A stretch of DNA of 64,000 nt from an uncultured Acetatifactor sp. (GTDB lineage Bacteria > Bacillota > Clostridia > Lachnospirales > Lachnospiraceae): assembly GCA_947631615.1 (NCBI GenBank), contig CANRLX010000007.1, positions 1 through 64,000 on the forward strand, given 5' to 3'. Under the pieces are notes generated by a model. That model worked only from the letters and a program-made list of their open reading frames with translations, did not search any database and was not told the DNA's origin. The translations under genes and the position numbers were made by a program. Positions 1-64,000 of this stretch are shown here, piece after piece; the first letter of the stretch is position 1; each line of letters opens with the position of its first letter.

Positions 1-51
1 GTGGGGATCCCGCTCCGCGTGGGCGTCACCTGCACGGAGCGGGATCCCCAC
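1..51. repeat. Terminal inverted repeat, possible contig-end foldback
   Basis: Bases 1-17 are the exact reverse complement of bases 35-51, separated by 17 bases. A second 10-base complement joins 14-23 with 47-56. The right arm is in-frame coding sequence of the pseudouridine synthase. The left arm occupies the place where the conserved N-terminal part of that protein should be, and encodes something unrelated to it. A foldback artefact at an assembly end explains this best; a real hairpin is the alternative. Confidence 0.75.
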
Positions 52-540
52 GCGGAGCGCAAAATCAAGGATATGATATCCTATCCGGTGCGGCTGACCT
101 ATGCCGGAAGGCTGGACAGGGATTCGGAGGGCCTTCTCCTTCTGACCAACGACGGCGATCTGATCGAAGCGGTCACCCGAGGGGCCAACCGGCACGAAAA
201 AGAATACCTTGTCAGGGTGGACAAAGAAATAACAGATGTTTTTTTACATAAAATGACATCCGGTATTTATTTGAGGGATTTGGACACTACTACCAGGGAG
301 TGTACGGCGCAAAAAATCGGAAAGAACACGTTTCGGATCGTGCTGACCCAGGGGTTAAACCGACAGATCCGGAGGATGTGCAGAGCGTGCGGGTATCAGG
401 TGAGGAATCTGAAGCGGGTGCGGGTGATGAACATTCTCCTGGGAGATTTAAGGCCCGGGCAGTATCGGGAAATCGTGGGGGAGGAGCTTGCAGAACTCTA
501 TCGGGATGCTTTCTCCCAAACGGCCATAAACACAAAATAA
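1..540 (+). CDS. RluF/RsuA-family rRNA pseudouridine synthase, 5'-truncated
   Basis: This is the C-terminal part of a 16S/23S rRNA pseudouridine synthase, which isomerises one uridine in ribosomal RNA. The frame is open from base 1. Family-like sequence begins near base 19 (VGVTCTERDP). The catalytic motif GRLDRDSEGLLLLT gives the conserved Asp of the family, and the C-terminal GLNRQIRRMC motif is typical of RsuA/RluB/RluF enzymes. The stop is TAA at 538-540. The S4 domain and the first part of the catalytic domain lie outside the window. The first six codons are probably not native, because they sit in the inverted repeat. RluF versus RluB or RsuA specificity cannot be fixed from this fragment, although the short GRLD-to-GLNRQIRR spacing fits RluF-like proteins. 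ligA starts 29 bases downstream. Confidence 0.85.
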   Translation: MGIPLRVGVTCTERDPHAERKIKDMISYPVRLTYAGRLDRDSEGLLLLTNDGDLIEAVTRGANRHEKEYLVRVDKEITDVFLHKMTSGIYLRDLDTTTRECTAQKIGKNTFRIVLTQGLNRQIRRMCRACGYQVRNLKRVRVMNILLGDLRPGQYREIVGEELAELYRDAFSQTAINTK

Positions 541-569
541 TGTATTTGACAAGAAGGCGGGGACACAAG

Positions 570-2543
570 ATGCAGTCAGCCAAGGTAGAACGGATCAGGG
601 AGCTGGTGGAGCTTTTAAACAGGGCTTCCCAGGCATATTACGCACAGGACCGTGAGATCATGAGCAACTTTGAGTACGATAAGCGGTACGACGAGCTGGC
701 CGCTTTGGAGCGGGAAACGGGTGTGATTTTATCCAACAGCCCCACGGTGAAGGTGGGATATGAGGCGGTGGACGAGCTGCCAAAGGAGCGTCACGAGAGC
801 CCGATGCTCTCTCTGGGAAAGACCAAGAGCAGGGAGGAGCTTCGGGATTGGCTGCAAGGCAGGTCTGCAATTTTGAGCTGGAAACTGGACGGTTTGACCA
901 TTGTTTTGACCTATCGTGAAGGAAAACTTGCAAAAGCGGTCACCCGGGGAAACGGTGAGATCGGCGAGGTGATCACCAACAACGCTATGACCTTCCAGAA
1001 TCTGCCGGTCAATATCGCTTACCGGGGGGAGCTGATCCTGCGGGGAGAGGCAGTCATCAGCTATTCCGATTTTGAGAAGATCAATCGGGAGATCCCCGAC
1101 GCGGAGGAGAAGTACAAAAACCCCAGGAATCTCTGCAGCGGCTCCGTGAGACAGCTGAACAATGAGATCACCGCCAAAAGGCGGGTGCAGCTTTTTGCGT
1201 TTGCCCTGGTAAAGGCGGAAGGGGTAGACTTCGGCAACTCCAGGGAGAAGCAGTTTCGGTTTTTACAGGAACAGGGCTTCTCTGTGGTGGAGCACAGGCT
1301 GGTGACGGAGGAGAATATCTTGGAGGCGATCTCCGATTTTGAGAAAAAGGTGGAGGACAACGACATCCCCTCGGACGGGCTGGTGCTGACCTACGACGAT
1401 ATCGCCTATGGGGAAGGGCTGGGCAGGACGGCAAAATTCCCCAGACATTCCATCGCCTTCAAATGGGCGGATGAACTGAAGGAGACCACTCTGAGAGAGA
1501 TCGAGTGGAGCGCCAGCCGGACGGGCCTGATCAATCCGGTAGCGATCTTTGAGCCGGTGGAGCTGGAGGGGACTACGGTCAGCCGGGCGTCGGTGCACAA
1601 TATCAGCATCCTTCGGGGGCTGAAGCTTGGGATTGGCGATCGCATCACCGTGTACAAGGCCAATATGATCATCCCCCAGATCGCGGAGAACCTGACGGGG
1701 AGCGACACGGTGGAGATCCCAAAGGTCTGTCCGGTCTGCGGGCAGCCGACCCAGATCCGGCAGATCAACGAGGTGCAGTCTCTGTACTGCGTCAACGGGA
1801 AATGTCCGGCCAAGAGCATCAAAGCGTTCACCCTGTTTGCCAGCCGCGACGCTATGAACATTGACGGACTCTCCGAGGCGACTCTGGAAAAATTTATTGA
1901 CAGAGGTTTTATCCGAGAGTACGCGGATCTCTATCACCTGGACCGCCACCGGCAGAAGATCATCCAGATGGAAGGGTTCGGCGAGAAGTCCTATCGGAAC
2001 CTGGAGGACAGCGTCAACGCATCCCGAAGGACCACCCTTCCCAGATTGATCTATGCGCTGGGCATCGCCAACATCGGCGCGGCAAACGCCAAGATGCTGT
2101 GCCGCCACTTTGACTATGATCTGGAGAGGTTAAAGAGCGCGGACGTGGAGACTCTGAGTGCCATAGAGGGCGTGGGCGAGGTGATCGCCACGGCCTTTGC
2201 AGAGTATATGGGGGATCCGGAGAACCTGAAAAGGCTTGACAGGCTTCTTTCAGAGCTCGATCTGGAGAAGCCCCAGGTGGACGAGGACAGCCAGACTCTG
2301 GCGGGCCTTGTGTTCGTCGTCACCGGCAGCCTGAATCACTACGGCAGCCGCGGGGAGCTGAAGGAGGAGATCGAGAGGCGGGGCGGAAAGGTGACGGGGA
2401 GCGTCACCGGCAAGACTACCTGTCTGATCAACAACGATAGCGCCTCCGGCTCCACGAAGAATAAGAAGGCCAGGGAGCTCCAGGTGCCGGTGCTTACGGA
2501 GGAGGAGTTTCTGGAGCGCTATTTCGGGCGGGAACAGAGCTAA
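570..2543 (+). CDS. ligA: NAD-dependent DNA ligase LigA
   Basis: LigA seals nicks in replication and repair, using NAD+ as adenylate donor. The 657-residue product matches the family length. The adenylated lysine is K105 in KLDG. A four-cysteine zinc finger (CPVCGQ, then YCVNGKC) is followed by helix-hairpin-helix repeats. A C-terminal BRCT domain begins near LAGLVFVVTGSLNHYGSRG. The ATG at 570 was chosen because AAGGCGG lies a suitable distance upstream and the protein then starts with the usual helical Ia domain. The frame is open back to about 300, but that stretch overlaps the previous gene and has no ligase similarity. The spacing SPTVKVG and the SWKLDG form are somewhat divergent from the E. 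coli enzyme, yet all domains are present. Identification is secure. Confidence 0.96.
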   Translation: MQSAKVERIRELVELLNRASQAYYAQDREIMSNFEYDKRYDELAALERETGVILSNSPTVKVGYEAVDELPKERHESPMLSLGKTKSREELRDWLQGRSAILSWKLDGLTIVLTYREGKLAKAVTRGNGEIGEVITNNAMTFQNLPVNIAYRGELILRGEAVISYSDFEKINREIPDAEEKYKNPRNLCSGSVRQLNNEITAKRRVQLFAFALVKAEGVDFGNSREKQFRFLQEQGFSVVEHRLVTEENILEAISDFEKKVEDNDIPSDGLVLTYDDIAYGEGLGRTAKFPRHSIAFKWADELKETTLREIEWSASRTGLINPVAIFEPVELEGTTVSRASVHNISILRGLKLGIGDRITVYKANMIIPQIAENLTGSDTVEIPKVCPVCGQPTQIRQINEVQSLYCVNGKCPAKSIKAFTLFASRDAMNIDGLSEATLEKFIDRGFIREYADLYHLDRHRQKIIQMEGFGEKSYRNLEDSVNASRRTTLPRLIYALGIANIGAANAKMLCRHFDYDLERLKSADVETLSAIEGVGEVIATAFAEYMGDPENLKRLDRLLSELDLEKPQVDEDSQTLAGLVFVVTGSLNHYGSRGELKEEIERRGGKVTGSVTGKTTCLINNDSASGSTKNKKARELQVPVLTEEEFLERYFGREQS

Positions 2544-2605
2544 AGAAAAAGAGGCCCGGAAGGCGCCCGTAAAAGAGAACAGAATTTGAGAAGCGAGGAA
2601 TTGTT

Positions 2606-3514
2606 ATGCCCATCAGAATACAGAGAGATCTGCCGGCGAGAGAAATATTGGAGAATGAAAATATCTTTGTCATGGATGAATTTCGGGCCATGCACCAGGA
2701 TATCCGTCCCCTGCAGGTTTTGATCTTAAATAATATGCCCCTGAAACAGGATACGGAGCTTCAGCTTCTGCGCGCGCTGTCCAACACGCCGATCCAGATC
2801 GATGTGACCTTTGTGCACGCAAAGAGCCATCTGTCCCTGAATACGCCGTCCAGCCACCTGAACAAGTTTTATACCACCATCGACGATATCCGGCAGAACA
2901 AGTACGACGGGATGATCATCACCGGCGCTCCGGTGGAGGACATCGCGTTTGAGGAGGTGGACTACTGGGAGGAGATCTGTGAGATCCTGGATTGGGCGGA
3001 GACGCATGTGACGTCCACGTTACATATCTGCTGGGCGGCCCAGGCGGGATATTACCATTATTACGGCATCAACAAAAGACAGCTCCCCCAAAAGCTCTTC
3101 GGGGTCTACGAGCATCGGGTGGCGAACCGGAAGATCCCGCTGGTCAGAGGCTTCGACGATATCTTCCTGGCGCCCCACAGCAGACATACGGAGACGCCGG
3201 CGGAGGCGATCCATGCCTGTAAGGAGCTGACGGTGCTTGCGGAGTCGCAAACGGCGGGCGTCTTTCTCGCTATCGCGCAGGAGGGGCGAAAGATCTTTGT
3301 GAGCGGCCATCCGGAGTATGACAGATACACGCTGCACAACGAGTACCACAGGGATCTGAACAAGGGCCTGCCGATCCAGGTGCCCTACAACTATTATCCG
3401 GATGACGATCCCAGCCAGAAGCCGCTGCTTCAGTGGCGCTCGCACAGCAACAACCTCTACAGCAACTGGCTCAATTACTACGTGTACCAGATGACGCCCT
3501 ACGATTTGGTTTAA
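2606..3514 (+). CDS. metA: Homoserine O-acyltransferase MetA, predicted acetyl-CoA type
   Basis: The enzyme acylates L-homoserine in the first committed step of methionine synthesis. The 302-residue length and the residues fit the MetA family without gaps: the nucleophile C142 in HICWAAQA, then H235 and E237 in SGHPEYD. Residue 111, in TGAPVEDI, is glutamate. In E. coli this position is glycine and the enzyme uses succinyl-CoA; characterised MetA proteins with Glu111 use acetyl-CoA. Homoserine O-acetyltransferase activity is therefore predicted, despite the usual annotation as a succinyltransferase. The ATG at 2606 follows GCGAGGA. The gene lies 62 bases after ligA, with no SAM riboswitch in the short gap. 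Confidence 0.93.
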   Translation: MPIRIQRDLPAREILENENIFVMDEFRAMHQDIRPLQVLILNNMPLKQDTELQLLRALSNTPIQIDVTFVHAKSHLSLNTPSSHLNKFYTTIDDIRQNKYDGMIITGAPVEDIAFEEVDYWEEICEILDWAETHVTSTLHICWAAQAGYYHYYGINKRQLPQKLFGVYEHRVANRKIPLVRGFDDIFLAPHSRHTETPAEAIHACKELTVLAESQTAGVFLAIAQEGRKIFVSGHPEYDRYTLHNEYHRDLNKGLPIQVPYNYYPDDDPSQKPLLQWRSHSNNLYSNWLNYYVYQMTPYDLV

Positions 3515-3554
3515 AGGAAAACCCCTGGAATTTTTTGCCGCGTGCAGGTATATT

Positions 3555-3583
3555 TTGCCAGTCTTGTCCATATACTGTAGTAT
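3555..3583 (+). promoter_or_regulatory. Candidate sigma-A promoter for the small protein gene
   Basis: TTGCCA (3555-3560) and TAGTAT (3578-3583) are separated by 17 bases. The -10 region lies in a short dyad, TATAC-TGTA-GTATA (3571-3584), and a second dyad GTCCC-A-GGGAC follows. The small gene starts 65 bases downstream. Confidence 0.5.
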
Positions 3584-3647
3584 ACGATAGTGTCCCAGGG
3601 ACGCTGTTGAAATATGAAATCCGAAGAGATGGACAGGAGGTAACCAT

Positions 3648-3887
3648 ATGGCGAGAGGACAGAGAAAGACCATAGAAGAAAAGATCTCGGCCAAGGAGGA
3701 GCTGATCTCCGCGCTGATGACCCGAGTGGAATCGGAGAAGAGGGAGCTTGCGGAATTGTATGACGAAAAGCGGCGCAAGGAGCTGGAGGCGGTCAGCGAT
3801 CTGATCGAGGACGCGGGGCTTGCGCCGGAAGAAGTAGTGGAGATGCTGCAGCAGTACATTGAAAACCGCGCGGAAAACGCTTCCTAA
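3648..3887 (+). CDS. Small charged helical protein of unknown function
   Basis: A 79-residue, highly charged protein. Residues about 8-50 are rich in Glu, Lys, Arg and Leu with heptad-like spacing, so a coiled coil is likely. The C-terminal part (LAPEEVVEMLQQYIE) looks like a short helical cap. There is no signal peptide or membrane segment. A strong AGGAGG lies just ahead of the ATG at 3648. The gene appears to be monocistronic, with its own promoter candidate upstream and a clear terminator downstream, which suggests abundant expression. I do not recognise a named family. H-NS-like or flagellar-type small coiled coils are possible only by general shape. Confidence 0.75.
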   Translation: MARGQRKTIEEKISAKEELISALMTRVESEKRELAELYDEKRRKELEAVSDLIEDAGLAPEEVVEMLQQYIENRAENAS

Positions 3888-3917
3888 GGGGCGTGGAATG
3901 GGTTTTGCAAAAGACAG

Positions 3918-3948
3918 GCGGGCGCCGGAGAAACGGCGCCCGCTTTTT
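3918..3948 (+). terminator. Rho-independent terminator
   Basis: A perfect 10-bp stem (GCGGGCGCCG / CGGCGCCCGC) with a 6-base loop is followed by TTTTT and then a further T-rich tract. It ends the + strand transcript of the small protein gene and sits between convergent genes. On the - strand the following T-run is poor. Confidence 0.93.
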
Positions 3949-3973
3949 GTATTTTTTTACAAAGTATTTTTCC

Positions 3974-6900
3974 TTAAGCCTTCTGCAAAAGATTTTTCTG
4001 GGCAGTGGAAAGCATCAGCTTGATGCGGTTTAGCTGGTTCACCTCGCTGGCGCCGGGATCGTAGTCGATGGCCACGATGTTGGACTCCGGATAAGCCTTG
4101 CGCAGCGCCTTGATCACGCCCTTCCCCACCACATGGTTGGGAAGGCAGCCGAAGGGCTGGGTGCAGACGATGTTGGGGACGTTCTCCCGAATCAGCTCCA
4201 CCATCTCGCCGGTCAGAAACCATCCCTCGCCGGTCTGATTGCCGATGGAGACGATGGGCTCCGCGTAGGAGACGATCCGATAGATGGAGGTGGGCGGGTC
4301 GAAGTGCTCGCTCTCCTCAAACGCCTTTACCGCCGCGCCCCGCAGGATCTTTTCGACAGCCCAGATCCCCAGCCTGGAGAGCCTGGCGGCACGCTTGCTG
4401 GTGCCGAAGTGCTCTGCCTTGTAGATCTGGTTGTAGAAGCAGTACAGCAGAAAGTCGATCAGATCCGGAACCACGGGTTCCGCGCCCTCCGCCTCCAGGA
4501 GCTCCACCAGGTGGTTGTTGCCGGCGGGGGAGAATTTCACCAGGATCTCGCCCACGATGCCCACCCGGGGCTTTTGGATATCCAGGGTGGGAACGGAGTC
4601 AAAGTCCTTTATGATCTGGCGGCACATCCGGTTAAATTTTGAGATCCGGACATGCTTGGCGGTCACAAACTGGATGACCTCCCTGCGCCATTTGTCATGC
4701 AGGGCGTCCACGCTGCCGGGCACGGCCTCGTAGGGCCGCATACGGTAGACGCAGCGCATGAAGATATCGCCGAAGGCGGCGCCCAGGGCGGCGCGCAGCA
4801 TCAGGTCGGCATTCAGCTTAAAGCCGGGATTTTTTTCCATGCCGTTTAGGTTTAAGGAGATCACGGGGATCTGTGCCATATCCGCCTTCTCCAGCGCGCG
4901 GCGGATAAAGCCCACGTAGTTGGTGGCACGGCAGCCGCCGCCGGTCTGGGTCATGATGATGGCGGTCCGGTTCACGTCGTATTTGCCGGACAGAAGCGCC
5001 TCCATGATCTGTCCCACCACCAGCAGGGAGGGATAACATGCGTCGTTGTTTACATATTTCAGTCCCACGTCCACAGAGTGCTTGTTGTCGTTTCCCAGCA
5101 CCTCGAAATTGTAGCCGCAGGCGTTGAAGGCGGGCTGCAGGATCTCAAAGTGGATGGGCGACATCTGGGGGCAGAGGATGGTGTAGCTGCCGCGCATCTC
5201 TTCCGTAAAGGGCTTCTTTTCAATGGCCGCCGAGCGGATGGTGCGCTTCCGTCCCAGCTTTTCGCGGACCCGAAGAGCGGAGAGCAGGGAGCGGATGCGG
5301 ATCCTTGCGGCGCCAAGGTTGTTCACCTCGTCGATCTTTAAACAGGTGTAGATCTTGTCGGAGCCGGACAGGATATCGTTTACCTGGTCCGTGGTCACGG
5401 CGTCCAGGCCGCAGCCGAAGGAGTTTAACTGGATCAGATCCAGATTTTCCACCGTCCTCACGTAGCTTGCGGCGGCGTAGAGACGGGAGTGGTACATCCA
5501 CTGGTCGGACACGATTAACGGCCGCTCCGGCGCGCCCAGGTGGGAGACGGAATCCTCCGTCAAAACGGCGATGTCATAGGAGGTGATCAGCTCGGGGATG
5601 CCGTGGTTGATCTCCGGATCGATGTGATAGGGACGTCCCGCCAGAACGATCCCCCGCTTTCCGGTCTCCTCTAAGTATTTCAGGACCTCCTCGCCCTTTT
5701 TCCTCATATCGTCTCTGGCGCGGGCGAGCTCTTCCCAGCCCGCCCGGCACGCCTCCTCGACCTCCGAGGAGGGGATCTCTGAAAATTCTTTGGTCAGGGC
5801 CTCGGTGACAGTGCCCAGATCCCGGAAGGACAGGAAGGGATTGCGGAAGGTGATCTGGCCCTCGCTGATCTCCTCCACGTTGTTTTTGATGTTCTCCGAG
5901 TAGGAGGTCACGATGGGACAGTTGTAGTGGTTGTTGGCGCCCTTCACCTCGTCGCGCTCATAGAACAGCGCGGGGTAGAAGATAAATTTCACCCCCTGCC
6001 GGATCAGCCAGGTCACGTGGCCGTGGGCCAGCTTGGCCGGATAGCACTCGGACTCGCTGGGAATGGACTCGATCCCCAGCTCGTAGATTTTGCGGGTGGA
6101 GTTGGGGGAGAGCACCACCCGATAGCCGAGGCGGGTAAAAAACACGTGCCAGAAGGGATAGTCCTCGTACATATTCAAAACGCGCGGAATCCCGACCACG
6201 CCCCTGGGCGCCTGATCCGGCGCCAGAGCCTCGTAGGAGAAGATCCGCTTGAGCTTATATTCAAACAGATTAGGAACGTTTTTGGCATTTTTTTGACCGC
6301 CGATGCCGCGCTCGCATCGGTTGCCGGAGATAAATTGACGGCCTCCGGAAAACTTGTTGATGGTCAGCCGGCAGCTGTTGGTGCAGCCGCGGCATTTTGC
6401 CATGCTGGTTTCAAACTGCAGCTCGCAGATCTGATCAAAGGTCAGCATGGTGGTCTCATAGCCCTCCTCGTAGCGCTCCCTGGCGATCAGGGCCGCGCCA
6501 AAGGCGCCCATGATGCCCGCGATGTCAGGGCGGATCGCCTCGCATCCGGCGATCTTCTCAAAGCTTCTGAGCACGGCGTCGTTGTAGAAGGTGCCGCCCT
6601 GCACCACGATGTTTTTGCCGAGCTCCGAGGCATCGGACACCTTGATTACCTTAAAGAGAGCGTTTTTGATCACGGAGTAGGCCAGGCCCGCGGAGATGTC
6701 CGCCACGGACGCCCCCTCCTTCTGGGCCTGCTTCACCTTGGAATTCATGAACACAGTGCATCGGGTCCCCAGGTCGATGGGGTGCTTGGCAAAGAGCGCT
6801 TCTCCGGCAAAGTCCTGCACGGAATAGTTTAAGGACTTGGCGAAGGTCTCGATAAAGGAGCCGCAGCCGGAGGAGCAGGCCTCGTTTAGCTGGACGCTGT

Positions 6901-8221
6901 CCACCGTTTGATTCTTGATCTTGATACACTTCATATCCTGGCCGCCGATGTCCAGGATGCAGTCTACATTCGGATCGAAGAAGGCGGCGGCGTAATAGTG
7001 CGCCACGGTCTCCACCTCGCCGTCGTCCAAAAGAAAGGCGGCCTTTAACAGAGCCTCCCCGTAGCCGGTGGAACAGGAGCGGACGATCCGCACATCCTCC
7101 GGAAGCAGAGAGTAGATCTCCTTGATGGAGTGGATGGCGGTCTTTAAGGGGCTGCCGTCGTTGTTGCTGTAGAAGGAATAGAGCAGGGAGCCGTCCTCGC
7201 CCACCAGAGCGATCTTGGTGGTGGTGGAACCGGCGTCGATGCCGAGGAACGCGTTGCCGTGGTAGGAGGTGAGATCTCCGGTGCCCACGTGGTGCCTGCT
7301 GTGGCGGGCACAGAATTTCCGATAGGAATCCTCGTCCGCAAAGAGGGGCTCCATGCGCTCCACCTCAAACTCCATGTGAATGTCTGAGGAGAGCTTGTTT
7401 ACCATCTCCTCCATGGTGTAGGAGACCTTCGCGTCCGCATTCAGCGCGGAGCCGATGGCGGCGAACAGGTGGGAGTTTTCGGTGTCGATGATGTGCTCCT
7501 CGTCCAGGTTCAGCGTGCGGATAAAGGCGGCCTTCAGCTCGGACAGAAAGTGCAGGGGACCGCCCAGGAACGCCACGTGGCCGCGGATCGGTTTGCCGCA
7601 GGCAAGGCCGCTGATCGTCTGGTTGACCACCGCCTGAAAGATGGATGCCGCCAGATCCTCCTTGGTGGCGCCCTCGTTGATCAGGGGCTGGATATCCGTC
7701 TTGGCGAACACGCCGCAGCGCGCGGCGATGGAATACAGTGACCGGTAATCCTTGGCATACTCGTTTAAACCGGAGGCGTCTGTCTGGAGGAGAGAGGCCA
7801 TCTGGTCGATGAAAGAGCCGGTGCCGCCGGCACAAATCCCGTTCATTCTCTGTTCTACGTTGCCGCCCTCAAAGTAGATGATCTTGGCGTCCTCCCCGCC
7901 GAGCTCTATGGCCACGTCCGTCTTGGGAGCGAGCTCCTTTAGGGAGGTGGCCACCGCGATCACCTCCTGCGTGAAGGGGACCCCCAGGTGATTGGCGAGG
8001 GTGAGCCCTCCGGAGCCGGTGATCATGGGGCGAAGCGTCAGGTTGCCGAGCTTTTTGTATGCGTCCCCCAAAAGGGCCGAGAGGGTCTCCCGAATGTTGG
8101 CGTAGTGACGCCGGTAATCCGAAAACAAAATCGTGTGATCTTCATCCAAAATAGCAATCTTCACTGTGGTAGAGCCGATGTCGATCCCAAGGGCTGCATA
8201 TTTTTGCGAGAAATCCATCAT
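3974..8221 (-). CDS. Giant CoA-dehydratase activase (BadF/HgdC type) with DUF2229 and HgdB-like parts
   Basis: This protein of about 1415 residues belongs to the activators of (R)-2-hydroxyacyl-CoA and benzoyl-CoA type dehydratases. These are ATPases that pass an electron to the dehydratase at very low potential. Two ASKHA ATPase domains come first: the N-terminal one has [10 protein letters not shown] and [11 protein letters not shown], the second has [10 protein letters not shown] and [11 protein letters not shown]. Each carries the cysteine expected to hold a shared [4Fe-4S] cluster. A DUF2229 domain ([18 protein letters not shown]) follows, and then a C-terminal part resembling dehydratase subunits ([24 protein letters not shown]). 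Three in-frame ATGs are possible, at 8230, 8221 and 8218. The one at 8221 has the best spacing to AGAAAGG. No separate dehydratase gene lies nearby, so the substrate is unknown. Confidence 0.88.
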
Positions 8222-8323
8222 GATAACCATACCTTTCTGTGAAAGTGAAATGCAGATTTATCGAAGTATAAAGCAAAGTATAAAATAAATAAATGATAAA
8301 CATAAGAAACGACACACTTTGGT

Positions 8324-8352
8324 ATTATACGACACATATCGCGAAAATGCAA
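8324..8352 (-). promoter_or_regulatory. Sigma-A promoter of the activase gene
   Basis: Read on the - strand, TTGCAT and TATAAT are separated by exactly 17 bases. The expected start of transcription lies about 95 bases ahead of the activase start codon. Confidence 0.82.
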
Positions 8353-8427
8353 TGAAGAAAACCGGTAAAAACTTTATAAAAATTAAGGAAATTTCCATAA
8401 AAAATTCCGGTATTGGAAATTGCTTGG

Positions 8428-8456
8428 TTTACTTATGGGAGGAGGAATGATACAAT
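8428..8456 (+). promoter_or_regulatory. Candidate promoter of the rhomboid-like operon
   Basis: TTTACT (8428-8433) and TACAAT (8451-8456) have 17-base spacing. It is the only reasonable + strand promoter ahead of the gene at 8580. Confidence 0.5.
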
Positions 8457-8483
8457 ATTATGAGTGTTAGGAGTGATTGTCTG

Positions 8484-8521
8484 GGGAGCCGGAGTCGTTA
8501 AAATGTATTCCGGCCGCTCCC
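8484..8521 (+). other. 5'-leader hairpin
   Basis: GGGAG-CCGGA (8484-8493) pairs with TCCGG and CTCCC (8509-8513, 8517-8521), leaving a three-base bulge. There is no T-run, so it is not a terminator. It lies in the leader of the rhomboid-like gene. I recognise no riboswitch class. Confidence 0.45.
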
Positions 8522-8579
8522 TCAACATGACTGAAAGGTGTCGGCGCGCCTTGCAGGCGCTTTTATACGGAGGTGGACT

Positions 8580-9449
8580 ATGAGTAACTTTGAAAAGAAA
8601 TTCGGGAAATACGCGATCCCCAATCTGACGCTGGTATTGATCCTGTTCTATGTGGCGGGCTACATCATACAGCTGATCAACGGAAACTTCCTGCTCTATC
8701 TGTCATTAGACCCTTGGAAGATCCTGCACGGGCAGATCTGGCGTCTGGTGACTTGGCTGATCATACCGCCCTCAACGCTGGATTTATTTACCATCATCAT
8801 GCTGTTTTTCTACTACAGCATTGGCACCACGCTGGAGCGCACCTGGGGGACCTATCGGTACAACGTGTATCTGTTGTCCGGAATGGTCTTTACCGTGGTG
8901 GGCAGCTTTTTGTGTCTGGGATTTTACTACATTTGGAACGGCGGCCCCTCGCCGGTGATGCTTGAGGGGATACAGCTTCCCTTTGACACGTTCATGACGA
9001 TAGGCTCCCTGATGTTCAGCACCTACTACATCAACCTCTCCATATATCTGGCGTTTGCCGCCACCTATCCGGAGGCCAGGGTGCTCCTCATGTTTGTGAT
9101 ACCGGTGAAGATGAAGTGGATGGGAATCCTGGACGGGATCCTGATGCTCTTTATGATGCTTACGGGAGGAGTGTTCACCAAGGTGGCCGTGGGCGCTTCC
9201 CTCTTAAACTTCCTGGTGTTTTACCTGGTCAACATCAAGAGGGTGGTCATGTCGCCCAAGCAGATCAGGCGGAGGACCAAATTCCGAAACGAGGTCAAAA
9301 GAAACAGCGCCGTCACCAGGCACAAGTGCGCTATCTGCGGGAGGACGGACGAGGACTCTCCGGATCTGGAGTTTCGGTTTTGTTCCAAGTGTAACGGAAA
9401 TTATGAGTACTGTCAGTATCATTTGTTTACCCATTCCCATGTAAAGTAG
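8580..9449 (+). CDS. Rhomboid-like membrane protein with C-terminal zinc-ribbon tail
   Basis: A 289-residue protein with about six hydrophobic segments between residues 15 and 220. The start of the membrane part (LHGQIWRLVTWLI) resembles the rhomboid superfamily. The catalytic pair is not apparent: there is no GxSG followed by a membrane His, only a GAS in the last segment. It is therefore probably an inactive, Derlin-like member. The basic linker (KQIRRRTKFRNEVKR) leads to a cysteine/histidine tail, CAICG, FCSKC, YCQYH and THSH, which should bind zinc in the cytoplasm. The ATG at 8580 is preceded by GGAGGT; the upstream extension to 8538 lacks membrane similarity. The sigma-like gene follows after 22 bases, so the two are probably co-transcribed. 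Its partner or cargo is unknown. Confidence 0.75.
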   Translation: MSNFEKKFGKYAIPNLTLVLILFYVAGYIIQLINGNFLLYLSLDPWKILHGQIWRLVTWLIIPPSTLDLFTIIMLFFYYSIGTTLERTWGTYRYNVYLLSGMVFTVVGSFLCLGFYYIWNGGPSPVMLEGIQLPFDTFMTIGSLMFSTYYINLSIYLAFAATYPEARVLLMFVIPVKMKWMGILDGILMLFMMLTGGVFTKVAVGASLLNFLVFYLVNIKRVVMSPKQIRRRTKFRNEVKRNSAVTRHKCAICGRTDEDSPDLEFRFCSKCNGNYEYCQYHLFTHSHVK

Positions 9450-9471
9450 AGAGAAGAAAAAGAGGACGAAT

Positions 9472-10203
9472 ATGAATCGGGAAGAATTGTTTGCCAAAAC
9501 CCTGGAGCAGGTTCAAAGGACGGCTGCGGAGCAGGGAAACTGCGTGAGCGAGGCGCAGGTCATGGAGGCTTTTGCGCCGCTTTCGCTGGACAGCGGCCAG
9601 ATGCAGCTCGTGTTTGACTATCTGGTCAAGCATAAGGTCGGGATCGGAGAGCCGGTGGATCTGGACGACTATCTGACGGACAAGGAGAAAAGCTACCTGC
9701 AGAATTACCTGGATCAGATCGAGCTTCTGCCCTCTTACACAAGCGGTGAGAAGGAGGCGGTCACCCTTTCCGCGATGGCGGGGGAGGCGGACGCCCAGAG
9801 GAGACTGATCGAAATATATCTGCGGGACGTGGTCGACATTGCGAAGATCTATACCGGACAGGGCGTTTTTTTGGAGGATCTGATCGGGGAGGGCAATATG
9901 GCGCTGACGGTCGGGGTCACGATGCTGGGCAGCATGGAGACGCCCGGGGAGGCGGACGGTATGCTGGGGAAGCTCATCATGGATGCCATGGAGGAGCATA
10001 TCCGAGAGAATGTCGATCGGGAACGGGTTGACAAACGCGCGTTAGACCGGGTCAATAAAGTCCTGAAAAAGGCAAAGGCCCTCTCGGAGGAGCTCAAGCG
10101 CAAGGTGACGGTGGAGGAGCTTGCGGCCGAGACGGGCATGTCGGAGAATACGATAAGAGACGCTGTGCGCATCAGCGGATTTCAGATCGAGTATATTGAG
10201 TGA
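9472..10203 (+). CDS. Sigma-70-like protein lacking regions 2.3-2.4 and 4
   Basis: The 243-residue product reads as a shortened primary sigma factor. Residues 1-60 look like region 1.1. Residues about 74-140 match regions 1.2, 2.1 and 2.2, the main core-polymerase-binding surface (DAQRRLIEIYLRDVVDIAK, then FLEDLIGEGNMAL). Residues about 180-240 match region 3 (VTVEELAAETGMSENTIRD). The aromatic -10 melting segment of regions 2.3-2.4 is replaced by an unrelated acidic stretch, and region 4 is absent. The product could bind core polymerase but should not recognise a promoter. It could be an antagonist, a specialised partner or an adaptor. It lies between the rhomboid-like gene and a small unknown gene whose start nearly overlaps its stop. 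The ATG follows AGAGGA. Confidence 0.75.
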   Translation: MNREELFAKTLEQVQRTAAEQGNCVSEAQVMEAFAPLSLDSGQMQLVFDYLVKHKVGIGEPVDLDDYLTDKEKSYLQNYLDQIELLPSYTSGEKEAVTLSAMAGEADAQRRLIEIYLRDVVDIAKIYTGQGVFLEDLIGEGNMALTVGVTMLGSMETPGEADGMLGKLIMDAMEEHIRENVDRERVDKRALDRVNKVLKKAKALSEELKRKVTVEELAAETGMSENTIRDAVRISGFQIEYIE

Positions 10204-10220
10204 CGGAGAGGAACGGCAGG

Positions 10221-10640
10221 ATGAAAAGGACCGTTTACGAGGATTATAAGTACTGTATGCAGGATGTGAGCTCTCTGTATATCGGGGCGAAATACACCCT
10301 GGGGGAGATCCTTTCGGAGGAGGAGATCGCGTTTAAATTCCGGATGATCGTGGAACGCTATATACTGCCGAAGGCGGACGCGGAGGATACGCTGGAGAGC
10401 CATCTGTATTTTCTTGCGCCGGACAGCTTTCTGATACAGATCTACGGGCAGCTGAAGGCCCGCGTCAAGGTGAACGTGATCGAGGAGAAGCGCACGCTCA
10501 CCGGAAAGACAAAGAGGGAGTATACCACGCGCACGCTCACGGTCGGGCAGCTCGCTGAAATTTCGCCCGCCGAGAAGGAAAAAAAGGGGATCGTCATACA
10601 GGAGCTCAAGGTGAGCAAGCTGGCGATGCTGGCTCTGTAA
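10221..10640 (+). CDS. Unknown 139-residue protein, coupled to the sigma-like gene
   Basis: I do not recognise this family. The protein is soluble, with no signal peptide or membrane segment. The first 60 residues look helical (MKRTVYEDYKYCMQDVS, then EEEIAFKFRMIVERYI). A central part contains FLAPDSFLIQIYGQLKARVKV, and a basic loop (TLTGKTKREYTTRTLTV) precedes a short helical end. The ATG at 10221 has GGAGAGG upstream. A GTG at 10200 overlapping the previous stop is the alternative start and would add seven residues. The very tight linkage to the sigma-like protein suggests a shared function or complex. Confidence 0.72.
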   Translation: MKRTVYEDYKYCMQDVSSLYIGAKYTLGEILSEEEIAFKFRMIVERYILPKADAEDTLESHLYFLAPDSFLIQIYGQLKARVKVNVIEEKRTLTGKTKREYTTRTLTVGQLAEISPAEKEKKGIVIQELKVSKLAMLAL

Positions 10641-10686
10641 GGCACCGGAGGCCAGCCAATTTCGTAAAAAAAGGAGAACACGATCA

Positions 10687-13605
10687 ATGAATGTGGAAGA
10701 TCTGACAGCCTATGAGGTGATAGAAAAGAGACCAATCCAGGACATCGGAAGCCTCGCGTATCTGTGCAGGCACAAAAAGACGGGGGCGAGAGTGGCGCTT
10801 TTGTCCAACGACGATGAGAACAAGGTGTTTTACATCGGATTTCGCACGCCGCCGGAGGATTCCACCGGCGTGGCGCATATTTTGGAACATTCCGTGCTGT
10901 GCGGCTCTCGGGAATTTCCCGTGAAGGATCCCTTTGTGGAGCTGGTGAAGGGCTCCCTGAACACCTTTTTGAATGCTATGACCTACTCGGACAAGACCGT
11001 CTATCCGGTGGCGAGCTGCAACGACAAGGACTTTCAAAACCTGATCCATGTATACCTGGACGCCGTTTTCTTCCCCAATATCTACGGAAATGAGTCCATT
11101 TTCCGTCAGGAGGGCTGGCATTACGAGCTGGAGGAGGGAACCGGCGAGCTCAAGATAAACGGCGTGGTCTACAACGAGATGAAGGGCGCCTTCTCCTCGC
11201 CCGACGACGTGCTGGAGCGGGAGATGATGAGCTCCCTCTATCCCCATACCGCCTACCGCTGTGAGTCCGGCGGGGATCCGGCCGTGATACCCCAGCTGAC
11301 CTACGGGCAGTTTTTGGAGTTTCACAAAAATTACTATCATCCCTCCAACAGTTATATCTATCTCTACGGCGACATGGATATGGCGGAGAAGCTGCAGTTT
11401 ATCGATGAGCATTATCTGTCGCGCTTTGAGGAGAGGGCGGTGGACTCGGAGATTGGCACGGAACCTGCCTTTGACGGGCCGGTGCGGGTGGTGAAGGAAT
11501 ATCCTTTGAATGAGGGCGAGAATGAGGAGGAAAACACCTTCCTGTCTTTGAATCTGTCCGTCGGGGACAGCCTGGACAGGGAGCTGTATATCGCCTTTGA
11601 CATTCTGGATTATGCCCTGTGTACCGCGCCGGGCGCGCCTGTCAAGAAGGCCCTTGTGGAGCGGGGGATCGGCAAGGATGTGTACAGCTATTATGAGAAC
11701 GGCATCCGGCAGCCCTTTTTCAGCTTTGTCGCAAAGGACACCACCGTGGACAGGGAGCAGGCGTTTCTTGACACGGTTCGGGAGGTGCTCTCGGGCATCG
11801 TGGAGAAGGGATTTGACGAGAAGGCGCTTCTCGCCGCTATCAACTACTATGAGTTTCGCTATCGGGAGGCGGATTTCGGCTCGACTCCCAAGGGGCTGAT
11901 GTACGGGCTTCAAATGCTGGACAGCTGGCTCTACGACGAGAGAAAACCGTTTCTGCACATCGAGGCAAACGCGACCTATACGTCGCTCAGAGAGAAGGCG
12001 GGGACCGGTTATTTTGAGGGGCTGGTAAAGAGGTATCTGCTGGACAATCCCCACAGGAGCGTTGTGATCTTAAAGCCCTGTCCCGGGCTTTTGGAGGAGC
12101 GGGAGGAGGCGGCCCGAAAAGAGCTCTCCGCCAGGAAAGCCTCCATGACCAGGGAGGAGCTTCGGGAGATCGAGGAGAAATACAGGGCTCTTCGCGAGTT
12201 TCAGGAGAAGGAGGACGCCGAGGAGGATCTGAGGAAGATCCCGCTGCTTACCAGGGCGGATCTGAAAAGGACAGCCCCCTTGTTTGTAAACGAGGAGCGC
12301 TTCGTTGGCGACACCCGGCTTTTGTATCACAGGCTGTCCACCAACGGTATCGGCTATCTGCGGCTGATCTTTTCTCTGGACGATATCCCCGCGGAATATT
12401 TTCCCTATGTGGGGATCCTGAAGGGATGCCTCGGGATGATGAACACCGCGTATCACAGCTACGGGGATCTCTTTAACGAGATGAATCTGGTGACGGGCGG
12501 AATGTCGGCGGTGACCAATGTCTACGCCTCCCTGACCGAAAAGGGGCGCTGTCGGTCGACCCTGGATCTGAAGGCCAAGGCGCTGTACCCCCATCTGGAA
12601 GAGACCGTCGGCCTCATGGAGGAGATCGCGCTGACCAGCGATTTTACAGATACCAAGAGATTGTATGAGATCCTCGCGGAGGGAAAGTCCCGTATGCAGA
12701 TGCAGATGATGGACGCCTGCCACACGCTGGCGGTGGGGCGCGCGTTGTCCTACGGAAGCGTGGTGGGGCGGATCAACGAGGAGCTCTCGGGGATTCCCTT
12801 CTACCGTCTGGTGGCGGATCTGGAGGCGCATTTTGAGGAGCGGAAGGAGGAGCTTGTGGGGAAGCTGCAGGCCCTCGCCAAAAGGATCTTTCGCAGGGAG
12901 AATCTGATGATAGATTTTGTCGGCGAAGAGGAGGCGCTGTCTCGTCTGGACGCCCCCATAGAAAGCCTGAAGGAGAGGCTCTTTAGCGATCCCGTGGAGA
13001 AGGTCCGGTTTCTGCCGCTTGCGGAGAAGAAGAACGAAGGGTTTATGACCTCCGGCCAGGTGCAGTATGTGTGCCGCGCGGGAAACTATCAGGACAGGGG
13101 GCTTCCCTACAGAGGCGCTCTCAAGGTGCTCAAGGTGATCATGGGGTACGAGTATTTGTGGGTCAACGTGCGGGTAAAGGGCGGCGCTTACGGCTGTATG
13201 TGCAATTTTGGCAGGACGGGGGAGAGCTATTTTGTGTCCTACCGCGATCCCAACCTGCTGCAGACGATCGAGACCTACGAGAAGGCGGCGGAGGCCGTGG
13301 AGGCTTTTGACGCGGACGAGCGTGTGATGACGCAGTATATTATCGGCGCGGTCAGCGATCTGGATATGCCGATGAATCCGGCGGCAAAGGGGCTCTTTTC
13401 TCTGAGCGCCTATATGACGGGGCTCACCCAGGGGATGCTGCAGACGGAGAGAGAGGAGATCCTAAACGCGACGCCCGCGGATATTCGGGCCCTTTCCGAT
13501 TATATTCGGGCGTTCATGGAGGAGGAGATGCTCTGCGTGGTGGGCAGCGCTGTCAAAATTAAAGAAGAGGAACGTATCTTTCAGAAAATAGAGAACTTAT
13601 TTTAA
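10687..13605 (+). CDS. M16C zinc metallopeptidase, presequence-protease/Cym1 type
   Basis: A 972-residue insulinase-family peptidase with four tandem half-domains forming a closed chamber; such enzymes degrade peptides rather than folded proteins. The inverted zinc motif HILEH is at H64, E67 and H68. The distal ligand is E164 in YNEMKG, 96 residues later, which is the spacing of the PreP/Cym1 branch and longer than in pitrilysin. A catalytically inactive C-terminal half includes VKGGAYGCMCNFGRTG. There is no signal peptide, so it is probably cytoplasmic. The ATG at 10687 follows AAGGAG. It is the third or fourth gene of the run starting at 8580, 46 bases after the unknown gene. The family is secure; its substrates are unknown. 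Confidence 0.93.
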   Translation: MNVEDLTAYEVIEKRPIQDIGSLAYLCRHKKTGARVALLSNDDENKVFYIGFRTPPEDSTGVAHILEHSVLCGSREFPVKDPFVELVKGSLNTFLNAMTYSDKTVYPVASCNDKDFQNLIHVYLDAVFFPNIYGNESIFRQEGWHYELEEGTGELKINGVVYNEMKGAFSSPDDVLEREMMSSLYPHTAYRCESGGDPAVIPQLTYGQFLEFHKNYYHPSNSYIYLYGDMDMAEKLQFIDEHYLSRFEERAVDSEIGTEPAFDGPVRVVKEYPLNEGENEEENTFLSLNLSVGDSLDRELYIAFDILDYALCTAPGAPVKKALVERGIGKDVYSYYENGIRQPFFSFVAKDTTVDREQAFLDTVREVLSGIVEKGFDEKALLAAINYYEFRYREADFGSTPKGLMYGLQMLDSWLYDERKPFLHIEANATYTSLREKAGTGYFEGLVKRYLLDNPHRSVVILKPCPGLLEEREEAARKELSARKASMTREELREIEEKYRALREFQEKEDAEEDLRKIPLLTRADLKRTAPLFVNEERFVGDTRLLYHRLSTNGIGYLRLIFSLDDIPAEYFPYVGILKGCLGMMNTAYHSYGDLFNEMNLVTGGMSAVTNVYASLTEKGRCRSTLDLKAKALYPHLEETVGLMEEIALTSDFTDTKRLYEILAEGKSRMQMQMMDACHTLAVGRALSYGSVVGRINEELSGIPFYRLVADLEAHFEERKEELVGKLQALAKRIFRRENLMIDFVGEEEALSRLDAPIESLKERLFSDPVEKVRFLPLAEKKNEGFMTSGQVQYVCRAGNYQDRGLPYRGALKVLKVIMGYEYLWVNVRVKGGAYGCMCNFGRTGESYFVSYRDPNLLQTIETYEKAAEAVEAFDADERVMTQYIIGAVSDLDMPMNPAAKGLFSLSAYMTGLTQGMLQTEREEILNATPADIRALSDYIRAFMEEEMLCVVGSAVKIKEEERIFQKIENLF

Positions 13606-13689
13606 GAATTGGCGTCTGTAAAAGAGAAAAAAATTTATTTCGCATACGCCTGAAAACGGTAAAACCGGATTTTGGGAAAGGAGAACGCA

Positions 13690-14733
13690 ATGAAGACATC
13701 GAAACATTTGACGAAGAGCCGGATGGCGGCGGGGTTGGCGGTATGGCTTTCGCTGTCCCTTTCCGCCTGCGGAGGCAGTGCAAAGGACAGCGCCATGGTG
13801 GAGCGGAGCGCGGAGTCTTACGCAACGGCAGACTATGATATGGCGATCGCGCCGATGGAGAACGGATCCGTCATGGTCGGAGGAGCCGCGGTGGAGGAGA
13901 CGGCGGGCGAGGGGAGCGTGAATGAAAAGACAGAGATTTCGGACACCTCCCGCAAGCTGATAAAGACCGTGAACATGTCGCTGGAGACAAAGGAGTTTGA
14001 CACTCTGATGGAGGCTCTGGAGGATCGGGTGGAGGAGCTTGGCGGATACATAGAGAGCATGGATATTTACAACGGCAGCAGCTACTCCGGCGGCCGGAGC
14101 CGCCGCAATGCGACGCTCTCGATACGCATCCCCCAGGACCGCCTTCCGTCCTTTCTGGACACGGTGTCCGACATCGGCAACGTGGTGAGAAGCAGCGAGT
14201 ACGTGGAGGATGTGACGCTCACCTACGTGGATCTTGAGAGCAGGAGGAAGGCTCTGGAGACAGAGCGGGACCGCCTGATGGAGCTGATGGAGCGGGCGGA
14301 AAACATCGAGGACATCATCACCATAGAGGGAAGGCTCTCCGAGGTGCGGTATCAGATAGAGAGCATGGAGTCCCAGCTTCGCACCTACGACAATCAGGTG
14401 GACTACAGTACGGTGGACCTTTCCGTGGAGGAGGTGCAGGAGCTCACGCCGGTGGAGGAGCGGACCGCCGGACAGCGTATGGGCGAGGGATTTGCGGACA
14501 GCGTGGAGAATATTGTCGACGGCGCCGGAGAATTTGGGATTTGGTTCGTGATCCATCTGCCCTATCTGGTTGTGATCCTTTTGGCGACGGCGGCCTTTAC
14601 CGGAGTTGTCTGGCTGATTGTGAGACATATTTATGTCAGACAGGAAAAGAAGCGGACGGCGCGGAGCCTTCCGGTTTTGAAGGATTCGACGGCGCAGGGG
14701 GAGAATGACCGGAAAGACGAGAAGAAATCATGA
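13690..14733 (+). CDS. DUF4349 lipoprotein
   Basis: A 347-residue envelope protein. The N-terminus has a lipoprotein signal with the lipobox LSAC near residue 27. The middle is a DUF4349 domain beginning SRKLIKTVNMSLETKEFD, with two extended coiled-coil stretches (about residues 185-240). A single C-terminal membrane segment (YLVVILLATAAFTGVVWLI) is followed by a basic cytoplasmic tail. The protein is therefore anchored at both ends, with an extracellular coiled-coil middle. Family members occur widely in Firmicutes without an assigned biochemical role. AAAGGAG precedes the ATG at 13690; an earlier ATG at 13672 lacks this. The stop overlaps the era start in the tetranucleotide ATGA, which implies translational coupling. 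Confidence 0.87.
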   Translation: MKTSKHLTKSRMAAGLAVWLSLSLSACGGSAKDSAMVERSAESYATADYDMAIAPMENGSVMVGGAAVEETAGEGSVNEKTEISDTSRKLIKTVNMSLETKEFDTLMEALEDRVEELGGYIESMDIYNGSSYSGGRSRRNATLSIRIPQDRLPSFLDTVSDIGNVVRSSEYVEDVTLTYVDLESRRKALETERDRLMELMERAENIEDIITIEGRLSEVRYQIESMESQLRTYDNQVDYSTVDLSVEEVQELTPVEERTAGQRMGEGFADSVENIVDGAGEFGIWFVIHLPYLVVILLATAAFTGVVWLIVRHIYVRQEKKRTARSLPVLKDSTAQGENDRKDEKKS

Positions 14734-15647
14734 GTAAAAACAATGCGTACAAATCGGGATTTGCCACATTGATCGGAAGGCCGAACGTGGGGAAATCCAC
14801 TTTGATGAACCGCCTGATCGGACAGAAGATCGCGATCACATCCAACAAACCGCAGACCACAAGGAACCGGATTCAGACGGTGCTCACGCTGCCGGAGGGA
14901 CAGATCGTGTTTCTGGACACGCCGGGGATCCACAAGGCGAAGAATAAGCTGGGAGACTATATGGTGAACGTGGCGGAGCGGACGTTTGAAGAGGTGGACG
15001 TGGCGCTGTGGCTGGTGGAGCCCACCACCTTTATCGGCGCGGGAGAGCGCCACATCATCGAACGGCTGAAGAAAATAAAGACGCCGGTGATCCTGGTGAT
15101 CAACAAGACGGACACCGTGAAGCGGGAGGACGTTCTCAAGTGTATCGACACCTACAGGAAAGAGATGGACTTTCAGGAGATCGTGCCGCTGTCCGCCCTG
15201 CGGGGCGACAACACGGATACGCTGGTGCAGTGTATTTTGAAGTATCTTCCCTATGGCCCGGCGTTCTACGATGAGGACACGATCACGGATCAGCCCATGC
15301 GCCAGATCGTGGCCGAGCTGATACGGGAGAAGGCGCTTAGGCTGCTCTCCGAGGAGATCCCCCACGGCATCGCCGTCTGCATCGAGAGCATGAAGGATAG
15401 GGGAAAGGTCTGGGACATCGAGGCGACGATCATCTGTGAGAGAGAGTCCCACAAGGGCATTGTGATCGGAAAGGGCGGCAGTATGCTCAAACAGATCGGC
15501 TCCAAGGCGCGTCCGGAGATCGAGGATCTGCTGGAGCGGAAGGTGAACCTTCAGCTCTGGGTGAAGGTGAAAAAGGACTGGAGGGACAGTGATTTTCTCC
15601 TGAAAAATTTTGGATATAATCCCCAGGATATGGATCTGCGTTCTTGA
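14730..15647 (+). CDS. era: Ribosome-assembly GTPase Era
   Basis: Era binds the 3' end of 16S rRNA and helps mature the 30S subunit. The 305-residue protein has the G1 loop GRPNVGKS (residues 16-23), the G2 threonine within NKPQTTRNR, G3 in FLDTPG and G4 in NKTD. A C-terminal KH domain contains GKGGSMLKQIG. Length and motif order are canonical. Translation is coupled to the lipoprotein gene by the ATGA overlap. The neighbouring yqzL-like ORF and recO make up the conserved Firmicute era-yqzL-recO arrangement. Confidence 0.98.
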   Translation: MSKNNAYKSGFATLIGRPNVGKSTLMNRLIGQKIAITSNKPQTTRNRIQTVLTLPEGQIVFLDTPGIHKAKNKLGDYMVNVAERTFEEVDVALWLVEPTTFIGAGERHIIERLKKIKTPVILVINKTDTVKREDVLKCIDTYRKEMDFQEIVPLSALRGDNTDTLVQCILKYLPYGPAFYDEDTITDQPMRQIVAELIREKALRLLSEEIPHGIAVCIESMKDRGKVWDIEATIICERESHKGIVIGKGGSMLKQIGSKARPEIEDLLERKVNLQLWVKVKKDWRDSDFLLKNFGYNPQDMDLRS

Positions 15648-15759
15648 GGGGCAGGGCGCATAGAAAACCCAAAAATGCAAACCCTATTCTTAGCCCGATG
15701 CAGCGGCACGAGGACGGTGTCAGCACTGGTGATAAAGGCGGATCAGGGGGTAGCTAAAG

Positions 15760-15957
15760 ATGCAGAGCGCAAATTACTGGAAGCAGTTTGAGAGTACCGG
15801 AAGGATCCAGGATTATCTCACCTACAGCGCCCACCGCGGGGAAGCGGACGACGGGGCCGTAAAGGGGGAGGAAGGGAAGTCGAAAGAGAGTCCTTATGCA
15901 GGAATTTGTGTATGTGACAGGAATGATATTGAAACAGGCTCCTATCGCGGAATATGA
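15760..15957 (+). CDS. YqzL-like small protein between era and recO
   Basis: A 65-residue ORF starts with NYWKQFESTGRIQDYLTY, which resembles the short YqzL proteins encoded between era and recO in Bacillus and Clostridia (pattern W-x-x-F-x-x-TG-x-I-x-x-YL). AGGGGGT lies upstream of the ATG at 15760. The first 30 residues are family-like. The remainder is charged and low in complexity, and its last 62 bases overlap recO in another frame. The function of YqzL is not known. The overlap suggests translational coupling to recO. Confidence 0.7.
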   Translation: MQSANYWKQFESTGRIQDYLTYSAHRGEADDGAVKGEEGKSKESPYAGICVCDRNDIETGSYRGI

Positions 15958-16546
15958 CAGACGTGTCTGTCTGCTCACAAGGGAGAGAGGGAAGATCGCC
16001 GCGTTTGCCAGGGGCGCCAGAAAACCAAACAGCCGGCTGGCGGCGGCAACCAATCCCTTTTGCTTCGGGACCTTCAAGCTGTATGAGGGGAGAGATTCCT
16101 ACACGCTGGCGGAGGCGGAGATTCAGAATTATTTTGAGGGGCTTATGACCGATTATGAGGGCGCCTACTACGGCATGTATTTTGCGGAGGTGGCGGACTA
16201 TTACACCCGTGAGAACAATGATGAGAGGGAGATGCTAAAGCTTCTCTACCAGTCCCTTCGCGCGCTGTGCGCGCCGGCGCTGCCCAAGCCCCTGGTGAGA
16301 TGTATCTATGAGCTGAGAGCGATCGCGGTGAACGGAGAGTTTCCCGGCGTCCCGTCCGACAGGGAGCTTCAGGAGTCCACCGTCTACGCGCTGCACTACA
16401 TAGAAAGCAGCCCCATTGAGAAGCTTTATACCTTTACGGTGGCGGACTCTGTGTTAAAAGAATTGTCGAAGGTGGCACAGGATTATCGAAAGCGCTTTAT
16501 GGATCGTTCTTTCAAAAGTCTTGAAATACTGGAAACACTGTGTTAA
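15896..16546 (+). CDS. recO: DNA repair protein RecO
   Basis: RecO promotes annealing and RecA loading on single-stranded DNA together with RecR. The N-terminal OB fold is clear (TGMILKQAPIAEYDRRVCLLT, shortened here, with RGKIAAFARGARKPNS following), and the helical C-terminal domain follows. At 216 residues it is shorter than the usual 240-250. The CxxC pairs that bind zinc in many Firmicute RecO proteins are missing. The start at 15896 overlaps the yqzL-like gene by 62 bases and has only a weak ribosome site, so coupling is likely. A promoter for the next gene lies inside its last 30 bases. Confidence 0.93.
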   Translation: MQEFVYVTGMILKQAPIAEYDRRVCLLTRERGKIAAFARGARKPNSRLAAATNPFCFGTFKLYEGRDSYTLAEAEIQNYFEGLMTDYEGAYYGMYFAEVADYYTRENNDEREMLKLLYQSLRALCAPALPKPLVRCIYELRAIAVNGEFPGVPSDRELQESTVYALHYIESSPIEKLYTFTVADSVLKELSKVAQDYRKRFMDRSFKSLEILETLC

Positions 16547-16549
16547 AAT
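16521..16549 (+). promoter_or_regulatory. Promoter in the 3' end of recO
   Basis: TTGAAA (16521-16526) and TAAAAT (16544-16549) are spaced by 17 bases. The site straddles the recO stop and would drive the lipoprotein gene at 16612 and possibly glyS. Confidence 0.6.
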
Positions 16550-16611
16550 TCTATATTGTTATGAGATGGAGATAAGGAATGGAAAACGGAGGGCGGGAAG
16601 GAGGCTGCTAT

Positions 16612-17226
16612 ATGAAAAAATTTGGAAAAACCGGACTGTGCCTGCTTCTCTGCGCGGCTTTTCTGACGGGCTGCGGACAGGCAGAGGGGCCGGATACGAT
16701 CACGGACACCACGCTGTCGGTCGGCCGAAAGGGGACGGTCACCTCCTATCTGGTGGGCGGATTTGCCAGGGATTACTATGATATCTCCGAGCTGGAGACC
16801 ATGGTGAAGGAGGAGACGGCGGCCTACAATGCCTCCTCGGGAGGGGATGAGGACGCCATCGAGGTAGCGTCCGTGGAGCTTTTAGAGAGCGATCCGTCCC
16901 GGGTGATGATCCATCTGGAATATGACAGTGTGGAGAGCTACTGCGTCTATAACGACACAAAGCTTTTCTACGGGACGGTGGAGGAGGCCGCTGCGGCCGG
17001 ATATCCGCTGTCCGAGCCCATGGTCAGCGTGAAGGACGGCTCTGAGGCAGCGGAGGATTTCCTGCGGCTGGCTCTAAAGCAGCATGTGATCGTCACCGAC
17101 GAGCCCATCCTTTTTTACTGTCCTTACAGCGTGGCCTATTTGAGCGAGGGCGCGGTGCTCAACGAGGACGGAAGCGTGGATATGAGCGGCTGTCAGGGGA
17201 CCGGCATCATCCTCATGAAAAAATAA
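16612..17226 (+). CDS. Lipoprotein of unknown function
   Basis: A 204-residue protein with an N-terminal lipoprotein signal and the lipobox LTGC (cysteine near residue 20), so it is anchored to the outer face of the membrane. The mature part is acidic, with no further membrane segments. It carries ISELETMVKEETAAYN and a C-terminal GTGIILMKK that recurs in small clostridial lipoproteins. GGGAAGGAGG precedes the ATG at 16612, which fixes the start. A promoter overlaps the end of recO, and glyS follows after about 20 bases. I do not recognise a functional domain. Confidence 0.8.
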   Translation: MKKFGKTGLCLLLCAAFLTGCGQAEGPDTITDTTLSVGRKGTVTSYLVGGFARDYYDISELETMVKEETAAYNASSGGDEDAIEVASVELLESDPSRVMIHLEYDSVESYCVYNDTKLFYGTVEEAAAAGYPLSEPMVSVKDGSEAAEDFLRLALKQHVIVTDEPILFYCPYSVAYLSEGAVLNEDGSVDMSGCQGTGIILMKK

Positions 17227-17247
17227 AAAGACGGGAGATTGTTTATC

Positions 17248-18636
17248 ATGGAAAAGACAATGGAAAAAATTCAGGCACTTTCTAAGGCGAGAGGGTTTAT
17301 ATACGCCGGCTCCGAGATATACGGCGGTCTGGCCAACACCTGGGATTACGGCAATCTCGGCGTGGAGCTGAAGAACAATGTAAAGAGGGCTTGGTGGCAG
17401 AAATTTGTGCAAGAGAATCCGTATAACGTGGGTGTGGACTGCGCGATCCTCATGAACCCTCAGACCTGGGTGGCAAGCGGCCATCTCAGCGGTTTTTCCG
17501 ATCCGCTGATGGATTGTAAGGAGTGCCATGAACGTTTCCGTGCGGACAAGCTGATCGAGGACTACTGTGAGGAACACGACATCGCCCTGGAGGAGAGCGT
17601 GGATGCGTGGAGCCAGGAGAAGATGAAGAACTTTGTGGAGGAGAACCGGATCCCCTGCCCCAGCTGCGGCAAGCACAATTTTACGGATATCCGCCAGTTT
17701 AACCTGATGTTCAAGACCTTTCAGGGCGTTACGGAGGACGCCAAGAATACGGTCTACCTAAGACCTGAGACGGCCCAGGGAATTTTTGTCAATTTTAAGA
17801 ATGTCCAGAGGACTTCCCGCAAGAAGATCCCCTTCGGCATCGGCCAGATCGGGAAATCCTTTAGAAACGAGATCACACCCGGCAACTTTACCTTCCGGAC
17901 CAGAGAGTTTGAGCAGATGGAGCTGGAGTTTTTCTGCGAGCCGGGGACGGATCTGGAGTGGTTCCAGTACTGGAGAGGCTTCTGCCGCGACTGGCTCCTC
18001 TCCCTGGGAATCAAGGAGGAGGAGATGCGTCTGCGCGACCATTCCCCCGAGGAGCTCTGCTTCTACAGCAAGGGCACCACGGACATAGAATTTCTGTTCC
18101 CCTTCGGCTGGGGGGAACTCTGGGGCATTGCGGACCGGACGGACTATGACCTGACCCAGCACCAGAACACCTCCGGTGAGGATATGTCCTATTTTGACGA
18201 TGAGAAGAAGGAGAAGTACATCCCCTATGTGATCGAGCCCTCGCTGGGCGCGGACAGAGTGGTTTTGGCATTCCTCTGCGCGGCTTACGACGAGGAGGAG
18301 CTGGAGGGCGGCGACATGCGCACGGTCCTCAGGTTCCATCCGGCGCTTGCGCCCGTGAAGATCGGCGTGCTTCCCCTCTCCAAGAAGCTGAACGAGGGAG
18401 CGGAGAAGATCTACGCGGAGCTTTCCCAAAAATATAACTGTGAGTTTGACGACAGGGGGAATATCGGCAAGCGTTACCGCCGCCAGGATGAGATCGGGAC
18501 TCCCTTCTGCGTTACATACGATTTTGACTCGGAGACGGACGGCTGCGTGACGGTGCGTTTTCGGGATTCCATGGAGCAGGAGCGCGTGAAGATCTCGGAG
18601 CTGGATGCTTATTTTGCGGATAAATTCGTCTTTTGA
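17248..18636 (+). CDS. glyS: Glycyl-tRNA synthetase, single-chain type
   Basis: This class II synthetase charges tRNA-Gly. The 462-residue chain is the eukaryote/archaeal-like homodimeric form (GlyQS) and not the alpha2-beta2 enzyme of E. coli. Near the N-terminus is [18 protein letters not shown]. Motif 2 lies around [20 protein letters not shown], and motif 3 is [17 protein letters not shown]-terminal anticodon-binding domain starts near [12 protein letters not shown]. The ATG at 17248 has GGGAGA at good spacing; the TTG at 17239 is too close to it. No T-box leader was found: the gap to the previous gene is about 20 bases. Confidence 0.97.
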
Positions 18637-18644
18637 GACGAAGG

Positions 18645-18691
18645 TGCATGAAGACAGGGGGCAGAATCCGGTTCTGCTCCCTGTTCGTGCA
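18645..18691 (+). terminator. Long hairpin after glyS, possible terminator
   Basis: The arms 18645-18666 and 18672-18691 can pair over about 20 positions, with G-U wobbles and a two-base bulge, around a short loop. No T-run follows directly, so it may be a factor-dependent terminator or an mRNA 3'-stabilising element. Confidence 0.45.
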
Positions 18692-18785
18692 AGGGGCGTT
18701 TTGGCAGGTGTAAAAAAATGGATCACAAAAGCTGCACAATTCGTGTTACGATGGAAGATGAAACGGACGGACGGTGGGGATTGCC

Positions 18786-21700
18786 ATGGATGTGATTGAG
18801 ATATTTCAGGTATTGGAGATTGAGGCGACAAAGGATGAGACGGCGATCCGGAACGCCTATCGGAGGAAGCTTTCCGTGACCAATCCGGAGGACGATCCGG
18901 AGGGCTTCAAGAGACTGCGGGCGGCCTACGATGCGGCGCGCGCCTATGCCAGGACGGAGGACGAGGCAAAGGACGGCTCGGAGGAAACGGACGACACTCC
19001 CTCGGGCCAATGGGTGCGGCGCGCCGAGGCGATCTATGGAGATATCCACACCCGCTGTGACACGGACAAATGGCGTGAGCTCTTTGCGGACGATCTCTTT
19101 TTGTCCCTGGAAGAGGAGGAAAACTGCCGGTTTAAGCTTCTGTGTTTTCTGATGGATCACTACAGGCTGCCCACCGAGGTGTGGGGGCTTTTGAACAAAA
19201 AGCTGAACATTGTGGAGGATGTCCAGGGGCTCAGGGAGAAATTCCCCGCGGACTTCGTCCGCTACATCCGGAGCCGCTGTGAGAGGGGCGAGGACTTGGA
19301 TTTCACAATGTTTGAGGGGGAGCCGGAGGCACCCTACGATTTGTATCTGCAGTATTATGACCGCTGCTGGAGCGCCCTTCAGGGGCGGGAGATCGACCAG
19401 GCGGAGGAGCTTCTTAAGAACGCGGAGGCTCTTCCCGTCTTTCACCCCGTGATGGAGGTCTGCAAGGCTCACCTGCGGGTCATGCAGGAGAGGACGGACG
19501 AGGCGGTCAAAATCATGCAAAGCCTCTTTGACCGTTATCCCGAGGACCCCATGGTGGGCTACAATACCGCGGAGATCTTGTGGCACCACGGGGAGCGGGA
19601 GGAAGCGGCGGCGATCTATGAAAAGCTCAAGGAAAAGAACGATTCCCATTATATGGCAAACTTCCGGCTGACCGAGTGGTATGCGTCTAAGGGGGAGTAC
19701 CACCGGGCAAAAAAGTGCGCGGAAAAGGTCCTCTCCTCCGGAGCGGACGACAGCTTTCTGGAGATCCTTGTACGGGTGAACCGTGAGATTGAGAAGGAGA
19801 TGGAGGAGGAGTATAAGAGGACGTCGGATGTCCTGACGGGACTGGAGCTTGGCTGGTGTTATCTGCAGGACGGAAAGATCCATAAGGGCGTGAGCTTTGC
19901 AAAGACGCTAAGCGGCAGGATTCCGGAGGAGAGGGACGCCGAGTATAAGGGGCTTATGGCAAAGCTCTACATAGAGGGAGCCGACTACCATGACGCCATC
20001 GCGCTGGCGGATCTGTGGGAGAAGGCGCTGGATGGCAAGCTTCGGAAGGATGTGGACGAGGAGGAGAGGGAAAAGGACAGGGACCGCCTCCGGCAGTCCC
20101 ATGTCATCCGTATGCAGTCCCACCGCGCCGTCGCGGAAAGCCTGGAGGAGGGTTCCGCCAGTCGCCGGAGCGCTTTTGAGGCGGCGCTGGAGGAGGGCAG
20201 GAAGGCGCTTCTCAAGGGATCGCCCCAGGATGTGGGGATCTATCTGGAGATGGCGCAGATCTATATGGAGATGGAGGAGTACGAGAGGGGACTGGAGATC
20301 ACCCAGCGCCTGGTGGAGGAATTTCAGGAGTACGGGGCGTTCGCCACGGAGCTGGAGATCCGTCAGAGACAGTGGAACGCGGCGGGCGTGGTGCAGGCGG
20401 GCCGCAGCTGTATTCAGTATTTTTCGGGCTATGCCAGAGCCTACGAGCATGTGGCGAAGGTATTTTTGGATCTGAACCGGAGGGAGGATCTTCTGGCTCT
20501 GCTGGAGGAGGCCGAAAAAAATCATGTGTCGAGCGTGATCCTGGACGCTTACCGCTACCAGATGACGCACAATCCGCCGGAGGCGGAGGTCTTGCATGAG
20601 AAGGTGAAGGCGTTTCGCAAAAACTATTTTGTCCGCGTGGAGCACGGCGATATGGCCGCCTACGAGGAGGGCCTTCCCATCCTGACGGAATATTTGTACT
20701 GGTATCCCGGCACCTACATGCTGGTGGAGCGCGCCCTGTTCCACCGGATCGCGAGACATTACGACGAGGCCAGGGCGGACTTTGAGAAAGCGCTCCAGGC
20801 CAATCCCTGTCACCCCTACGCCCTGAATGGATTGAGCTTTGTGTACAAATATCAGGGCGATTACGAAAGGGCCTTGTTTTACCTCAAGAGAGCCCTGCTC
20901 TACCGCGAGGAGGACATGGGGCTCAGCATCTATCTGGATCTGTCGGATCTGTATTCGCTCCTCGGAGATTACGAGAATGCGCTGAAGCTGTTTTGGTGCG
21001 CCTTTCCAGACAAAAATCTGACCGACTACTACCTGGAGAGGCTGGTGCTCTGCATGATTCGGGCCGGAAAGACCGAGGACGCGGTGCAGAAAATAGACGC
21101 CTGTCTGAAGGACAGCCCGCTTAAGCGGTTCGACCGGCTGATGGATGTCTATCAGCTCACCGGCGACGGAACCAGGGCGGAGGAGCTGCTGGAAGAGTGG
21201 AGGAAGAGCCTTTTTTCCTCCCGTTTGCAGAAGACGGCCTGGGATTACGAGAAATTTTACATCCGCGCGGCCTGGCAGAGTATTCTCTTCGGGGACGGCA
21301 GCCGGGGGGCGGAATACTACGAAAAGATCCTTGCGCTGGCCCGGGACGAAACAAACGATCTGACCATGGGCGCCGGAACGATGGGGGATGCCGTCTTTCT
21401 CTGTATTGTAAGCGGCCAGGACGAGAGGGGAAGAGTGTTTGGAAGTCTGATGAGGGACGAGCTTGCGAGGGAGGAGACGGTGCGGCCGGAAGAAAACGGC
21501 CAGGTCCCGCTCTTTCGGAGCAAGGCGGCGCTTCGACAGGCGATCCTTGCGGCGTATTACTTCGCTCCGGAGGACTACATAGAAAAGCTTCTGGATCAGG
21601 AGGAGCAGACGGAGATCTGCCACCACTGCCAGCACTGCGTCTGCAAGGAGATGGAGGCGGTGCGCATTGTATTCCTGCTTCGCCAGGGAAAGCAAAAGGA

Positions 21701-21902
21701 GGCGCTCTTGCGCATGAAGGAGAACCTGGAGCGCCAGCCGGTGGATGAGTATCTGGCGGCGATCCAAAATATGTGCGTGGAAAACGGCAGACAAATCAAG
21801 GCGCCCGCGCCGTCCGGAGGGCAGGAGGAGAGACCCCGGGAGCGAAGAGCGGCGGATCAGAGGGGCGGTATTTTGGAGCGGCTGAAGACGCTGTTTCGAT
21901 GA
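18786..21902 (+). CDS. J-like domain protein with long TPR-type helical repeat region
   Basis: A 1038-residue cytoplasmic protein. Residues 1-55 look like a J domain (EIFQVLEIEATKDETAIRNA, then the helix with RAAYDAARAYA). The HPD signature that stimulates Hsp70 ATPase is replaced by N33-P34-E35. Residues from about 60 to 980 are made of helical repeats, several of clear TPR type (ALNGLSFVYKYQGDYERAL; ALQANPCHPYALNG). A cysteine cluster at C945, C948, C951 and C953 may bind metal. GGTGGGG precedes the ATG at 18786. The Hsp70 gene begins 57 bases later, so the two proteins probably work as a chaperone pair. In E. coli, HscC is likewise encoded near J-like proteins (DjlB/DjlC). The client is unknown. 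Confidence 0.8.
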   Translation: MDVIEIFQVLEIEATKDETAIRNAYRRKLSVTNPEDDPEGFKRLRAAYDAARAYARTEDEAKDGSEETDDTPSGQWVRRAEAIYGDIHTRCDTDKWRELFADDLFLSLEEEENCRFKLLCFLMDHYRLPTEVWGLLNKKLNIVEDVQGLREKFPADFVRYIRSRCERGEDLDFTMFEGEPEAPYDLYLQYYDRCWSALQGREIDQAEELLKNAEALPVFHPVMEVCKAHLRVMQERTDEAVKIMQSLFDRYPEDPMVGYNTAEILWHHGEREEAAAIYEKLKEKNDSHYMANFRLTEWYASKGEYHRAKKCAEKVLSSGADDSFLEILVRVNREIEKEMEEEYKRTSDVLTGLELGWCYLQDGKIHKGVSFAKTLSGRIPEERDAEYKGLMAKLYIEGADYHDAIALADLWEKALDGKLRKDVDEEEREKDRDRLRQSHVIRMQSHRAVAESLEEGSASRRSAFEAALEEGRKALLKGSPQDVGIYLEMAQIYMEMEEYERGLEITQRLVEEFQEYGAFATELEIRQRQWNAAGVVQAGRSCIQYFSGYARAYEHVAKVFLDLNRREDLLALLEEAEKNHVSSVILDAYRYQMTHNPPEAEVLHEKVKAFRKNYFVRVEHGDMAAYEEGLPILTEYLYWYPGTYMLVERALFHRIARHYDEARADFEKALQANPCHPYALNGLSFVYKYQGDYERALFYLKRALLYREEDMGLSIYLDLSDLYSLLGDYENALKLFWCAFPDKNLTDYYLERLVLCMIRAGKTEDAVQKIDACLKDSPLKRFDRLMDVYQLTGDGTRAEELLEEWRKSLFSSRLQKTAWDYEKFYIRAAWQSILFGDGSRGAEYYEKILALARDETNDLTMGAGTMGDAVFLCIVSGQDERGRVFGSLMRDELAREETVRPEENGQVPLFRSKAALRQAILAAYYFAPEDYIEKLLDQEEQTEICHHCQHCVCKEMEAVRIVFLLRQGKQKEALLRMKENLERQPVDEYLAAIQNMCVENGRQIKAPAPSGGQEERPRERRAADQRGGILERLKTLFR

Positions 21903-21959
21903 GAGGCCGGCGGAGATTTTTGCCGTCCGGCAAATAGAAGTGATGAGGAATGATACGGC

Positions 21960-23642
21960 ATGATAGTAGGAATCGATTTGGGAACGACAAACAGTCTGAT
22001 CGCGTATTTTGCGGACGGTGAGCCGAAGATCATCCCCAACCGTCTGGGGAAAAATCTGACGCCCTCCGTGGTCAGCGTGGACGAGGAGGGCAATGTTTAT
22101 GTGGGCGAGACCGCCAGAGAGCGCATGAGCCTGTACCCGGACTCGGTGGCTCAGACCTTTAAACGGAGCATGGGAACGGACAGAGAGTATGTCTTGAGCG
22201 GCCGCAGGTTTCGGCCGGAGGAACTCTCCAGCATGGTGCTTCGCTCCCTGAAGGAGGATGCGGAGACCTACCTGGGCGAGGAGGTCACCGAGGCCGTGAT
22301 CAGCGTGCCCGCGTATTTTGACGACAAGCGCAGGAAAGCTACCAAGCGTGCCGGAGAGCTGGCGGGGCTGAAGGTGGAGCGCATGATCTCGGAGCCCACC
22401 GCGGCTGCGGTGGCCTATGGGCTGTACGACAAGACAAAGGACACCCGCTTTCTGGTATTCGATCTGGGGGGCGGCACCTTCGACGTATCCATACTGGAGC
22501 TGTACCACAATATCCTGGAGGTGCGCGCCGTGGCCGGAGACAATTATCTGGGAGGAGAGGATTTCACGGAGGTGATGGCGAAGCTGTTTCTCCAAAAGAG
22601 CGGCCTGTCCTTACAGAGCCTCGACGAGAAGGAGCAGGTGCGCCTCTACCGCCAGGCGGAGAAGGCCAAGCGCGCTATCAGTGACGCGGACAGAGTGACC
22701 ATGAGCTTTCTCTATCGGGAGGAGACGAGGGAGGAGGAGATCACCGGCAAAGAGTACGGGGACGCCTGCGAGGAGCTTCTTTTAAAGATACGGGAGCCTG
22801 TGAAGAAGAGTCTGTCGGACGCCGGCTTAAAGCTCTCCGACATCGACGAGGTGCTCCTGATCGGAGGGGCCACAAGGCTTTCCCTGGTGCGGGATTTCCT
22901 GATTCGCCTGTTTCGCAAATTTCCGGACACCAAGCTGAATCCTGACGAGACGGTGGCGCTGGGCGCCGCTGTGCAGGCGGCTATGAAGGAGCGCAGAGAG
23001 GAGGTGAAGGAGGTCATCCTGACGGATGTATGCTCCTTCACTCTGGGCACGGAGGTGGTCGTGGAGTACGAGCAGGGGAAATTTGAGGACGGAAGATTCT
23101 GCCCCATCATCGAGCGCAACACGGTGATCCCCGCAAGCCACACGGAACGGCTTTTCACGGTTCGGGACAACCAGGATAAGGTGCGGGTGCGGGTCCTCCA
23201 GGGGGAGAGCCGCTTCGCCAAAAACAATCTCTACCTGGGGGAGATCGAGATCGACGTGCCCAGGGCCCCCAGGGGACAGGAGGCCGTGGATGTGACCTAC
23301 ACCTACGATATCAACTCTCTCTTGGAGGTGGAGGTCAAGGTGGTGTCCACCGGCAGGACCCAGAAGATGATCATCAAGGGACAGGACAATCAGATGACGG
23401 ACGAGGAGATCCAAAAGCGCATGGAGGAGCTTGCCTATCTGAAGATACAGCCGAGAGATTACGAGGAGAACCGCCTGGTGCTCCTTCGGGCGGAGCGGAT
23501 GTACGAGGAGGCGCTGGGGGACAGGCGCAAAAAACTGGATCACTACATTACGGCCTTTGAGGCGGCGCTCAAGCGGGGAGAGCACGATGAGATACGGGAC
23601 GCAAGGGAAGCCTTGAACGAGATCCTCGAGGAGGAAGAGTGA
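21960..23642 (+). CDS. Hsp70-family chaperone, short HscC-like
   Basis: A 560-residue Hsp70. The ATPase domain is intact: GIDLGTTNSL (residues 4-13), SEPTAAAVAYG, FDLGGGTFDVS and LIGGATRLSL. The substrate-binding beta domain follows from about residue 370, while the helical lid is short and the EEVD-like tail is absent. The length is that of E. coli HscC (about 556) rather than DnaK (about 610-640). It is therefore a specialised Hsp70, probably served by the J-like/TPR protein encoded just upstream. The ATG at 21960 has GAGGA at about 10 bases. A strong promoter for alaS starts directly after the stop. No GrpE gene is nearby. Confidence 0.9.
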   Translation: MIVGIDLGTTNSLIAYFADGEPKIIPNRLGKNLTPSVVSVDEEGNVYVGETARERMSLYPDSVAQTFKRSMGTDREYVLSGRRFRPEELSSMVLRSLKEDAETYLGEEVTEAVISVPAYFDDKRRKATKRAGELAGLKVERMISEPTAAAVAYGLYDKTKDTRFLVFDLGGGTFDVSILELYHNILEVRAVAGDNYLGGEDFTEVMAKLFLQKSGLSLQSLDEKEQVRLYRQAEKAKRAISDADRVTMSFLYREETREEEITGKEYGDACEELLLKIREPVKKSLSDAGLKLSDIDEVLLIGGATRLSLVRDFLIRLFRKFPDTKLNPDETVALGAAVQAAMKERREEVKEVILTDVCSFTLGTEVVVEYEQGKFEDGRFCPIIERNTVIPASHTERLFTVRDNQDKVRVRVLQGESRFAKNNLYLGEIEIDVPRAPRGQEAVDVTYTYDINSLLEVEVKVVSTGRTQKMIIKGQDNQMTDEEIQKRMEELAYLKIQPRDYEENRLVLLRAERMYEEALGDRRKKLDHYITAFEAALKRGEHDEIRDAREALNEILEEEE

Positions 23643-23653
23643 CCAAAATAAAA

Positions 23654-23682
23654 TTGACAAGTCCCCAATTACCTCCTATAAT
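23654..23682 (+). promoter_or_regulatory. Consensus sigma-A promoter of alaS
   Basis: TTGACA (23654-23659) and TATAAT (23677-23682) are perfect consensus hexamers with 17-base spacing. It lies just after the Hsp70 stop and about 70 bases ahead of the alaS start. Confidence 0.95.
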
Positions 23683-23752
23683 GTGAAATGGTAAAAATTC
23701 GTTTGTGATTTTTATATCGGTGTGACAGAAAAATGCAATGGAGGATAAGACC

Positions 23753-26407
23753 ATGCAGAAACGTGGCGTAAATGAACTGCGAAGAATGTACCTTGACTTT
23801 TTTGAGAGCAAGGGGCATCTGAAAATGAAGAGTTTTTCCCTGGTGCCGCACAATGACAACAGTCTGCTTATCATCAACTCCGGTATGGCGCCCTTAAAGC
23901 CCTATTTTACCGGTCAGGAGATCCCGCCGAAAAGGAGGGTGACCACCTGCCAGAAGTGCGTGCGCACCGGAGACATAGAGAACGTGGGAAAGACCGCGAG
24001 GCACCTCACGTTTTTTGAGATGCTGGGAAATTTCTCCTTTGGGGATTATTTTAAGCACGAGGCCATCGCCTGGAGCTGGGAGTTTCTGACCAAGGTGATC
24101 GGCATGGAGCCGGAGCGGCTCTATCCCTCCATCTACTGTGAGGATGACGAGGCGTTTGACATCTGGGTGAACGAGGTCGGCGTGCCGGCGGAGAGGATCA
24201 CCCGCTTTTATCGCGATGAGAACGGCGCGTGCGACAATTTCTGGGAGCACGGCGCGGGCCCCTGCGGTCCCTGCTCGGAGATCTACTACGACAGGGGGGA
24301 GAAGTACGGCTGCGGAAAGCCCGACTGTAAGGTGGGCTGTGACTGCGACCGCTTCATGGAGGTCTGGAACAACGTGTTCACGCAGTTTGACAGCGACGGC
24401 CACGGCAATTACACGGAGCTTGCCCAGAAGAACATCGACACCGGCATGGGGCTGGAGCGCCTGGCCGTGGTGGTGCAGGATGTGGACTCCGTGTTTGACA
24501 TTGACACGATGAAGGCTATCAGGGACCGGATCTGCGCCATCGCCGGCGTGGAGTATCAAAAGGAGGAGGCGAAGGATGTCTCCATCCGTCTGATCACCGA
24601 TCACATACGCTCCTCCACCTTTATGATCAGCGACGGCATTATGCCTTCCAACGAGGGAAGGGGATATGTGCTCCGCCGTCTGATCCGCCGCGCCGCAAGG
24701 CACGGCAGGCTGCTGGGCATCGACGGGAAATTCCTCGCGGATTTGAGCAAAACCGTCATAAGCGAGTGCAAGGACGGCTATCCGGAGCTGGAGGAGAAGA
24801 AGGACTTTATTCTGACGATCCTGACGCAGGAGGAGGATAAATTTGACAGGACCATCGATCAGGGGCTGAGTATCCTGAACGATATGGAGGAGGAGCTGAA
24901 GGCGTTCGACAGGAAGGAGCTCTCCGGCGAAAATGTATTTAAACTCTACGACACCTATGGTTTTCCGGTGGATCTGACGGAGGAGATCCTGGCGGAAAAG
25001 GGCTTTGCGGTGGACCATGCAGGATTTGAGGCCTGCATGAAGGAGCAGCGGGAGAAAGCCCGCAAGGCGCGCAAGGTGACGAACTATATGGGAGCCGACG
25101 CCACGATCTATGAGTCCATCGACGTCAATATCACCTCCAAATTCGTGGGGTACGACAGACTGCGGCACGATTCCAGGGTGACGGCGCTCACCACGGAGAC
25201 CGAGGTGGTGGGTGCGCTGACCGACGGACAGGTGGGCACCATCATCGTGGAGGAGACCCCCTTCTATGCGGCTATGGGCGGACAGTGCGGCGATATCGGC
25301 GTGATCACCACCAAAGACGGCAACTTTGAGGTAAAGGACACCGTGAAGCTGACAGGGGACAAGATCGGCCACATCGGCGTGGTAAAAAGCGGGATGATCA
25401 AGGTGGGCGATGTCGCGTCCCTTGCCGTGGACGAGGGAAGGAGAGCGGACACCTGCCGGAATCACTCCGCGACGCATCTGCTGCAGAAGGCGCTCAGGGA
25501 GGTGCTGGGCACCCATGTGGAGCAGAACGGTTCTTACGTGGACGGCGACAGGCTCCGGTTTGATTTCAGCCATTTCTCCCCCATGACGGAGGAGGAGCTT
25601 CGGAAGGTGGAGGAGCTTGTGAATCAAAAGATCGAGGAGAACCTTCCGGTGACGACCCAGGTCATGGACATCGAGGAGGCGCGGAAGACGGGCGCGATGG
25701 CTCTTTTCGGCGAGAAGTACGGCGAGAAGGTCCGCGTGGTCAGGATGGGGGATTTCTCCATGGAGTTCTGCGGCGGCACCCATGTGGCGAATACCGGCGT
25801 GATCTCCGCGTTTAAGATCGTCTCCGAGAACGGCGTTGCGGCCAATGTGCGCCGTATCGAGGCGTTGACCGGCAGAGGCGTATTTGCCTACTATCAAAAT
25901 CTCGAGAACCGTCTGGAGGCGGCGAGCCGGATATTAAAGACCACCCCCAATTCTCTGGTGGAGCGGGCGGAGCACGTGATGGCGGAGCTGAAGGCGCTCG
26001 CCTCCGAGAATGAGTCCTTAAAGAGCAGGGCGGCCAAGGAAGCGCTGGGCGACGTTATGGATCAGGTGAAGGAGATACGGGGCGTGAAATTCCTTGCCGC
26101 CAGCGTGGACGACGTGGACATGAACGGGCTGAGAGATCTCGGCGACCAGCTTAAGGGCCAGATCGGCGAGGGCGTCGTGGTGCTTTTGTCCGCCAGGGAG
26201 GGCAAGGTCAACATGGTGGCTATGGCCACGGACGAGGCGGTAAAGAGCGGCGCTCACGCGGGAAATCTGATCAAGGGGATCGCCTCCCTGGTGGGCGGCG
26301 GCGGCGGCGGACGCCCGAATATGGCCCAGGCGGGGGGCAAGAATCCTGCCGGTATTCCCGCTGCCATCGAGGAGGCCGCAGGTCTTTTGGAGAGTCAGCT
26401 GTCCTGA
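23753..26407 (+). CDS. alaS: Alanyl-tRNA synthetase
   Basis: AlaRS charges tRNA-Ala and edits mischarged serine and glycine. The 884-residue protein has the usual length. The class II core carries RRVTTCQKCVRTGDIENVG and FFEMLGNFSFGDYF. The editing domain has the zinc-type motifs HSATHLL and CGGTHVANTG. The C-terminal C-Ala domain ends with VGGGGGGRPNMAQAGGK. The ATG at 23753 is chosen because GGAGG lies 8 bases upstream; the in-frame ATG at 23738 has no such site. A perfect consensus promoter precedes it. The leader of about 60 bases is too short for a T-box. Confidence 0.98.
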   Translation: MQKRGVNELRRMYLDFFESKGHLKMKSFSLVPHNDNSLLIINSGMAPLKPYFTGQEIPPKRRVTTCQKCVRTGDIENVGKTARHLTFFEMLGNFSFGDYFKHEAIAWSWEFLTKVIGMEPERLYPSIYCEDDEAFDIWVNEVGVPAERITRFYRDENGACDNFWEHGAGPCGPCSEIYYDRGEKYGCGKPDCKVGCDCDRFMEVWNNVFTQFDSDGHGNYTELAQKNIDTGMGLERLAVVVQDVDSVFDIDTMKAIRDRICAIAGVEYQKEEAKDVSIRLITDHIRSSTFMISDGIMPSNEGRGYVLRRLIRRAARHGRLLGIDGKFLADLSKTVISECKDGYPELEEKKDFILTILTQEEDKFDRTIDQGLSILNDMEEELKAFDRKELSGENVFKLYDTYGFPVDLTEEILAEKGFAVDHAGFEACMKEQREKARKARKVTNYMGADATIYESIDVNITSKFVGYDRLRHDSRVTALTTETEVVGALTDGQVGTIIVEETPFYAAMGGQCGDIGVITTKDGNFEVKDTVKLTGDKIGHIGVVKSGMIKVGDVASLAVDEGRRADTCRNHSATHLLQKALREVLGTHVEQNGSYVDGDRLRFDFSHFSPMTEEELRKVEELVNQKIEENLPVTTQVMDIEEARKTGAMALFGEKYGEKVRVVRMGDFSMEFCGGTHVANTGVISAFKIVSENGVAANVRRIEALTGRGVFAYYQNLENRLEAASRILKTTPNSLVERAEHVMAELKALASENESLKSRAAKEALGDVMDQVKEIRGVKFLAASVDDVDMNGLRDLGDQLKGQIGEGVVVLLSAREGKVNMVAMATDEAVKSGAHAGNLIKGIASLVGGGGGGRPNMAQAGGKNPAGIPAAIEEAAGLLESQLS

Positions 26408-26467
26408 AAGAGCACGCCGGAAAAGAAAAGCGGAAAAGAGAAAATAGAAATTTCAGGAAAAAAGTAG

Positions 26468-26495
26468 TTGACGTATCAGAGTTTTATGTTATAAT
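26468..26495 (+). promoter_or_regulatory. Strong promoter of rpsU
   Basis: TTGACG (26468-26473) and TATAAT (26490-26495) have 16-base spacing. An A+T-rich leader of about 80 bases with a small CAGTC/GACTG hairpin runs to the rpsU start. Confidence 0.85.
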
Positions 26496-26582
26496 AATCA
26501 GTGTGTATATGCAGATGCAATACATAATAATAACCCAATCAGTCATGTTACTAGAGGGACTGAAGGGAGGTCAGGTGCGGAT

Positions 26583-26759
26583 ATGTCGAACGTAATCGTA
26601 AAAGAAAACGAGACTTTAGATAGCGCTTTGCGTCGCTTCAAGAGAAGCTGTGCAAAGGCTGGTATTCAGCAGGAGATTCGTAAGAGAGAGCATTACGAGA
26701 AGCCCAGCGTAAAGCGTAAGAAGAAATCTGAAGCGGCAAGAAAACGTAAATATAACTAA
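26583..26759 (+). CDS. rpsU: Ribosomal protein S21
   Basis: A 58-residue, very basic 30S ribosomal protein. It begins [20 protein letters not shown], matching the S21 family start, and ends in a Lys/Arg-rich tail ([13 protein letters not shown]). The ATG at 26583 follows GGGAGGT, and TAA is at 26757-26759. The gene is monocistronic: it has its own consensus promoter and a compact terminator 8 bases after the stop. Codon choice differs from the neighbours (for example AGA and CGT for Arg, GTA for Val), as expected for a highly expressed small ribosomal gene. Confidence 0.97.
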
Positions 26760-26766
26760 ACAATCT

Positions 26767-26796
26767 TCCCCGGACGAAGGCCCGGGGATTTTGTTT
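26767..26796 (+). terminator. Terminator of rpsU
   Basis: A 7-bp stem, TCCCCGG / CCGGGGA, with an 8-base loop is followed by TTTTGTTT. It begins 8 bases after the rpsU stop codon. Confidence 0.9.
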
Positions 26797-26806
26797 GGTG
26801 TGTTTC

Positions 26807-26890
26807 GGAAACGGCCGGACCTTTTGGAAGGAATGGGTCTATTGGAAACGGCCGGTTTTTTGGAGGGAATGGGTCTTTTGGGATGGCCGG
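26807..26890 (+). repeat. Short tandem repeat ahead of the CmpB-like gene
   Basis: Two near-identical copies of a 36-37 base unit, each starting GGAAACGGCCGG and ending in GAATGGGTCT plus a short T-rich end, occupy 26807-26843 and 26844-26879. A partial third copy (GGGATGGCCGG) ends at 26890. The unit encodes a Trp-rich peptide in the longer reading of the downstream ORF, but lies upstream of the best start codon. Confidence 0.85.
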
Positions 26891-26914
26891 ATCCTGCGCG
26901 GGAGAGGATGGTTT

Positions 26915-27508
26915 ATGTGGACAAAAGAATTGCTGGGAACCGATGTGTATCATCTGGCGGCGGCCTTTGTGCTGTATAGTATTCTGGGGTGGTTTTTGGA
27001 ATCGGTCTATATGTCCTTCTGTAACAGGAGGCTGACCAACCGGGGCTTTGCCAAAAGCCCGTTCTGTCCCATCTACGGCTTTGGGGCGGTCACCTGTTAT
27101 CTGATCCTGGGCCCCCTGCGCGGCCACTACGTGTGGATCTATCTGATCGGCGCGGTGCTTGCCACCGTCTTTGAGTATCTCGTGGGCAGGGCGATGCTTT
27201 TTCTGTTCGGCGAGCTGTGGTGGGACTATAAGGAAAAACCGTTTAACTTCCAGGGGATCATCTGTCTGGAGAGCACAGTCGCCTGGGGATTTTATGCGAT
27301 CGGTGTCGTCGGCTTTGTACACGCCGGCATCTATTGGCTGATTGACCGTGTGGACATTGGCTTGGGGGTGCGCCTGGTGGAGGCGGTTCTGGCCGTTGTG
27401 GCGGTGGACTATGTGATACAGCTCACCAGGGCGTTTCATATCGACGTGAGACAGAAGGGTGGACAGATCAAAGAGCGGTGCCGCTCCATTCTGGCCCGCT
27501 GGTATTGA
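26915..27508 (+). CDS. CmpB-type (PF06541) integral membrane protein
   Basis: A 197-residue membrane protein with about five or six hydrophobic segments. It matches the family called putative ABC-transporter permease, type CmpB: LYSILGWFLESVYMSFCNRR near the N-terminus, then GFAKSPFCPIYGFGA and WWDYKEKPFNFQGIICLE. These motifs are strongly conserved in clostridia, but a transport function has not been shown and no ATPase gene is adjacent. GGAGAGG lies 7 bases ahead of the ATG at 26915. The frame stays open upstream to 26795, but that part is the tandem repeat and is unlikely to be translated. A strong hairpin follows the stop. Confidence 0.87.
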   Translation: MWTKELLGTDVYHLAAAFVLYSILGWFLESVYMSFCNRRLTNRGFAKSPFCPIYGFGAVTCYLILGPLRGHYVWIYLIGAVLATVFEYLVGRAMLFLFGELWWDYKEKPFNFQGIICLESTVAWGFYAIGVVGFVHAGIYWLIDRVDIGLGVRLVEAVLAVVAVDYVIQLTRAFHIDVRQKGGQIKERCRSILARWY

Positions 27509-27534
27509 TACGGCTGCCCGCAGAGTCATAAATC

Positions 27535-27589
27535 ATGCCGCATTTCCATATTCTGTAATAGAGACAGAATAGGGGAGTGTGGCATTTTT
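27535..27589 (+). terminator. Long hairpin with T-run that contains the next gene's ribosome site
   Basis: Arms 27535-27555 and 27565-27585 pair over 21 positions (three wobbles, one mismatch) around a 9-base loop, and TTTTT follows. It looks like an intrinsic terminator for the CmpB-like gene. The only purine-rich ribosome site for the carboxypeptidase at 27592 (AGGGGAG, 27571-27577) lies inside the 3' arm, so read-through mRNA would have that site masked. Confidence 0.7.
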
Positions 27590-27591
27590 AT

Positions 27592-28767
27592 ATGAAGTTG
27601 CAGAAGAAAATTGCGGCGCTTTTGCTGGTATGGCTGATGACAGGCGTCGGTATCCTGACGGCCGGGCTTCGGGTCAGGGCAGCGGAGCTTAACGTGGCCG
27701 CGCCGTCCGTCATCCTGATAGAGGCGTCCACCGGACAGACCATTTACGAGCACGACTCCATGGAGCGCAGGAGCCCGGCCAGCATCACGAAGATCATGAC
27801 GCTCCTTCTCACCTTTGAGAAGCTGAAGGAGGGGAAGATCGGGCTGAACGACGAGGTGTCGGTCAGCGCCTATGCCAGCTCTATGGGCGGTTCGCAGGTC
27901 TATCTTGCGGAGGGGGAGGTACAGTCTCTGGACACCCTGATCAAATGTATCACGGTGGCATCCGGAAACGACGCCAGCGTGGCGGTGGCGGAATATATTG
28001 CCGGCAGCGAGGCGGCGTTTGTGGAGCTGATGAACCGCAAGGCGGAGGAACTCGGCATGACGGAGACGCACTTTGAGGACTGCTGCGGCCTGACGGATTC
28101 CGACGGGCACTATTCCTGCGCGAGGGATGTGGCCATCATGTCCAGGGAGCTGATCACGAAATATCCGGAGGTGTTCCACTATACGCAGATCTGGATGGAG
28201 GATATCACCCATGTGACCAGGCAGGGGACGACCAACTTTACGTTAAACAGCACCAACAAGCTGCTGAAGCAGTACCAGTGGACCACGGGGTTAAAGACCG
28301 GTTCCACCGACAAGGCGAAGTTTTGTATCTCCGCCACCGCCAGCAAGGACGGCATCGACCTGATCGCCGTGGTCATGGGATCGCCCACCGGCACCGACCG
28401 CTTTCAGGACGCCAAGACCCTTCTAAGCTACGGCTTCAGCGTGAGCGATCTGTACATAGATGAGAACCGGGACGCTCTGCCGCCCCTGGCGGTGAAGGGA
28501 GGCGTCGAGGAGGAGGTGCCTGTCCGGTATCTGGGCGAGTTCCGCTATCTGGACACCTCGGGGAGCCAGCTGGAGCAGGTGGAAAAGGTGATCGATCTGC
28601 CTGAGAGCGCAGGCGCGCCCCTGGAAGAGGGCGCCGTCGCCGGCTACGCCAGATATCTGTTAAACGGCGCGGAGATCGGAAACGTCCCGATCCTTTACGC
28701 GCAGAGCGTGGAGAAAGCAGGCTACGGCGACTACCTGAAGAAGGCGTGGGGGTATTTCCTTTTGTAA
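27592..28767 (+). CDS. D-alanyl-D-alanine carboxypeptidase (peptidase S11)
   Basis: A penicillin-binding D,D-carboxypeptidase that trims the terminal D-Ala of peptidoglycan stem peptides outside the membrane. The 391-residue precursor has an N-terminal signal sequence (residues about 4-31, ending VRAAEL). The catalytic triad motifs are S64-x-x-K67 (SITK), S124-G-N126 and K235-T-G. A C-terminal PBP5-type beta domain follows, with a final hydrophobic tail. The ATG at 27592 gives a proper signal peptide; the GTG at 27577 would add five residues and overlaps the ribosome site. That site lies inside a terminator-like hairpin. A promoter for the next gene overlaps the stop. Confidence 0.93.
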   Translation: MKLQKKIAALLLVWLMTGVGILTAGLRVRAAELNVAAPSVILIEASTGQTIYEHDSMERRSPASITKIMTLLLTFEKLKEGKIGLNDEVSVSAYASSMGGSQVYLAEGEVQSLDTLIKCITVASGNDASVAVAEYIAGSEAAFVELMNRKAEELGMTETHFEDCCGLTDSDGHYSCARDVAIMSRELITKYPEVFHYTQIWMEDITHVTRQGTTNFTLNSTNKLLKQYQWTTGLKTGSTDKAKFCISATASKDGIDLIAVVMGSPTGTDRFQDAKTLLSYGFSVSDLYIDENRDALPPLAVKGGVEEEVPVRYLGEFRYLDTSGSQLEQVEKVIDLPESAGAPLEEGAVAGYARYLLNGAEIGNVPILYAQSVEKAGYGDYLKKAWGYFLL

Positions 28768-28790
28768 AATAGAAAATCCTGTGCTATAAT
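28762..28790 (+). promoter_or_regulatory. Promoter of the phosphoesterase gene
   Basis: TTGTAA (28762-28767) and TATAAT (28785-28790) are 17 bases apart. The -35 element includes the stop codon of the carboxypeptidase gene. Confidence 0.72.
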
Positions 28791-28866
28791 GGATATTATC
28801 TATAAACGGAAAGAGGCGTATGGTTCCGCCGAAAAGGACGGACTTGGATCAGAGAAAGGTTGTGAC

Positions 28867-29739
28867 ATGACGGATATTTTGTTTACTGTCGGGGGCGTGA
28901 TCCTGCTGGTGTTTCTGTGGATCGCGCTCTACGACAGCAATCGTTTTACCCTGACCGGCTATCGGGTCGAGGACAGGCGCATCCAAAAAAACTGCAGGGC
29001 GGTGGTGCTTTCGGACCTCCACAACAAGCAGTACGGAAAAAACAATGAAAAACTGCTGGAGGCGATTCGGGCATCCGAGCCGGACTTTATTTTGGTGGCC
29101 GGAGATATCCTGACGGCAAAGCCGGGGAAACGGCTGGATATAGCTCTGCACCTGATGGCGGAGCTTGCGGGACAGTATCCTGTCTACTACGGGAACGGAA
29201 ATCACGAGCACCGGCTGAAGCTCTACCCGAAGGTCTACGGCGATATGGGGGACCGGTACGAGGAGGGGCTTAAGGCTGCCGGAATCGACAGGCTGGTAAA
29301 CTGTCATGTGGAGCTGGAGGAGCTGGGGCTGGATATTTACGGGGTGGAGCTGGACAGGTTCTACTATAAGCGCTTTCGGGTGCAGCACATGGAGCCGGAT
29401 TATCTGGGACAGATTTTGGGGACGCCGGATGAGAGGCACTTTACCGTTCTGATCGCCCACAATCCGGATTATTTCCCCCAGTATGCAGAGTGGGGGGCGG
29501 ATCTGGTGCTGGCGGGCCACGTGCACGGCGGCATGGTGCGGATCCCCTTTCTAAACAGGGGCGTGCTGTCGCCCAATGTCCGCTTCTTTCCCAAATACGA
29601 CGGGGGAGAGTACCGCAGGGGAGGGGCGCGGATGCTTTTGAGCCGCGGGCTTGGGATGCACACGATCCCCATACGGCTCTTTAATCCGGGGGAGCTTATG
29701 GTGGTGGAGTTTTCCGCGGGAGAGGAAGGCCGCCCCTAG
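28867..29739 (+). CDS. Membrane-anchored metallophosphoesterase (YkuE/YaeI-like)
   Basis: A 290-residue calcineurin-like phosphoesterase. A single N-terminal membrane segment (residues about 4-22) is followed by the dimetal site motifs: LSDLHNKQYG, VAGDILTA, GNGNHEHR, a His in IAHNPDYF and the closing AGHVHGG. The first motif has SDLH, as in YkuE/YaeI-type enzymes, which act on lipid or pyrophosphate substrates near the membrane. AAAGG lies 8 bases ahead of the ATG at 28867; the longer frame from 28789 covers the promoter and leader. The substrate is not evident from the sequence. Independent transcription is likely, from TATAAT at 28785. Confidence 0.9.
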   Translation: MTDILFTVGGVILLVFLWIALYDSNRFTLTGYRVEDRRIQKNCRAVVLSDLHNKQYGKNNEKLLEAIRASEPDFILVAGDILTAKPGKRLDIALHLMAELAGQYPVYYGNGNHEHRLKLYPKVYGDMGDRYEEGLKAAGIDRLVNCHVELEELGLDIYGVELDRFYYKRFRVQHMEPDYLGQILGTPDERHFTVLIAHNPDYFPQYAEWGADLVLAGHVHGGMVRIPFLNRGVLSPNVRFFPKYDGGEYRRGGARMLLSRGLGMHTIPIRLFNPGELMVVEFSAGEEGRP

Positions 29740-29751
29740 AAGTTTTCCGAT

Positions 29752-29780
29752 TTGCAAAAAGAGAGCTTTGCTGATATAAT
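29752..29780 (+). promoter_or_regulatory. Promoter of the scpAB operon
   Basis: TTGCAA (29752-29757) and TATAAT (29775-29780) with 17-base spacing, 31 bases ahead of scpA. Confidence 0.82.
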
Positions 29781-29811
29781 AAAGTTGTATCTTGGCAAAA
29801 AGAGGTAAATC

Positions 29812-30558
29812 ATGGCGATTCCCGTAAAGCTGGAAGCCTTTGAAGGGCCGTTGGACCTTCTGCTTCACCTGATAGAGAAAAACAAAATAGATATTTATGA
29901 TATCCCTATCGTGGAGATCACGGAGCAGTATCTCGACTATATCCGTAAGATGCAGGAGCGGGATATGAACGTGGTGAGCGAGTTTTTGGTGATGGCGGCG
30001 ACGCTGGTGGACATCAAGTGCAGGATGCTCCTTCCCAAGGAAGTCAACGAGGAGGGGGAGGAGGAAGACCCCAGGGCGGAGCTGGTACAGAAGCTTTTGG
30101 AGTACAAGATGTACAAGTTTATGTCCTTCGAGCTGAGAGACAGACAGGTGGATGCCGCCCGAAACCTGTACAGAAAACCGCACCTTCCCGAGGAGGTGGC
30201 GGCGTACAGACAGCCCATCGACTACGAGGAGCTGATCGGGGATATGAACCTGAATAAGCTCCATGAGATTTTCCGGTCCATCCTCCGAAAGCAGGAGGAC
30301 AAGATCGACCCCATCCGGAGCCAGTACGGCAACATCGAGAAGGATGAGATCGACATGGACGTGAAGACTCTGTATGTGGAGGCGTACGCCCGAGAGCACA
30401 AAAGCTTCAGCTTTCGGAAGCTCTTAGAGAAGCAGACGAGCAGGATGGAGGTCATCGTGACCTTTCTGATCATCCTGGAGCTGATGAAGACAGGCAAGAT
30501 CACCATCAGCCAGAGGGACCTGTTTGACGACATTATGATTACCTCCAATGTGGCGTAG
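29812..30558 (+). CDS. scpA: Condensin kleisin subunit ScpA
   Basis: ScpA closes the SMC ring that compacts and segregates the chromosome. The 248-residue protein starts with the family signature FEGPLDLLLHLIEKNKIDIY and ends in a winged-helix that binds the Smc head (ITISQRDLFDDIMI). The middle is acidic and helical. GAGGT precedes the ATG at 29812. scpB follows after 21 bases, giving the standard scpA-scpB order. smc itself is not in the window. Confidence 0.97.
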   Translation: MAIPVKLEAFEGPLDLLLHLIEKNKIDIYDIPIVEITEQYLDYIRKMQERDMNVVSEFLVMAATLVDIKCRMLLPKEVNEEGEEEDPRAELVQKLLEYKMYKFMSFELRDRQVDAARNLYRKPHLPEEVAAYRQPIDYEELIGDMNLNKLHEIFRSILRKQEDKIDPIRSQYGNIEKDEIDMDVKTLYVEAYAREHKSFSFRKLLEKQTSRMEVIVTFLIILELMKTGKITISQRDLFDDIMITSNVA

Positions 30559-30579
30559 AGAGATGGAGAAGAGGAAAAG

Positions 30580-31149
30580 ATGGATAGGACCAGAGCAGAG
30601 GCAGTGATCGAAGCGATCCTTTTCACCATGGGAGAGACCGTGGAGATCAGCAGGCTTGCCGACGTGATAGAGGAAGACGTAAAGACTACAAGAGAACTTT
30701 TGCAGGAGATGGCGGAGCGGTACGACAGGGAGGACAGAGGGATCGCGCTGACTCAGTTTGACGACGCGGTGCAGCTCTGCACCAAGGCGGATATGTACGA
30801 GTATCTGATCAAGATCGCCAAGGCGCCCAGGAAAATGACGCTGACGGACACCGTGCTCGAGACTTTGTCCATCATCGCCTACAAGCAGCCGGTGACCAGG
30901 CTGGATGTGGAGCGCGTCCGTGGGGTCAGCTGCGACCACGCCATCAACAAGCTCTTAGAATACGATCTGATCATGGAGCTGGGAAGGCTGGACGCCCCGG
31001 GGAGGCCCCTTCTCTTCGGTACGACGGAGCAGTTTCTGCGGTGCTTTGGCGTCAAGAGCCTGGAGGAGCTGCCGGAGATGAATCCCGTTCAGCTGGAGGA
31101 ATTTAAAAAGCAGGCGGAGGAAGAAGTCCAGCTGCAGCTGGACGTGTAA
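30580..31149 (+). CDS. scpB: Condensin subunit ScpB
   Basis: ScpB binds as a dimer to the centre of ScpA. The 189-residue product has two winged-helix domains; the best markers are EAILFTMGETVEISRLADVI and LETLSIIAYKQPVTRLDVE with RGV following. The C-terminus is an acidic helical tail rich in Glu and Gln. The ATG at 30580 has an AGAGGA ribosome site. It is co-transcribed with scpA from the promoter at 29752 and probably with the PilZ gene 31 bases later. Confidence 0.97.
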   Translation: MDRTRAEAVIEAILFTMGETVEISRLADVIEEDVKTTRELLQEMAERYDREDRGIALTQFDDAVQLCTKADMYEYLIKIAKAPRKMTLTDTVLETLSIIAYKQPVTRLDVERVRGVSCDHAINKLLEYDLIMELGRLDAPGRPLLFGTTEQFLRCFGVKSLEELPEMNPVQLEEFKKQAEEEVQLQLDV

Positions 31150-31180
31150 CCGCGGGCGCCGCCGGCGGGGAGAGGAACCT

Positions 31181-31858
31181 ATGGTACTTCAAGATTTACA
31201 GGTAAGCGATGAATTGAACCTGGAGATCCACTGGGGAGAGATCTCCTACAGCGTGCCCACCAAGGTGGTCGTGGTGTTAAAGGAGGCGATCCTGGTGAAT
31301 CCGTTTGTGAGCCAGGGGATCGTGCTGGATCTGGACTCCGACAAATTTAAGGATATGCGGTACAATATTGTGTCCAAGGACAAGAAGGACGGACATGCCA
31401 TCACCTGGAAAAACGTTGTGATCCAGAAGACCAAATACCGCAACATCACGCTGTATCAGGTGGAGTCGCCCAAGTATGCCCAGCAGGCGCAGCACAGCGA
31501 GCGCAGAGAGAACAACCGGATGCTGGTGGACAAGGTGGGATCGGTCTGCGCCGGAGACCGGTCGGTCAAGCACAAGGCGGTGATCCACGACATCAGCTCC
31601 GGCGGCGTTTCCTTCTATGTGGCGGCGGGGTTTGAGACGGACGGCAGGAGCATCCTGGTGGAGTTTGACGACGTGGTGAGAGAGCGCAATTACCACCTGC
31701 ACATAGAGTGCGTCTTTGTTCGGGAGGTGAAGCAGAACGAGCACCTGCTGATCGGCTGTTCGTTTAAAAGCGCGGAGCGCAATCTCCTGGAATACGTCTG
31801 CCTGAAGCGCATGGGCGAGACGACGGACGGGGAGAACCGAGAGGAAAATGAGGAATAG
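31181..31858 (+). CDS. PilZ-domain protein, probable c-di-GMP receptor
   Basis: A 225-residue YcgR-like protein. Residues 1-100 form a YcgR-type N-terminal domain (LNLEIHWGEISYSVPTKVV). The PilZ domain has the RxxxR motif (R109-R113 in RRENNR) and DISSGG (137-142), the two elements that bind cyclic di-GMP. Such proteins adjust motility, adhesion or envelope synthesis. The C-terminal tail is acidic and probably disordered. GGGAGAGGA precedes the ATG at 31181. It sits between scpB and a carboxypeptidase gene, with no flagellar gene in the window, although an orphan cheR lies at 48100. Confidence 0.85.
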   Translation: MVLQDLQVSDELNLEIHWGEISYSVPTKVVVVLKEAILVNPFVSQGIVLDLDSDKFKDMRYNIVSKDKKDGHAITWKNVVIQKTKYRNITLYQVESPKYAQQAQHSERRENNRMLVDKVGSVCAGDRSVKHKAVIHDISSGGVSFYVAAGFETDGRSILVEFDDVVRERNYHLHIECVFVREVKQNEHLLIGCSFKSAERNLLEYVCLKRMGETTDGENREENEE

Positions 31859-31906
31859 AGGAGCCGAAAGCCTCATAGGATTTTACAAAAAGCCGGGAAG
31901 TTTTGT

Positions 31907-33235
31907 ATGCGGTTTAAAAAGATCATAGGAGGCTTTCTCTGTGCCCTCCTGTTTTTGGGGCAGGCGGCGGACGCCTCCGCCGAGGAGGAAGGCGGGGCGG
32001 ATGATTTGTCCCTCTACGCCAAAGCCGCGGTGCTGATGGATGCGGATTCCGGCAGGATCCTCTACGGCAAGGACGAGAACACCCCCATGGCGATGGCCAG
32101 CACGACGAAGATCATGACCTGCATCACCGTCCTGGAGAACGGCGATCCGGACGATGTGCTGACCGTCTCCCCCTACGCGGCCGGTATGCCCAAGGTGAAA
32201 TTATATCTGAGCGCGGGGGAGCAGTATCGGGTGGGGGATCTGCTTTTTTCCCTGATGCTGGAATCCCACAACGATTCGGCGGTGGCGCTGGCGGAATACA
32301 TAGGGAAGCGATACCTCTCTCCGGATCTGCAGGCGAAGGATTCGGCGGAGTTTACCGTGGAGGAGAGCAAGAAGGCGGTGGCGGCGTTCGCGGCGCTGAT
32401 GAATCGGAAGGCGGCGGAGCTTGGCTGCACCCAGACCTATTTTATCACGCCCAACGGACTGGACGCCACGGAGACGATCACTCTGGAGAGCGGGGAGGTG
32501 GTCACGAAGGAGCACTGCACCACGGCTGCGGAGCTTGCGAGGATTATGGCGTACTGCATACGGGAATCCGCCCAAAAGGACGCCTTTCTGGAGATCACCC
32601 GAACGCCCGGCTACAGCTTCAGCGCAAACGGCAGGAGCTTTACCTGCACGAACCACAATGCCTTTCTGACCATGATGGACGGCGCGCTCTCGGGTAAGAC
32701 CGGATTTACCAACAAGGCGGGGTACTGCTACGTGGGAGCCTTAGAGCGGGACGGCAGGACCTTCGTGGTGGCCCTTTTGGCGTGCGGATGGCCCAACAAT
32801 AAGACCTATAAGTGGAGCGACACGAAGGAGCTCATGCAGTACGGCATCGACCATTATTTTTATAAAAGCTTTCGGGAGGAGGACGTGGCCTTTGACCCCG
32901 ATACCCTTTCAGCGATCCCCGTCTTCGGCGGGCGCACCGATATCCTGGGGGATGTGGCGTACACGGATGTGGAGGTAGTCAGACAGGATGCGGCAGAGAA
33001 GCAGGAGGAGGTGGAGGGGATTCTGCTTCGGGAGGATGAAACGGTACAGGTGGTGTACCATGTGAAGGACCAGCTTACGGCGCCGGTCCGCGCGGGCGCG
33101 GTGGTGGGGGACGTAAGCTACCTGGTGGACGACAGGGTCTACTACACGGAACAGATCGTCGCCGCCGACACTGTGGAAAAGATCGATCTTCCCTGGTGCG
33201 TGGAACAGATCCGCCTGCGTTTTTGCCTGCATTGA
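31907..33235 (+). CDS. D-alanyl-D-alanine carboxypeptidase (peptidase S11), second copy
   Basis: A second secreted S11 carboxypeptidase, 442 residues, acting on peptidoglycan. A signal peptide ends near residue 25 (ADASAEEE). The catalytic motifs are S65-T-T-K68, S120-H-N122 and KTGFTNKAG. The middle motif is SHN instead of the commoner SGN. An insertion between motifs two and three (about residues 130-190) makes it longer than the gene at 27592. A beta domain with VDDRVYYTEQ closes the protein. The ribosome site is modest (GGGAAG). A strong terminator follows 39 bases after the stop and ends the scpA operon. Confidence 0.92.
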   Translation: MRFKKIIGGFLCALLFLGQAADASAEEEGGADDLSLYAKAAVLMDADSGRILYGKDENTPMAMASTTKIMTCITVLENGDPDDVLTVSPYAAGMPKVKLYLSAGEQYRVGDLLFSLMLESHNDSAVALAEYIGKRYLSPDLQAKDSAEFTVEESKKAVAAFAALMNRKAAELGCTQTYFITPNGLDATETITLESGEVVTKEHCTTAAELARIMAYCIRESAQKDAFLEITRTPGYSFSANGRSFTCTNHNAFLTMMDGALSGKTGFTNKAGYCYVGALERDGRTFVVALLACGWPNNKTYKWSDTKELMQYGIDHYFYKSFREEDVAFDPDTLSAIPVFGGRTDILGDVAYTDVEVVRQDAAEKQEEVEGILLREDETVQVVYHVKDQLTAPVRAGAVVGDVSYLVDDRVYYTEQIVAADTVEKIDLPWCVEQIRLRFCLH

Positions 33236-33274
33236 GACGGGGGACCCCAGAAAATGTAAAAAATATGAAAAAAA

Positions 33275-33306
33275 ATGCAATTCGTTCTTTGCGAGTTGCA
33301 TTTTTT
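33275..33306 (+). terminator. Terminator of the scpA operon
   Basis: A 10-bp stem, ATGCAATTCG / CGAGTTGCAT (one wobble), with a 7-base loop is followed by six T and preceded by an A-run. Transcription could therefore stop in both directions. Confidence 0.9.
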
Positions 33307-33316
33307 GTGTTATACT
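33289..33316 (+). promoter_or_regulatory. Candidate promoter of the decarboxylase cluster
   Basis: TTGCGA (33289-33294) and TATACT (33311-33316) have 16-base spacing. The -35 element lies within the terminator arm. Another A+T-rich stretch (33325-33350) could supply a different -10. Confidence 0.4.
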
Positions 33317-33366
33317 TCTAAAGGCGTTAATATGTTATCATTTATTATAAATGGAGGGCTGAAAGC

Positions 33367-34797
33367 ATGAGTACTACTTCAAAAGCGAGTCAAAGAATAG
33401 CGGCTTTACTCGACGACAACAGTTTCGTTGAAATCGGCGGACTTGTCACGGCAAGAGCTACTGATTTTAATCAGAAACCAACGGAGACTCCCTCGGACGG
33501 CGTAGTCACCGGATACGGAGTCATCGGCGGGAATCCTGTGTATGTGTACAGCCAGGATGCAGCCGTTATGAACGGCACCATCGGTGAGATGCACGCAAAA
33601 AAGATCGGAAACCTCTATGATCTGGCGATGAAGACGGGAGCGCCCATCATCGGCCTGATCGACTGTGCCGGACTGCGGCTGCAAGAGGCGACCGATGCCC
33701 TGGCGGCGTTCGGAGAGATTTATCTGAAGCAGACGCTGGCTTCCGGCGTGATCCCCCAGATCACCGCCATCTTTGGAACCTGTGGCGGCGGACTGGCTCT
33801 GTTCCCCACCCTGACGGATTTCACCTTCATGGAGGAGAAGAGCGCAAAGCTGTTCGTCAACGCGCCCAATGCGCTGGACGGCAACGAGATTTCCAGAAAT
33901 GACACTTCCTCCGCAAAATTCCAGTCTGAGGAGAGCGGTATTGTGGATGTGGTCGCCGACGAGGCTTCCATCTATACAAAGATACGGGATCTGGTGAGCT
34001 TTTTGCCCGCGAACAACGAGGACACGGTGAGCCTTGCCGAGTGCACGGACGATCTGAACCGGGTGAACGAGGAGCTGGCAGGCTGTGTGGGAGATACCTC
34101 TGTGGCTCTGTCCATTCTGGCGGACGATCAGGATTTCTTTGAGGTGAAGGCAGGCTATGCCAAGGAGATGGTGACGGGCTTCTTACGCCTGAACGGTGTG
34201 ACCGTGGGCGCGGTGGCCAACCGCTCCGAGGTGCTCGACGAGAAGGGCGAGACGGCCGAGAAGCTGGATGCGGTTCTGACCGCGAAGGGCTGCGAGAAGG
34301 CGGCGGATTTTGTAAACTTCTGCGACGCCTTCGGGATTCCCGTGCTGACCCTCACCAATGTGAAGGGCTACGAGGCTACCGTGTGCTCCGAGAAGCGCAT
34401 CGCCAAGGCCGCTGCCAGACTGGCCTACGCGTTTGCAAACGCCACCGTTCCCAAGGTGAACGTGGTGATCGGACAGGCGTACGGCACCGCCTATGTGGTG
34501 ATGAATTCCAAGGCGTTGGGAGCGGATATTACGATGGCATGGCCGGACGCAAAGATCGGCACCATGGACAGCAGGCTGGCGGCCAAGATCATGTACGATG
34601 GCCAGGGCGCTTCCGTGATCGAGGAGAAGGCGGCGGAGTACGAGGCGCTTGCCCTCAATGTGAACAGCGCTGCAAGGAGAGGATATGTGGATCAGATCGT
34701 CAGTGCGGCTGACACCCGGAAATATGTGATCGGCGCATTGGAAATGCTGTTTACAAAGCGCGAGGATCTTCCCGACAAAAAACACGGAACAGTCTAG
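33367..34797 (+). CDS. Carboxyltransferase subunit, MmdA/12S-like, divergent
   Basis: A 476-residue crotonase-fold carboxyltransferase related to the alpha subunit of methylmalonyl-CoA decarboxylase and to the 12S subunit of transcarboxylase. These enzymes move a carboxyl group between an acyl-CoA and biotin. Both halves are present: GLIDCAGLRLQEATDAL, GTCGGGLALFPTLTDFTF and, in the second half, AYGTAYVVMNSKALGADI with AWPDAKIG. Several family marks are altered. The usual GARIQEG, GPCAGG and GFLPG motifs read GLRLQEA, GTCGGG and NVKGYEA, so the acyl-CoA substrate cannot be assumed. It opens a five-gene cluster with a membrane anchor, biotin carrier, OadB pump and a second carboxyltransferase. 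Function inferred from family and context. Confidence 0.83.
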   Translation: MSTTSKASQRIAALLDDNSFVEIGGLVTARATDFNQKPTETPSDGVVTGYGVIGGNPVYVYSQDAAVMNGTIGEMHAKKIGNLYDLAMKTGAPIIGLIDCAGLRLQEATDALAAFGEIYLKQTLASGVIPQITAIFGTCGGGLALFPTLTDFTFMEEKSAKLFVNAPNALDGNEISRNDTSSAKFQSEESGIVDVVADEASIYTKIRDLVSFLPANNEDTVSLAECTDDLNRVNEELAGCVGDTSVALSILADDQDFFEVKAGYAKEMVTGFLRLNGVTVGAVANRSEVLDEKGETAEKLDAVLTAKGCEKAADFVNFCDAFGIPVLTLTNVKGYEATVCSEKRIAKAAARLAYAFANATVPKVNVVIGQAYGTAYVVMNSKALGADITMAWPDAKIGTMDSRLAAKIMYDGQGASVIEEKAAEYEALALNVNSAARRGYVDQIVSAADTRKYVIGALEMLFTKREDLPDKKHGTV

Positions 34798-34814
34798 GAA
34801 AGGGTGGTTATAAG

Positions 34815-35612
34815 ATGAAGAAATTTGTTGCTTTGGTATGTATGATTACCTGCATCTTCGGATTGACCGCCTGCGGAGACGAGGAGAGCTTGACCAAGCA
34901 GGAGGCCGATAAGGTTTCCGCGGCGGAGGAGATAGCGGCCGACGTCATTGTTCCCCTGATCGAGGGATATGCCAACGATGAGGAGCTTGACCTGAGCCAG
35001 TACAGTGCGGAGGAGATCGCATACTTTGTGGAGAGCAGCTCCGGCGTTGTGACGGACGGCTATGCGTTCCGCAACGCGGTGACCTCCTTTCAGTCCGGTT
35101 TGGAGGATGTGGGCGAGATCGTGTCCGTCGGGGACGCGGAGGCTGTCATCGACGACAAGCAGATCATCGTGACGGTGCAGATCCAGGGCTCCGAGAAGGA
35201 CGCGGAGGCGGAAGTGATCTTCAGCAACGATATTTTCCTGGATCTGGAGTCGGCGGCTCTAAACCCGATCTCCGGCATGGGAGAGCTGGTGAAAAACGCG
35301 GCGTTAAATACCCTGATCGGCATGGGCACCGTGTTTATCGTGCTGATCCTGATCAGCGCGATCATCTCCTGTCTCAAGATCGTTCCGAAGCTCCAGGAAA
35401 AATGGACGAAGAAGGAAACGCAAGACGCGCTGGCAGCCGGAAACGGCAACAGCCAGGCGCCGGCCGCAGAGAGCTATGAGGCAGAGGATCTGTCCGGCGA
35501 TCAGGAGCTCGTTGCGGTTATCGCGGCTGCGATCGCGGCATACGAGGGCTCCGCTTCCGCGGACGGCTTTGTCGTTCGCTCTATTCACAAGGTTAATCGC
35601 GCAAGACGCTAA
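34815..35612 (+). CDS. OadG/MmdD-like anchor subunit fused to a lipoprotein head
   Basis: A 265-residue protein. The N-terminus is a lipoprotein signal with lipobox LTAC (cysteine near residue 20). An extracellular domain of about 130 residues follows, then one membrane segment (TLIGMGTVFIVLILISAIIS) with the KIVPKL start of the OadG family. The cytoplasmic tail ends in ELVAVIAAAIAAYEG and FVVRSIHKV, the conserved end of OadG/MmdD anchors. Usual OadG proteins have only about 80-130 residues, so the external domain is an addition. The subunit should hold the carboxyltransferase and biotin carrier at the OadB pump. The gene starts 17 bases after the previous stop. Confidence 0.85.
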   Translation: MKKFVALVCMITCIFGLTACGDEESLTKQEADKVSAAEEIAADVIVPLIEGYANDEELDLSQYSAEEIAYFVESSSGVVTDGYAFRNAVTSFQSGLEDVGEIVSVGDAEAVIDDKQIIVTVQIQGSEKDAEAEVIFSNDIFLDLESAALNPISGMGELVKNAALNTLIGMGTVFIVLILISAIISCLKIVPKLQEKWTKKETQDALAAGNGNSQAPAAESYEAEDLSGDQELVAVIAAAIAAYEGSASADGFVVRSIHKVNRARR

Positions 35613-35636
35613 AAATTATATTTGGAGGAATGAAAA

Positions 35637-36011
35637 ATGAAAAATTATACCATCACCGTCAACGGAAACGTATATGATGTAGTAGTGGAGGAGGGCGCAT
35701 CCACCGGCGCGCCGGTGGCAGCCAAGGCTCCCGCAGCGCCCAAGGCGGCACCCAAGGCGGCTCCCGCCACAGCACCCAAGGCAGCCGGCGCGGCCGGAAG
35801 CGTGCGGATTGAGGCCGGCGCAGCCGGAAAGGTGTTCAAGATCGAGGCAAACGTCGGTCAGGCAGTAAAGAAGGGAGATCCGGTCGTTATCGTTGAGGCA
35901 ATGAAGATGGAGATCCCTGTGGTGGCTCCTCAGGACGGCACTGTGGCAAGCGTCAATGTGGCAGTGGGAGATTCCGTTGAGGCCGGTGCTCTGCTTGCGA
36001 CCTTAAACTAA
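35637..36011 (+). CDS. Biotin carrier protein of the decarboxylase
   Basis: A 124-residue biotinyl protein. After a short beta start (MKNYTITVNGNVYDVVVEE) comes an Ala/Pro/Lys-rich flexible linker (about residues 23-54), then the biotinyl domain. The biotin attachment site is K90 in EAMKME. It shuttles carboxyl-biotin between a carboxyltransferase and the membrane pump. It is the only biotin carrier in the cluster, and neither carboxyltransferase has its own biotinyl domain, so both must share it. GGAGG precedes the ATG at 35637. Confidence 0.95.
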   Translation: MKNYTITVNGNVYDVVVEEGASTGAPVAAKAPAAPKAAPKAAPATAPKAAGAAGSVRIEAGAAGKVFKIEANVGQAVKKGDPVVIVEAMKMEIPVVAPQDGTVASVNVAVGDSVEAGALLATLN

Positions 36012-36060
36012 TCAGGGACTGATTGGAAACTAAGGCAGAACAGAGACAGGAGGTTAAAAA

Positions 36061-37212
36061 ATGGATTATATTATATCTACGTTTGGCAACCTGGTGCATC
36101 AGACGGCGTTTTTCAACCTGGATTGGAAAAACTATGTCATGATCGCCGTTGCGTGCTTTTTCCTTTATTTGGCTATCCGTCACGAGTTTGAGCCGCTTTT
36201 GCTGGTGCCCATCGCGTTCGGCATGCTGTTGGTAAACATTTACCCCGACATCATGCTGCACCCGGAGGATGCCGCCAACGGGACGGGCGGATTGCTGTAC
36301 TATTTCTATCAGCTGGACGAGTGGGCGATCCTGCCCTCCCTGATCTTCATGGGCGTGGGCGCGATGACCGACTTCGGTCCCCTGATCGCCAACCCCAAGA
36401 GCTTTCTTTTGGGAGCGGCGGCACAGTTCGGTATTTTTGCGGCATACTTTGGCGCGATCGCATTGGGCTTCAACGATATGGCGGCGGCTGCGATCTCCAT
36501 CATCGGCGGAGCGGACGGACCTACGTCCATCTTCCTTGCAAGTAAGCTGGGGCAGACCGCTATCATGGGGCCGATCGCGGTGGCGGCGTACTCCTATATG
36601 TCGCTTGTGCCGATCATCCAGCCTCCGGTTATGAAGCTTCTGACCACGGAGAAGGAGCGGCAGATCAAGATGGGACAGCTTCGTCCGGTCTCCAAGCTGG
36701 AGAAGATTCTCTTCCCGATCATCGTTACCATCGTGGTGTGTCTGATCCTTCCCACCACGGCGCCCCTGGTGGGTATGCTGATGCTGGGCAACCTGTTTAG
36801 AGAGTCCGGTGTGGTGAGACAGCTGACGGAGACCGCATCCAACGCTCTGATGTATATCGTGGTGATCCTGCTGGGTACCTCCGTGGGAGCTACCACCAGC
36901 GCGGAGGCATTCTTAAATGCGGATACCCTGAAGATCGTAGTCCTGGGTCTCGCCGCGTTTGTCTTTGGCACGGCGGCCGGCGTCCTGTTCGGCAAGCTGA
37001 TGTGCATTGCCACCAAGGGCAAGGTGAACCCTCTGATCGGCTCCGCCGGTGTGTCCGCAGTGCCTATGGCGGCCCGCGTGTCCCAGAAGGTGGGCGCGGA
37101 GGCGGATCCCACCAACTTCCTGCTGATGCACGCTATGGGACCCAACGTGGCGGGCGTAATCGGAACCGCGGTGGCGGCCGGAACCTTCATGGCTATCTTT
37201 GGAGTATTTTAA
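36061..37212 (+). CDS. Na+-translocating decarboxylase beta subunit (OadB/MmdB family)
   Basis: A 383-residue integral membrane protein with around nine hydrophobic segments. It is the channel that decarboxylates carboxyl-biotin and exports Na+. Family motifs are clear: [12 protein letters not shown], the discontinuous-helix segment [10 protein letters not shown], and a C-terminal [15 protein letters not shown]. The Asp in GGADGPT is the known essential residue of OadB. AGGAGG lies ahead of the ATG at 36061. The position between biotin carrier and 5S-like subunit fits a Na+-pumping complex. Family evidence does not distinguish oxaloacetate from malonate or methylmalonyl-CoA systems. Confidence 0.94.
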
Positions 37213-37254
37213 GGGATATGGATTGATCAAAAAAGACAAGGAGGAAATTCGTAA

Positions 37255-38682
37255 ATGCCAGAACAAGCTAAAAAACCGATTAAGATTACAGAGACTGTTT
37301 TGCGTGACGCTCACCAGTCTCTGATTGCGACCAGAATGCCCACCGAGCTGATGCTTCCCATCATCGACAAGATGGATAAGGTCGGATATCACTCCGTGGA
37401 GTGCTGGGGCGGCGCGACCTTCGATGCCTCCCTCCGCTTCCTGAAGGAGGATCCCTGGGACAGACTGAGAAAGCTCCGCGACGGATTTAAGAAAACCAAG
37501 CTGCAGATGCTCTTCCGCGGACAGAATATCCTGGGCTACAGGCCCTACGCGGACGACGTGGTGGATTACTTCGTACAGAAGTCCATCTCCAACGGCATTG
37601 ACATTATTCGTATTTTTGACTGCTTAAACGACCTGCGCAATCTGCAGGAGGCGGTGAACGCCACCAACCGTTTCAAGCAGAAGGAGGGAAGAGGACACGC
37701 GCAGGTTGCCCTGTCCTACACCCTGGGCGACGCCTACACGCTGGAGTACTGGACCGGCATGGCGAAGAAGATCGAGGAGATGGGAGCGGATTCCATCTGT
37801 ATCAAGGATATGGCAGGACTGCTCGTTCCCTACAAGGCGACCGAGCTGATCACCGCGATGAAGAGCGCCACCAAGCTGCCGATCCAGCTGCACACCCACT
37901 ATACCTCCGGTGTGGCGGGAATGACTTATCTGAAGGCCGTGGAGGCCGGCGTCGACGTGATCGATACCGCTATGAGCCCCTTCGCGATGGGAACCTCTCA
38001 GCCGGCTACCGAGGTGATGGTGGAGACCTTCAAGGGGACTCCCTACGATACCGGCTTTGATCAGAACCTGCTGGCGGAGATCGCGGACTACTTCCGTCCT
38101 TACAGGGACGAGTGCCTGAAGAACGGCCTGCTCAATCCCAGAGTGATGGGCGTTGACATCAAGACGCTTCTGTATCAGGTGCCCGGCGGAATGCTCTCCA
38201 ACATGGTGAGCCAGTTGAAGGAGCAGAACGCGGAGGATAAGTATTACGATGTGCTGAAGGAGATCCCCAGGGTCCGCAAGGATCTGGGCGAGCCCCCTCT
38301 GGTTACCCCCTCCTCTCAGATCGTCGGCACCCAGGCGGTATTCAATGTGCTGATGGGCGAGCGCTACAAGGTTGCCACCAAGGAGACCAAGGGGATGCTG
38401 CGCGGCGAGTACGGCCAGACCGTAAAGCCTATGAGCCAGGAGGTTATCGACAAGGTGATCCCCGGCGAGGAGAGGATCACCTGCCGCTATGCGGATACCC
38501 TGGAGAACGAGCTTGACAAGCTGGAGGGCGAGATGAAGGAGTGGAAGCAGCAGGACGAGGATGTGCTGAGCTACGCTCTGTTCCCCCAGGTGGCTACGGA
38601 CTTCTTCAAGTACCGTCAGGCACAGCAGGAGAAGGTGGATATGTCACAGGCGGACGTTAAGAACGGCGCTTATCCGGTGTAA
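37255..38682 (+). CDS. Oxaloacetate/pyruvate carboxyltransferase, OadA/5S-like, no biotin domain
   Basis: A 475-residue TIM-barrel carboxyltransferase of the OadA/PycB/5S family, which moves carboxyl between oxaloacetate/pyruvate and biotin. The metal ligands are D18 in ETVLRDAHQS and H213/H215 in LHTHYTSG. The carbamylated lysine is K184 in CIKDMAG. The substrate pocket FRGQNILGY is intact. The chain stops after the conserved PYC-OADA domain and lacks the C-terminal biotinyl domain of full-length OadA (about 590 residues), so it depends on the separate carrier at 35637. Together with the MmdA-like protein it gives two carboxyltransferases per carrier, the composition of a transcarboxylase. 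Confidence 0.92.
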   Translation: MPEQAKKPIKITETVLRDAHQSLIATRMPTELMLPIIDKMDKVGYHSVECWGGATFDASLRFLKEDPWDRLRKLRDGFKKTKLQMLFRGQNILGYRPYADDVVDYFVQKSISNGIDIIRIFDCLNDLRNLQEAVNATNRFKQKEGRGHAQVALSYTLGDAYTLEYWTGMAKKIEEMGADSICIKDMAGLLVPYKATELITAMKSATKLPIQLHTHYTSGVAGMTYLKAVEAGVDVIDTAMSPFAMGTSQPATEVMVETFKGTPYDTGFDQNLLAEIADYFRPYRDECLKNGLLNPRVMGVDIKTLLYQVPGGMLSNMVSQLKEQNAEDKYYDVLKEIPRVRKDLGEPPLVTPSSQIVGTQAVFNVLMGERYKVATKETKGMLRGEYGQTVKPMSQEVIDKVIPGEERITCRYADTLENELDKLEGEMKEWKQQDEDVLSYALFPQVATDFFKYRQAQQEKVDMSQADVKNGAYPV

Positions 38683-38784
38683 AGAACAGCAGTAAGGCAG
38701 CGATGGGTTTCGAGGGTGAAATCTGTCGCTGTTTTCTATTCCGGCAGAAGTGTCGGGCATTGGTTTACGGCGGGAGGAGAGAAC

Positions 38785-39711
38785 ATGAAGATTGATACGG
38801 TGGCGATTTTGGGAGCGGGAGCGGTCGGAGGCTATTTTGTCTGGGGGCTGTCTCCCAAGCTGGGGGACAGGCTCTGGGTGATTGCGGAAGGGGAGCGCAA
38901 GGAGCGGCTCCTCAGAGAGGGCATGGAGATCAACCAAAAAAGGTATGCGCTGCATGTGAGGACGCCCGAGGAGGCCAGGGGAGCGGATCTTCTGCTGGTG
39001 GCCACCAAGTACAGGGGGCTTCGGACCGCCCTTCCCGCCATAGAAAGGATCGTGGGGGAGAGAACGGTCGTGATGAGCCTGTTAAACGGCGTGGACAGCG
39101 AGGAGATCATCGGGGAGCGGATCGGAGGAAAGCACATGGTCTATTCGCTGATGAAGATCGCCTCGGAGCGGCGGGGAAATCAGGTGGTGTTTGACGGGCC
39201 CTCCACGCCGGGGGTGTTCTTCGGGGAGACGGCGGGCGGAGCGGATGCAGAGAGCGTGGCTGCGGTCGCCGGGGTCTTTGAAAATACCCCTCTGCATTAT
39301 CACGTGGTGCCGGATATCCTCACGCAGATCTGGCACAAATTTGCCCTGAATGTCAGCAGGAATCAGCCCCAGGCCATCGTCGGCTGCGGGGTGGGAGCCT
39401 ATGAGGACAGCGAGCATATGGCGTTTCTGGCCGATGCGCTGCGAAGAGAGGTGGTCGCGGTGGCCGCCGCCAGGGGGATCGATATCTTAGAGGCGGAAGA
39501 CGGCGCGGGAAAGAGCGCTCCCTGTGCCAAGCGGGCGCGGTATTCTACGCTGCAGGATCTGGATGCGGGCAGGCCCACGGAGGTGGAACTGTTTGCCGGC
39601 GCGATGATAAAAATGGGCAGAGAACTTGGGATTTCGGTGCCGTACAACGAGATGACCTATCATTTGATCCGGGCTCTGGAGGAGAAAAACGACGGGAAAT
39701 TTTCCTATTGA
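38785..39711 (+). CDS. Ketopantoate reductase (ApbA/PanE family)
   Basis: A 308-residue NADP-dependent reductase. The Rossmann nucleotide site is ILGAGAVGGYF near the start. TKYRG supplies the catalytic-type Lys region, followed by LLNGVDSEE. The C-terminal domain has ALNVSRNQPQAIVGCGVG and the closing EVELFAGAMIKMGRELGISVPYN (motif shortened in the family). In the pantothenate pathway such enzymes reduce 2-dehydropantoate; many paralogues act on other 2-keto acids, and no panB or panC is adjacent, so the substrate remains open. GGGAGGAG fixes the ATG at 38785; the extended start at 38716 is not needed. Confidence 0.86.
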   Translation: MKIDTVAILGAGAVGGYFVWGLSPKLGDRLWVIAEGERKERLLREGMEINQKRYALHVRTPEEARGADLLLVATKYRGLRTALPAIERIVGERTVVMSLLNGVDSEEIIGERIGGKHMVYSLMKIASERRGNQVVFDGPSTPGVFFGETAGGADAESVAAVAGVFENTPLHYHVVPDILTQIWHKFALNVSRNQPQAIVGCGVGAYEDSEHMAFLADALRREVVAVAAARGIDILEAEDGAGKSAPCAKRARYSTLQDLDAGRPTEVELFAGAMIKMGRELGISVPYNEMTYHLIRALEEKNDGKFSY

Positions 39712-39747
39712 GGGAAAAGAAGGCACATGCCAGGCTGATTTGTCTGC

Positions 39748-39770
39748 CAAAAAACGCTAATTGTTTTTTG
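39748..39770 (+). terminator. Weak A/T hairpin after the PanE-family gene
   Basis: CAAAAAAC (39748-39755) and GTTTTTTG (39763-39770) form an 8-bp A/T-rich stem with its T-run inside the 3' arm. It could stop transcription from the reductase gene, and lies at the G+C to A+T transition. A second inverted repeat (AAAAAGT-T-ACTTTTT) follows near 39795-39810. Confidence 0.4.
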
Positions 39771-39894
39771 AGAAGGCGACGATATGTATTAGAGAAAAAA
39801 GTTACTTTTTCAAAAAATTTCATTTGTCAACAGCGTCTTGCTTGGCAGAGTAATCATAGAAAGAGCGGCGGATGAAGAAGATAGGAAATGCGGT

Positions 39895-39907
39895 GTTAAG
39901 GCTTAAC
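39895..39907. promoter_or_regulatory. Perfect palindrome upstream of the methyltransferase
   Basis: GTTAAG-G-CTTAAC, a perfect 6-1-6 palindrome, lies 39 bases ahead of the methyltransferase start codon. The position suits an operator for self-control of the restriction-modification genes. No separate controller gene was found. Confidence 0.45.
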
Positions 39908-39945
39908 CGGAACAGAAAAGGTGACAATATAGAAAGGCAGCTAAT

Positions 39946-40920
39946 ATGAGCGCGATAAGTGATGGACAAATGGTTTTAACTTTTGATAATACTTTGGAGG
40001 TCAAAGAAGCACCGCCTACAGTATATCCGGAAATAGTATTTGATTTTGATAAAATATTTTCCGAACCATTGACAGAAGAAAATATGAGAAATAATAATTC
40101 GCTAGCGATTCTCGGAGAAAGTCTTTCTGTTCTTAAAAAAATGAAAGACAATTCTGTTCAGCTTATTTTTGCGGATGCCCCCTACAATATAGGGAAAGAT
40201 TTTGGAAACAATAGTGACAAGTGGGAAAGTGTGCAGGCTTATATAGAATGGTGCAAAACATGGATTGATGAGTGTATGCGTGTTCTTTCAGATACAGGCT
40301 CTATGTATTTTATGACAGCAACACAACATATGCCATATTTAGATGTATATGTTTCTGAGAAATACAATGTGTTGTGTAGAATTATTTGGACATATGATAG
40401 CTCCGGTGTTCAGTCTAAGAGAATATTTGGCTCTCTCTATGAACCGATCTTAATGATAAACAAAAACAAAAAGGCTTCTTATGTTTTTAATTATGATGAT
40501 ATTCTGGTTGAAGCAAAAACAGGAGCAACGAGAAAACTAATCGATTATAGAAAAAAAATACCGCAGCAATATAGTACCAAAAAGATCCCGGGAAATGTCT
40601 GGGATTTTAGCCGTGTAAGATTTAAGATGGATGAATACGAAAATCACCCGACACAAAAACCAGAGGCATTACTTGAACGCATTGTAAAAACATCTTCTAA
40701 TCCTGGTGATGTAATTCTGGATCCGTTTTCAGGTTCTTTTACAACATCAGCTGTAGCGTCACGTTTACGACGCGTTTCTATTGGGATTGATTTGAATGAA
40801 GAATACTACGAAATCGGATTGCGACGTACCGGCATTGCAACAGAAAGAAACGGGAAAAATCTTGAAAAAATAAAAGTGAGAAAGACAAACGCAAAATCAA
40901 AATATGTCAGAGGTGAGTAG
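39946..40920 (+). CDS. Adenine-specific DNA methyltransferase, beta class, YhdJ-like
   Basis: A 324-residue N6-adenine (possibly N4-cytosine) methyltransferase. The catalytic motif comes first (DAPY, residues 77-80, within IFADAPYNIGKDFG) and the SAM-binding motif last (DPFSGSFTT from residue 259), the order of beta-class enzymes. The catalytic motif has Ala where DPPY is usual. The stretches TYDSSGVQ, LVEAKTGATRKLIDYRK, PGNVWDF and ENHPTQKPEALLERI recall E. coli YhdJ, which methylates ATGCAT; this is from memory of that family. An N-terminal extension of about 45 residues is not in YhdJ. Codon use is A+T-rich, unlike the flanking genes. AAAGG precedes the ATG. With the downstream endonuclease it forms a type II system. 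Confidence 0.9.
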   Translation: MSAISDGQMVLTFDNTLEVKEAPPTVYPEIVFDFDKIFSEPLTEENMRNNNSLAILGESLSVLKKMKDNSVQLIFADAPYNIGKDFGNNSDKWESVQAYIEWCKTWIDECMRVLSDTGSMYFMTATQHMPYLDVYVSEKYNVLCRIIWTYDSSGVQSKRIFGSLYEPILMINKNKKASYVFNYDDILVEAKTGATRKLIDYRKKIPQQYSTKKIPGNVWDFSRVRFKMDEYENHPTQKPEALLERIVKTSSNPGDVILDPFSGSFTTSAVASRLRRVSIGIDLNEEYYEIGLRRTGIATERNGKNLEKIKVRKTNAKSKYVRGE

Positions 40921-40981
40921 TGTGAAAGAAAGTAAATTAAGCTCAAAACGTGAATTAGACACAAAAAGAAGGCTCACATAG
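40904..40981 (+). CDS. 25-codon ORF overlapping the methyltransferase end
   Basis: An ATG at 40904, in another frame than the methyltransferase, opens a 25-residue basic peptide (MSEVSSVKESKLSSKRELD...) that stops with TAG at 40979-40981. It could be a remnant of a deleted gene or a leader peptide. No ribosome site is convincing and no family is recognised. Confidence 0.25.
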   Translation: MSEVSSVKESKLSSKRELDTKRRLT

Positions 40982-41166
40982 TGAACCATCTTAGAGGTAT
41001 TCCCACCTAGATAGAAGAGGCGCACCTGCACATCAACAGCGAAACGGGTGGGTGCATCTGATGTTGATGCCGGGATGCCTTAATAATTAAGTCTATTGTA
41101 ACACGTAAATGCGGAGGTGTAAAACACTTTCATTACTATTTGTGCCGCCAACTGAAAGGCGGCGGA
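40982..41166 (+). other. Non-coding spacer with overlapping inverted repeats
   Basis: There is no credible ORF. CATCAACA (41031-41038) is complementary to TGTTGATG (41062-41069), and GCACC (41022-41026) to GGTGC (41051-41055). These two pairings cross, so they are alternatives or a pseudoknot. GATGCC is repeated at 41066 and 41075. GCCGCC/GGCGGC forms a small hairpin just before the endonuclease start. The segment is locally G+C-rich within an A+T-rich island. Confidence 0.5.
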
Positions 41167-41178
41167 ATGGAGATTAAA

Positions 41179-42291
41179 ATGAAAATCACAGAAGCATTTG
41201 TCGCTGAGATATTGAAAAAAGAATACCCTGAAGATTTTCAGAAAATCTATGATAATAGTCCCATGCTTCAATATCTGGACAAAAAAATGAAAGCAGTACA
41301 TGGAAACAGTAAAGCCCGCAGGAGTTTAGCCAATATCTACGCTATTTATTCTATCCTTTATTTTTATCAAAATGAGTTTTATGAAAAGAAAGAACAGTAT
41401 CGTCACTTTGATGGCTATGACTACATGAAATTGTTTACCTTCTATCGTAGTTTGTATGGCGGAAGCAAATTACAAAACCATGCCTTAAACTCTCGTGTAA
41501 ACGGAGAGTTTCGCAATAAAGTTAAAGATACAGTAAATGATTTAATTATCATGAACAACGGCAAGTATCTTATCCACATTGATTACATTTACGTGGCCGG
41601 TCATGATATAAGCAGAGTTTCCTGTATGATTATTGAGAGATATGTGGAGCTTCTTATTGCCAAAGACCACGCATTGATAAGTATTCTTGAGGAATTAAAA
41701 AAGCTGACAGATTATTCGGAAAAGAAAGATAAAATCAAAGCTTTGCTTACGGAAGATGCAGAAGCCCGTATTTTTGAAATAATCAGCTATGCTATACTAA
41801 AAAACCATTATAAAAATATTACAGTTTTTTTCGGCTATACACAGGATAAAATTGAAGAAGTTGCCTTAGAGTTATTTAAGACAGGCAGAACAAATGCAAA
41901 CGATGGTGGAATTGATTTTGTAATGAGACCCATAGGAAGATTTTTCCAGGTGACAGAGGTTAATAATTATGATAAATATTTGCTGGATATTGATAAGGTG
42001 ATGCACTTTCCGGTTAGTTTTGTTATCAAAACCAAGCAGAGCAAGGAAATGGTGTTGGAGGATTTAGAGGAATATATTGCACAGCGCACCAGTGGTATGT
42101 TTATTTTGGAGAAAAGATACCGAAAAGCCATTGAAGAAATTATTACTATCAATGAGCTTCAAACATGGACAGAGGAACTGAAGGATAGTGATATAGATGA
42201 AATTATCCGAGACATTGACATATATTATAAAATTGAAATGAACATAGAATTTGAAGATGGTGAAGAGGAGCAGCAGATTCATGATTTTTAG
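41179..42291 (+). CDS. Probable type II restriction endonuclease
   Basis: A 370-residue, A+T-rich gene directly after the methyltransferase. Residues 1-235 are mainly helical. The C-terminal third has a candidate PD-(D/E)xK-type core: DGGIDF (D246) and then FFQVTEV (Q257, E260). In Mrr-like nucleases the pattern is GxD...QxK; here the position of the catalytic Lys holds Thr, so the lysine may be supplied elsewhere or the core may be atypical. The role as endonuclease is inferred from the pairing with the methyltransferase and from this core. If the methyltransferase resembles YhdJ, the target could be ATGCAT. The start at 41179 has GGAG six bases upstream; ATG 41167 is an alternative. Confidence 0.72.
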   Translation: MKITEAFVAEILKKEYPEDFQKIYDNSPMLQYLDKKMKAVHGNSKARRSLANIYAIYSILYFYQNEFYEKKEQYRHFDGYDYMKLFTFYRSLYGGSKLQNHALNSRVNGEFRNKVKDTVNDLIIMNNGKYLIHIDYIYVAGHDISRVSCMIIERYVELLIAKDHALISILEELKKLTDYSEKKDKIKALLTEDAEARIFEIISYAILKNHYKNITVFFGYTQDKIEEVALELFKTGRTNANDGGIDFVMRPIGRFFQVTEVNNYDKYLLDIDKVMHFPVSFVIKTKQSKEMVLEDLEEYIAQRTSGMFILEKRYRKAIEEIITINELQTWTEELKDSDIDEIIRDIDIYYKIEMNIEFEDGEEEQQIHDF

Positions 42292-42365
42292 AATAAAGAA
42301 AAATTTTCTGGGTGCCCCTTATGTTGTATCTTTTCTTGGTTTTGGCAGAATTTGTGCAATGCCTC

Positions 42366-42395
42366 TTGACAAGCTCCACTTATACCTAGTAAAAT
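42366..42395 (+). promoter_or_regulatory. Promoter of the tetR-family gene
   Basis: TTGACA (42366-42371) and TAAAAT (42390-42395), spacing 18 bases. The 3' end overlaps the palindrome at 42394. Confidence 0.65.
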
Positions 42396-42407
42396 AACAA
42401 GTGTTAT
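42394..42407. promoter_or_regulatory. Candidate TetR operator
   Basis: ATAACA-AG-TGTTAT is an exact 6-2-6 inverted repeat that overlaps the -10 element and the expected start of transcription. A second, shorter palindrome, AAACGTTT, follows at 42408-42415. The arrangement suits self-repression by the TetR-family protein encoded 46 bases downstream. Confidence 0.6.
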
Positions 42408-42452
42408 AAACGTTTTATCGGAAACGGGTACCAAGGAAGGAAAGGGAAGATC

Positions 42453-43013
42453 ATGGCTCGCAAGGAGACTATCACCATCGAAAAAATTTTGGATATGGCG
42501 TTTGCCATCCTGAGGGAGGAGGGCTTTGCCAATGTGACGGCCAGAAAGGTAGCCAAAAAGGCCGGCTGCTCCACACAGCCCATCTTTCGCGTCTATGCCA
42601 ATATGGACGAGCTCTGGGACGCCGTCATTGCAAAGGCGGCGGACTTTTTTCAGGATTTTTACAGCCTTTATCCCAGGACCGGCAAGACTCCCTTTTCCAA
42701 CCTTGGAATGGCGTATATCGCCTTTGCCAAAAAGGAGAGACATCTCTTTGAGCTGCTCTTTGTCTCCGGCAACACCGGAGGAAGGAGCCGGTACGAGCTC
42801 TTAAACGGCCCCGCCGGAAATGTGATGCGCGAGATCAATCTGGCGAGAGCGGAGGGCTGCAAGGATCCCAGCGAGCTGTTTATGAGAATGTTTATCCTGA
42901 TCCACGGCGCGGCCTGCATGACCCTGACCGGAGACTATGATCTCTCCGACGTGGAGACACTGGCGCTTTTGGAGCGTTCCTACGAGGATATTACCCGGGA
43001 TGACAAGGCGTGA
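42453..43013 (+). CDS. TetR-family transcriptional regulator
   Basis: A 186-residue regulator. The N-terminal helix-turn-helix (residues about 10-55) has the family pattern VTARKVAKKAGCSTQPIFRVY and then ANMDELW. The C-terminal ligand-binding domain (from about residue 65) is helical and not diagnostic of a ligand. GGGAAG precedes the ATG. The gene is the first normal-composition gene after the A+T-rich island and begins a run with the RpiR-type regulator (18 bases later). A palindrome over its own promoter suggests autoregulation. The target and effector are unknown. Confidence 0.9.
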   Translation: MARKETITIEKILDMAFAILREEGFANVTARKVAKKAGCSTQPIFRVYANMDELWDAVIAKAADFFQDFYSLYPRTGKTPFSNLGMAYIAFAKKERHLFELLFVSGNTGGRSRYELLNGPAGNVMREINLARAEGCKDPSELFMRMFILIHGAACMTLTGDYDLSDVETLALLERSYEDITRDDKA

Positions 43014-43031
43014 TAAGGAGCGTTTGGCGGC

Positions 43032-43961
43032 ATGGAGAAGCAGTACGATGTCTTGAGCAGAATACAGGAGCGGTACGATCACATGAGCAAGAGCCACAAG
43101 GTGATCGCCGGCTATATCCTGGAGCATTACGATCAGGCGGTCTTTATGACGGCCGCCAGGCTGGGGGAGACGCTGAGCGTCAGCGAGTCCACGGTGGTTC
43201 GTTTTGCCGCCGGGGTGGGCTACGCGGGCTATCCGGAATTTCAGAAGGCTCTGGAGGAATGTGTCCAGGGAAAGCTCAGCAACATCCAGAAGATGGATGC
43301 CAAGTATGGCAGGAGCACCCAGTCGGAGATTTTGACCTCCGTGATCACGGCGGATATCGAGAAGCTGGAGCACACCATACACCATCTGGATTCGGCGGCC
43401 TTTGAGACGGCGGTAAATATCATTCTGGAGGCGGAGACCATCTACATCATGGGACTGCGCAGCAACGAACCGCTGGCGGCCTTTCTTCACTTTTATCTGA
43501 ATATGATACGGGGCAATGTGGTGCTTTTAAAGACCACCAGCGTCACGGAGACCTTTGAGCAGATGATCCGCATCGGGGAAAAGGACTGTTTTATCGGCAT
43601 CAGCTTTCCCAGGTACTCCATGCGTACCCTGAAGGCTATGGAGTTTGCCAATGACCGAAACTCCAAGGTGATCGCTATCACGGACACCGTTCATTCCCCC
43701 ATGAATCTGTATTCCTCCTGCAACCTTTTTGCCAGGAGCGACATGGTTTCCATCGTGGACTCCCTGGTCGCCCCTCTGAGCGTGATCAACGCCCTGGTGG
43801 TGGCGCTGTGTCTGAAGTGCCCGCAGGATGTGAAGAGGAATCTGGAGATGCTGGAGGAGGCCTGGAACAACTATCAGGTCTACTTAAACGACGAGATCGA
43901 CTTTATCAACGATGAGCCCATCTTAAATTATTCACTCAGAAAACAGGATGACAAGAGATAG
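43032..43961 (+). CDS. MurR/RpiR-family regulator with SIS domain
   Basis: A 309-residue regulator. An RpiR-type helix-turn-helix occupies residues 1-77 (AARLGETLSVSESTVVRFA). A sugar isomerase (SIS) domain follows at about 115-250, with IYIMGLRSNEPLAAFL and the phosphosugar-binding serine region GISFPRYS. Such proteins sense phosphosugars and control sugar or cell-wall-sugar genes. The extended C-terminal tail (after KCPQDVKRNLEML) is variable. The stop at 43961 directly abuts the next start codon, so translation is coupled to the flavoprotein gene. No sugar operon lies next to it, so the effector cannot be named. Confidence 0.9.
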   Translation: MEKQYDVLSRIQERYDHMSKSHKVIAGYILEHYDQAVFMTAARLGETLSVSESTVVRFAAGVGYAGYPEFQKALEECVQGKLSNIQKMDAKYGRSTQSEILTSVITADIEKLEHTIHHLDSAAFETAVNIILEAETIYIMGLRSNEPLAAFLHFYLNMIRGNVVLLKTTSVTETFEQMIRIGEKDCFIGISFPRYSMRTLKAMEFANDRNSKVIAITDTVHSPMNLYSSCNLFARSDMVSIVDSLVAPLSVINALVVALCLKCPQDVKRNLEMLEEAWNNYQVYLNDEIDFINDEPILNYSLRKQDDKR

Positions 43962-45242
43962 ATGTGCAGAGTACTTGTGATTGGCGCGGGCGCGGCGGGC
44001 ATGATGGCGGCGGTCGCCGCGGCGGACGCGGGGAATCGGGTCCTTTTGTTGGAAAAAAATGAAAAGCTGGGAAAAAAGCTCTTTATCACCGGCAAGGGGC
44101 GCTGCAATGTGACCAATGCCGCGGCGGAGGAGGAACTTTTTGCCAATGTGTGCACCAACGCCAAATTTCTTTACAGCGCCTTTGACCGGTTTGACAACCG
44201 GTCGGTCATGGAGCTGATAGAGGGGGCCGGATGTCCCCTCAAGACGGAGCGGGGCGGGCGGGTTTTCCCGGTATCGGACCACTCCTCGGACGTGATCGCC
44301 GCGCTGCGGAGGGCCCTGGAGCGAAGGGGCGTGGAGGTGCGCCTGGGGGCGGAGGTAAAGGAGCTGATCACGCAGCCCCTTTGCGGCGGATGGGAGGAAA
44401 CGGCGGGAAAACGGCTCCGCGCAAGGTGTACGGGCGTGCTTTTGGAAAACGGGGAGAGGATAACGGGCGACCGCTGTATCGTCTGTACCGGAGGGGTGTC
44501 CTATCCCTCCACCGGATCCACCGGGGACGGCTACCGGTTCGCGGAGCGCACGGGGCATAGGATCGTGCCGCCCAGGCCGGCGCTGGTGCCCCTGACGGTG
44601 CGGGAGAACTGGTGCAAAGAGCTGATGGGGCTGTCTTTGAGAAATGTCGCTCTGCGCATGGTAAACGGCAAAAAGGAGCTCTATCAGGGATTTGGCGAGA
44701 TGCTGTTTACGCACTTTGGGGTGAGCGGCCCTTTGGTCTTAAGCGCCAGCAGCTTTTACGGCAGGCGCAAGAACGATGATGTGAAGCTTTTGATCGACTT
44801 AAAGCCGGCCCTGGACTCGGAGCAGCTGGACAAAAGGATCCTCCGAGATTTTGAGGAGCAGAAAAACCGGCGGTTTAAGAATGTGCTGGGGGGACTGTTT
44901 CCGGCGAAGCTGATACCGGTGATGGTGGAGCGCTCGGGGATTGCCCCCGACAGGCAGGTGAACGAGGTGACAAGGCAGGAGCGCAGGCGGCTTTTAGAGC
45001 TGACCAAGGAGTTTTCCCTGACCGTATCGGGGACGCGCTCTTTTGCCGAGGCCATCGTCACGCAGGGAGGGGTCTCGGTCAGGGATGTGGATCCCTCCAC
45101 CATGGAATCGAAGCTGGTGAAGGGACTTTATTTTGCGGGAGAGGTGCTCGATGTGGACGCTCTGACGGGAGGATTTAATCTGCAGATCGCCTGGTCTACC
45201 GGGTATCTGTCCGGCGCAGGAGGGAGAAACTATGAGTTATAA
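43962..45242 (+). CDS. HI0933/BaiN-like FAD oxidoreductase
   Basis: A 426-residue flavoprotein. The dinucleotide-binding site is VIGAGAAGMMAAV at the N-terminus. GKKLFITGKGRCNVTN and GGVSYPSTGSTGDGY are the conserved motifs of the HI0933 (YhiN, BaiN-like) family. The C-terminus, DALTGGFNLQIAWSTGY, closes the FAD site. Most members have no proven reaction; BaiN in bile-acid converters is one proposal, with no bai gene here to support it. The start lies immediately after the previous stop with little ribosome site, so coupling is likely. The end overlaps cmk by 11 bases. The gene order oxidoreductase-cmk-ispH-rpsA recurs in clostridia. Confidence 0.9.
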   Translation: MCRVLVIGAGAAGMMAAVAAADAGNRVLLLEKNEKLGKKLFITGKGRCNVTNAAAEEELFANVCTNAKFLYSAFDRFDNRSVMELIEGAGCPLKTERGGRVFPVSDHSSDVIAALRRALERRGVEVRLGAEVKELITQPLCGGWEETAGKRLRARCTGVLLENGERITGDRCIVCTGGVSYPSTGSTGDGYRFAERTGHRIVPPRPALVPLTVRENWCKELMGLSLRNVALRMVNGKKELYQGFGEMLFTHFGVSGPLVLSASSFYGRRKNDDVKLLIDLKPALDSEQLDKRILRDFEEQKNRRFKNVLGGLFPAKLIPVMVERSGIAPDRQVNEVTRQERRRLLELTKEFSLTVSGTRSFAEAIVTQGGVSVRDVDPSTMESKLVKGLYFAGEVLDVDALTGGFNLQIAWSTGYLSGAGGRNYEL

Positions 45243-45903
45243 CGTTGCAATCGACGGCCCCGCCGGAGCGGGGAAGAGCACTGTCGCCAGGGCGGTGGCC
45301 AGGCGGATGAATCTGATCTATGTGGACACGGGGGCGATGTACCGCGCTATGGCGCTCTTTATGATAAGGGAGGGCGTGGATCCAAACGACGCGGCGGCGA
45401 TCAGTGAAAAGTGTAAGGGAGCCGATATCACGATCGGCTATGAAAACGGAGAGCAGGTAGTGTACTTAAACGGCGAGAACGTCAACGCCTTTCTGAGGAC
45501 GGAGGAGGTGGGCAGGATGGCCTCCGTCACCAGCGCCCAGCCGGCGGTGAGGAAGAAGCTGGTGGAGCTGCAGCAGGCGCTTGCGGCAAAGAGCGACTGT
45601 GTCATGGACGGTCGGGACATCGCAACCTGCGTGCTCCCGAACGCCCAGGTGAAGATCTATCTGACCGCCAGCAGCAAGGTGCGGGCAAAAAGGCGTTTTG
45701 ACGAGCTGACGGAGAAGGGCATAAGCTGCGATCTGGCGCAGATCCAGGCGGACATAGAGGACAGGGACTATCGGGATATGCACCGGGAGACGTCGCCTTT
45801 GAGACAGGATAAGGACGCCGTGCCAGTGGACAGCTCGGATCTCACCGCAGAGCAGGTCATCGAAAGGATCCTGGAGATCTGCGGGCAGTCTGAGAGATCG
45901 TAA
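45232..45903 (+). CDS. cmk: Cytidylate kinase
   Basis: Cmk phosphorylates CMP and dCMP with ATP in nucleotide salvage. The 223-residue protein has the P-loop GPAGAGKST (residues 9-17), the NMP-binding YVDTGAMYR, and MDGRDIATCVLPNA. The LID-like region has KVRAKRRFDEL and IEDRDYRDMHRETSPL. The length is standard. The start overlaps the upstream flavoprotein gene by 11 bases, and GGAGGGAG lies 6-13 bases ahead. ispH and rpsA follow on the same strand. Confidence 0.97.
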   Translation: MSYNVAIDGPAGAGKSTVARAVARRMNLIYVDTGAMYRAMALFMIREGVDPNDAAAISEKCKGADITIGYENGEQVVYLNGENVNAFLRTEEVGRMASVTSAQPAVRKKLVELQQALAAKSDCVMDGRDIATCVLPNAQVKIYLTASSKVRAKRRFDELTEKGISCDLAQIQADIEDRDYRDMHRETSPLRQDKDAVPVDSSDLTAEQVIERILEICGQSERS

Positions 45904-46063
45904 GGCGGAGCTTATATAATCACGCCAAGGCGCTGATTTTTTAAGGGGCTGTTTGTGTCGGAGCGTCTCAAATAGCCACTGACGGCAGACGGGCAGACGG
46001 GAAATGATAGCTGTGAATTTCCCGCGCCCCGTCGCGGAAACGCTCCGGAACGGAGAGTGTGTC

Positions 46064-46939
46064 ATGGAAGTGCGGCTGGCGGAGTGCGCGGGCTTTTGCT
46101 TCGGCGTAAAGCGCGCGGTGGACACCGTGTATGAACAGGTGGAAACGGGGAAAACTATCTATACCTATGGGCCTATCGTTCACAACGGGGAAGTCGTGAG
46201 GGATCTGGAGAAGAAGGGCGTGCGCGTGATAGAGGGAAAGGGGGAGCTTCTGCGGCTGGCAGAGGAGGAGAGACCGGACGGCGGCCCCCTGCCTGCCGTG
46301 GTCATTCGGGCCCACGGCGTGCCCAGAGAGATCCAGGAGATTTTGAAGGAGAAGGGATTGGAATGTGTGGACGCCACCTGCCCCTTTGTCAAGAAGATCC
46401 ACCGGATCGTGGAGAAGGCGGGCGAGGAGGGGCGCCACGTGGTCATCGTTGGGGATCCCAGCCATCCAGAGGTGGAGGGGATAAAGGGCTGGTGCAGCGG
46501 ACCGGCGACGGTGATCGAAACCAGGGAGGAGGCCGAGCGTTTTTTTCTCCCCGAGGGTGAAAATGTGTGTGTCGTCTCTCAAACGACATTTAACTACAAT
46601 AAATTTCAAGATATAGTTGAAATTTTCCAGAAAAAAGGTTACAATGATACTATTGTAAATACTATATGTAATGCGACAGAAGAACGACAGCGGTCGGCGA
46701 AGGCCATTGCAGCGGAAGCTGACGTTATGATTGTGATAGGAGGTGAGCACAGTTCCAACACCAGGAAGCTATACGATATCTGCGTTCGGGAGTGTGCGAA
46801 CACCTATTTTATACAGACACTGGATGACTTGCATTTAGAGCTACCTAAAGCTGTTCGACTGGTGGGTATTACTGCGGGGGCTTCCACCCCAAACAAATTA
46901 ATCGAGGAGGTTCAAAACTATGTCAGAGTTAACTTTTGA
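46064..46939 (+). CDS. ispH: 4-hydroxy-3-methylbut-2-enyl diphosphate reductase IspH
   Basis: IspH catalyses the last step of the MEP pathway, reducing HMBPP to IPP and DMAPP with a [4Fe-4S] cluster. The 291-residue protein keeps the three cluster cysteines, C12 (GFCFGV), C106 (DATCPFVK) and C202 (TICNAT), and the substrate residues H40, H84 and E136. It starts at ATG 46064 behind CGGAGAG; the extension to 46004 is not part of the fold. In many clostridia IspH is fused to S1; here the genes are separate but overlap by 20 bases. The last third (from about 46565) is unusually A+T-rich for this window and contains a promoter for rpsA. Confidence 0.97.
   Translation: MEVRLAECAGFCFGVKRAVDTVYEQVETGKTIYTYGPIVHNGEVVRDLEKKGVRVIEGKGELLRLAEEERPDGGPLPAVVIRAHGVPREIQEILKEKGLECVDATCPFVKKIHRIVEKAGEEGRHVVIVGDPSHPEVEGIKGWCSGPATVIETREEAERFFLPEGENVCVVSQTTFNYNKFQDIVEIFQKKGYNDTIVNTICNATEERQRSAKAIAAEADVMIVIGGEHSSNTRKLYDICVRECANTYFIQTLDDLHLELPKAVRLVGITAGASTPNKLIEEVQNYVRVNF
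46617..46645 (+). promoter_or_regulatory. Internal promoter within ispH, for rpsA
   Basis: TTGAAA (46617-46622) and TACAAT (46640-46645), spacing 17 bases, in an A+T-rich part of ispH. It would give rpsA a separate transcript with a leader of about 270 bases. Confidence 0.55.
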
Positions 46940-48059
46940 ACAAATGTTGGAAGGATCATTAAAGACAATACGGACAGGAGAGGTAGTAGAGGGCACAGTT
47001 ATCGATGTGAAACCGGAAGAGATCATTCTTAACATCGGCTATAAGTCCGACGGTATTCTGACTAGGAACGAGTACACCAACGACTCCGGCGTTGACCTGA
47101 CCACCGTGGCAAAGGTCGGCGACACCATGGAGGTGAAGGTGCTGAAGGTAAATGACGGGGAGGGGCAGGTGCTCCTCACCTACAAGCGTCTTGCGGCGGA
47201 CCGAGGGAATAAGAGGATCGAGGAAGCATATAATAATAGAGAGGTGCTGAAGGCCGTTGTGACACAGGTGCTGGACGGCGGTCTGAGCGTCGTGGTGGAT
47301 GAGGTCAGGATCTTTATTCCCGCAAGCCTTGTCTCCGACACCTACGAGAGGGATCTGAACAAGTATGCGGGCCAGGAGATCGAGTTTGTGATCAGCGAGT
47401 ACAATCCCAAGAGAAGAAGATACATCGGCGACCGCAGACAGCTGATTGCCGCTCAGAAAGCCGAGCTGCAGAAGGAGCTGTTTGAGCGCATCAAAGAGGG
47501 TGACATCGTGGAGGGCGTTGTCAAAAATGTCACCGATTTCGGCGCGTTTATCGATCTGGGCGGCGCGGACGGCCTGCTTCACATCTCCGAGATGTCCTGG
47601 GGCAGGGTAGAGCATCCCAAGAAGGTCTTTAAGGTTGGAGACAAGCTGAATGTGCAGATCAAGGAGATAAACGGCAATAAGATCGCCCTCTCCTTAAAGT
47701 TTGACGAGGAGAATCCCTGGAGGGAGGCGGCCTCCAAATATGCGGTTGGCACGGTGGTGACGGGGAAGGTTGCCAGAATGACGGACTTTGGCGCGTTTGT
47801 GGAGCTGGAGCCCGGTGTGGACGCGCTTCTTCACGTATCCCAGATCGCCAAGGAGCATATTGAGAAGCCCTCCGATGTGCTGAGCGTCGGCGAGGAAGTG
47901 ACCGCAAAGGTGGTGGACTTCAACGAGGAGGAGCGGAAGATCTCCTTGAGCATCAAGGCTTTGACGGCTCCGGAGCCCAGGGAGGCGAAGGAGGAGTCCG
48001 ACGAGGATGTGGTCTCCGTCGATATTGACGCCGTGATCGCAGCGGAGAGTGAGGAGTAA
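46920..48059 (+). CDS. rpsA: Ribosomal protein S1 homologue, four S1 domains
   Basis: A 379-residue RNA-binding protein with four S1 (OB-fold) repeats, starting near residues 17, 100, 185 and 270. The third and fourth carry GVVKNVTDFGAFIDLGG and GKVARMTDFGAFVELEPG. This is the short Firmicute form; E. coli S1 has six repeats. It ends with an acidic tail (ESDEDVVSVDIDAVIAAESEE, shortened elsewhere). GAGGAGG lies 8 bases upstream of the ATG at 46920, within the last codons of ispH. Expression may come from the ispH operon and from the internal promoter. Confidence 0.95.
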   Translation: MSELTFEQMLEGSLKTIRTGEVVEGTVIDVKPEEIILNIGYKSDGILTRNEYTNDSGVDLTTVAKVGDTMEVKVLKVNDGEGQVLLTYKRLAADRGNKRIEEAYNNREVLKAVVTQVLDGGLSVVVDEVRIFIPASLVSDTYERDLNKYAGQEIEFVISEYNPKRRRYIGDRRQLIAAQKAELQKELFERIKEGDIVEGVVKNVTDFGAFIDLGGADGLLHISEMSWGRVEHPKKVFKVGDKLNVQIKEINGNKIALSLKFDEENPWREAASKYAVGTVVTGKVARMTDFGAFVELEPGVDALLHVSQIAKEHIEKPSDVLSVGEEVTAKVVDFNEEERKISLSIKALTAPEPREAKEESDEDVVSVDIDAVIAAESEE

Positions 48060-48099
48060 GCCCACACGCCCACAAAATAACAGCGGATGGTGAGCAAGC

Positions 48100-48876
48100 A
48101 TGGCATATGATTACGAGTACTTCAAGAAAGAAATATTGGCGCTCACGTCGATAGACCTAAACGCCTACAAAGAGAAGCAGATGAAGCGCCGTATCGACAC
48201 CCTGATTACCAAGCACAAGATCGTCGGCTATGATCAGTACGTGAATGCGCTGAAGACGGACAAGGCAAAGTTTGATGAGTTTGTCAATTATATTACGATC
48301 AATGTGTCAGAGTTTTACCGCAATCCGGATCAATGGCAGATCATGGACCAGACGATTATTCCGGAGCTGATCGGGAAGTTTGGCAAGAGCCTGAAGATAT
48401 GGAGCGCGGCCTGCTCTACGGGCGACGAGCCCTACTCTCTGGTGATGGCGTTGTCTAGGCACGTGCCGTTAAATCAGATCAAGATCACGGCCACCGACCT
48501 GGATAAGCAGGTGATCGCCAAGGCGAAGCTGGGGCTGTATGCCGAAAAGAGCATTGCCTCTGTGCCGGAGGATCTGAAGAAAAAGTACTTTACCAAGGTG
48601 GGGCCCTCGTACAAGATCGCGGACGAGATTATGGCGCGGGTAGAGTTTAAGGAGCACAATCTCTTAAAGGATACATATCCCGTGGACTACCATATGATCG
48701 TCTGCCGAAACGTCCTGATTTACTTTACGGAGGAGGCGAAGGATGAGGTCTTTCGCAAGTTTAACCGCTCCCTGATGGGAGGCGGCATCCTCTTTATCGG
48801 GAGCACGGAGCAGATCATCAACTACAAGGATGTGGGATTTGAGAGGAAAAACTCCTTCTACTATCAGAAACCGTAG
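48100..48876 (+). CDS. CheR-type chemoreceptor methyltransferase
   Basis: A 258-residue SAM-dependent methyltransferase that adds methyl groups to receptor glutamates. The N-terminal helical CheR domain (residues 1-75) contains KRRIDTLITKHKI and NVSEFYRNPDQW. The SAM-binding part has KIWSAACSTGDEPYSL and, further on, VDYHMIVCRNVLIYFT. The motif GSTEQI near the C-terminus is typical. No other chemotaxis gene lies in the window, so it is an orphan cheR at the end of the cmk-ispH-rpsA run. A PilZ gene at 31181 also hints at motility or surface behaviour. A terminator follows. Confidence 0.93.
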   Translation: MAYDYEYFKKEILALTSIDLNAYKEKQMKRRIDTLITKHKIVGYDQYVNALKTDKAKFDEFVNYITINVSEFYRNPDQWQIMDQTIIPELIGKFGKSLKIWSAACSTGDEPYSLVMALSRHVPLNQIKITATDLDKQVIAKAKLGLYAEKSIASVPEDLKKKYFTKVGPSYKIADEIMARVEFKEHNLLKDTYPVDYHMIVCRNVLIYFTEEAKDEVFRKFNRSLMGGGILFIGSTEQIINYKDVGFERKNSFYYQKP

Positions 48877-48939
48877 GGAGAATAAGAAAAAGGACAGGAT
48901 TTTCCTAAAGAAATTTCAGTAAAAGCAAATAAAATAAGA

Positions 48940-48976
48940 GGACGGAGGCTTATGGATTTGGCTTCCGTCCCTTTTT
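48940..48976 (+). terminator. Terminator after cheR
   Basis: A 10-bp stem, GGACGGAGGC / GCTTCCGTCC (one wobble), with an 11-base loop is followed by CTTTTT. It separates cheR from the convergent exonuclease gene. Confidence 0.9.
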
Positions 48977-48998
48977 GTCGTGCTGTAGGTATGTGCCC

Positions 48999-50102
48999 CT
49001 AGAAGGTCGTGACGATCACAGACAGGATGTGGTTTGCGTAGGCGGTAAAGCCCGCGCGGTTTCTCTTCATCTCGTCGGTGAGCTCGAAGAACAGCTCCCG
49101 GCTCTTGTATTCCCTCTTGAAGAAGGGCTCGAAGAGGTACTCCCACTGGGGGAGATACTGGGAGAATTTCCTGGTGTAGCAGTTGGAGGCGGAAGCCTGC
49201 ACCCGATGCTCCTTGTCCACGAAGGTAGCGACGGATTTGTGCAGGGCGATATCCTCCGCGGGGAGATAGTAGTAATCCTTGTAGTTGGAGTAGAAATATT
49301 TCAGCTCCTCCTCGTAGATGGGAACCTTCAGGGTCCCCTCATCGCCCGACCCGTGGAAATAGCAGCCGTTGGCGGATGCGGAGACGGGCTGGGGCAGAGC
49401 GGTGGGCAGCGTCAAGGTGATCAAAAGCTCCTTGCGGCGGTTGCCGTTGTAATCCCGATAGGTGTTTGCCTGGACCTTTCTGGCACGCACGTTGTCGTTG
49501 AACATATCGTAGTAGGCCAGCATGGGAAGCACCTCTAACATTCCCTTCAGGTCGTCCGCATTGTGGAGAAAGAGGGATTTCTCCGCAAATTCGGAGGGCA
49601 TTTTCAGATAGTCGTGGTATATGCCGATCAGCTCTCCGCCGGAGAAAACGTCGGTGCGGTTGATCCCCAGAAACTGCTCCAGGGTCTTCTGCTTGCAGTT
49701 GGGAAGCCGGAGGAAAAACTTGTAGGGGGAGACCCGCTTGTACAGATCGATGCCCTCCAGATGGTCGAAGGTGTAGGGCAGATCAAACTGCCTGCATTTT
49801 TGCGAGAGAAAGGGCAGGTCAAAATTGTTGCCGTTAAAGTGGATCAGATACCCGTAGGGGGCCGAAAATTGAAAGAAAGCCTTGAGGAGAGCGGCCTCCT
49901 CGTTGAAATTTTCCGCCATCCACTGGATCGTGCGCCATTTTCGGTTCCGGTAATAGGCGCAGCCGATCAGGTAGAGATAGGAGGATTTGGCGGTGAAGCC
50001 CGTGGTCTCTATGTCAAGAAATAATATCTGCTCCAGAGGGGCTATTTTTTCCAGGGGATAGGATATGGAGAACTGTTCCAGTGTCTCTTCCGAAATTCTC
50101 AT
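48999..50102 (-). CDS. YprB-like ribonuclease H-fold exonuclease
   Basis: A 367-residue protein. The N-terminal half is a DEDD-type exonuclease domain of the YprB/RNase_H_2 family: ILFLDIETTGF provides the first acidic pair, IHFNGNNFDLPFL the next, and LFLHNADDLKGML the last Asp. Such enzymes cut single-stranded nucleic acid from an end, but the cellular substrate of YprB is not established. The C-terminal half has no family that I recognise; Tyr and Phe are frequent (EELKYFYSNYKDYYYL). GAGGAA precedes the start at 50102 on the - strand. It is transcribed against cheR and divergently from the rnf operon. Confidence 0.87.
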   Translation of the reverse strand: MRISEETLEQFSISYPLEKIAPLEQILFLDIETTGFTAKSSYLYLIGCAYYRNRKWRTIQWMAENFNEEAALLKAFFQFSAPYGYLIHFNGNNFDLPFLSQKCRQFDLPYTFDHLEGIDLYKRVSPYKFFLRLPNCKQKTLEQFLGINRTDVFSGGELIGIYHDYLKMPSEFAEKSLFLHNADDLKGMLEVLPMLAYYDMFNDNVRARKVQANTYRDYNGNRRKELLITLTLPTALPQPVSASANGCYFHGSGDEGTLKVPIYEEELKYFYSNYKDYYYLPAEDIALHKSVATFVDKEHRVQASASNCYTRKFSQYLPQWEYLFEPFFKREYKSRELFFELTDEMKRNRAGFTAYANHILSVIVTTF

Positions 50103-50169
50103 AGTTGTTCCTCGCTTCCGGGCATGTATTGCCTCACGTCTACATTGATACCAATAATATCATAGCATA

Positions 50170-50198
50170 AATTTAGAAATTACAGTAGTATTTTGCAA
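50170..50198 (-). promoter_or_regulatory. Candidate promoter of the YprB-like gene
   Basis: On the - strand TTGCAA and TAAATT are 17 bases apart. The same TTGCAA is readable on the + strand, but no well-spaced -10 for rnfC could be assigned. Confidence 0.42.
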
Positions 50199-50253
50199 AA
50201 AAAAATAGTATATTAAACTTAAGATAACAGGTATCGGAAAGGAATGGAAGGGT

Positions 50254-51588
50254 ATGGCAAAGTTTACATTTGTGGGAGGAATCCATCCCTACGACGGCAA
50301 GGATCTGTCAAAGGACAAGCCGATACGGGATATCCTGCCGGCTTCGGAGCTGGTGTACCCTCTTTCACAGCATATCGGAGCCCCCGCGAAGGCGATCGTG
50401 GAGAAGGGCGACAGAGTCCTTGCAGGGCAGAAGATCGCGGAGAGCGGAGGATTTGTGTCCGCGCCGATCCATGCCTCCGTGTCCGGCACGGTGAAGGCGG
50501 TGGAGCCCCGCAGAGTGGTGTCGGGCGATCTGGTGTCCAGCGTGGTCGTGGAGAATGACGGAAAGTATGAGGAGGCGCCGCATACGCCGGCCGGACCTAT
50601 GGAGGAGATGACCAGGGAGGAGATCCTTGCCGTGATCCGGGAGGCCGGTATCGTGGGAATGGGCGGAGCGGGATTTCCGACCCATGTGAAGCTCTCGCCG
50701 AAGGCGCCGGAAAAAATCGACTATGTGATCGTCAACTGCGCGGAGTGCGAGCCCTATCTGACCTCCGACTACCGAAGGATGCTGGAGGAGCCGGAGAAGC
50801 TGATCGGCGGGCTGAAAATTCTGTTGCGGCTCTTTGACAACGCCCAGGGGATCCTGGCGGTGGAGGACAATAAGCCGGACTGTGTGGAGCTGCTTCGGAG
50901 AATGGTCAGGGAGGAGAAGCGCATCCGCGTGAAGCCCCTGAAGACCAAATACCCCCAGGGGGCGGAGCGGCAGCTGATCTATGCCGCCACCGGACGCAAA
51001 ATCAACTCATCCATGCTGCCTGCGGACGCGGGCTGTGTGGTGAACAACGTGGACACGGTGGTGGCCGTTTATCGGGCGGTGGCGGAGGGGCTGCCCCTCA
51101 TGGAGCGCATCGTCACAGTGACGGGGGATGCGGTGAGCGAGCCCCAGAATTTCCGCGTGCGCATCGGCACCAGCTATCGTGAGCTGGTGGAGGCGGCGGG
51201 CGGATTTCGGGTGCCTCCGGAAAAGATCATCTGCGGGGGGCCGATGATGGGAATTGCCATGTTTGGGCTGGATGTGCCGACCACCAAGACCTCCACGGCG
51301 CTCCTCGCCTTTGCGGAGGACGAGGCGGCGCGGACGGAGCCTGGCCCCTGTATCAACTGCGGTCGGTGTGTGGAGGTCTGCCCGGGGAGGGTGGTCCCCA
51401 GCAGGCTGGCGGACTACGCGGAGCACTTTGACGAGGAGGCCTTTTTGGCCAACTACGGCATGGAGTGCTGCGAGTGCGGCTGCTGCAGCTTTATCTGCCC
51501 CGCCAAAAGGCCGCTGACACAACAGATCAAATCCATGCGCAAGATACAGCTTGCCAAGAAGAAAAAGAAGCAGGAGGCCAAGGGATGA
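50254..51588 (+). CDS. rnfC: Rnf complex subunit RnfC
   Basis: RnfC is the peripheral subunit that takes electrons from, or gives them to, NAD(H) in the ion-pumping ferredoxin:NAD+ oxidoreductase. The 444-residue protein has an N-terminal barrel-sandwich part (HIGAPAKAIVEKGDRVLAGQ), the Rossmann-like NADH/FMN region (MGGAGFPTHVKLSP, then CAECEPYLTSD), and two [4Fe-4S] motifs, CINCGRCVEVCP (from C366) and CCECGCCSFICP (from C405). Its C-terminus is Lys-rich. It starts the order C-D-G-E-A-B seen in clostridia and acetogens. The stop overlaps the rnfD start. Confidence 0.97.
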   Translation: MAKFTFVGGIHPYDGKDLSKDKPIRDILPASELVYPLSQHIGAPAKAIVEKGDRVLAGQKIAESGGFVSAPIHASVSGTVKAVEPRRVVSGDLVSSVVVENDGKYEEAPHTPAGPMEEMTREEILAVIREAGIVGMGGAGFPTHVKLSPKAPEKIDYVIVNCAECEPYLTSDYRRMLEEPEKLIGGLKILLRLFDNAQGILAVEDNKPDCVELLRRMVREEKRIRVKPLKTKYPQGAERQLIYAATGRKINSSMLPADAGCVVNNVDTVVAVYRAVAEGLPLMERIVTVTGDAVSEPQNFRVRIGTSYRELVEAAGGFRVPPEKIICGGPMMGIAMFGLDVPTTKTSTALLAFAEDEAARTEPGPCINCGRCVEVCPGRVVPSRLADYAEHFDEEAFLANYGMECCECGCCSFICPAKRPLTQQIKSMRKIQLAKKKKKQEAKG

Positions 51589-52520
51589 GGGAACAGTTCA
51601 AGGTATCGTCAAATCCGCATATCCGCTCAAGGCTGACCGTAAGCGGGATTATGCTGGCGGTGATCATCGCCCTCCTGCCGGCTGCCGGCTACGGCATCTA
51701 TCATTTTGGGCCGAGGGCGGCCGTAGTGATTCTGGTGACCATAGCCAGCACGGTGATCACGGAGGCGCTGTTTGGAATTTACAAAAAGAAGGTTACGGTC
51801 ACGGATCTGTCCGCGGTGGTGACGGGACTTTTGCTCGCCCTGAACCTGCCGGTGGGCATCCCTTTGTGGATGGCGGCGCTGGGCGGCGTGTTTGCCATTT
51901 TGGTGGTCAAACAGCTCTTCGGCGGGCTGGGGCAGAATTTTATGAATCCGGCGCTGGCCGCCAGGTGCTTTCTTCTGATCTCCTTTACGGGACAGATGAC
52001 GGACTTTACATACGACACGTTCACGGGGGCGACGCCTCTGGCGGCGCTGAAGGCGGGAGAGAGCGTGAACGTCATGGACATGATCGTCGGCCGAACGGCG
52101 GGAACCATCGGCGAGACCTCCATGATTGCGATCCTGATCGGAGCGTGTTTTTTGCTTTTGCTCGGCATTATCGACCTGCGTGTGCCGGGGAGCTATCTTG
52201 TGACATTTCTTCTCTTTGCGGCCCTGTTTGGAGGGCGCGGCTTTGATCCGGCGTACCTGTCGGCGCAGCTGGCCGGAGGCGGTCTGATGCTGGGGGCCTT
52301 CTTTATGGCGACCGACTATGTGACCAGGCCGATCACCGCAAAGGGCCAGTATATCTATGGGATTTTTCTGGGGATCCTGACGGGAGTGTTCCGCTTTTGG
52401 GGGAGAGGCGCGGAGGGCGTCTCCTACGCCATCCTTTTGGGCAACCTTTTGGTGCCGCTTATCGAGAGGGTGAGCAGGCCGACTCCCTTCGGATACCGGA
52501 GACAGGGAAAGAGCCGCTAG
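51585..52520 (+). CDS. rnfD: Rnf complex subunit RnfD
   Basis: A 311-residue membrane subunit with eight to ten hydrophobic segments. It carries a covalent FMN on a threonine; the motif here is TGATPL with T150 as attachment site. MLAVIIALLPAAGYGIYHFG (part) and FFMATDYVTRPI are family landmarks. GGAGG lies 9 bases ahead of the ATG at 51585, which overlaps the rnfC stop (ATGA). The upstream in-frame ORF from 51465 is a shadow of rnfC. Confidence 0.96.
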   Translation: MREQFKVSSNPHIRSRLTVSGIMLAVIIALLPAAGYGIYHFGPRAAVVILVTIASTVITEALFGIYKKKVTVTDLSAVVTGLLLALNLPVGIPLWMAALGGVFAILVVKQLFGGLGQNFMNPALAARCFLLISFTGQMTDFTYDTFTGATPLAALKAGESVNVMDMIVGRTAGTIGETSMIAILIGACFLLLLGIIDLRVPGSYLVTFLLFAALFGGRGFDPAYLSAQLAGGGLMLGAFFMATDYVTRPITAKGQYIYGIFLGILTGVFRFWGRGAEGVSYAILLGNLLVPLIERVSRPTPFGYRRQGKSR

Positions 52521-52541
52521 TGCGGCGGAATGAGAGGAAGC

Positions 52542-53201
52542 ATGGAAAAGAAGGGTGACATTCGGGTAATGATAAAAGAAACCGGTATTCTTTTGGCGAT
52601 CACGCTGATTACCGGAGTGATGCTGGGATTTGTATATGAGCTGACCAAGGAACCCATCCGCCTGCAGGAGGAGAAGGCGATCCGAGAGGCGTGCGAGGCG
52701 GCGTTTCCCGCGTCTTCCGCAAACGGCCTGGCGTTTCGCCCCACGGAGTATCTGCCGGACGAGACGCTCGCGGCAGAGCTGGCGGCACAGGGTGTGACCG
52801 TCGGGGAGGTGTACACGGTGACGGACGGGGAGACGACCTGCGGTTTTGTGGTGGAGGCGACGTCGGGAAACGGTTACGGCGGAGATATCGTGCTGTATGT
52901 GGGCGTCTCCTGTGACGGCACCGTGAAGGGCGTGTCCATCCTGGAGCTGTCGGAGACGGCGGGGCTGGGAATGAAGGCGCCGGAGGTGCTGACGCCTCAG
53001 TTTGCCGACAGAAATGTGGAGAGCTTCGTCTATGTAAAGGGTGGCGCGGCAGCGGACAATGAGGTGGATGCCATCACGGGGGCCACGGTCACCACCGCCG
53101 CCGTCGTGGACGCGGTGAACGGCGCCGTCCGCACGGCCCGATACCTGAATGACAACTGGCCCCAGGCGGCCGCGGTGATGGGAGGTGACGGCGATGAATA
53201 A
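52542..53201 (+). CDS. rnfG: Rnf complex subunit RnfG
   Basis: A 219-residue protein with one N-terminal membrane segment (LLAITLITGVMLGFVYEL) and an extracellular FMN domain. The flavin is attached through phosphothreonine at T182 in the ITGATVTT motif. The middle has LELSETAGLGMKA, conserved in RnfG/NqrC. The ATG at 52542 has GAGGA close by; the one at 52530 has no ribosome site. The 3' end overlaps rnfE by 8 bases. Confidence 0.96.
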   Translation: MEKKGDIRVMIKETGILLAITLITGVMLGFVYELTKEPIRLQEEKAIREACEAAFPASSANGLAFRPTEYLPDETLAAELAAQGVTVGEVYTVTDGETTCGFVVEATSGNGYGGDIVLYVGVSCDGTVKGVSILELSETAGLGMKAPEVLTPQFADRNVESFVYVKGGAAADNEVDAITGATVTTAAVVDAVNGAVRTARYLNDNWPQAAAVMGGDGDE

Positions 53202-53928
53202 GGCTGCGGAGAGACTTTACAACGGAGTGATTCGGGAAAATCCCACGTTCGTGCTGACGCTGGGGATGTGTCCCACGCTGGCGGTCACCACCTATGCGGT
53301 CAACGGGCTGGGAATGGGGCTTGCGACGATGGCGGTGCTGGCGCTGAGCAATCTCCTCATATCCCTCCTGCGGGGGGTGATACCGAACCGCATCCGCATA
53401 CCGGCGTTTATTGTGATCATCGCTTCCTTTGTGACGGTGATACAGCTTCTCATGGAGGCGTATGTGCCCTCCCTGAACAAGGCGCTGGGCGTGTACATTC
53501 CTCTGATCGTGGTGAACTGTATCATCCTGGGGCGGGCGGAGAGTTATGCCTATGGCAATCCCCCCATCCCCTCGCTGTTTGACGGGATCGGCATGGGGCT
53601 TGGCTTTACCCTGGCCCTCACCTGTATCGGGGCGGTGCGCGAGCTTTTGGCCCAGGGGAGTGTCTTTGGGTACGCCGTGATGCCGGACTCCTATGTCACG
53701 ATCAACATTTTCGGTATGGCGCCGGGAGCGTTCCTTGTGCTGGCTGCGCTGACGGCGGTCCAGAATTACATAAAGATTCGGGGCGCCAAGAAGGGAAAAG
53801 ACTACAGCAGGCTGCAGTCCGGCTGCAGCGAGGACTGTCTGAACTGTCCCGACACCGGCTGCGGCAGGAGGTTCTACGATACGGGGGCGGATGTGCCGGT
53901 CGCGGATTTGGATAAGGAGGGTAGCTAA
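53194..53928 (+). CDS. rnfE: Rnf complex subunit RnfE, with Cys-rich C-terminal tail
   Basis: A 244-residue subunit with six membrane segments, paired with RnfA around a membrane [2Fe-2S] site. Conserved motifs are ENPTFVLTLGMCPTLAVTT and IPLIVVNCIILGRAE; each cysteine is in the expected place. After the last membrane segment a tail of about 45 residues contains C211, C215, C218 and C223, spaced like a metal or Fe-S site, beyond the usual end of RnfE/NqrD proteins. GGAGGTGA precedes the ATG at 53194. The gene overlaps rnfG and abuts rnfA. Confidence 0.95.
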   Translation: MNKAAERLYNGVIRENPTFVLTLGMCPTLAVTTYAVNGLGMGLATMAVLALSNLLISLLRGVIPNRIRIPAFIVIIASFVTVIQLLMEAYVPSLNKALGVYIPLIVVNCIILGRAESYAYGNPPIPSLFDGIGMGLGFTLALTCIGAVRELLAQGSVFGYAVMPDSYVTINIFGMAPGAFLVLAALTAVQNYIKIRGAKKGKDYSRLQSGCSEDCLNCPDTGCGRRFYDTGADVPVADLDKEGS

Positions 53929-54513
53929 ATGGAGAACGTGAGAGAATTATTGCTTTTGCTCGTGGGTTCCTCTCTGGTCAGCAACGTGGTCTTAAGCCAG
54001 TTTCTGGGGCTGTGCCCGTTTCTGGGCGTGTCCAAACGGGTAAAGACGGCCGCCGGAATGGGCACGGCGGTGATCTTTGTCATCACGCTGGCGAGTGCGG
54101 TGGCCGGCGTACTGCACCGGTTTCTTCTGGTAAGGCTGGGGCTGGAATACCTGGACACCATTGTCTTTATCCTGGTGATAGCGGCGCTGGTGCAGTTTGT
54201 GGAAATGTTTTTGAAGAAGGCGATCCCCTCGCTCTACGAGGCGCTCGGGGTGTATCTGCCCCTGATCACCACCAACTGCGCGGTGCTGGGCGTTGCGCTC
54301 ACCAACGTGCAGGAGGAGTATGGGATCCTTGCGGGAGTGGTGAACGGGTTTGCCACGGCGCTTGGCTTTACCATCGCCATCGTGATCCTGGCGGGCCTGC
54401 GCGAGAAAATGGAATATAACGACATACCCGCGTCCTTTCGGGGGATGCCGATGGTACTGCTGACGGCGGGACTGATGGCCATTGCGTTCAGCGGCTTTTC
54501 GGGACTTTTGTAG
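53929..54513 (+). CDS. rnfA: Rnf complex subunit RnfA
   Basis: A 194-residue six-helix membrane protein, the homologue and partner of RnfE in the ion channel. Family motifs are SNVVLSQFLGLCPFLGVSK and YLPLITTNCAVLGVAL, which contain the two cysteines of the intramembrane iron-sulfur site. The length is canonical. The ATG at 53929 directly follows the rnfE stop, with AAGGAGG 8-14 bases upstream, which implies coupled expression at equal stoichiometry. Confidence 0.97.
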   Translation: MENVRELLLLLVGSSLVSNVVLSQFLGLCPFLGVSKRVKTAAGMGTAVIFVITLASAVAGVLHRFLLVRLGLEYLDTIVFILVIAALVQFVEMFLKKAIPSLYEALGVYLPLITTNCAVLGVALTNVQEEYGILAGVVNGFATALGFTIAIVILAGLREKMEYNDIPASFRGMPMVLLTAGLMAIAFSGFSGLL

Positions 54514-54527
54514 GAGGGAGCTTGTCT

Positions 54528-55325
54528 ATGAGTATAACAGGAATCGTCACGGCTGCGGCCGTGGTGGGGATCGTCGGCATATTTGTGGGAATCTTTTTGG
54601 GCGTGGCGGGGATCCGGTTCAAGGTGGAGACGGACGAGAGGGAGGCGGCTGTCTTGGCGGCGCTTCCGGGCAACAACTGCGGCGGCTGCGGCTATGCCGG
54701 CTGTTCCGGCCTGGCGGCGGCCATCGCGAAGGGGGAGGCGCCGGCGAACGCCTGTCCTGTGGGCGGCGACCCTGTGGGAAACAAAATCGCGCAGATTATG
54801 GGAGTCGCCGTAGAGACCTCGGAGAAAAAGACGGCCTTTGTGCACTGTCAGGGAGACTGTGACCGGGCCGGATCGGACTATGAATACTATGGGGTGAAGG
54901 ACTGCCGGATAATGGAGTTTGTGCCAAACGGTGGGCCCAAGTCCTGCAACAGCGGCTGCCTCGGGTTCGGCACCTGCGCGAGGGAGTGTCCCTTCGGCGC
55001 TATCGCGGTGGTGAACGGCGTGGCGAAGGTGGATAAGGAGAAGTGCATGGCGTGCGGGAAATGTGTGGAGGTCTGTCCCAAGCACTTAATCTCCCTGATC
55101 CCTTGCGGGGCGAAGCAGGCGGTGGCGTGCAGCTCCACCGACAAGGGGCCTGTGACGATGAAAGCGTGTCAGACAGGGTGCATCGGCTGTGGGATCTGCG
55201 CAAGGACCTGTCCCCAGAAGGCGGTGGAGATCGTGGATTTCCATGCGGTGATCGATCCCAGGAAGTGTGTGGGCTGCGGCGCCTGTGAGGAGAAATGCCC
55301 CAGAAAAGCGATTGTCAGAGCGTAA
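54528..55325 (+). CDS. rnfB: Rnf complex subunit RnfB, multi-cluster ferredoxin
   Basis: RnfB is the entry point for electrons from ferredoxin. The 265-residue protein has an N-terminal membrane helix, then a cluster motif NNCGGCGYAGCSGL, followed by four ferredoxin-like CxxC(x)nCP groups: CNSGCLGFGTCARECP, CMACGKCVEVCP, CIGCGICARTCP and CVGCGACEEKCP. The cysteine content indicates about five [4Fe-4S] clusters, more than in proteobacterial RnfB. GAGGGAG precedes the ATG at 54528. It ends the rnf genes; a lysozyme gene follows after 12 bases. Confidence 0.97.
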   Translation: MSITGIVTAAAVVGIVGIFVGIFLGVAGIRFKVETDEREAAVLAALPGNNCGGCGYAGCSGLAAAIAKGEAPANACPVGGDPVGNKIAQIMGVAVETSEKKTAFVHCQGDCDRAGSDYEYYGVKDCRIMEFVPNGGPKSCNSGCLGFGTCARECPFGAIAVVNGVAKVDKEKCMACGKCVEVCPKHLISLIPCGAKQAVACSSTDKGPVTMKACQTGCIGCGICARTCPQKAVEIVDFHAVIDPRKCVGCGACEEKCPRKAIVRA

Positions 55326-55337
55326 GGAGGAATGTAA

Positions 55338-56462
55338 GTGCGTTTACCGGAGGATTATGAAGAGCGCCCGGGCATCACGCCCACACTTGTCTCCGCTGTC
55401 GTGGCGGTGACTCTGTTTGTGGGAGCGATCCTCGTGGTGGTCCTGTTGATGAACGATCGGGAGGAGAAGGCGCCCGTCGCTTCCACGCCGCAGACGTCGG
55501 TGGTGGAGGATGATATCGCCTCCCTGTCCGGCAGCGGGGCGGGGGAGCATACGGCGTCGTCGGGGGCGCTGCGTCCGGAGGATCTGGATTTCTGGGACAA
55601 ATATCCCGCGAATGTCCCGACGGAGACCGGTACGGAAGCCTCCGAGGGAAAGCAGTCCTTAGAGGCGCCCAGGGAGTCTTCCGCGCCCAGCGATCCCTCC
55701 ACGGACGGAAAGCACACGCTGGTGACCTATGCGGACGGCAAGGAGGAGTGGGTCCTGATCAGCCCGTATCTGCCCAAGAACGAGTACGATTTCACCAAGC
55801 TGGTGTGCCAGTCCGATCTGATGAAATATTATGTGGACGGAAAGCAGGTGTCCTATGTGGGGGTGGATATCTCCAAGTATCAGGACTATGTGGATTTTGT
55901 AAAGCTGAAGAAGGCGGGGATCGACTTTGTCATGATCCGCGTGGGGGCCAGAGGGTACGGCACCGGCCAGCTGGTTCTGGACGAATACTTTTATGACAAC
56001 ATCAAGAGAGCCAGCGATGCGGGCCTTAGGATCGGGCTGTATTTTTCCTCCCAGGCGGTCTCGGAGGAGGAGGCCGTGGAGGAGGCGAACATGGTGTTGG
56101 AAAACATCGGGGATTATCAGGTGGATTATCCGATCGCTTTCGACATGGAGTTTGTCGTCAACGACACCGCCAGGATCGACGGCCTGAGCAAGGCGGAAAA
56201 GACCTCCATCGCAAAGGCGTTTATGGACACGGTGGAAAGTGCCGGCTACATGAGTATGCTCTACGGGGATAAGGAATGGCTGATCAAGGAGGTGGATATG
56301 TCAAAGCTGACGGCGTATGACGTGTGGCTGTCCCAGATGGCGGACATTCCCGACTATCCGTACCGCTTCTCCATGTGGCAGTACAAGGACGACGCCGTCA
56401 TCGACGGAATTTCCGGATATGCGAGCCTGAATATCAGCTTTATCGACTACTCGGAAAAATAA
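55338..56462 (+). CDS. Membrane-anchored GH25 lysozyme-like protein
   Basis: A 374-residue envelope protein with a GTG start behind AAGGAGG. One N-terminal membrane segment (about residues 16-37) is followed by an external Ser/Thr/Glu-rich linker (about 40-125) and a glycoside hydrolase 25 domain. The domain shows GVDISKYQDYVDF, IDFVMIRVGARGYGTG and the catalytic DxE pair D269/E271 in AFDMEF. It should cleave the N-acetylmuramyl-glucosamine bond of peptidoglycan outside the membrane. It is 12 bases after rnfB and probably shares that transcript, which is unexpected for a wall hydrolase. Its end faces the AP2 gene with a 6-base gap. Confidence 0.92.
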   Translation: MRLPEDYEERPGITPTLVSAVVAVTLFVGAILVVVLLMNDREEKAPVASTPQTSVVEDDIASLSGSGAGEHTASSGALRPEDLDFWDKYPANVPTETGTEASEGKQSLEAPRESSAPSDPSTDGKHTLVTYADGKEEWVLISPYLPKNEYDFTKLVCQSDLMKYYVDGKQVSYVGVDISKYQDYVDFVKLKKAGIDFVMIRVGARGYGTGQLVLDEYFYDNIKRASDAGLRIGLYFSSQAVSEEEAVEEANMVLENIGDYQVDYPIAFDMEFVVNDTARIDGLSKAEKTSIAKAFMDTVESAGYMSMLYGDKEWLIKEVDMSKLTAYDVWLSQMADIPDYPYRFSMWQYKDDAVIDGISGYASLNISFIDYSEK

Positions 56463-56468
56463 AACAGC

Positions 56469-57287
56469 TTACGATTCCGATATGCGGAAGTGGATCAGCT
56501 TTGGGGAGATCTCCAGAGAGGAATAAATTTCCGCATATTGGCTGGCGGAAATACCCTCGACATAGTTGGGGGTATATTTTTTTTGCACGCCTTTTTTGAG
56601 GAGGATATCGATTGCCTTGTTGTAGGCGATGGCCGCCTCCTGCTCCGTGGCGTAGGTCCCGACGGTGTAGTTCCCCCGAATGTGGATGCGGACGGTGTAG
56701 AGCGTCCGGCCTTTTTTCTGGATCCTGCGGACGCCGTGGTAGGTGTTTAAGATTTCCAGGTTCTCACGGCGAAAGTCCGTGCTGTCGCCGTTGATAAAGC
56801 GGTAGTCCACGCCGCAGACCGCGTAGTTTTTAATGCCGTAGCGGGAGGCGATGCGCACCTGCATCCCGTAGTCCGCCACAAAATAGTGCCGGCCCCTTTG
56901 CATGATCTTGTGGGAAGAGTAGTAAAAGAGGTCGTCCAGGTCAAATTTCAGGATATGACGGGGGGACATGTAGTAATAGAAAAGCCGCTGGCCCATGTAG
57001 ATGGGGTTTCCGAAATAGATCCCGTTATCCCGAAAATTGAGGAGACATACCCATTTTTCAAAGGCGAGAGGGGAGTCCTCGTGATAGCTAAGCAGCGTTA
57101 GGGAGGAGTCGGTGAGAAGGCGGGTCCCCTCCCGATAGGCCAGGTGCGCCTGCACGGGGTCGGGGAAGCTTCCAAGGCTGATGTGTTTTCGGCGGTAGGT
57201 CAGGGACGCGCGATAATAGACCTGCCCGTTTTTTTTCACGGCAGGAAAGACACCCTCATAATGCCCGTCCGTCGTCGGTCCCTTCAT
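56469..57287 (-). CDS. AP2-HNH-AP2 protein, probably a domesticated homing endonuclease
   Basis: A 272-residue protein with two AP2/ERF-type DNA-binding domains. The first is at residues about 8-55 (YEGVFPAVKKNGQVYYRASL, LGSFPDPVQAHLAY). The second is at about 183-232 (YHGVRRIQKKGRTLYTVRI, VGTYATEQEAAIAYNKAID). Between them lies a relic of an HNH core, VDYRFINGDSTDFRRENLEI (161-180), in which the catalytic His and the Asn of the usual DHxNGD...DNR pattern are replaced by Phe. DNA binding without cutting is therefore likely, for example as a regulator. The start at 57287 has GGAGGAG at ideal spacing. It has its own promoter and is transcribed against the Rnf/GH25 genes. Confidence 0.82.
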   Translation of the reverse strand: MKGPTTDGHYEGVFPAVKKNGQVYYRASLTYRRKHISLGSFPDPVQAHLAYREGTRLLTDSSLTLLSYHEDSPLAFEKWVCLLNFRDNGIYFGNPIYMGQRLFYYYMSPRHILKFDLDDLFYYSSHKIMQRGRHYFVADYGMQVRIASRYGIKNYAVCGVDYRFINGDSTDFRRENLEILNTYHGVRRIQKKGRTLYTVRIHIRGNYTVGTYATEQEAAIAYNKAIDILLKKGVQKKYTPNYVEGISASQYAEIYSSLEISPKLIHFRISES

Positions 57288-57346
57288 ATGCGTCTCCTCC
57301 CTGTTCTGATCCGGTGTCCGGAAAATGCGTAGTTCTCTTTTTTGCC

Positions 57347-57375
57347 AGTATAACATTTTTAAAAAAGTTTATCAA
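57347..57375 (-). promoter_or_regulatory. Promoter of the AP2-domain gene
   Basis: Read on the - strand, TTGATA and TATACT are separated by 17 bases. The start codon lies about 55 bases downstream of the expected transcription start. Confidence 0.75.
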
Positions 57376-57460
57376 TTTAGAAATATTTCGCGGGACATCC
57401 TCATACATTTAATATATCGGGCTCGTATGCTTCCAAGAGCCCAATGAGCAGGAGAAGAGG

Positions 57461-58111
57461 ATGATGGCAGTAATGTATAAGAGAGCGCTGGCCGGTCTTG
57501 TGGCTGTAAACATGTTGTTTTTGTGCGGGTATATCAGTGTGTCGGAGATCCGGACCGCCCGCATTGCGGTGGCGATGAAGACGCCGGTGAGCGAGTTAAA
57601 ACTGGATGAGGCGCTGACGGCGGACAAGTCCGGGAGCACGCTGGGGATCACCGCCGTGGCGGCGTCCGGACAGCGGGTGGTGGGATATCATGTCCTGGAA
57701 AAAGAGACCCTGTATGATCTGAGCGATGGGGATCTGGAGGCGCTCTACCGTATCGTGGAGGCGGAGGCGGGAAGCGAGGATGAGGACGGGAAGCTTCTGG
57801 TGGCCAACGTGGTGCTTAACCGGATGGAGGATCCGTCGTTTCCGGACACGGTGGAGGAGGTGGTCTTCCAGGAGGTGGACGGGGAGTATCAGTTTTCTCC
57901 GGCGGGGAGCGGGCGGATCTACAAGGTGACGGTCAGCGACGAGACGGTCGCGGCGGTGCAGAGGGCGCTCAAAGGAGAGGATATCTCGGAGGGAGCGCTG
58001 TATTTTGCCTCCAGAAGGTATGCGGACAGATCCAGGATGTCGTGGTTCGACACGCATCTCACCTACCTTTTTCAGCACGGAGGGCATGAATTTTACACGT
58101 CGTCGCGCTAA
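57461..58111 (+). CDS. Cell-wall hydrolase, SleB/CwlJ type (Hydrolase_2)
   Basis: A 216-residue secreted or membrane-anchored protein. Residues about 8-28 form a signal-type hydrophobic segment. The domain starts at LEALYRIVEAEAGSEDEDG, where the Glu of EAEAG is the conserved catalytic residue of SleB-type lytic enzymes. LLVANVVLNRMEDPSFPDTV and ALYFASRR complete the family pattern. No peptidoglycan-binding repeat is present, so it is of the short, CwlJ-like form; roles in spore cortex lysis or in vegetative wall turnover are both possible. GGAG lies 6 bases before the ATG at 57461; the following ATG at 57464 is equally usable. A small GGGCTC/GAGCCC hairpin lies in the leader. Confidence 0.88.
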   Translation: MMAVMYKRALAGLVAVNMLFLCGYISVSEIRTARIAVAMKTPVSELKLDEALTADKSGSTLGITAVAASGQRVVGYHVLEKETLYDLSDGDLEALYRIVEAEAGSEDEDGKLLVANVVLNRMEDPSFPDTVEEVVFQEVDGEYQFSPAGSGRIYKVTVSDETVAAVQRALKGEDISEGALYFASRRYADRSRMSWFDTHLTYLFQHGGHEFYTSSR

Positions 58112-58116
58112 AAAGA

Positions 58117-58145
58117 TTGTTTTTTTCCTGATTGTATAGTATACT
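58117..58145 (+). promoter_or_regulatory. Promoter of thrC
   Basis: TTGTTT (58117-58122) and TATACT (58140-58145), spacing 17 bases, 64 bases ahead of the thrC start. Confidence 0.62.
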
Positions 58146-58208
58146 AAGAACGAATTTTTTGATGCGGGATACACAAGAGCCTGTGGACTGCGGGAATGGA
58201 GGATACCG

Positions 58209-59702
58209 ATGGAAGTATTATACAACAGTACGAGGAGCAAGGGGAAGCCGGTGACGGCATCCCAGGCCATATTAAAGGGACTGTCGGAGGACGGGGGCCT
58301 TTTTGTGCCGGATCATATACCGGCGCTGGACAAGAGTCTCAGGGAGCTGTCCGCTATGGACTACAGGCAGGTGGCCTACGAGGTGATGAAGCTGTACCTC
58401 ACGGATTTTTCGGAGGAGGAGCTCTCGGACTGTATCCGGAAGGCCTACGACGAGAAGTTTGACACGGAGGTGATCGCGCCGCTGGTGGAGGCCCAGGGAG
58501 TGTATTATCTGGAGCTGTTCCACGGCTCCACCATCGCCTTCAAGGATATGGCGCTGTCCATTCTGCCGCACCTTTTGACCACCTCCGCGCGCAAGAACCA
58601 GATCGAGAATGAGATCGTGATCCTGACCGCCACCTCCGGCGACACCGGAAAGGCGGCTCTGGCCGGCTTCGCGGGGGTGAAGGGGACGCGGATCGTGGTC
58701 TTTTACCCCAAGGACGGCGTGAGTCCCATCCAGGAGAAGCAGATGGTGACCCAGAAGGGGGACAACACCCTTGTGGTGGGGATCCACGGCAACTTTGACG
58801 ATGCCCAGACCGGTGTGAAGCGGATCTTTTCCGATCGGGAATTTGCAAGGGAGCTGGACGGGAAGGGCTTCCAGTTTTCCTCCGCCAACTCCATCAATAT
58901 CGGGAGGCTGGTGCCGCAGATCTGCTACTATGTGTACGCCTACGCGCAGCTTTTAAAGGAGGGCAGGATCGAGGACGGCGAGAAGATCAACGTGGTGGTG
59001 CCCACGGGCAACTTCGGCAATATCCTGGCGGCGTTCTATGCCAAGAACATGGGGCTTCCCATCGACCGGCTGATCTGTGCCTCCAATGAAAACAAGGTGC
59101 TGTATGACTTCTTCCGGACGGGCGTCTACGACAAAAACCGCGAGTTTGTCCTGACCACATCCCCCTCCATGGATATTTTGATCTCCAGCAACCTGGAGCG
59201 TCTGATCTATGGGATCGCCGGCGGCAGCGCGGACAAAAACAGGGAGCTGATGGAGGCGCTGGGCACCGAGGGAAGGTACGAGATCGACGGGGCGATGCGG
59301 GAGAAGCTTGCGGATTTCTACGGCAATTTTGCCAGCGAGCAGGAGACGGCGGCGGAGATCGCGAGACTTTATCGGGCGTGCGGCTATGTGTTGGATACGC
59401 ACACCGCGGTGGCGTCCGCCGTGTATCAGAAATACAGAAAAGAGACGGGGGACTTAAAGACGACGGTGATCGCGTCCACGGCCAGCCCCTTCAAGTTTAC
59501 CAGGAGCGTGATGAATGCCATCGATGCGGCAAAGTACGACGCTATGGAGGACTTTGCCCTGGTGGATGAGCTGTCGGCCATCGCCAATGTGAAGGTGCCC
59601 AGGGCGATCGAGGAGATCCGGACCGCGCCGGTGGTGCACGATCATCAGTGCGAGGTGAGCGGGATGAAGGATGTGGTCAGAGATTTCCTGGGAATCCGGT
59701 AA
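58209..59702 (+). CDS. thrC: Threonine synthase
   Basis: ThrC converts O-phosphohomoserine to threonine with PLP. The 497-residue protein is of the longer, fungal/enterobacterial-like class. It starts YNSTRSKGKPVTASQAILKG. The PLP lysine is K112 in STIAFKDMA, and the phosphate-binding loop is TATSGDTGKAALAGF. FQFSSANSINIGRL and VVVPTGNFGN follow. GGAGG lies 8 bases ahead of the ATG. A promoter precedes it and a possible terminator follows. metA in the same window uses the other homoserine branch, but the genes are far apart. Confidence 0.96.
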   Translation: MEVLYNSTRSKGKPVTASQAILKGLSEDGGLFVPDHIPALDKSLRELSAMDYRQVAYEVMKLYLTDFSEEELSDCIRKAYDEKFDTEVIAPLVEAQGVYYLELFHGSTIAFKDMALSILPHLLTTSARKNQIENEIVILTATSGDTGKAALAGFAGVKGTRIVVFYPKDGVSPIQEKQMVTQKGDNTLVVGIHGNFDDAQTGVKRIFSDREFARELDGKGFQFSSANSINIGRLVPQICYYVYAYAQLLKEGRIEDGEKINVVVPTGNFGNILAAFYAKNMGLPIDRLICASNENKVLYDFFRTGVYDKNREFVLTTSPSMDILISSNLERLIYGIAGGSADKNRELMEALGTEGRYEIDGAMREKLADFYGNFASEQETAAEIARLYRACGYVLDTHTAVASAVYQKYRKETGDLKTTVIASTASPFKFTRSVMNAIDAAKYDAMEDFALVDELSAIANVKVPRAIEEIRTAPVVHDHQCEVSGMKDVVRDFLGIR

Positions 59703-59766
59703 CGGGAGGAAATGCCCTGTGGAAAGATATCTGTCAAAAGAAAAAAGAGCGGAATCGGGAAAGGGG

Positions 59767-59793
59767 AAAGGGAGTCGGACAGAGGCTCCCTTT
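59767..59793 (+). terminator. Possible weak terminator after thrC
   Basis: AAAGGGAG (59767-59774) and CTCCCTTT (59786-59793) form an 8-bp stem with an 11-base loop. The T-run is only the stem's own three T, so strength is doubtful. Confidence 0.35.
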
Positions 59794-59851
59794 CTGTGCG
59801 GTAAAGGAGGCCTGCTCCCGCCGCATAAAACATTCCGGAAGGGAGAGGAAG

Positions 59852-60514
59852 ATGACAAAACAGGAAATGCTGTGTAAGGTAGATCACACCCAGCTCAAGG
59901 CGTTCGCCACCTGGGAGGATATCAAAAAGCTCTGCGAGGAGGCCATCCGGTATCAAACGGCCAGCGTCTGTGTGCCGCCGTCATACGTCAGGAGGATCCA
60001 CGACACCTACGGAGACCAGGTCAACATCTGTACCGTGGTGGGCTTCCCCCTGGGCTACAGCGTGACCGCCGCCAAGGTGGCGGAGGTGGAGCAGGCGCTT
60101 GCGGACGGCTGCAGCGAGATCGATATGGTGATCAACATCGGCGATGTGAAAAACGGACGGCTTGACCGGGTGGAGGAGGAGATCCGCACCCTGAAAGAGG
60201 CGTGCGGGGATCATATTTTAAAGGTGATCGTGGAGACCTGCTACCTGACCAGGGAGGAGAAGATCGCCCTGTGCCGGACGGTGACGAACGCGGGTGCGGA
60301 CTATATTAAGACATCCACCGGCTTCGGGACGAATGGGGCTACGGTAGAGGATGTGGAGCTTTTCCGCGCCCATATCGGCCCCGATGTGAAGATCAAGGCG
60401 GCGGGCGGCGTGTCCACGCTGGAGGATCTTGAGAGATTCCTTGCGCTTGGGTGCGACCGGGTCGGCACCTCCAGGGCGGTGGGGCTTGTGGCCGGAGGAG
60501 AGGATCCCGTCTGA
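59852..60514 (+). CDS. deoC: Deoxyribose-phosphate aldolase
   Basis: DeoC splits 2-deoxyribose 5-phosphate into glyceraldehyde 3-phosphate and acetaldehyde in deoxynucleoside breakdown. The 220-residue protein has the Schiff-base lysine K153 (YIKTSTGFGT), the second active-site lysine K182 (VKIKAAGGV) and the acidic residue D91 (SEIDMVINIG). VCVPPSYV and TVVGFPLGY are conserved parts of the barrel. GGGAGAGGA precedes the ATG at 59852; the open frame back to 59648 is non-coding by content. No deoB or pyrimidine phosphorylase gene is adjacent. Confidence 0.97.
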   Translation: MTKQEMLCKVDHTQLKAFATWEDIKKLCEEAIRYQTASVCVPPSYVRRIHDTYGDQVNICTVVGFPLGYSVTAAKVAEVEQALADGCSEIDMVINIGDVKNGRLDRVEEEIRTLKEACGDHILKVIVETCYLTREEKIALCRTVTNAGADYIKTSTGFGTNGATVEDVELFRAHIGPDVKIKAAGGVSTLEDLERFLALGCDRVGTSRAVGLVAGGEDPV

Positions 60515-60564
60515 CAGGGCGCGCCCTGGCGCGGGCAAAAAGGACGGCGGAAAAGAGGAGCAGA

Positions 60565-62382
60565 ATGGAAAATCAGGTGATTTTGGAGAGGCTTGCGAGG
60601 CTTCGCGGGGAGATGGCAAGGCGGAGGATCGATTTTTATATGATCCCCACGGCGGATTTTCATAATTCCGAGTATGTGAGCGATTATTTTAAGGTGAGGG
60701 AATATTTCTGCAATTTTACGGGCTCAAACGGCACGCTCCTTGTGTGGCGGGAGGGCGCCGGACTCTGGACGGACGGCAGATATTTCATTCAGGCCGGGCG
60801 GGAGCTTGCCGGCACGTCTGTCGAGCTGTTTCGGATGCAGGAGGAAGGGGTCCCCACCGTGGAGGAGTTTTTGCGGGAGCATATGACCGAGGGCCAGGTC
60901 CTGGGGTTTGACGGGAGAGTGCTCACCGCGAAGGAGGGCCGCAGGCTGGAGAAGGCGCTCTCGGACAGGCGGGTGCGCATTTTCTGTGAGCGGGATCTGG
61001 CGGAGGAGATCTGGGAGGAGCGCCCTGCGTTTCCCGCGGGCAGGATCACGGTGCTTTCCGAGAGGATCACGGGGATGAGCGTGGAGGAAAAGCTTGCGCA
61101 GGTCAGAAGCAGGCTTCAGGATGCAGGCGCGGACAGCTTATTTCTCACAAAGCTGGACGATCTGATGTGGCTTTTCAACATCCGTGGCTGCGATGTGGCC
61201 TGCAATCCGGTGGCGATGTCCTACGGTTACATCACCAGGGAGCGGCAGGTGCTTTTCCTTCAGGGGAGAGCGCTGGATATAGAGGCGGAGAAATATTTTG
61301 TAAAGCATAATATTGAGATCAGGCCCTATGCGGATGTGGCCGGTTATTTAAAGAAGCTTCCCGGGGAGGAAAGGGTGTTTGTGGATCCTTTCCAGTGCAG
61401 CTATGGGCTGTTTCGGCTGCTCTCGGAGGGGAGGCAGATCGTGGAGGGAAGAAATCCCACGGAGCTTTTGAAGGCGGTCAAGAATCCGGTGGAGCTCTCC
61501 CATATGGAGGAAATCTACTTAAAGGACAGCGTGGCGGTCACCAGGTTTATCTACTGGCTGAAAAACCGCGTGGGGAAGGAGGAGATCACGGAGGTCACCG
61601 CGGCGGAGCATTTGGAAAAGCTGCGGCGCGAAATACCGGAGTTTCTGGATCTGTCCTTCCCCACGATCGCGGCATATGGGGAGAACGCGGCTATGATGCA
61701 CTACGAGGCCGATCCCGAAAGCTGCGCCGTGCTGAAGCCGGAGGGGATGCTTCTCGTGGATTCCGGAGGGCAGTATCTGGGGGGGACCACGGACGTGACG
61801 CGCACGATCGCGCTGGGGCCGCTGTCGGAGGGGGAGAAATATCACTATACGCTGACGGCCATCGCCAATCTGAGGCTTGCGGGGGCCAGGTTCCTCTACG
61901 GCTGCACCGGCAGGAATCTGGATATTCTGGCGCGCCAGCCCTTTTGGAACCTGGGGCTTGACTATAAGTGCGGTACCGGACACGGCGTGGGCTACATCCT
62001 AAATGTGCACGAGGGGCCCCAGAGCATCCGCTGGCGTTTTGCCCGGGAACAGCAGGAGGCGGTGATCGAGGAGGGGATGGATATCACCAACGAGCCGGGC
62101 GTCTACCTGGAGGGGAAATACGGCATCCGTCTGGAGAACGTGATGGTGGCGAAGCGGGATGTCCAAAACGAGTACGGCCAGTTTATGCGCTTTGAAAATC
62201 TGACGTGGGTGCCCTTTGATTCGGACGCCATCGACGAAAAGATCCTGCCGGAGGAAGACCGCAAAGCTTTGGCGGCCTACCAGAGAAAGGTGTACGAAAA
62301 GCTGTCTCCTTACTTAAGCGAGGAGGAGAGGGCGTGGCTTCGGGCAGAGACCGGCTCCCTCGACGGGGAGGTTGAAATGTAA
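60565..62382 (+). CDS. Xaa-Pro aminopeptidase, long (APP1-like) form
   Basis: A 605-residue metallopeptidase that removes an N-terminal residue preceding proline. Two creatinase-type N-terminal domains (residues about 5-310) precede the pita-bread catalytic domain. The dimetal ligands are D399, D410, H473, E510 and E524 (in LLVDSGG, TTDVTRT, GTGHGVGYI, NEPGVYLEG and RLENV). The length of about 600 matches the three-domain form known from eukaryotes and many anaerobes, rather than E. coli PepP (441). GAGGAG lies before the ATG at 60565; the frame upstream to 60451 overlaps deoC. A 14-bp palindrome (60515-60528) lies in the short gap. Confidence 0.94.
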   Translation: MENQVILERLARLRGEMARRRIDFYMIPTADFHNSEYVSDYFKVREYFCNFTGSNGTLLVWREGAGLWTDGRYFIQAGRELAGTSVELFRMQEEGVPTVEEFLREHMTEGQVLGFDGRVLTAKEGRRLEKALSDRRVRIFCERDLAEEIWEERPAFPAGRITVLSERITGMSVEEKLAQVRSRLQDAGADSLFLTKLDDLMWLFNIRGCDVACNPVAMSYGYITRERQVLFLQGRALDIEAEKYFVKHNIEIRPYADVAGYLKKLPGEERVFVDPFQCSYGLFRLLSEGRQIVEGRNPTELLKAVKNPVELSHMEEIYLKDSVAVTRFIYWLKNRVGKEEITEVTAAEHLEKLRREIPEFLDLSFPTIAAYGENAAMMHYEADPESCAVLKPEGMLLVDSGGQYLGGTTDVTRTIALGPLSEGEKYHYTLTAIANLRLAGARFLYGCTGRNLDILARQPFWNLGLDYKCGTGHGVGYILNVHEGPQSIRWRFAREQQEAVIEEGMDITNEPGVYLEGKYGIRLENVMVAKRDVQNEYGQFMRFENLTWVPFDSDAIDEKILPEEDRKALAAYQRKVYEKLSPYLSEEERAWLRAETGSLDGEVEM

Positions 62383-62420
62383 AATCTTTATGAACTGTCC
62401 AGGTTTTTTGATGCCGATTA

Positions 62421-62449
62421 TTGACTTTTGACGGCAGTTTTGAGATAAT
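62421..62449 (+). promoter_or_regulatory. Promoter of pckA
   Basis: TTGACT (62421-62426) and GATAAT (62444-62449) are 17 bases apart, about 58 bases ahead of the pckA start. Confidence 0.75.
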
Positions 62450-62507
62450 ACAGAAGATGTGAAATCTACTTAACAATAAATATTGAAGAAAAGAGGTAAA
62501 ATGCGAC

Positions 62508-64000
62508 ATGGCAGAGATCAATTTGAGCAAGTATGGCATCACCGGCACTACGGAAATCGTGTACAACCCTTCCTATGAGTTGTTGTTTGAAGAGGAGACC
62601 AAGTCCGATCTTGAGGGCTACGAGAAGGGCCAGGTGAGCGAGCTGGGCGCGGTAAACGTAATGACCGGTATCTACACAGGCCGTTCCCCCAAAGATAAGT
62701 ATATCGTTATGGATCAGAACTCCAAGGACACTGTCTGGTGGACTTCCGATGAGTATAAGAACGACAACCATCCCATGACGGAGCAGACCTGGGCAGTGGT
62801 CAAGGAGATCGCTCAGAAGGAGCTGTCCAACAAGAGACTCTTTGTCGTGGACGCATTCTGCGGTGCCAACAAGGACACCCGCATGGCGGTTCGTTTCATC
62901 GTGGAGGTCGCATGGCAGGCTCACTTCATCAAGAATATGTTTATCCAGCCCTCTGAGGAGGAGCTGAAGGGCTTCGAGCCTGACTTCGTCGTATACAACG
63001 CTTCCAAGGCAAAGGTTGAGAATTTCAAGGAGCTTGGGTTAAATTCCGAGACCTGCGTTGCCTTCAATATCTCCAGCCGCGAGCAGGTGATCATCAACAC
63101 CTGGTACGGCGGAGAGATGAAGAAAGGTATGTTCTCCATGATGAACTACTACCTGCCTCTGAAGGGCATCGCTTCCATGCACTGCTCCGCAAACACCGAT
63201 ATGAACGGCGAGAACACCGCTATTTTCTTCGGTCTGTCCGGCACCGGCAAGACCACCCTCTCCACCGATCCCAAGCGTCTTCTGATCGGCGATGACGAGC
63301 ACGGCTGGGACGACAAGGGCGTGTTTAACTTTGAGGGCGGATGCTATGCGAAGGTTATCAACCTTGACAAGGATTCCGAGCCCGACATCTACAACGCCAT
63401 CAAGCGCAACGCGCTTCTGGAGAACGTAACGCTGGACGCAAACGGCAAGATCGACTTTGACGACAAGAGCGTGACGGAGAACACCCGCGTATCTTATCCT
63501 ATCGACCACATCGAGAAGATCGTGCGTCCGGTTTCCGCAGCGCCCGCCGCTAAAAACGTGATCTTTTTGTCCGCAGACGCATTTGGAGTACTGCCTCCCG
63601 TGTCCATCCTGACGCCGGAGCAGACCCAGTACTACTTCCTGTCCGGCTTCACTGCAAAGCTGGCCGGTACGGAGCGCGGTATCACCGAGCCTACCCCGAC
63701 CTTCTCCGCTTGCTTTGGCCAGGCATTTTTGGAGCTGCATCCCACCAAGTATGCGGAGGAGCTGGTGAAGAAGATGGAGCAGAACGGCGCGAAGGCGTAT
63801 CTGGTAAACACCGGATGGAACGGCACCGGAAAGCGTATCTCCATCAAGGATACCCGCGGCATCATCGACGCTATCTTAAACGGCGACATCGAGAAGGCTG
63901 CCACCAAGAAGATCCCTCACTTTAACTTCGAGGTTCCTACGGAGCTTCCCGGCGTGGACACCAACATTCTGGATCCCCGCAACACCTATGCGGACGCTTC
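62508..64000 (+). CDS. pckA: Phosphoenolpyruvate carboxykinase (ATP), 3'-truncated by the window
   Basis: PckA interconverts oxaloacetate and PEP with ATP/ADP; in fermenting anaerobes it can run in the PEP-carboxylating direction and make ATP. The first 497 codons are present, of about 535 usual, so about 35-40 residues are missing at the right edge. [11 protein letters not shown] is the substrate region. The P-loop is GLSGTGKTT (G242-T250, with K248 and T249). The Mg/Mn site follows in [16 protein letters not shown] lies about 11 bases upstream of the ATG at 62508; the ATG at 62501 is out of frame. Codons are optimised compared with the neighbours (AAC, ATC, GGC dominate), which suggests high expression. 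Confidence 0.97.

Follow-up and report, generated by a model that had tools for sequence, protein, structure and literature searches.

The DNA examined here (the window) is a stretch of 64,000 nucleotides from an uncultured Acetatifactor sp., in which five adjacent open reading frames on the + strand occupy positions 33367 to 38682 in the order A-G-C-B-O, at the positions given beforehand. A (33367..34797, 476 aa) is an MmdA/12S/PccB-like carboxyltransferase-fold protein with a diverged active site, G (34815..35612, 265 aa) is an OadG with a lipoprotein signal and a probable NTF2/DUF3887-like outside domain, C (35637..36011, 124 aa) is a biotin carboxyl carrier with an EAMKM motif and Lys90, B (36061..37212, 383 aa) is an OadB Na+-translocating carboxybiotin decarboxylase, and O (37255..38682, 475 aa) is an OadA/5S-like carboxyltransferase without a biotinyl domain; the successive intergenic gaps are 17, 24, 49 and 42 bases. 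A weak promoter-like site was found upstream of A (33289..33316, + strand; TG present, 9 of 12 positions agreeing with the consensus), five such sites being present in the region in comparison to a shuffle mean of 3.0. For context only, the + strand also carries RnfC of the Rnf ion pump (50263..51543; TIGR01945, 510.1 bits) and an ATP-type PEP carboxykinase (PEPCK; 62553..63962; PF01293, 683.2 bits; NF006819, 932.7 bits), and no citrate genes were seen among the inspected neighbors of the cluster within the window.

The five-gene composition claimed in the earlier note (MmdA/12S-like, OadG, carrier, OadB and OadA/5S-like) was confirmed, with all five frames giving Pfam matches over the cut-off. 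O matched PYC_OADA (186.1 bits) and HMGL-like (54.8 bits), both over cut-off, and was identified as an OadA carboxyltransferase by NF008985 (738.2 bits, cut-off 718); it carries the active-site motifs LRDAHQ, KDMAG and HTHYT, and its best PDB match by sequence was OadA 2nx9, while it fell below the 5S model NF008984 (534.7 vs 827 bits) and the fused OadA-biotinyl equivalog TIGR01108 (659.7 vs 756.5 bits). Profile searches matched no biotinyl domain in either A or O, in agreement with the earlier claim, and none of 87 related O proteins has a biotin motif close to its C-terminus. B matched OAD_beta (517 bits, over cut-off) and TIGR01109 (480.1 bits, cut-off 190.6), with the GGADG and GPN motifs kept in 92 of 92 related B proteins. 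C matched Biotin_lipoyl (66.5 bits, over cut-off; AMKM at aa 88), with ExMKM in all 99 related C proteins of at least 100 aa. C and G did not reach the MmdC (80.2 vs 200 bits) and MmdD (21.9 vs 150 bits) models, respectively. The biotinylatable carrier, the OadB-type membrane subunit and the OadG/MmdD small membrane subunit that a Na+-translocating decarboxylase requires are provided by C, B and G. In the genome of the window (3.47 Mb, 191 contigs, 94.9% complete), Biotin_lipoyl gave two matches at E 0.001, namely C and a protein on contig C47. The latter is identified as AccB by TIGR00531 (over cut-off), lies in a fabD-fabG-fabF-accB-fabZ-accC-accDA locus and is therefore not the carrier for A or O. 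A second dedicated carrier, which had been raised as a possible objection, is thus ruled out in this genome, and the proposal of a single carrier and a single pump for both carboxyltransferase homologues holds.

G matched OAD_gamma (80.6 bits, cut-off 27; aa 161-244) and TIGR01195 (42.2 bits, cut-off 36.05), and its predicted topology consists of an N-terminal lipoprotein signal, an outside domain, one membrane helix and a cytoplasmic tail. The predicted lipoprotein signal peptide (34815..34874, + strand) has LTAC at aa 17-20, the lipobox Cys20 is nearly invariant (90% or more) among 40 aligned G proteins, and a lipobox pattern occurs in the first 70 residues of 80 of 89 Lachnospiraceae G proteins in comparison to 1 of 37 in the phylum set. 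In the AlphaFold2 model, confidence is 92-98 in blocks between aa 31 and 150, and from this and the modeled secondary structure an extracytoplasmic alpha+beta domain is predicted at aa 28-151 (34896..35267, + strand), and the lipobox suggests that it would lie outside the membrane. DUF3887 was below threshold in four of the five G proteins tried, and the fold search gave no PDB match at E 0.001 or below (best E 9e-3); several of the weak PDB matches were NTF2-like, and judged by these the domain is probably NTF2-like. G has thus gained a lipobox and, probably, an NTF2-like domain.

A matched Carboxyl_trans (359.8 bits, over cut-off) and scored 420.1 bits with the MmdA model TIGR01117, which is 579 bits short of the cut-off of 998.8. 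Its AlphaFold2 model (mean pLDDT 89.1) had 8pn8 (TM 0.92) and, among others, the 12S structure 1on3 (TM 0.91) as best PDB matches. The usual GARIQEG and GFLPG are replaced by GLRLQEA and GYEAT, as had been noticed earlier, and the full GF/YLPG was found in 0 of 36 aligned Lachnospiraceae A proteins, in an alignment from which 9 Lachnospiraceae A paralogues were put aside and 11 of 86 A rows (L115, L116, L117, L120, L121, L137, L150, L152, L153, L154 and L156) were left out as long-branched or Gcd-like. Across the family the GFLPG loop and a YGGAY-type motif, which we take to be the second oxyanion-hole motif, are variable, while Gly141 is invariant and Gly142 is kept at 90% or more; in ordinary carboxyltransferases the Gly pair and the YGGAY motif are taken to form oxyanion holes, and our literature search found no paper on the residue roles of these motifs. 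Thirty ordinary MmdA proteins share 169 invariant columns, of which 68 are retained in at least 90% of the 36 Lachnospiraceae A proteins, and 78 columns are at least 95% conserved inside the clade of A itself. The A/B distance ratio was 3.35 for 33 Lachnospiraceae loci in comparison to 1.12 for 31 ordinary Mmd loci, and the A/O ratio was 2.49, with the same kind of rows left out, together with L086 and loci without A, B or O. A rate about three times that of B and variable motifs fit a relaxed or changed function; on the other side, the fold, the Gly pair, the 78 conserved columns and the wide retention of A indicate that it may still be an enzyme. We think that A, which would be of MmdA-like ancestry and no longer serve methylmalonyl-CoA, now acts chiefly as an accessory subunit, be it a core, carrier-docking or acyl-CoA-sensing one, and transfers carboxyl groups to or from acyl-CoA weakly or not at all.

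A close A is present in 108 of 120 Lachnospiraceae genomes, and the set is thus nearly universal in this large gut family; eight of the 120 have neither A nor B. In the survey of gene order that the earlier note had suggested, the order was kept, to the limits of each contig, in 80 of 80 sampled related loci, and in all 66 loci extending to O it is preceded by B, so that the A-G-C-B-O arrangement is far beyond chance. Among further loci, only L157 and L189 retain A-G-C-O with no adjacent B, and L183, also from Lachnospiraceae, has G-C-B-O without A and an O of the same lineage as the cluster O; since O of a second A-less locus (L184) is from another lineage, L183 is the only possible loss of A. 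In 60 OadB loci sampled across the phylum by a non-random draw (a single locus for each family code, taken from the top portion of the listing), the order A-G-C-B was found in 26, and two (L195 and L196; families f90 and f111) carry an ordinary MmdA (517 and 521 aa) together with O, in the same five-gene order and beside methylmalonyl-CoA mutase. O of these two loci falls in another clade, and the five-gene set was therefore assembled separately there. In the proposed phylogeny of the carboxyltransferases, A of the ordinary MmdA + O loci L100 and L119 stayed with ordinary MmdA, while their O grouped in a different clade from the cluster O, so that a shared origin with the cluster was rejected, based on quick, midpoint-rooted trees with SH-aLRT only.

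Our best explanation, to which we give a probability of about one half, is a Na+-coupled oxaloacetate decarboxylase (OAD) assembled from O, C, B and G, in which the carrier is detached and to which A is mainly accessory. Counted in its favor are the O and B scores over curated cut-offs, the motifs kept in O, C and B, and L183, which fits a pump with A as accessory. O would shuttle the carboxyl group between oxaloacetate and the biotin of C, B would decarboxylate carboxybiotin while moving Na+, and G would hold the complex to the membrane, where its lipid-anchored outside domain may sense or stabilize; if true, A would be an example of a carboxyltransferase turned accessory subunit. The Na+-translocating OadABG of Klebsiella, Salmonella and Vibrio resembles the cluster in its O, B and G homologues and conserved B motifs, while the cluster differs in its separate carrier protein, the extra A, the lipoprotein outside domain on G and the absence of citrate genes among the inspected window neighbors. 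In Enterococcus faecalis, OadH and OadD are taken to be an extra subunit and a separate carrier, respectively, and this OAD is a precedent for an extra subunit. Passages of the published accounts describe an additional subunit allowing a soluble form (PMC8100219) and an operon oadHDB-citCDEFX-oadA-citMG (PMC3198936), that is, a citrate operon, unlike this cluster.

The set bears on oxaloacetate making and Na+ gradient use by these fermenters, and no assignment of its direction of flux, or of the A subunit, was seen in the literature searched. A Na+ gradient would possibly reverse B, making oxaloacetate from pyruvate and CO2; a passage of PMC3578206 cites Dimroth and Hilpert 1984 for the reversal of such pumps and invokes it instead of pyruvate carboxylase (PC) in Nitrospina, and an oxaloacetate-supplying role of OAD is raised for butyrivibrios in a passage of PMC4478896. 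A full PC was found in 4 of the 8 genomes without A and B in comparison to 4 of 112 others (Fisher 5e-4), and PC or PEPC in 5 of 8 in comparison to 4 of 112 (Fisher 3e-5), with genera as non-independent points in both contrasts; this anticorrelation is also expected for the decarboxylase direction, because a pump plus PC makes a futile cycle. At somewhat less than even odds, PEPCK would convert PEP to oxaloacetate and the cluster would decarboxylate it, giving a Na+-pumping, non-anaplerotic bypass of pyruvate kinase. PEPCK or a divergent PEPCK-like protein was found in 105 of 108 A-bearing genomes (the two lists being split by score and the ambiguous fragment G489 omitted), in L187 a PEPCK-like gene directly precedes A, and, among the 36 genomes that carry Rnf and A on a single contig (99 have both), 32 have them no more than 25 kb apart. 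Of 13 genomes with PEPCK and A on the same contig, however, one has them this close, so there is no general linkage; cluster absence accompanies PC or PEPC presence, and three A-bearing drafts (G430, G485 and G505; 95-96% complete) gave no match to PEPCK, PEPCK-like, full PC or PEPC.

A more tentative suggestion, compatible with the oxaloacetate decarboxylase since both can hold, is that C, loaded from oxaloacetate by O or by reversed B, also feeds other carboxyltransferases, passing its carboxyl group in lineages without AccB and AccC to an orphan AccDA for malonyl-CoA. AccC was apparently missing in 38 of 120 genomes, a list that represents our reading of best E values (6e-18 to about 1e-130, in comparison to about 1e-150 to 1e-190 for AccC) from a pyruvate-carboxylase model with five candidates scored per genome and no dedicated AccC search. 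All 38 have B over cut-off and 34 have A, while all 8 genomes without A and B have AccC, although the contrast (0 of 8 vs 38 of 112) gives a Fisher p of 0.055. FabD matched in 23 of the 38, and accB and accC were found in none of 19 fab loci from these genomes (the loci of G428, G446, G467 and G495 lie outside the 19, FabD being incomplete in G446 and disrupted in G467); AccDA is kept in 11 of the 19, one of them (L213) cut by a contig end, and A is present in all 11 genomes. With AccDA in 11 and AccB/AccC in none, C stands out as the candidate carboxyl donor, and the cluster may supply the carboxyl group for fatty acids in these relatives. The orphan AccDA of L206 passes both equivalogs (accD 360.5 vs 317.45; accA 360.3 vs 319.3), eight single-chain orphan AccDA are free of stops and retain the four zinc-finger Cys, and at least 10 changes in AccC presence are needed on the O gene tree (32 rows). 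On the other side, the genome of the window, the one in which a second carrier was sought genome-wide, has a complete ACC, an external supply of malonate or fatty acids could compensate, and FabD could accompany another malonyl-CoA source. Furthermore, FabD was unmatched in 15 of the 38 genomes, 12 of which keep A; supplying malonyl-CoA is therefore not the sole use. It is doubtful that the complex acts as a general carboxybiotin source independent of ATP, with C, charged from oxaloacetate by O or by the Na+ gradient via B, serving orphan AccDA, so that malonyl-CoA for fatty acids would arise by Na+-linked transcarboxylation, while A docks or senses. A itself as acetyl-CoA carboxyltransferase in the genomes without AccC was not favored, given the kept AccDA, the 12 of 15 genomes above and an A/B ratio no lower without AccC (3.29 with and 3.29 without; 9 and 15 loci). 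No paper on AccC loss was among those listed by the literature search, and the passages of a Roseburia genome paper (PMC7478625) do not mention acetyl-CoA carboxylase. The orphan AccDA loci sharpen the question of malonyl-CoA synthesis where biotin carboxylase is not found, and the suggestion, if true, would add a route without ATP-driven biotin carboxylation.

We consider it unlikely that A is active on a new acyl-CoA, with O and A forming an oxaloacetate:acyl-CoA transcarboxylase and B acting as a Na+-coupled valve. The retention of A, its conserved fold and Gly pair, and ordinary MmdA alongside O in L195 and L196 speak for it, and A-G-C-O persisting without adjacent B in L157 and L189 fits it better than a pump. 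The Propionibacterium 12S/5S/1.3S transcarboxylase likewise combines 12S-like, 5S-like and carrier proteins, with the fold of A close to 1on3, and the operon predicted as transcarboxylase in Geobacter bemidjiensis has the same content, according to a passage of PMC2996986. Both differ from the cluster, which adds a Na+-pump subunit and OadG and whose A is without the MmdA/12S motifs; of the transcarboxylase features, the 12S fold is found in A, whereas the 5S model is not reached and the gene set is not pump-free. L195 and L196, with an ordinary A and an O from another clade, are a closer match to the pump-linked transcarboxylase proposed earlier than the cluster is. The fast evolution of A, its variable YGGAY-type motif and its lost GFLPG loop argue against an active partner of O, and a partner acyl-CoA pathway was not identified. 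Of the 17 genomes in which FabD gave no match, 14 have A, which means that it is not retained for fatty-acid malonyl-CoA. The earlier idea of a new acyl substrate is borne out in so far as methylmalonyl-CoA is unlikely, while carboxyl transfer by A to or from an acyl-CoA in partnership with O is not supported by these data. The earlier note had overlooked the lipoprotein domain on G, the wide spread of the set in Lachnospiraceae, and the relatives with a fatty-acid locus devoid of AccB and AccC.

That the cluster is a methylmalonyl-CoA decarboxylase serving a propionate pathway, OadA being carried along as a passenger, is highly improbable, since mutase was found in none of the 120 family genomes, including that of the window, and A, C and G all fall under the Mmd cut-offs, although the A-G-C-B order matches the 26 phylum loci, most of them in mutase-bearing genomes. 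MmdABCD of Veillonella and Propionigenium is homologous in all four subunits and shares this order in ordinary loci, while A here is shorter, fast-evolving and far below TIGR01117. In the mutase survey, covering 44 of the 60 OadB-locus genomes by our own split, mutase was found in 28 of 32 with ordinary MmdA, a contrast by which methylmalonyl-CoA was rejected as the substrate of A, and in 3 of 12 without A or with O.

The cluster at 33367-38682 consists of five co-directional genes separated by 17 to 49 bases, which encode an MmdA/12S-like carboxyltransferase homologue (A, 476 aa), OadG (G, 265 aa), a biotin carrier (C, 124 aa, with the motif EAMKM), the pump subunit OadB (B, 383 aa, with GGADG and GPN) and an OadA/5S-like carboxyltransferase (O, 475 aa, with LRDAHQ, KDMAG and HTHYT); the genes and their order were found as the earlier note had described them. 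Its claim that both carboxyltransferases lack a biotinyl domain also held, since a profile search of A and O matched no such domain in either protein, and a check for a second, dedicated carrier in the own genome (GCA_947631615.1) returned two Biotin_lipoyl matches, namely C and the AccB of a complete fab-acc locus. A promoter-like site lies 50 bases 5' of A, the number of such matches being about that given by chance. The first interpretation, a transcarboxylase tied to a Na+ pump, stood only in part, the observation itself being sound; a better candidate for a linked transcarboxylase lies in other loci considered below. Within the biotin-dependent Na+ decarboxylases, the system is a predicted oxaloacetate pump whose carrier is a separate protein, whose 12S-like subunit has diverged and whose OadG is a lipoprotein, and no description of the five-gene complex was found in the parts of the open-licence literature that were searched.

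The best 80 of 495 relatives from one scan, most of which bear the name Lachnospiraceae or that of a genus in this family, were used to survey gene order, and the order A-G-C-B-O was kept in 80 of 80 as far as the contigs run (O was reached in 66). A was present at 48% identity or more in 108 of 120 Lachnospiraceae genomes from 119 genera (three of the 108 are fragments) and B was above the cut-off in 110. The cluster is near-universal in the Lachnospiraceae sampled; outside the family, A reached at most 47% identity among the matches listed for 393 genomes of the class. For the phylum, 60 OadB loci were taken, one per family, and a profile search showed A-G-C-B in 26 and A-C-B in seven, with A and O together in two (L100 and L119). 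Two loci, L157 and L189, carry A-G-C-O without an adjacent B, and both genomes have B-type genes elsewhere. Solitary OadB-like genes of a second type (L194:6363-7565 and L200:6243-7388, about 380-424 bits to TIGR01109) had no adjacent carboxyltransferase or carrier at these two loci, and further matches in this score range occur in the genome set, mostly as second copies. The Lachnospiraceae-type cluster was also seen in L005, titled Gastranaerophilales, and L033, titled Muribaculum (A 87% and 80% identical, respectively), and these names of metagenome-assembled genomes thus look wrong.

Among 40 aligned G proteins, Cys20 in the consensus LTACG is nearly invariant. Behind it come a domain of variable sequence and then a membrane helix and the tail AVIAAAIAA...VVRSI, both of which are conserved. 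The lipobox pattern was found in 80 of 89 Lachnospiraceae G proteins versus 1 of 37 others. The domain is predicted as helices and a four-stranded sheet with block confidences of 92-98; DUF3887 matched below threshold in four of five G proteins, and NTF2-like folds matched weakly. G is short (128 and 108 aa) in the two Lachnospiraceae loci without A, which hints, from two cases, that A and long G may travel together.

With regard to the direction of the pump, full pyruvate carboxylase was found in 8 of 120 genomes, in four of the eight lacking both A and B versus 4 of the 112 others (p 5e-4), and pyruvate carboxylase or PEPC in five of the eight versus 4 of 112 (p 3e-5). When the comparison is widened to all 12 genomes that lack A, the counts were 4 of 12 versus 4 of 108 (p 0.003) for pyruvate carboxylase, and 5 of 12 versus 4 of 108 (p 4e-4) when PEPC was included. 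Rarity of these carboxylases where the cluster occurs is predicted if a reversed pump substitutes for pyruvate carboxylase, but the same is predicted if the two are avoided together as a futile cycle, and the pattern is therefore compatible with either flux direction. In the portions of the literature consulted, pump reversal is cited and invoked for Nitrospina (PMC3578206), and the decarboxylase was predicted in all of 62 draft genomes of butyrivibrios and pointed out as one that may supply oxaloacetate (PMC4478896). PEPCK or a divergent 571-aa relative was present in 105 of the 108 genomes carrying A, and in the window PEP carboxykinase (62553-63962) lies 29 kb downstream of A. The relative (L187:5795-7510, also L188 and L199; 141 bits to NF006821, cut-off 369) and ordinary PEPCK are nearly exclusive (PEPCK in 79 genomes, the relative in 34 and both in one, omitting one ambiguous fragment), and in L187 its gene is immediately upstream of A. 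RnfC, at 50263-51543 and 17 kb downstream of A in the window, was above the cut-off in 110 of 120 genomes; 99 genomes have both RnfC and A, and in 32 of the 36 with both on one contig they are at most 25 kb apart.

The carrier may have a further partner. The biotin carboxylase AccC, read from a pyruvate-carboxylase-type search, was absent from the best hits in 38 of 120 genomes, and present in all eight genomes without A and B (Fisher 0.055). FabD matched in 23 of the 38 (one broken, one partial), and none of the 19 fabD loci retrieved for these had accB or accC. Eleven of the 19 nevertheless had the carboxyltransferase AccDA, three split into two frames and one cut by a contig end, and six loci have the order fabK-fabD-fabG-fabF-fabZ-accDA, which in the own genome is interrupted by accB and accC. 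Loci of this orphan kind include L206, L208, L209, L210, L211 and L219. Gene labels were verified on the own fab locus and L206, with AccC, AccB, AccD, AccA, FabF, FabD, FabG, FabZ and FabK above cut-off; the L206 orphan exceeds both the accD and accA cut-offs, and the four zinc-finger cysteines are all present in eight single-chain orphans and the own AccDA. With neither AccB nor AccC beside it, the orphan AccDA would be charged by another carrier, for which C is the candidate at hand, unless a biotin carboxylase was overlooked. B was above the cut-off in all 38 genomes without AccC, and 34 of them have A. Such charging is made less likely as the main job of the cluster by the 15 genomes among the 38 in which FabD had no match either, 12 of which carry A. 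Orphan AccDA was not found described in the portion of open-licence literature searched. In genomes G422 and G410, a PccB-type carboxyltransferase gene adjoins fabD (L204:2049-4565, also L143, and L147), and it may perhaps replace AccDA.

The A subunit has diverged rapidly. Median Kimura distances for 33 Lachnospiraceae loci were 0.70 for A, 0.28 for O and 0.21 for B, the A/B ratio being 3.35 versus 1.12 in 31 ordinary Mmd loci. Of the 169 positions that do not vary among 30 ordinary MmdA, 68 survive in 90% or more of the 36 Lachnospiraceae A. Each half of the protein has suffered losses (46 of 86 and 48 of 76 of the columns that align with the window protein). The GF/YLPG loop is gone from all 36 rows, in agreement with the reported loss of GFLPG, and G411 of YGGAY is Ser or Thr in 33. 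Gly141 shows no variation and Gly142 is conserved at 90% or more; the predicted structure has a complete fold (pLDDT 89, TM about 0.9 to 8pn8 and 1on3). Methylmalonyl-CoA mutase matched in none of the 120 Lachnospiraceae genomes, by a search positive in 8 of 14 named control genomes, but was present in 28 of the 32 genomes that carry ordinary MmdA and in 3 of 12 others. Motif losses, fast divergence and the missing mutase thus make it very improbable that A acts as a methylmalonyl-CoA decarboxylase, and it may no longer be an enzyme at all.

In quick trees without bootstrap, the 36 Lachnospiraceae A form a single clade (SH-aLRT 100, stem 1.13 changes per column); A of L100 and L119, each about 2 kb downstream of a mutase gene, falls among ordinary MmdA, and their O is in a clade other than that of Lachnospiraceae O. 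The two-carboxyltransferase pump was therefore assembled at least twice, and in one of these assemblies the methylmalonyl-CoA enzyme looks functional. In L195 and L196, a mutase operon runs on through genes for ordinary MmdA, OadG, the carrier, OadB and OadA; this set of five is independent and would be the better candidate for a Na+-pump-linked transcarboxylase.

Just downstream of the cluster, at 39946-42291, two ORFs, one of them DNA methyltransferase-like and the other of 383 aa, resemble, by eye, a small restriction-modification insert.
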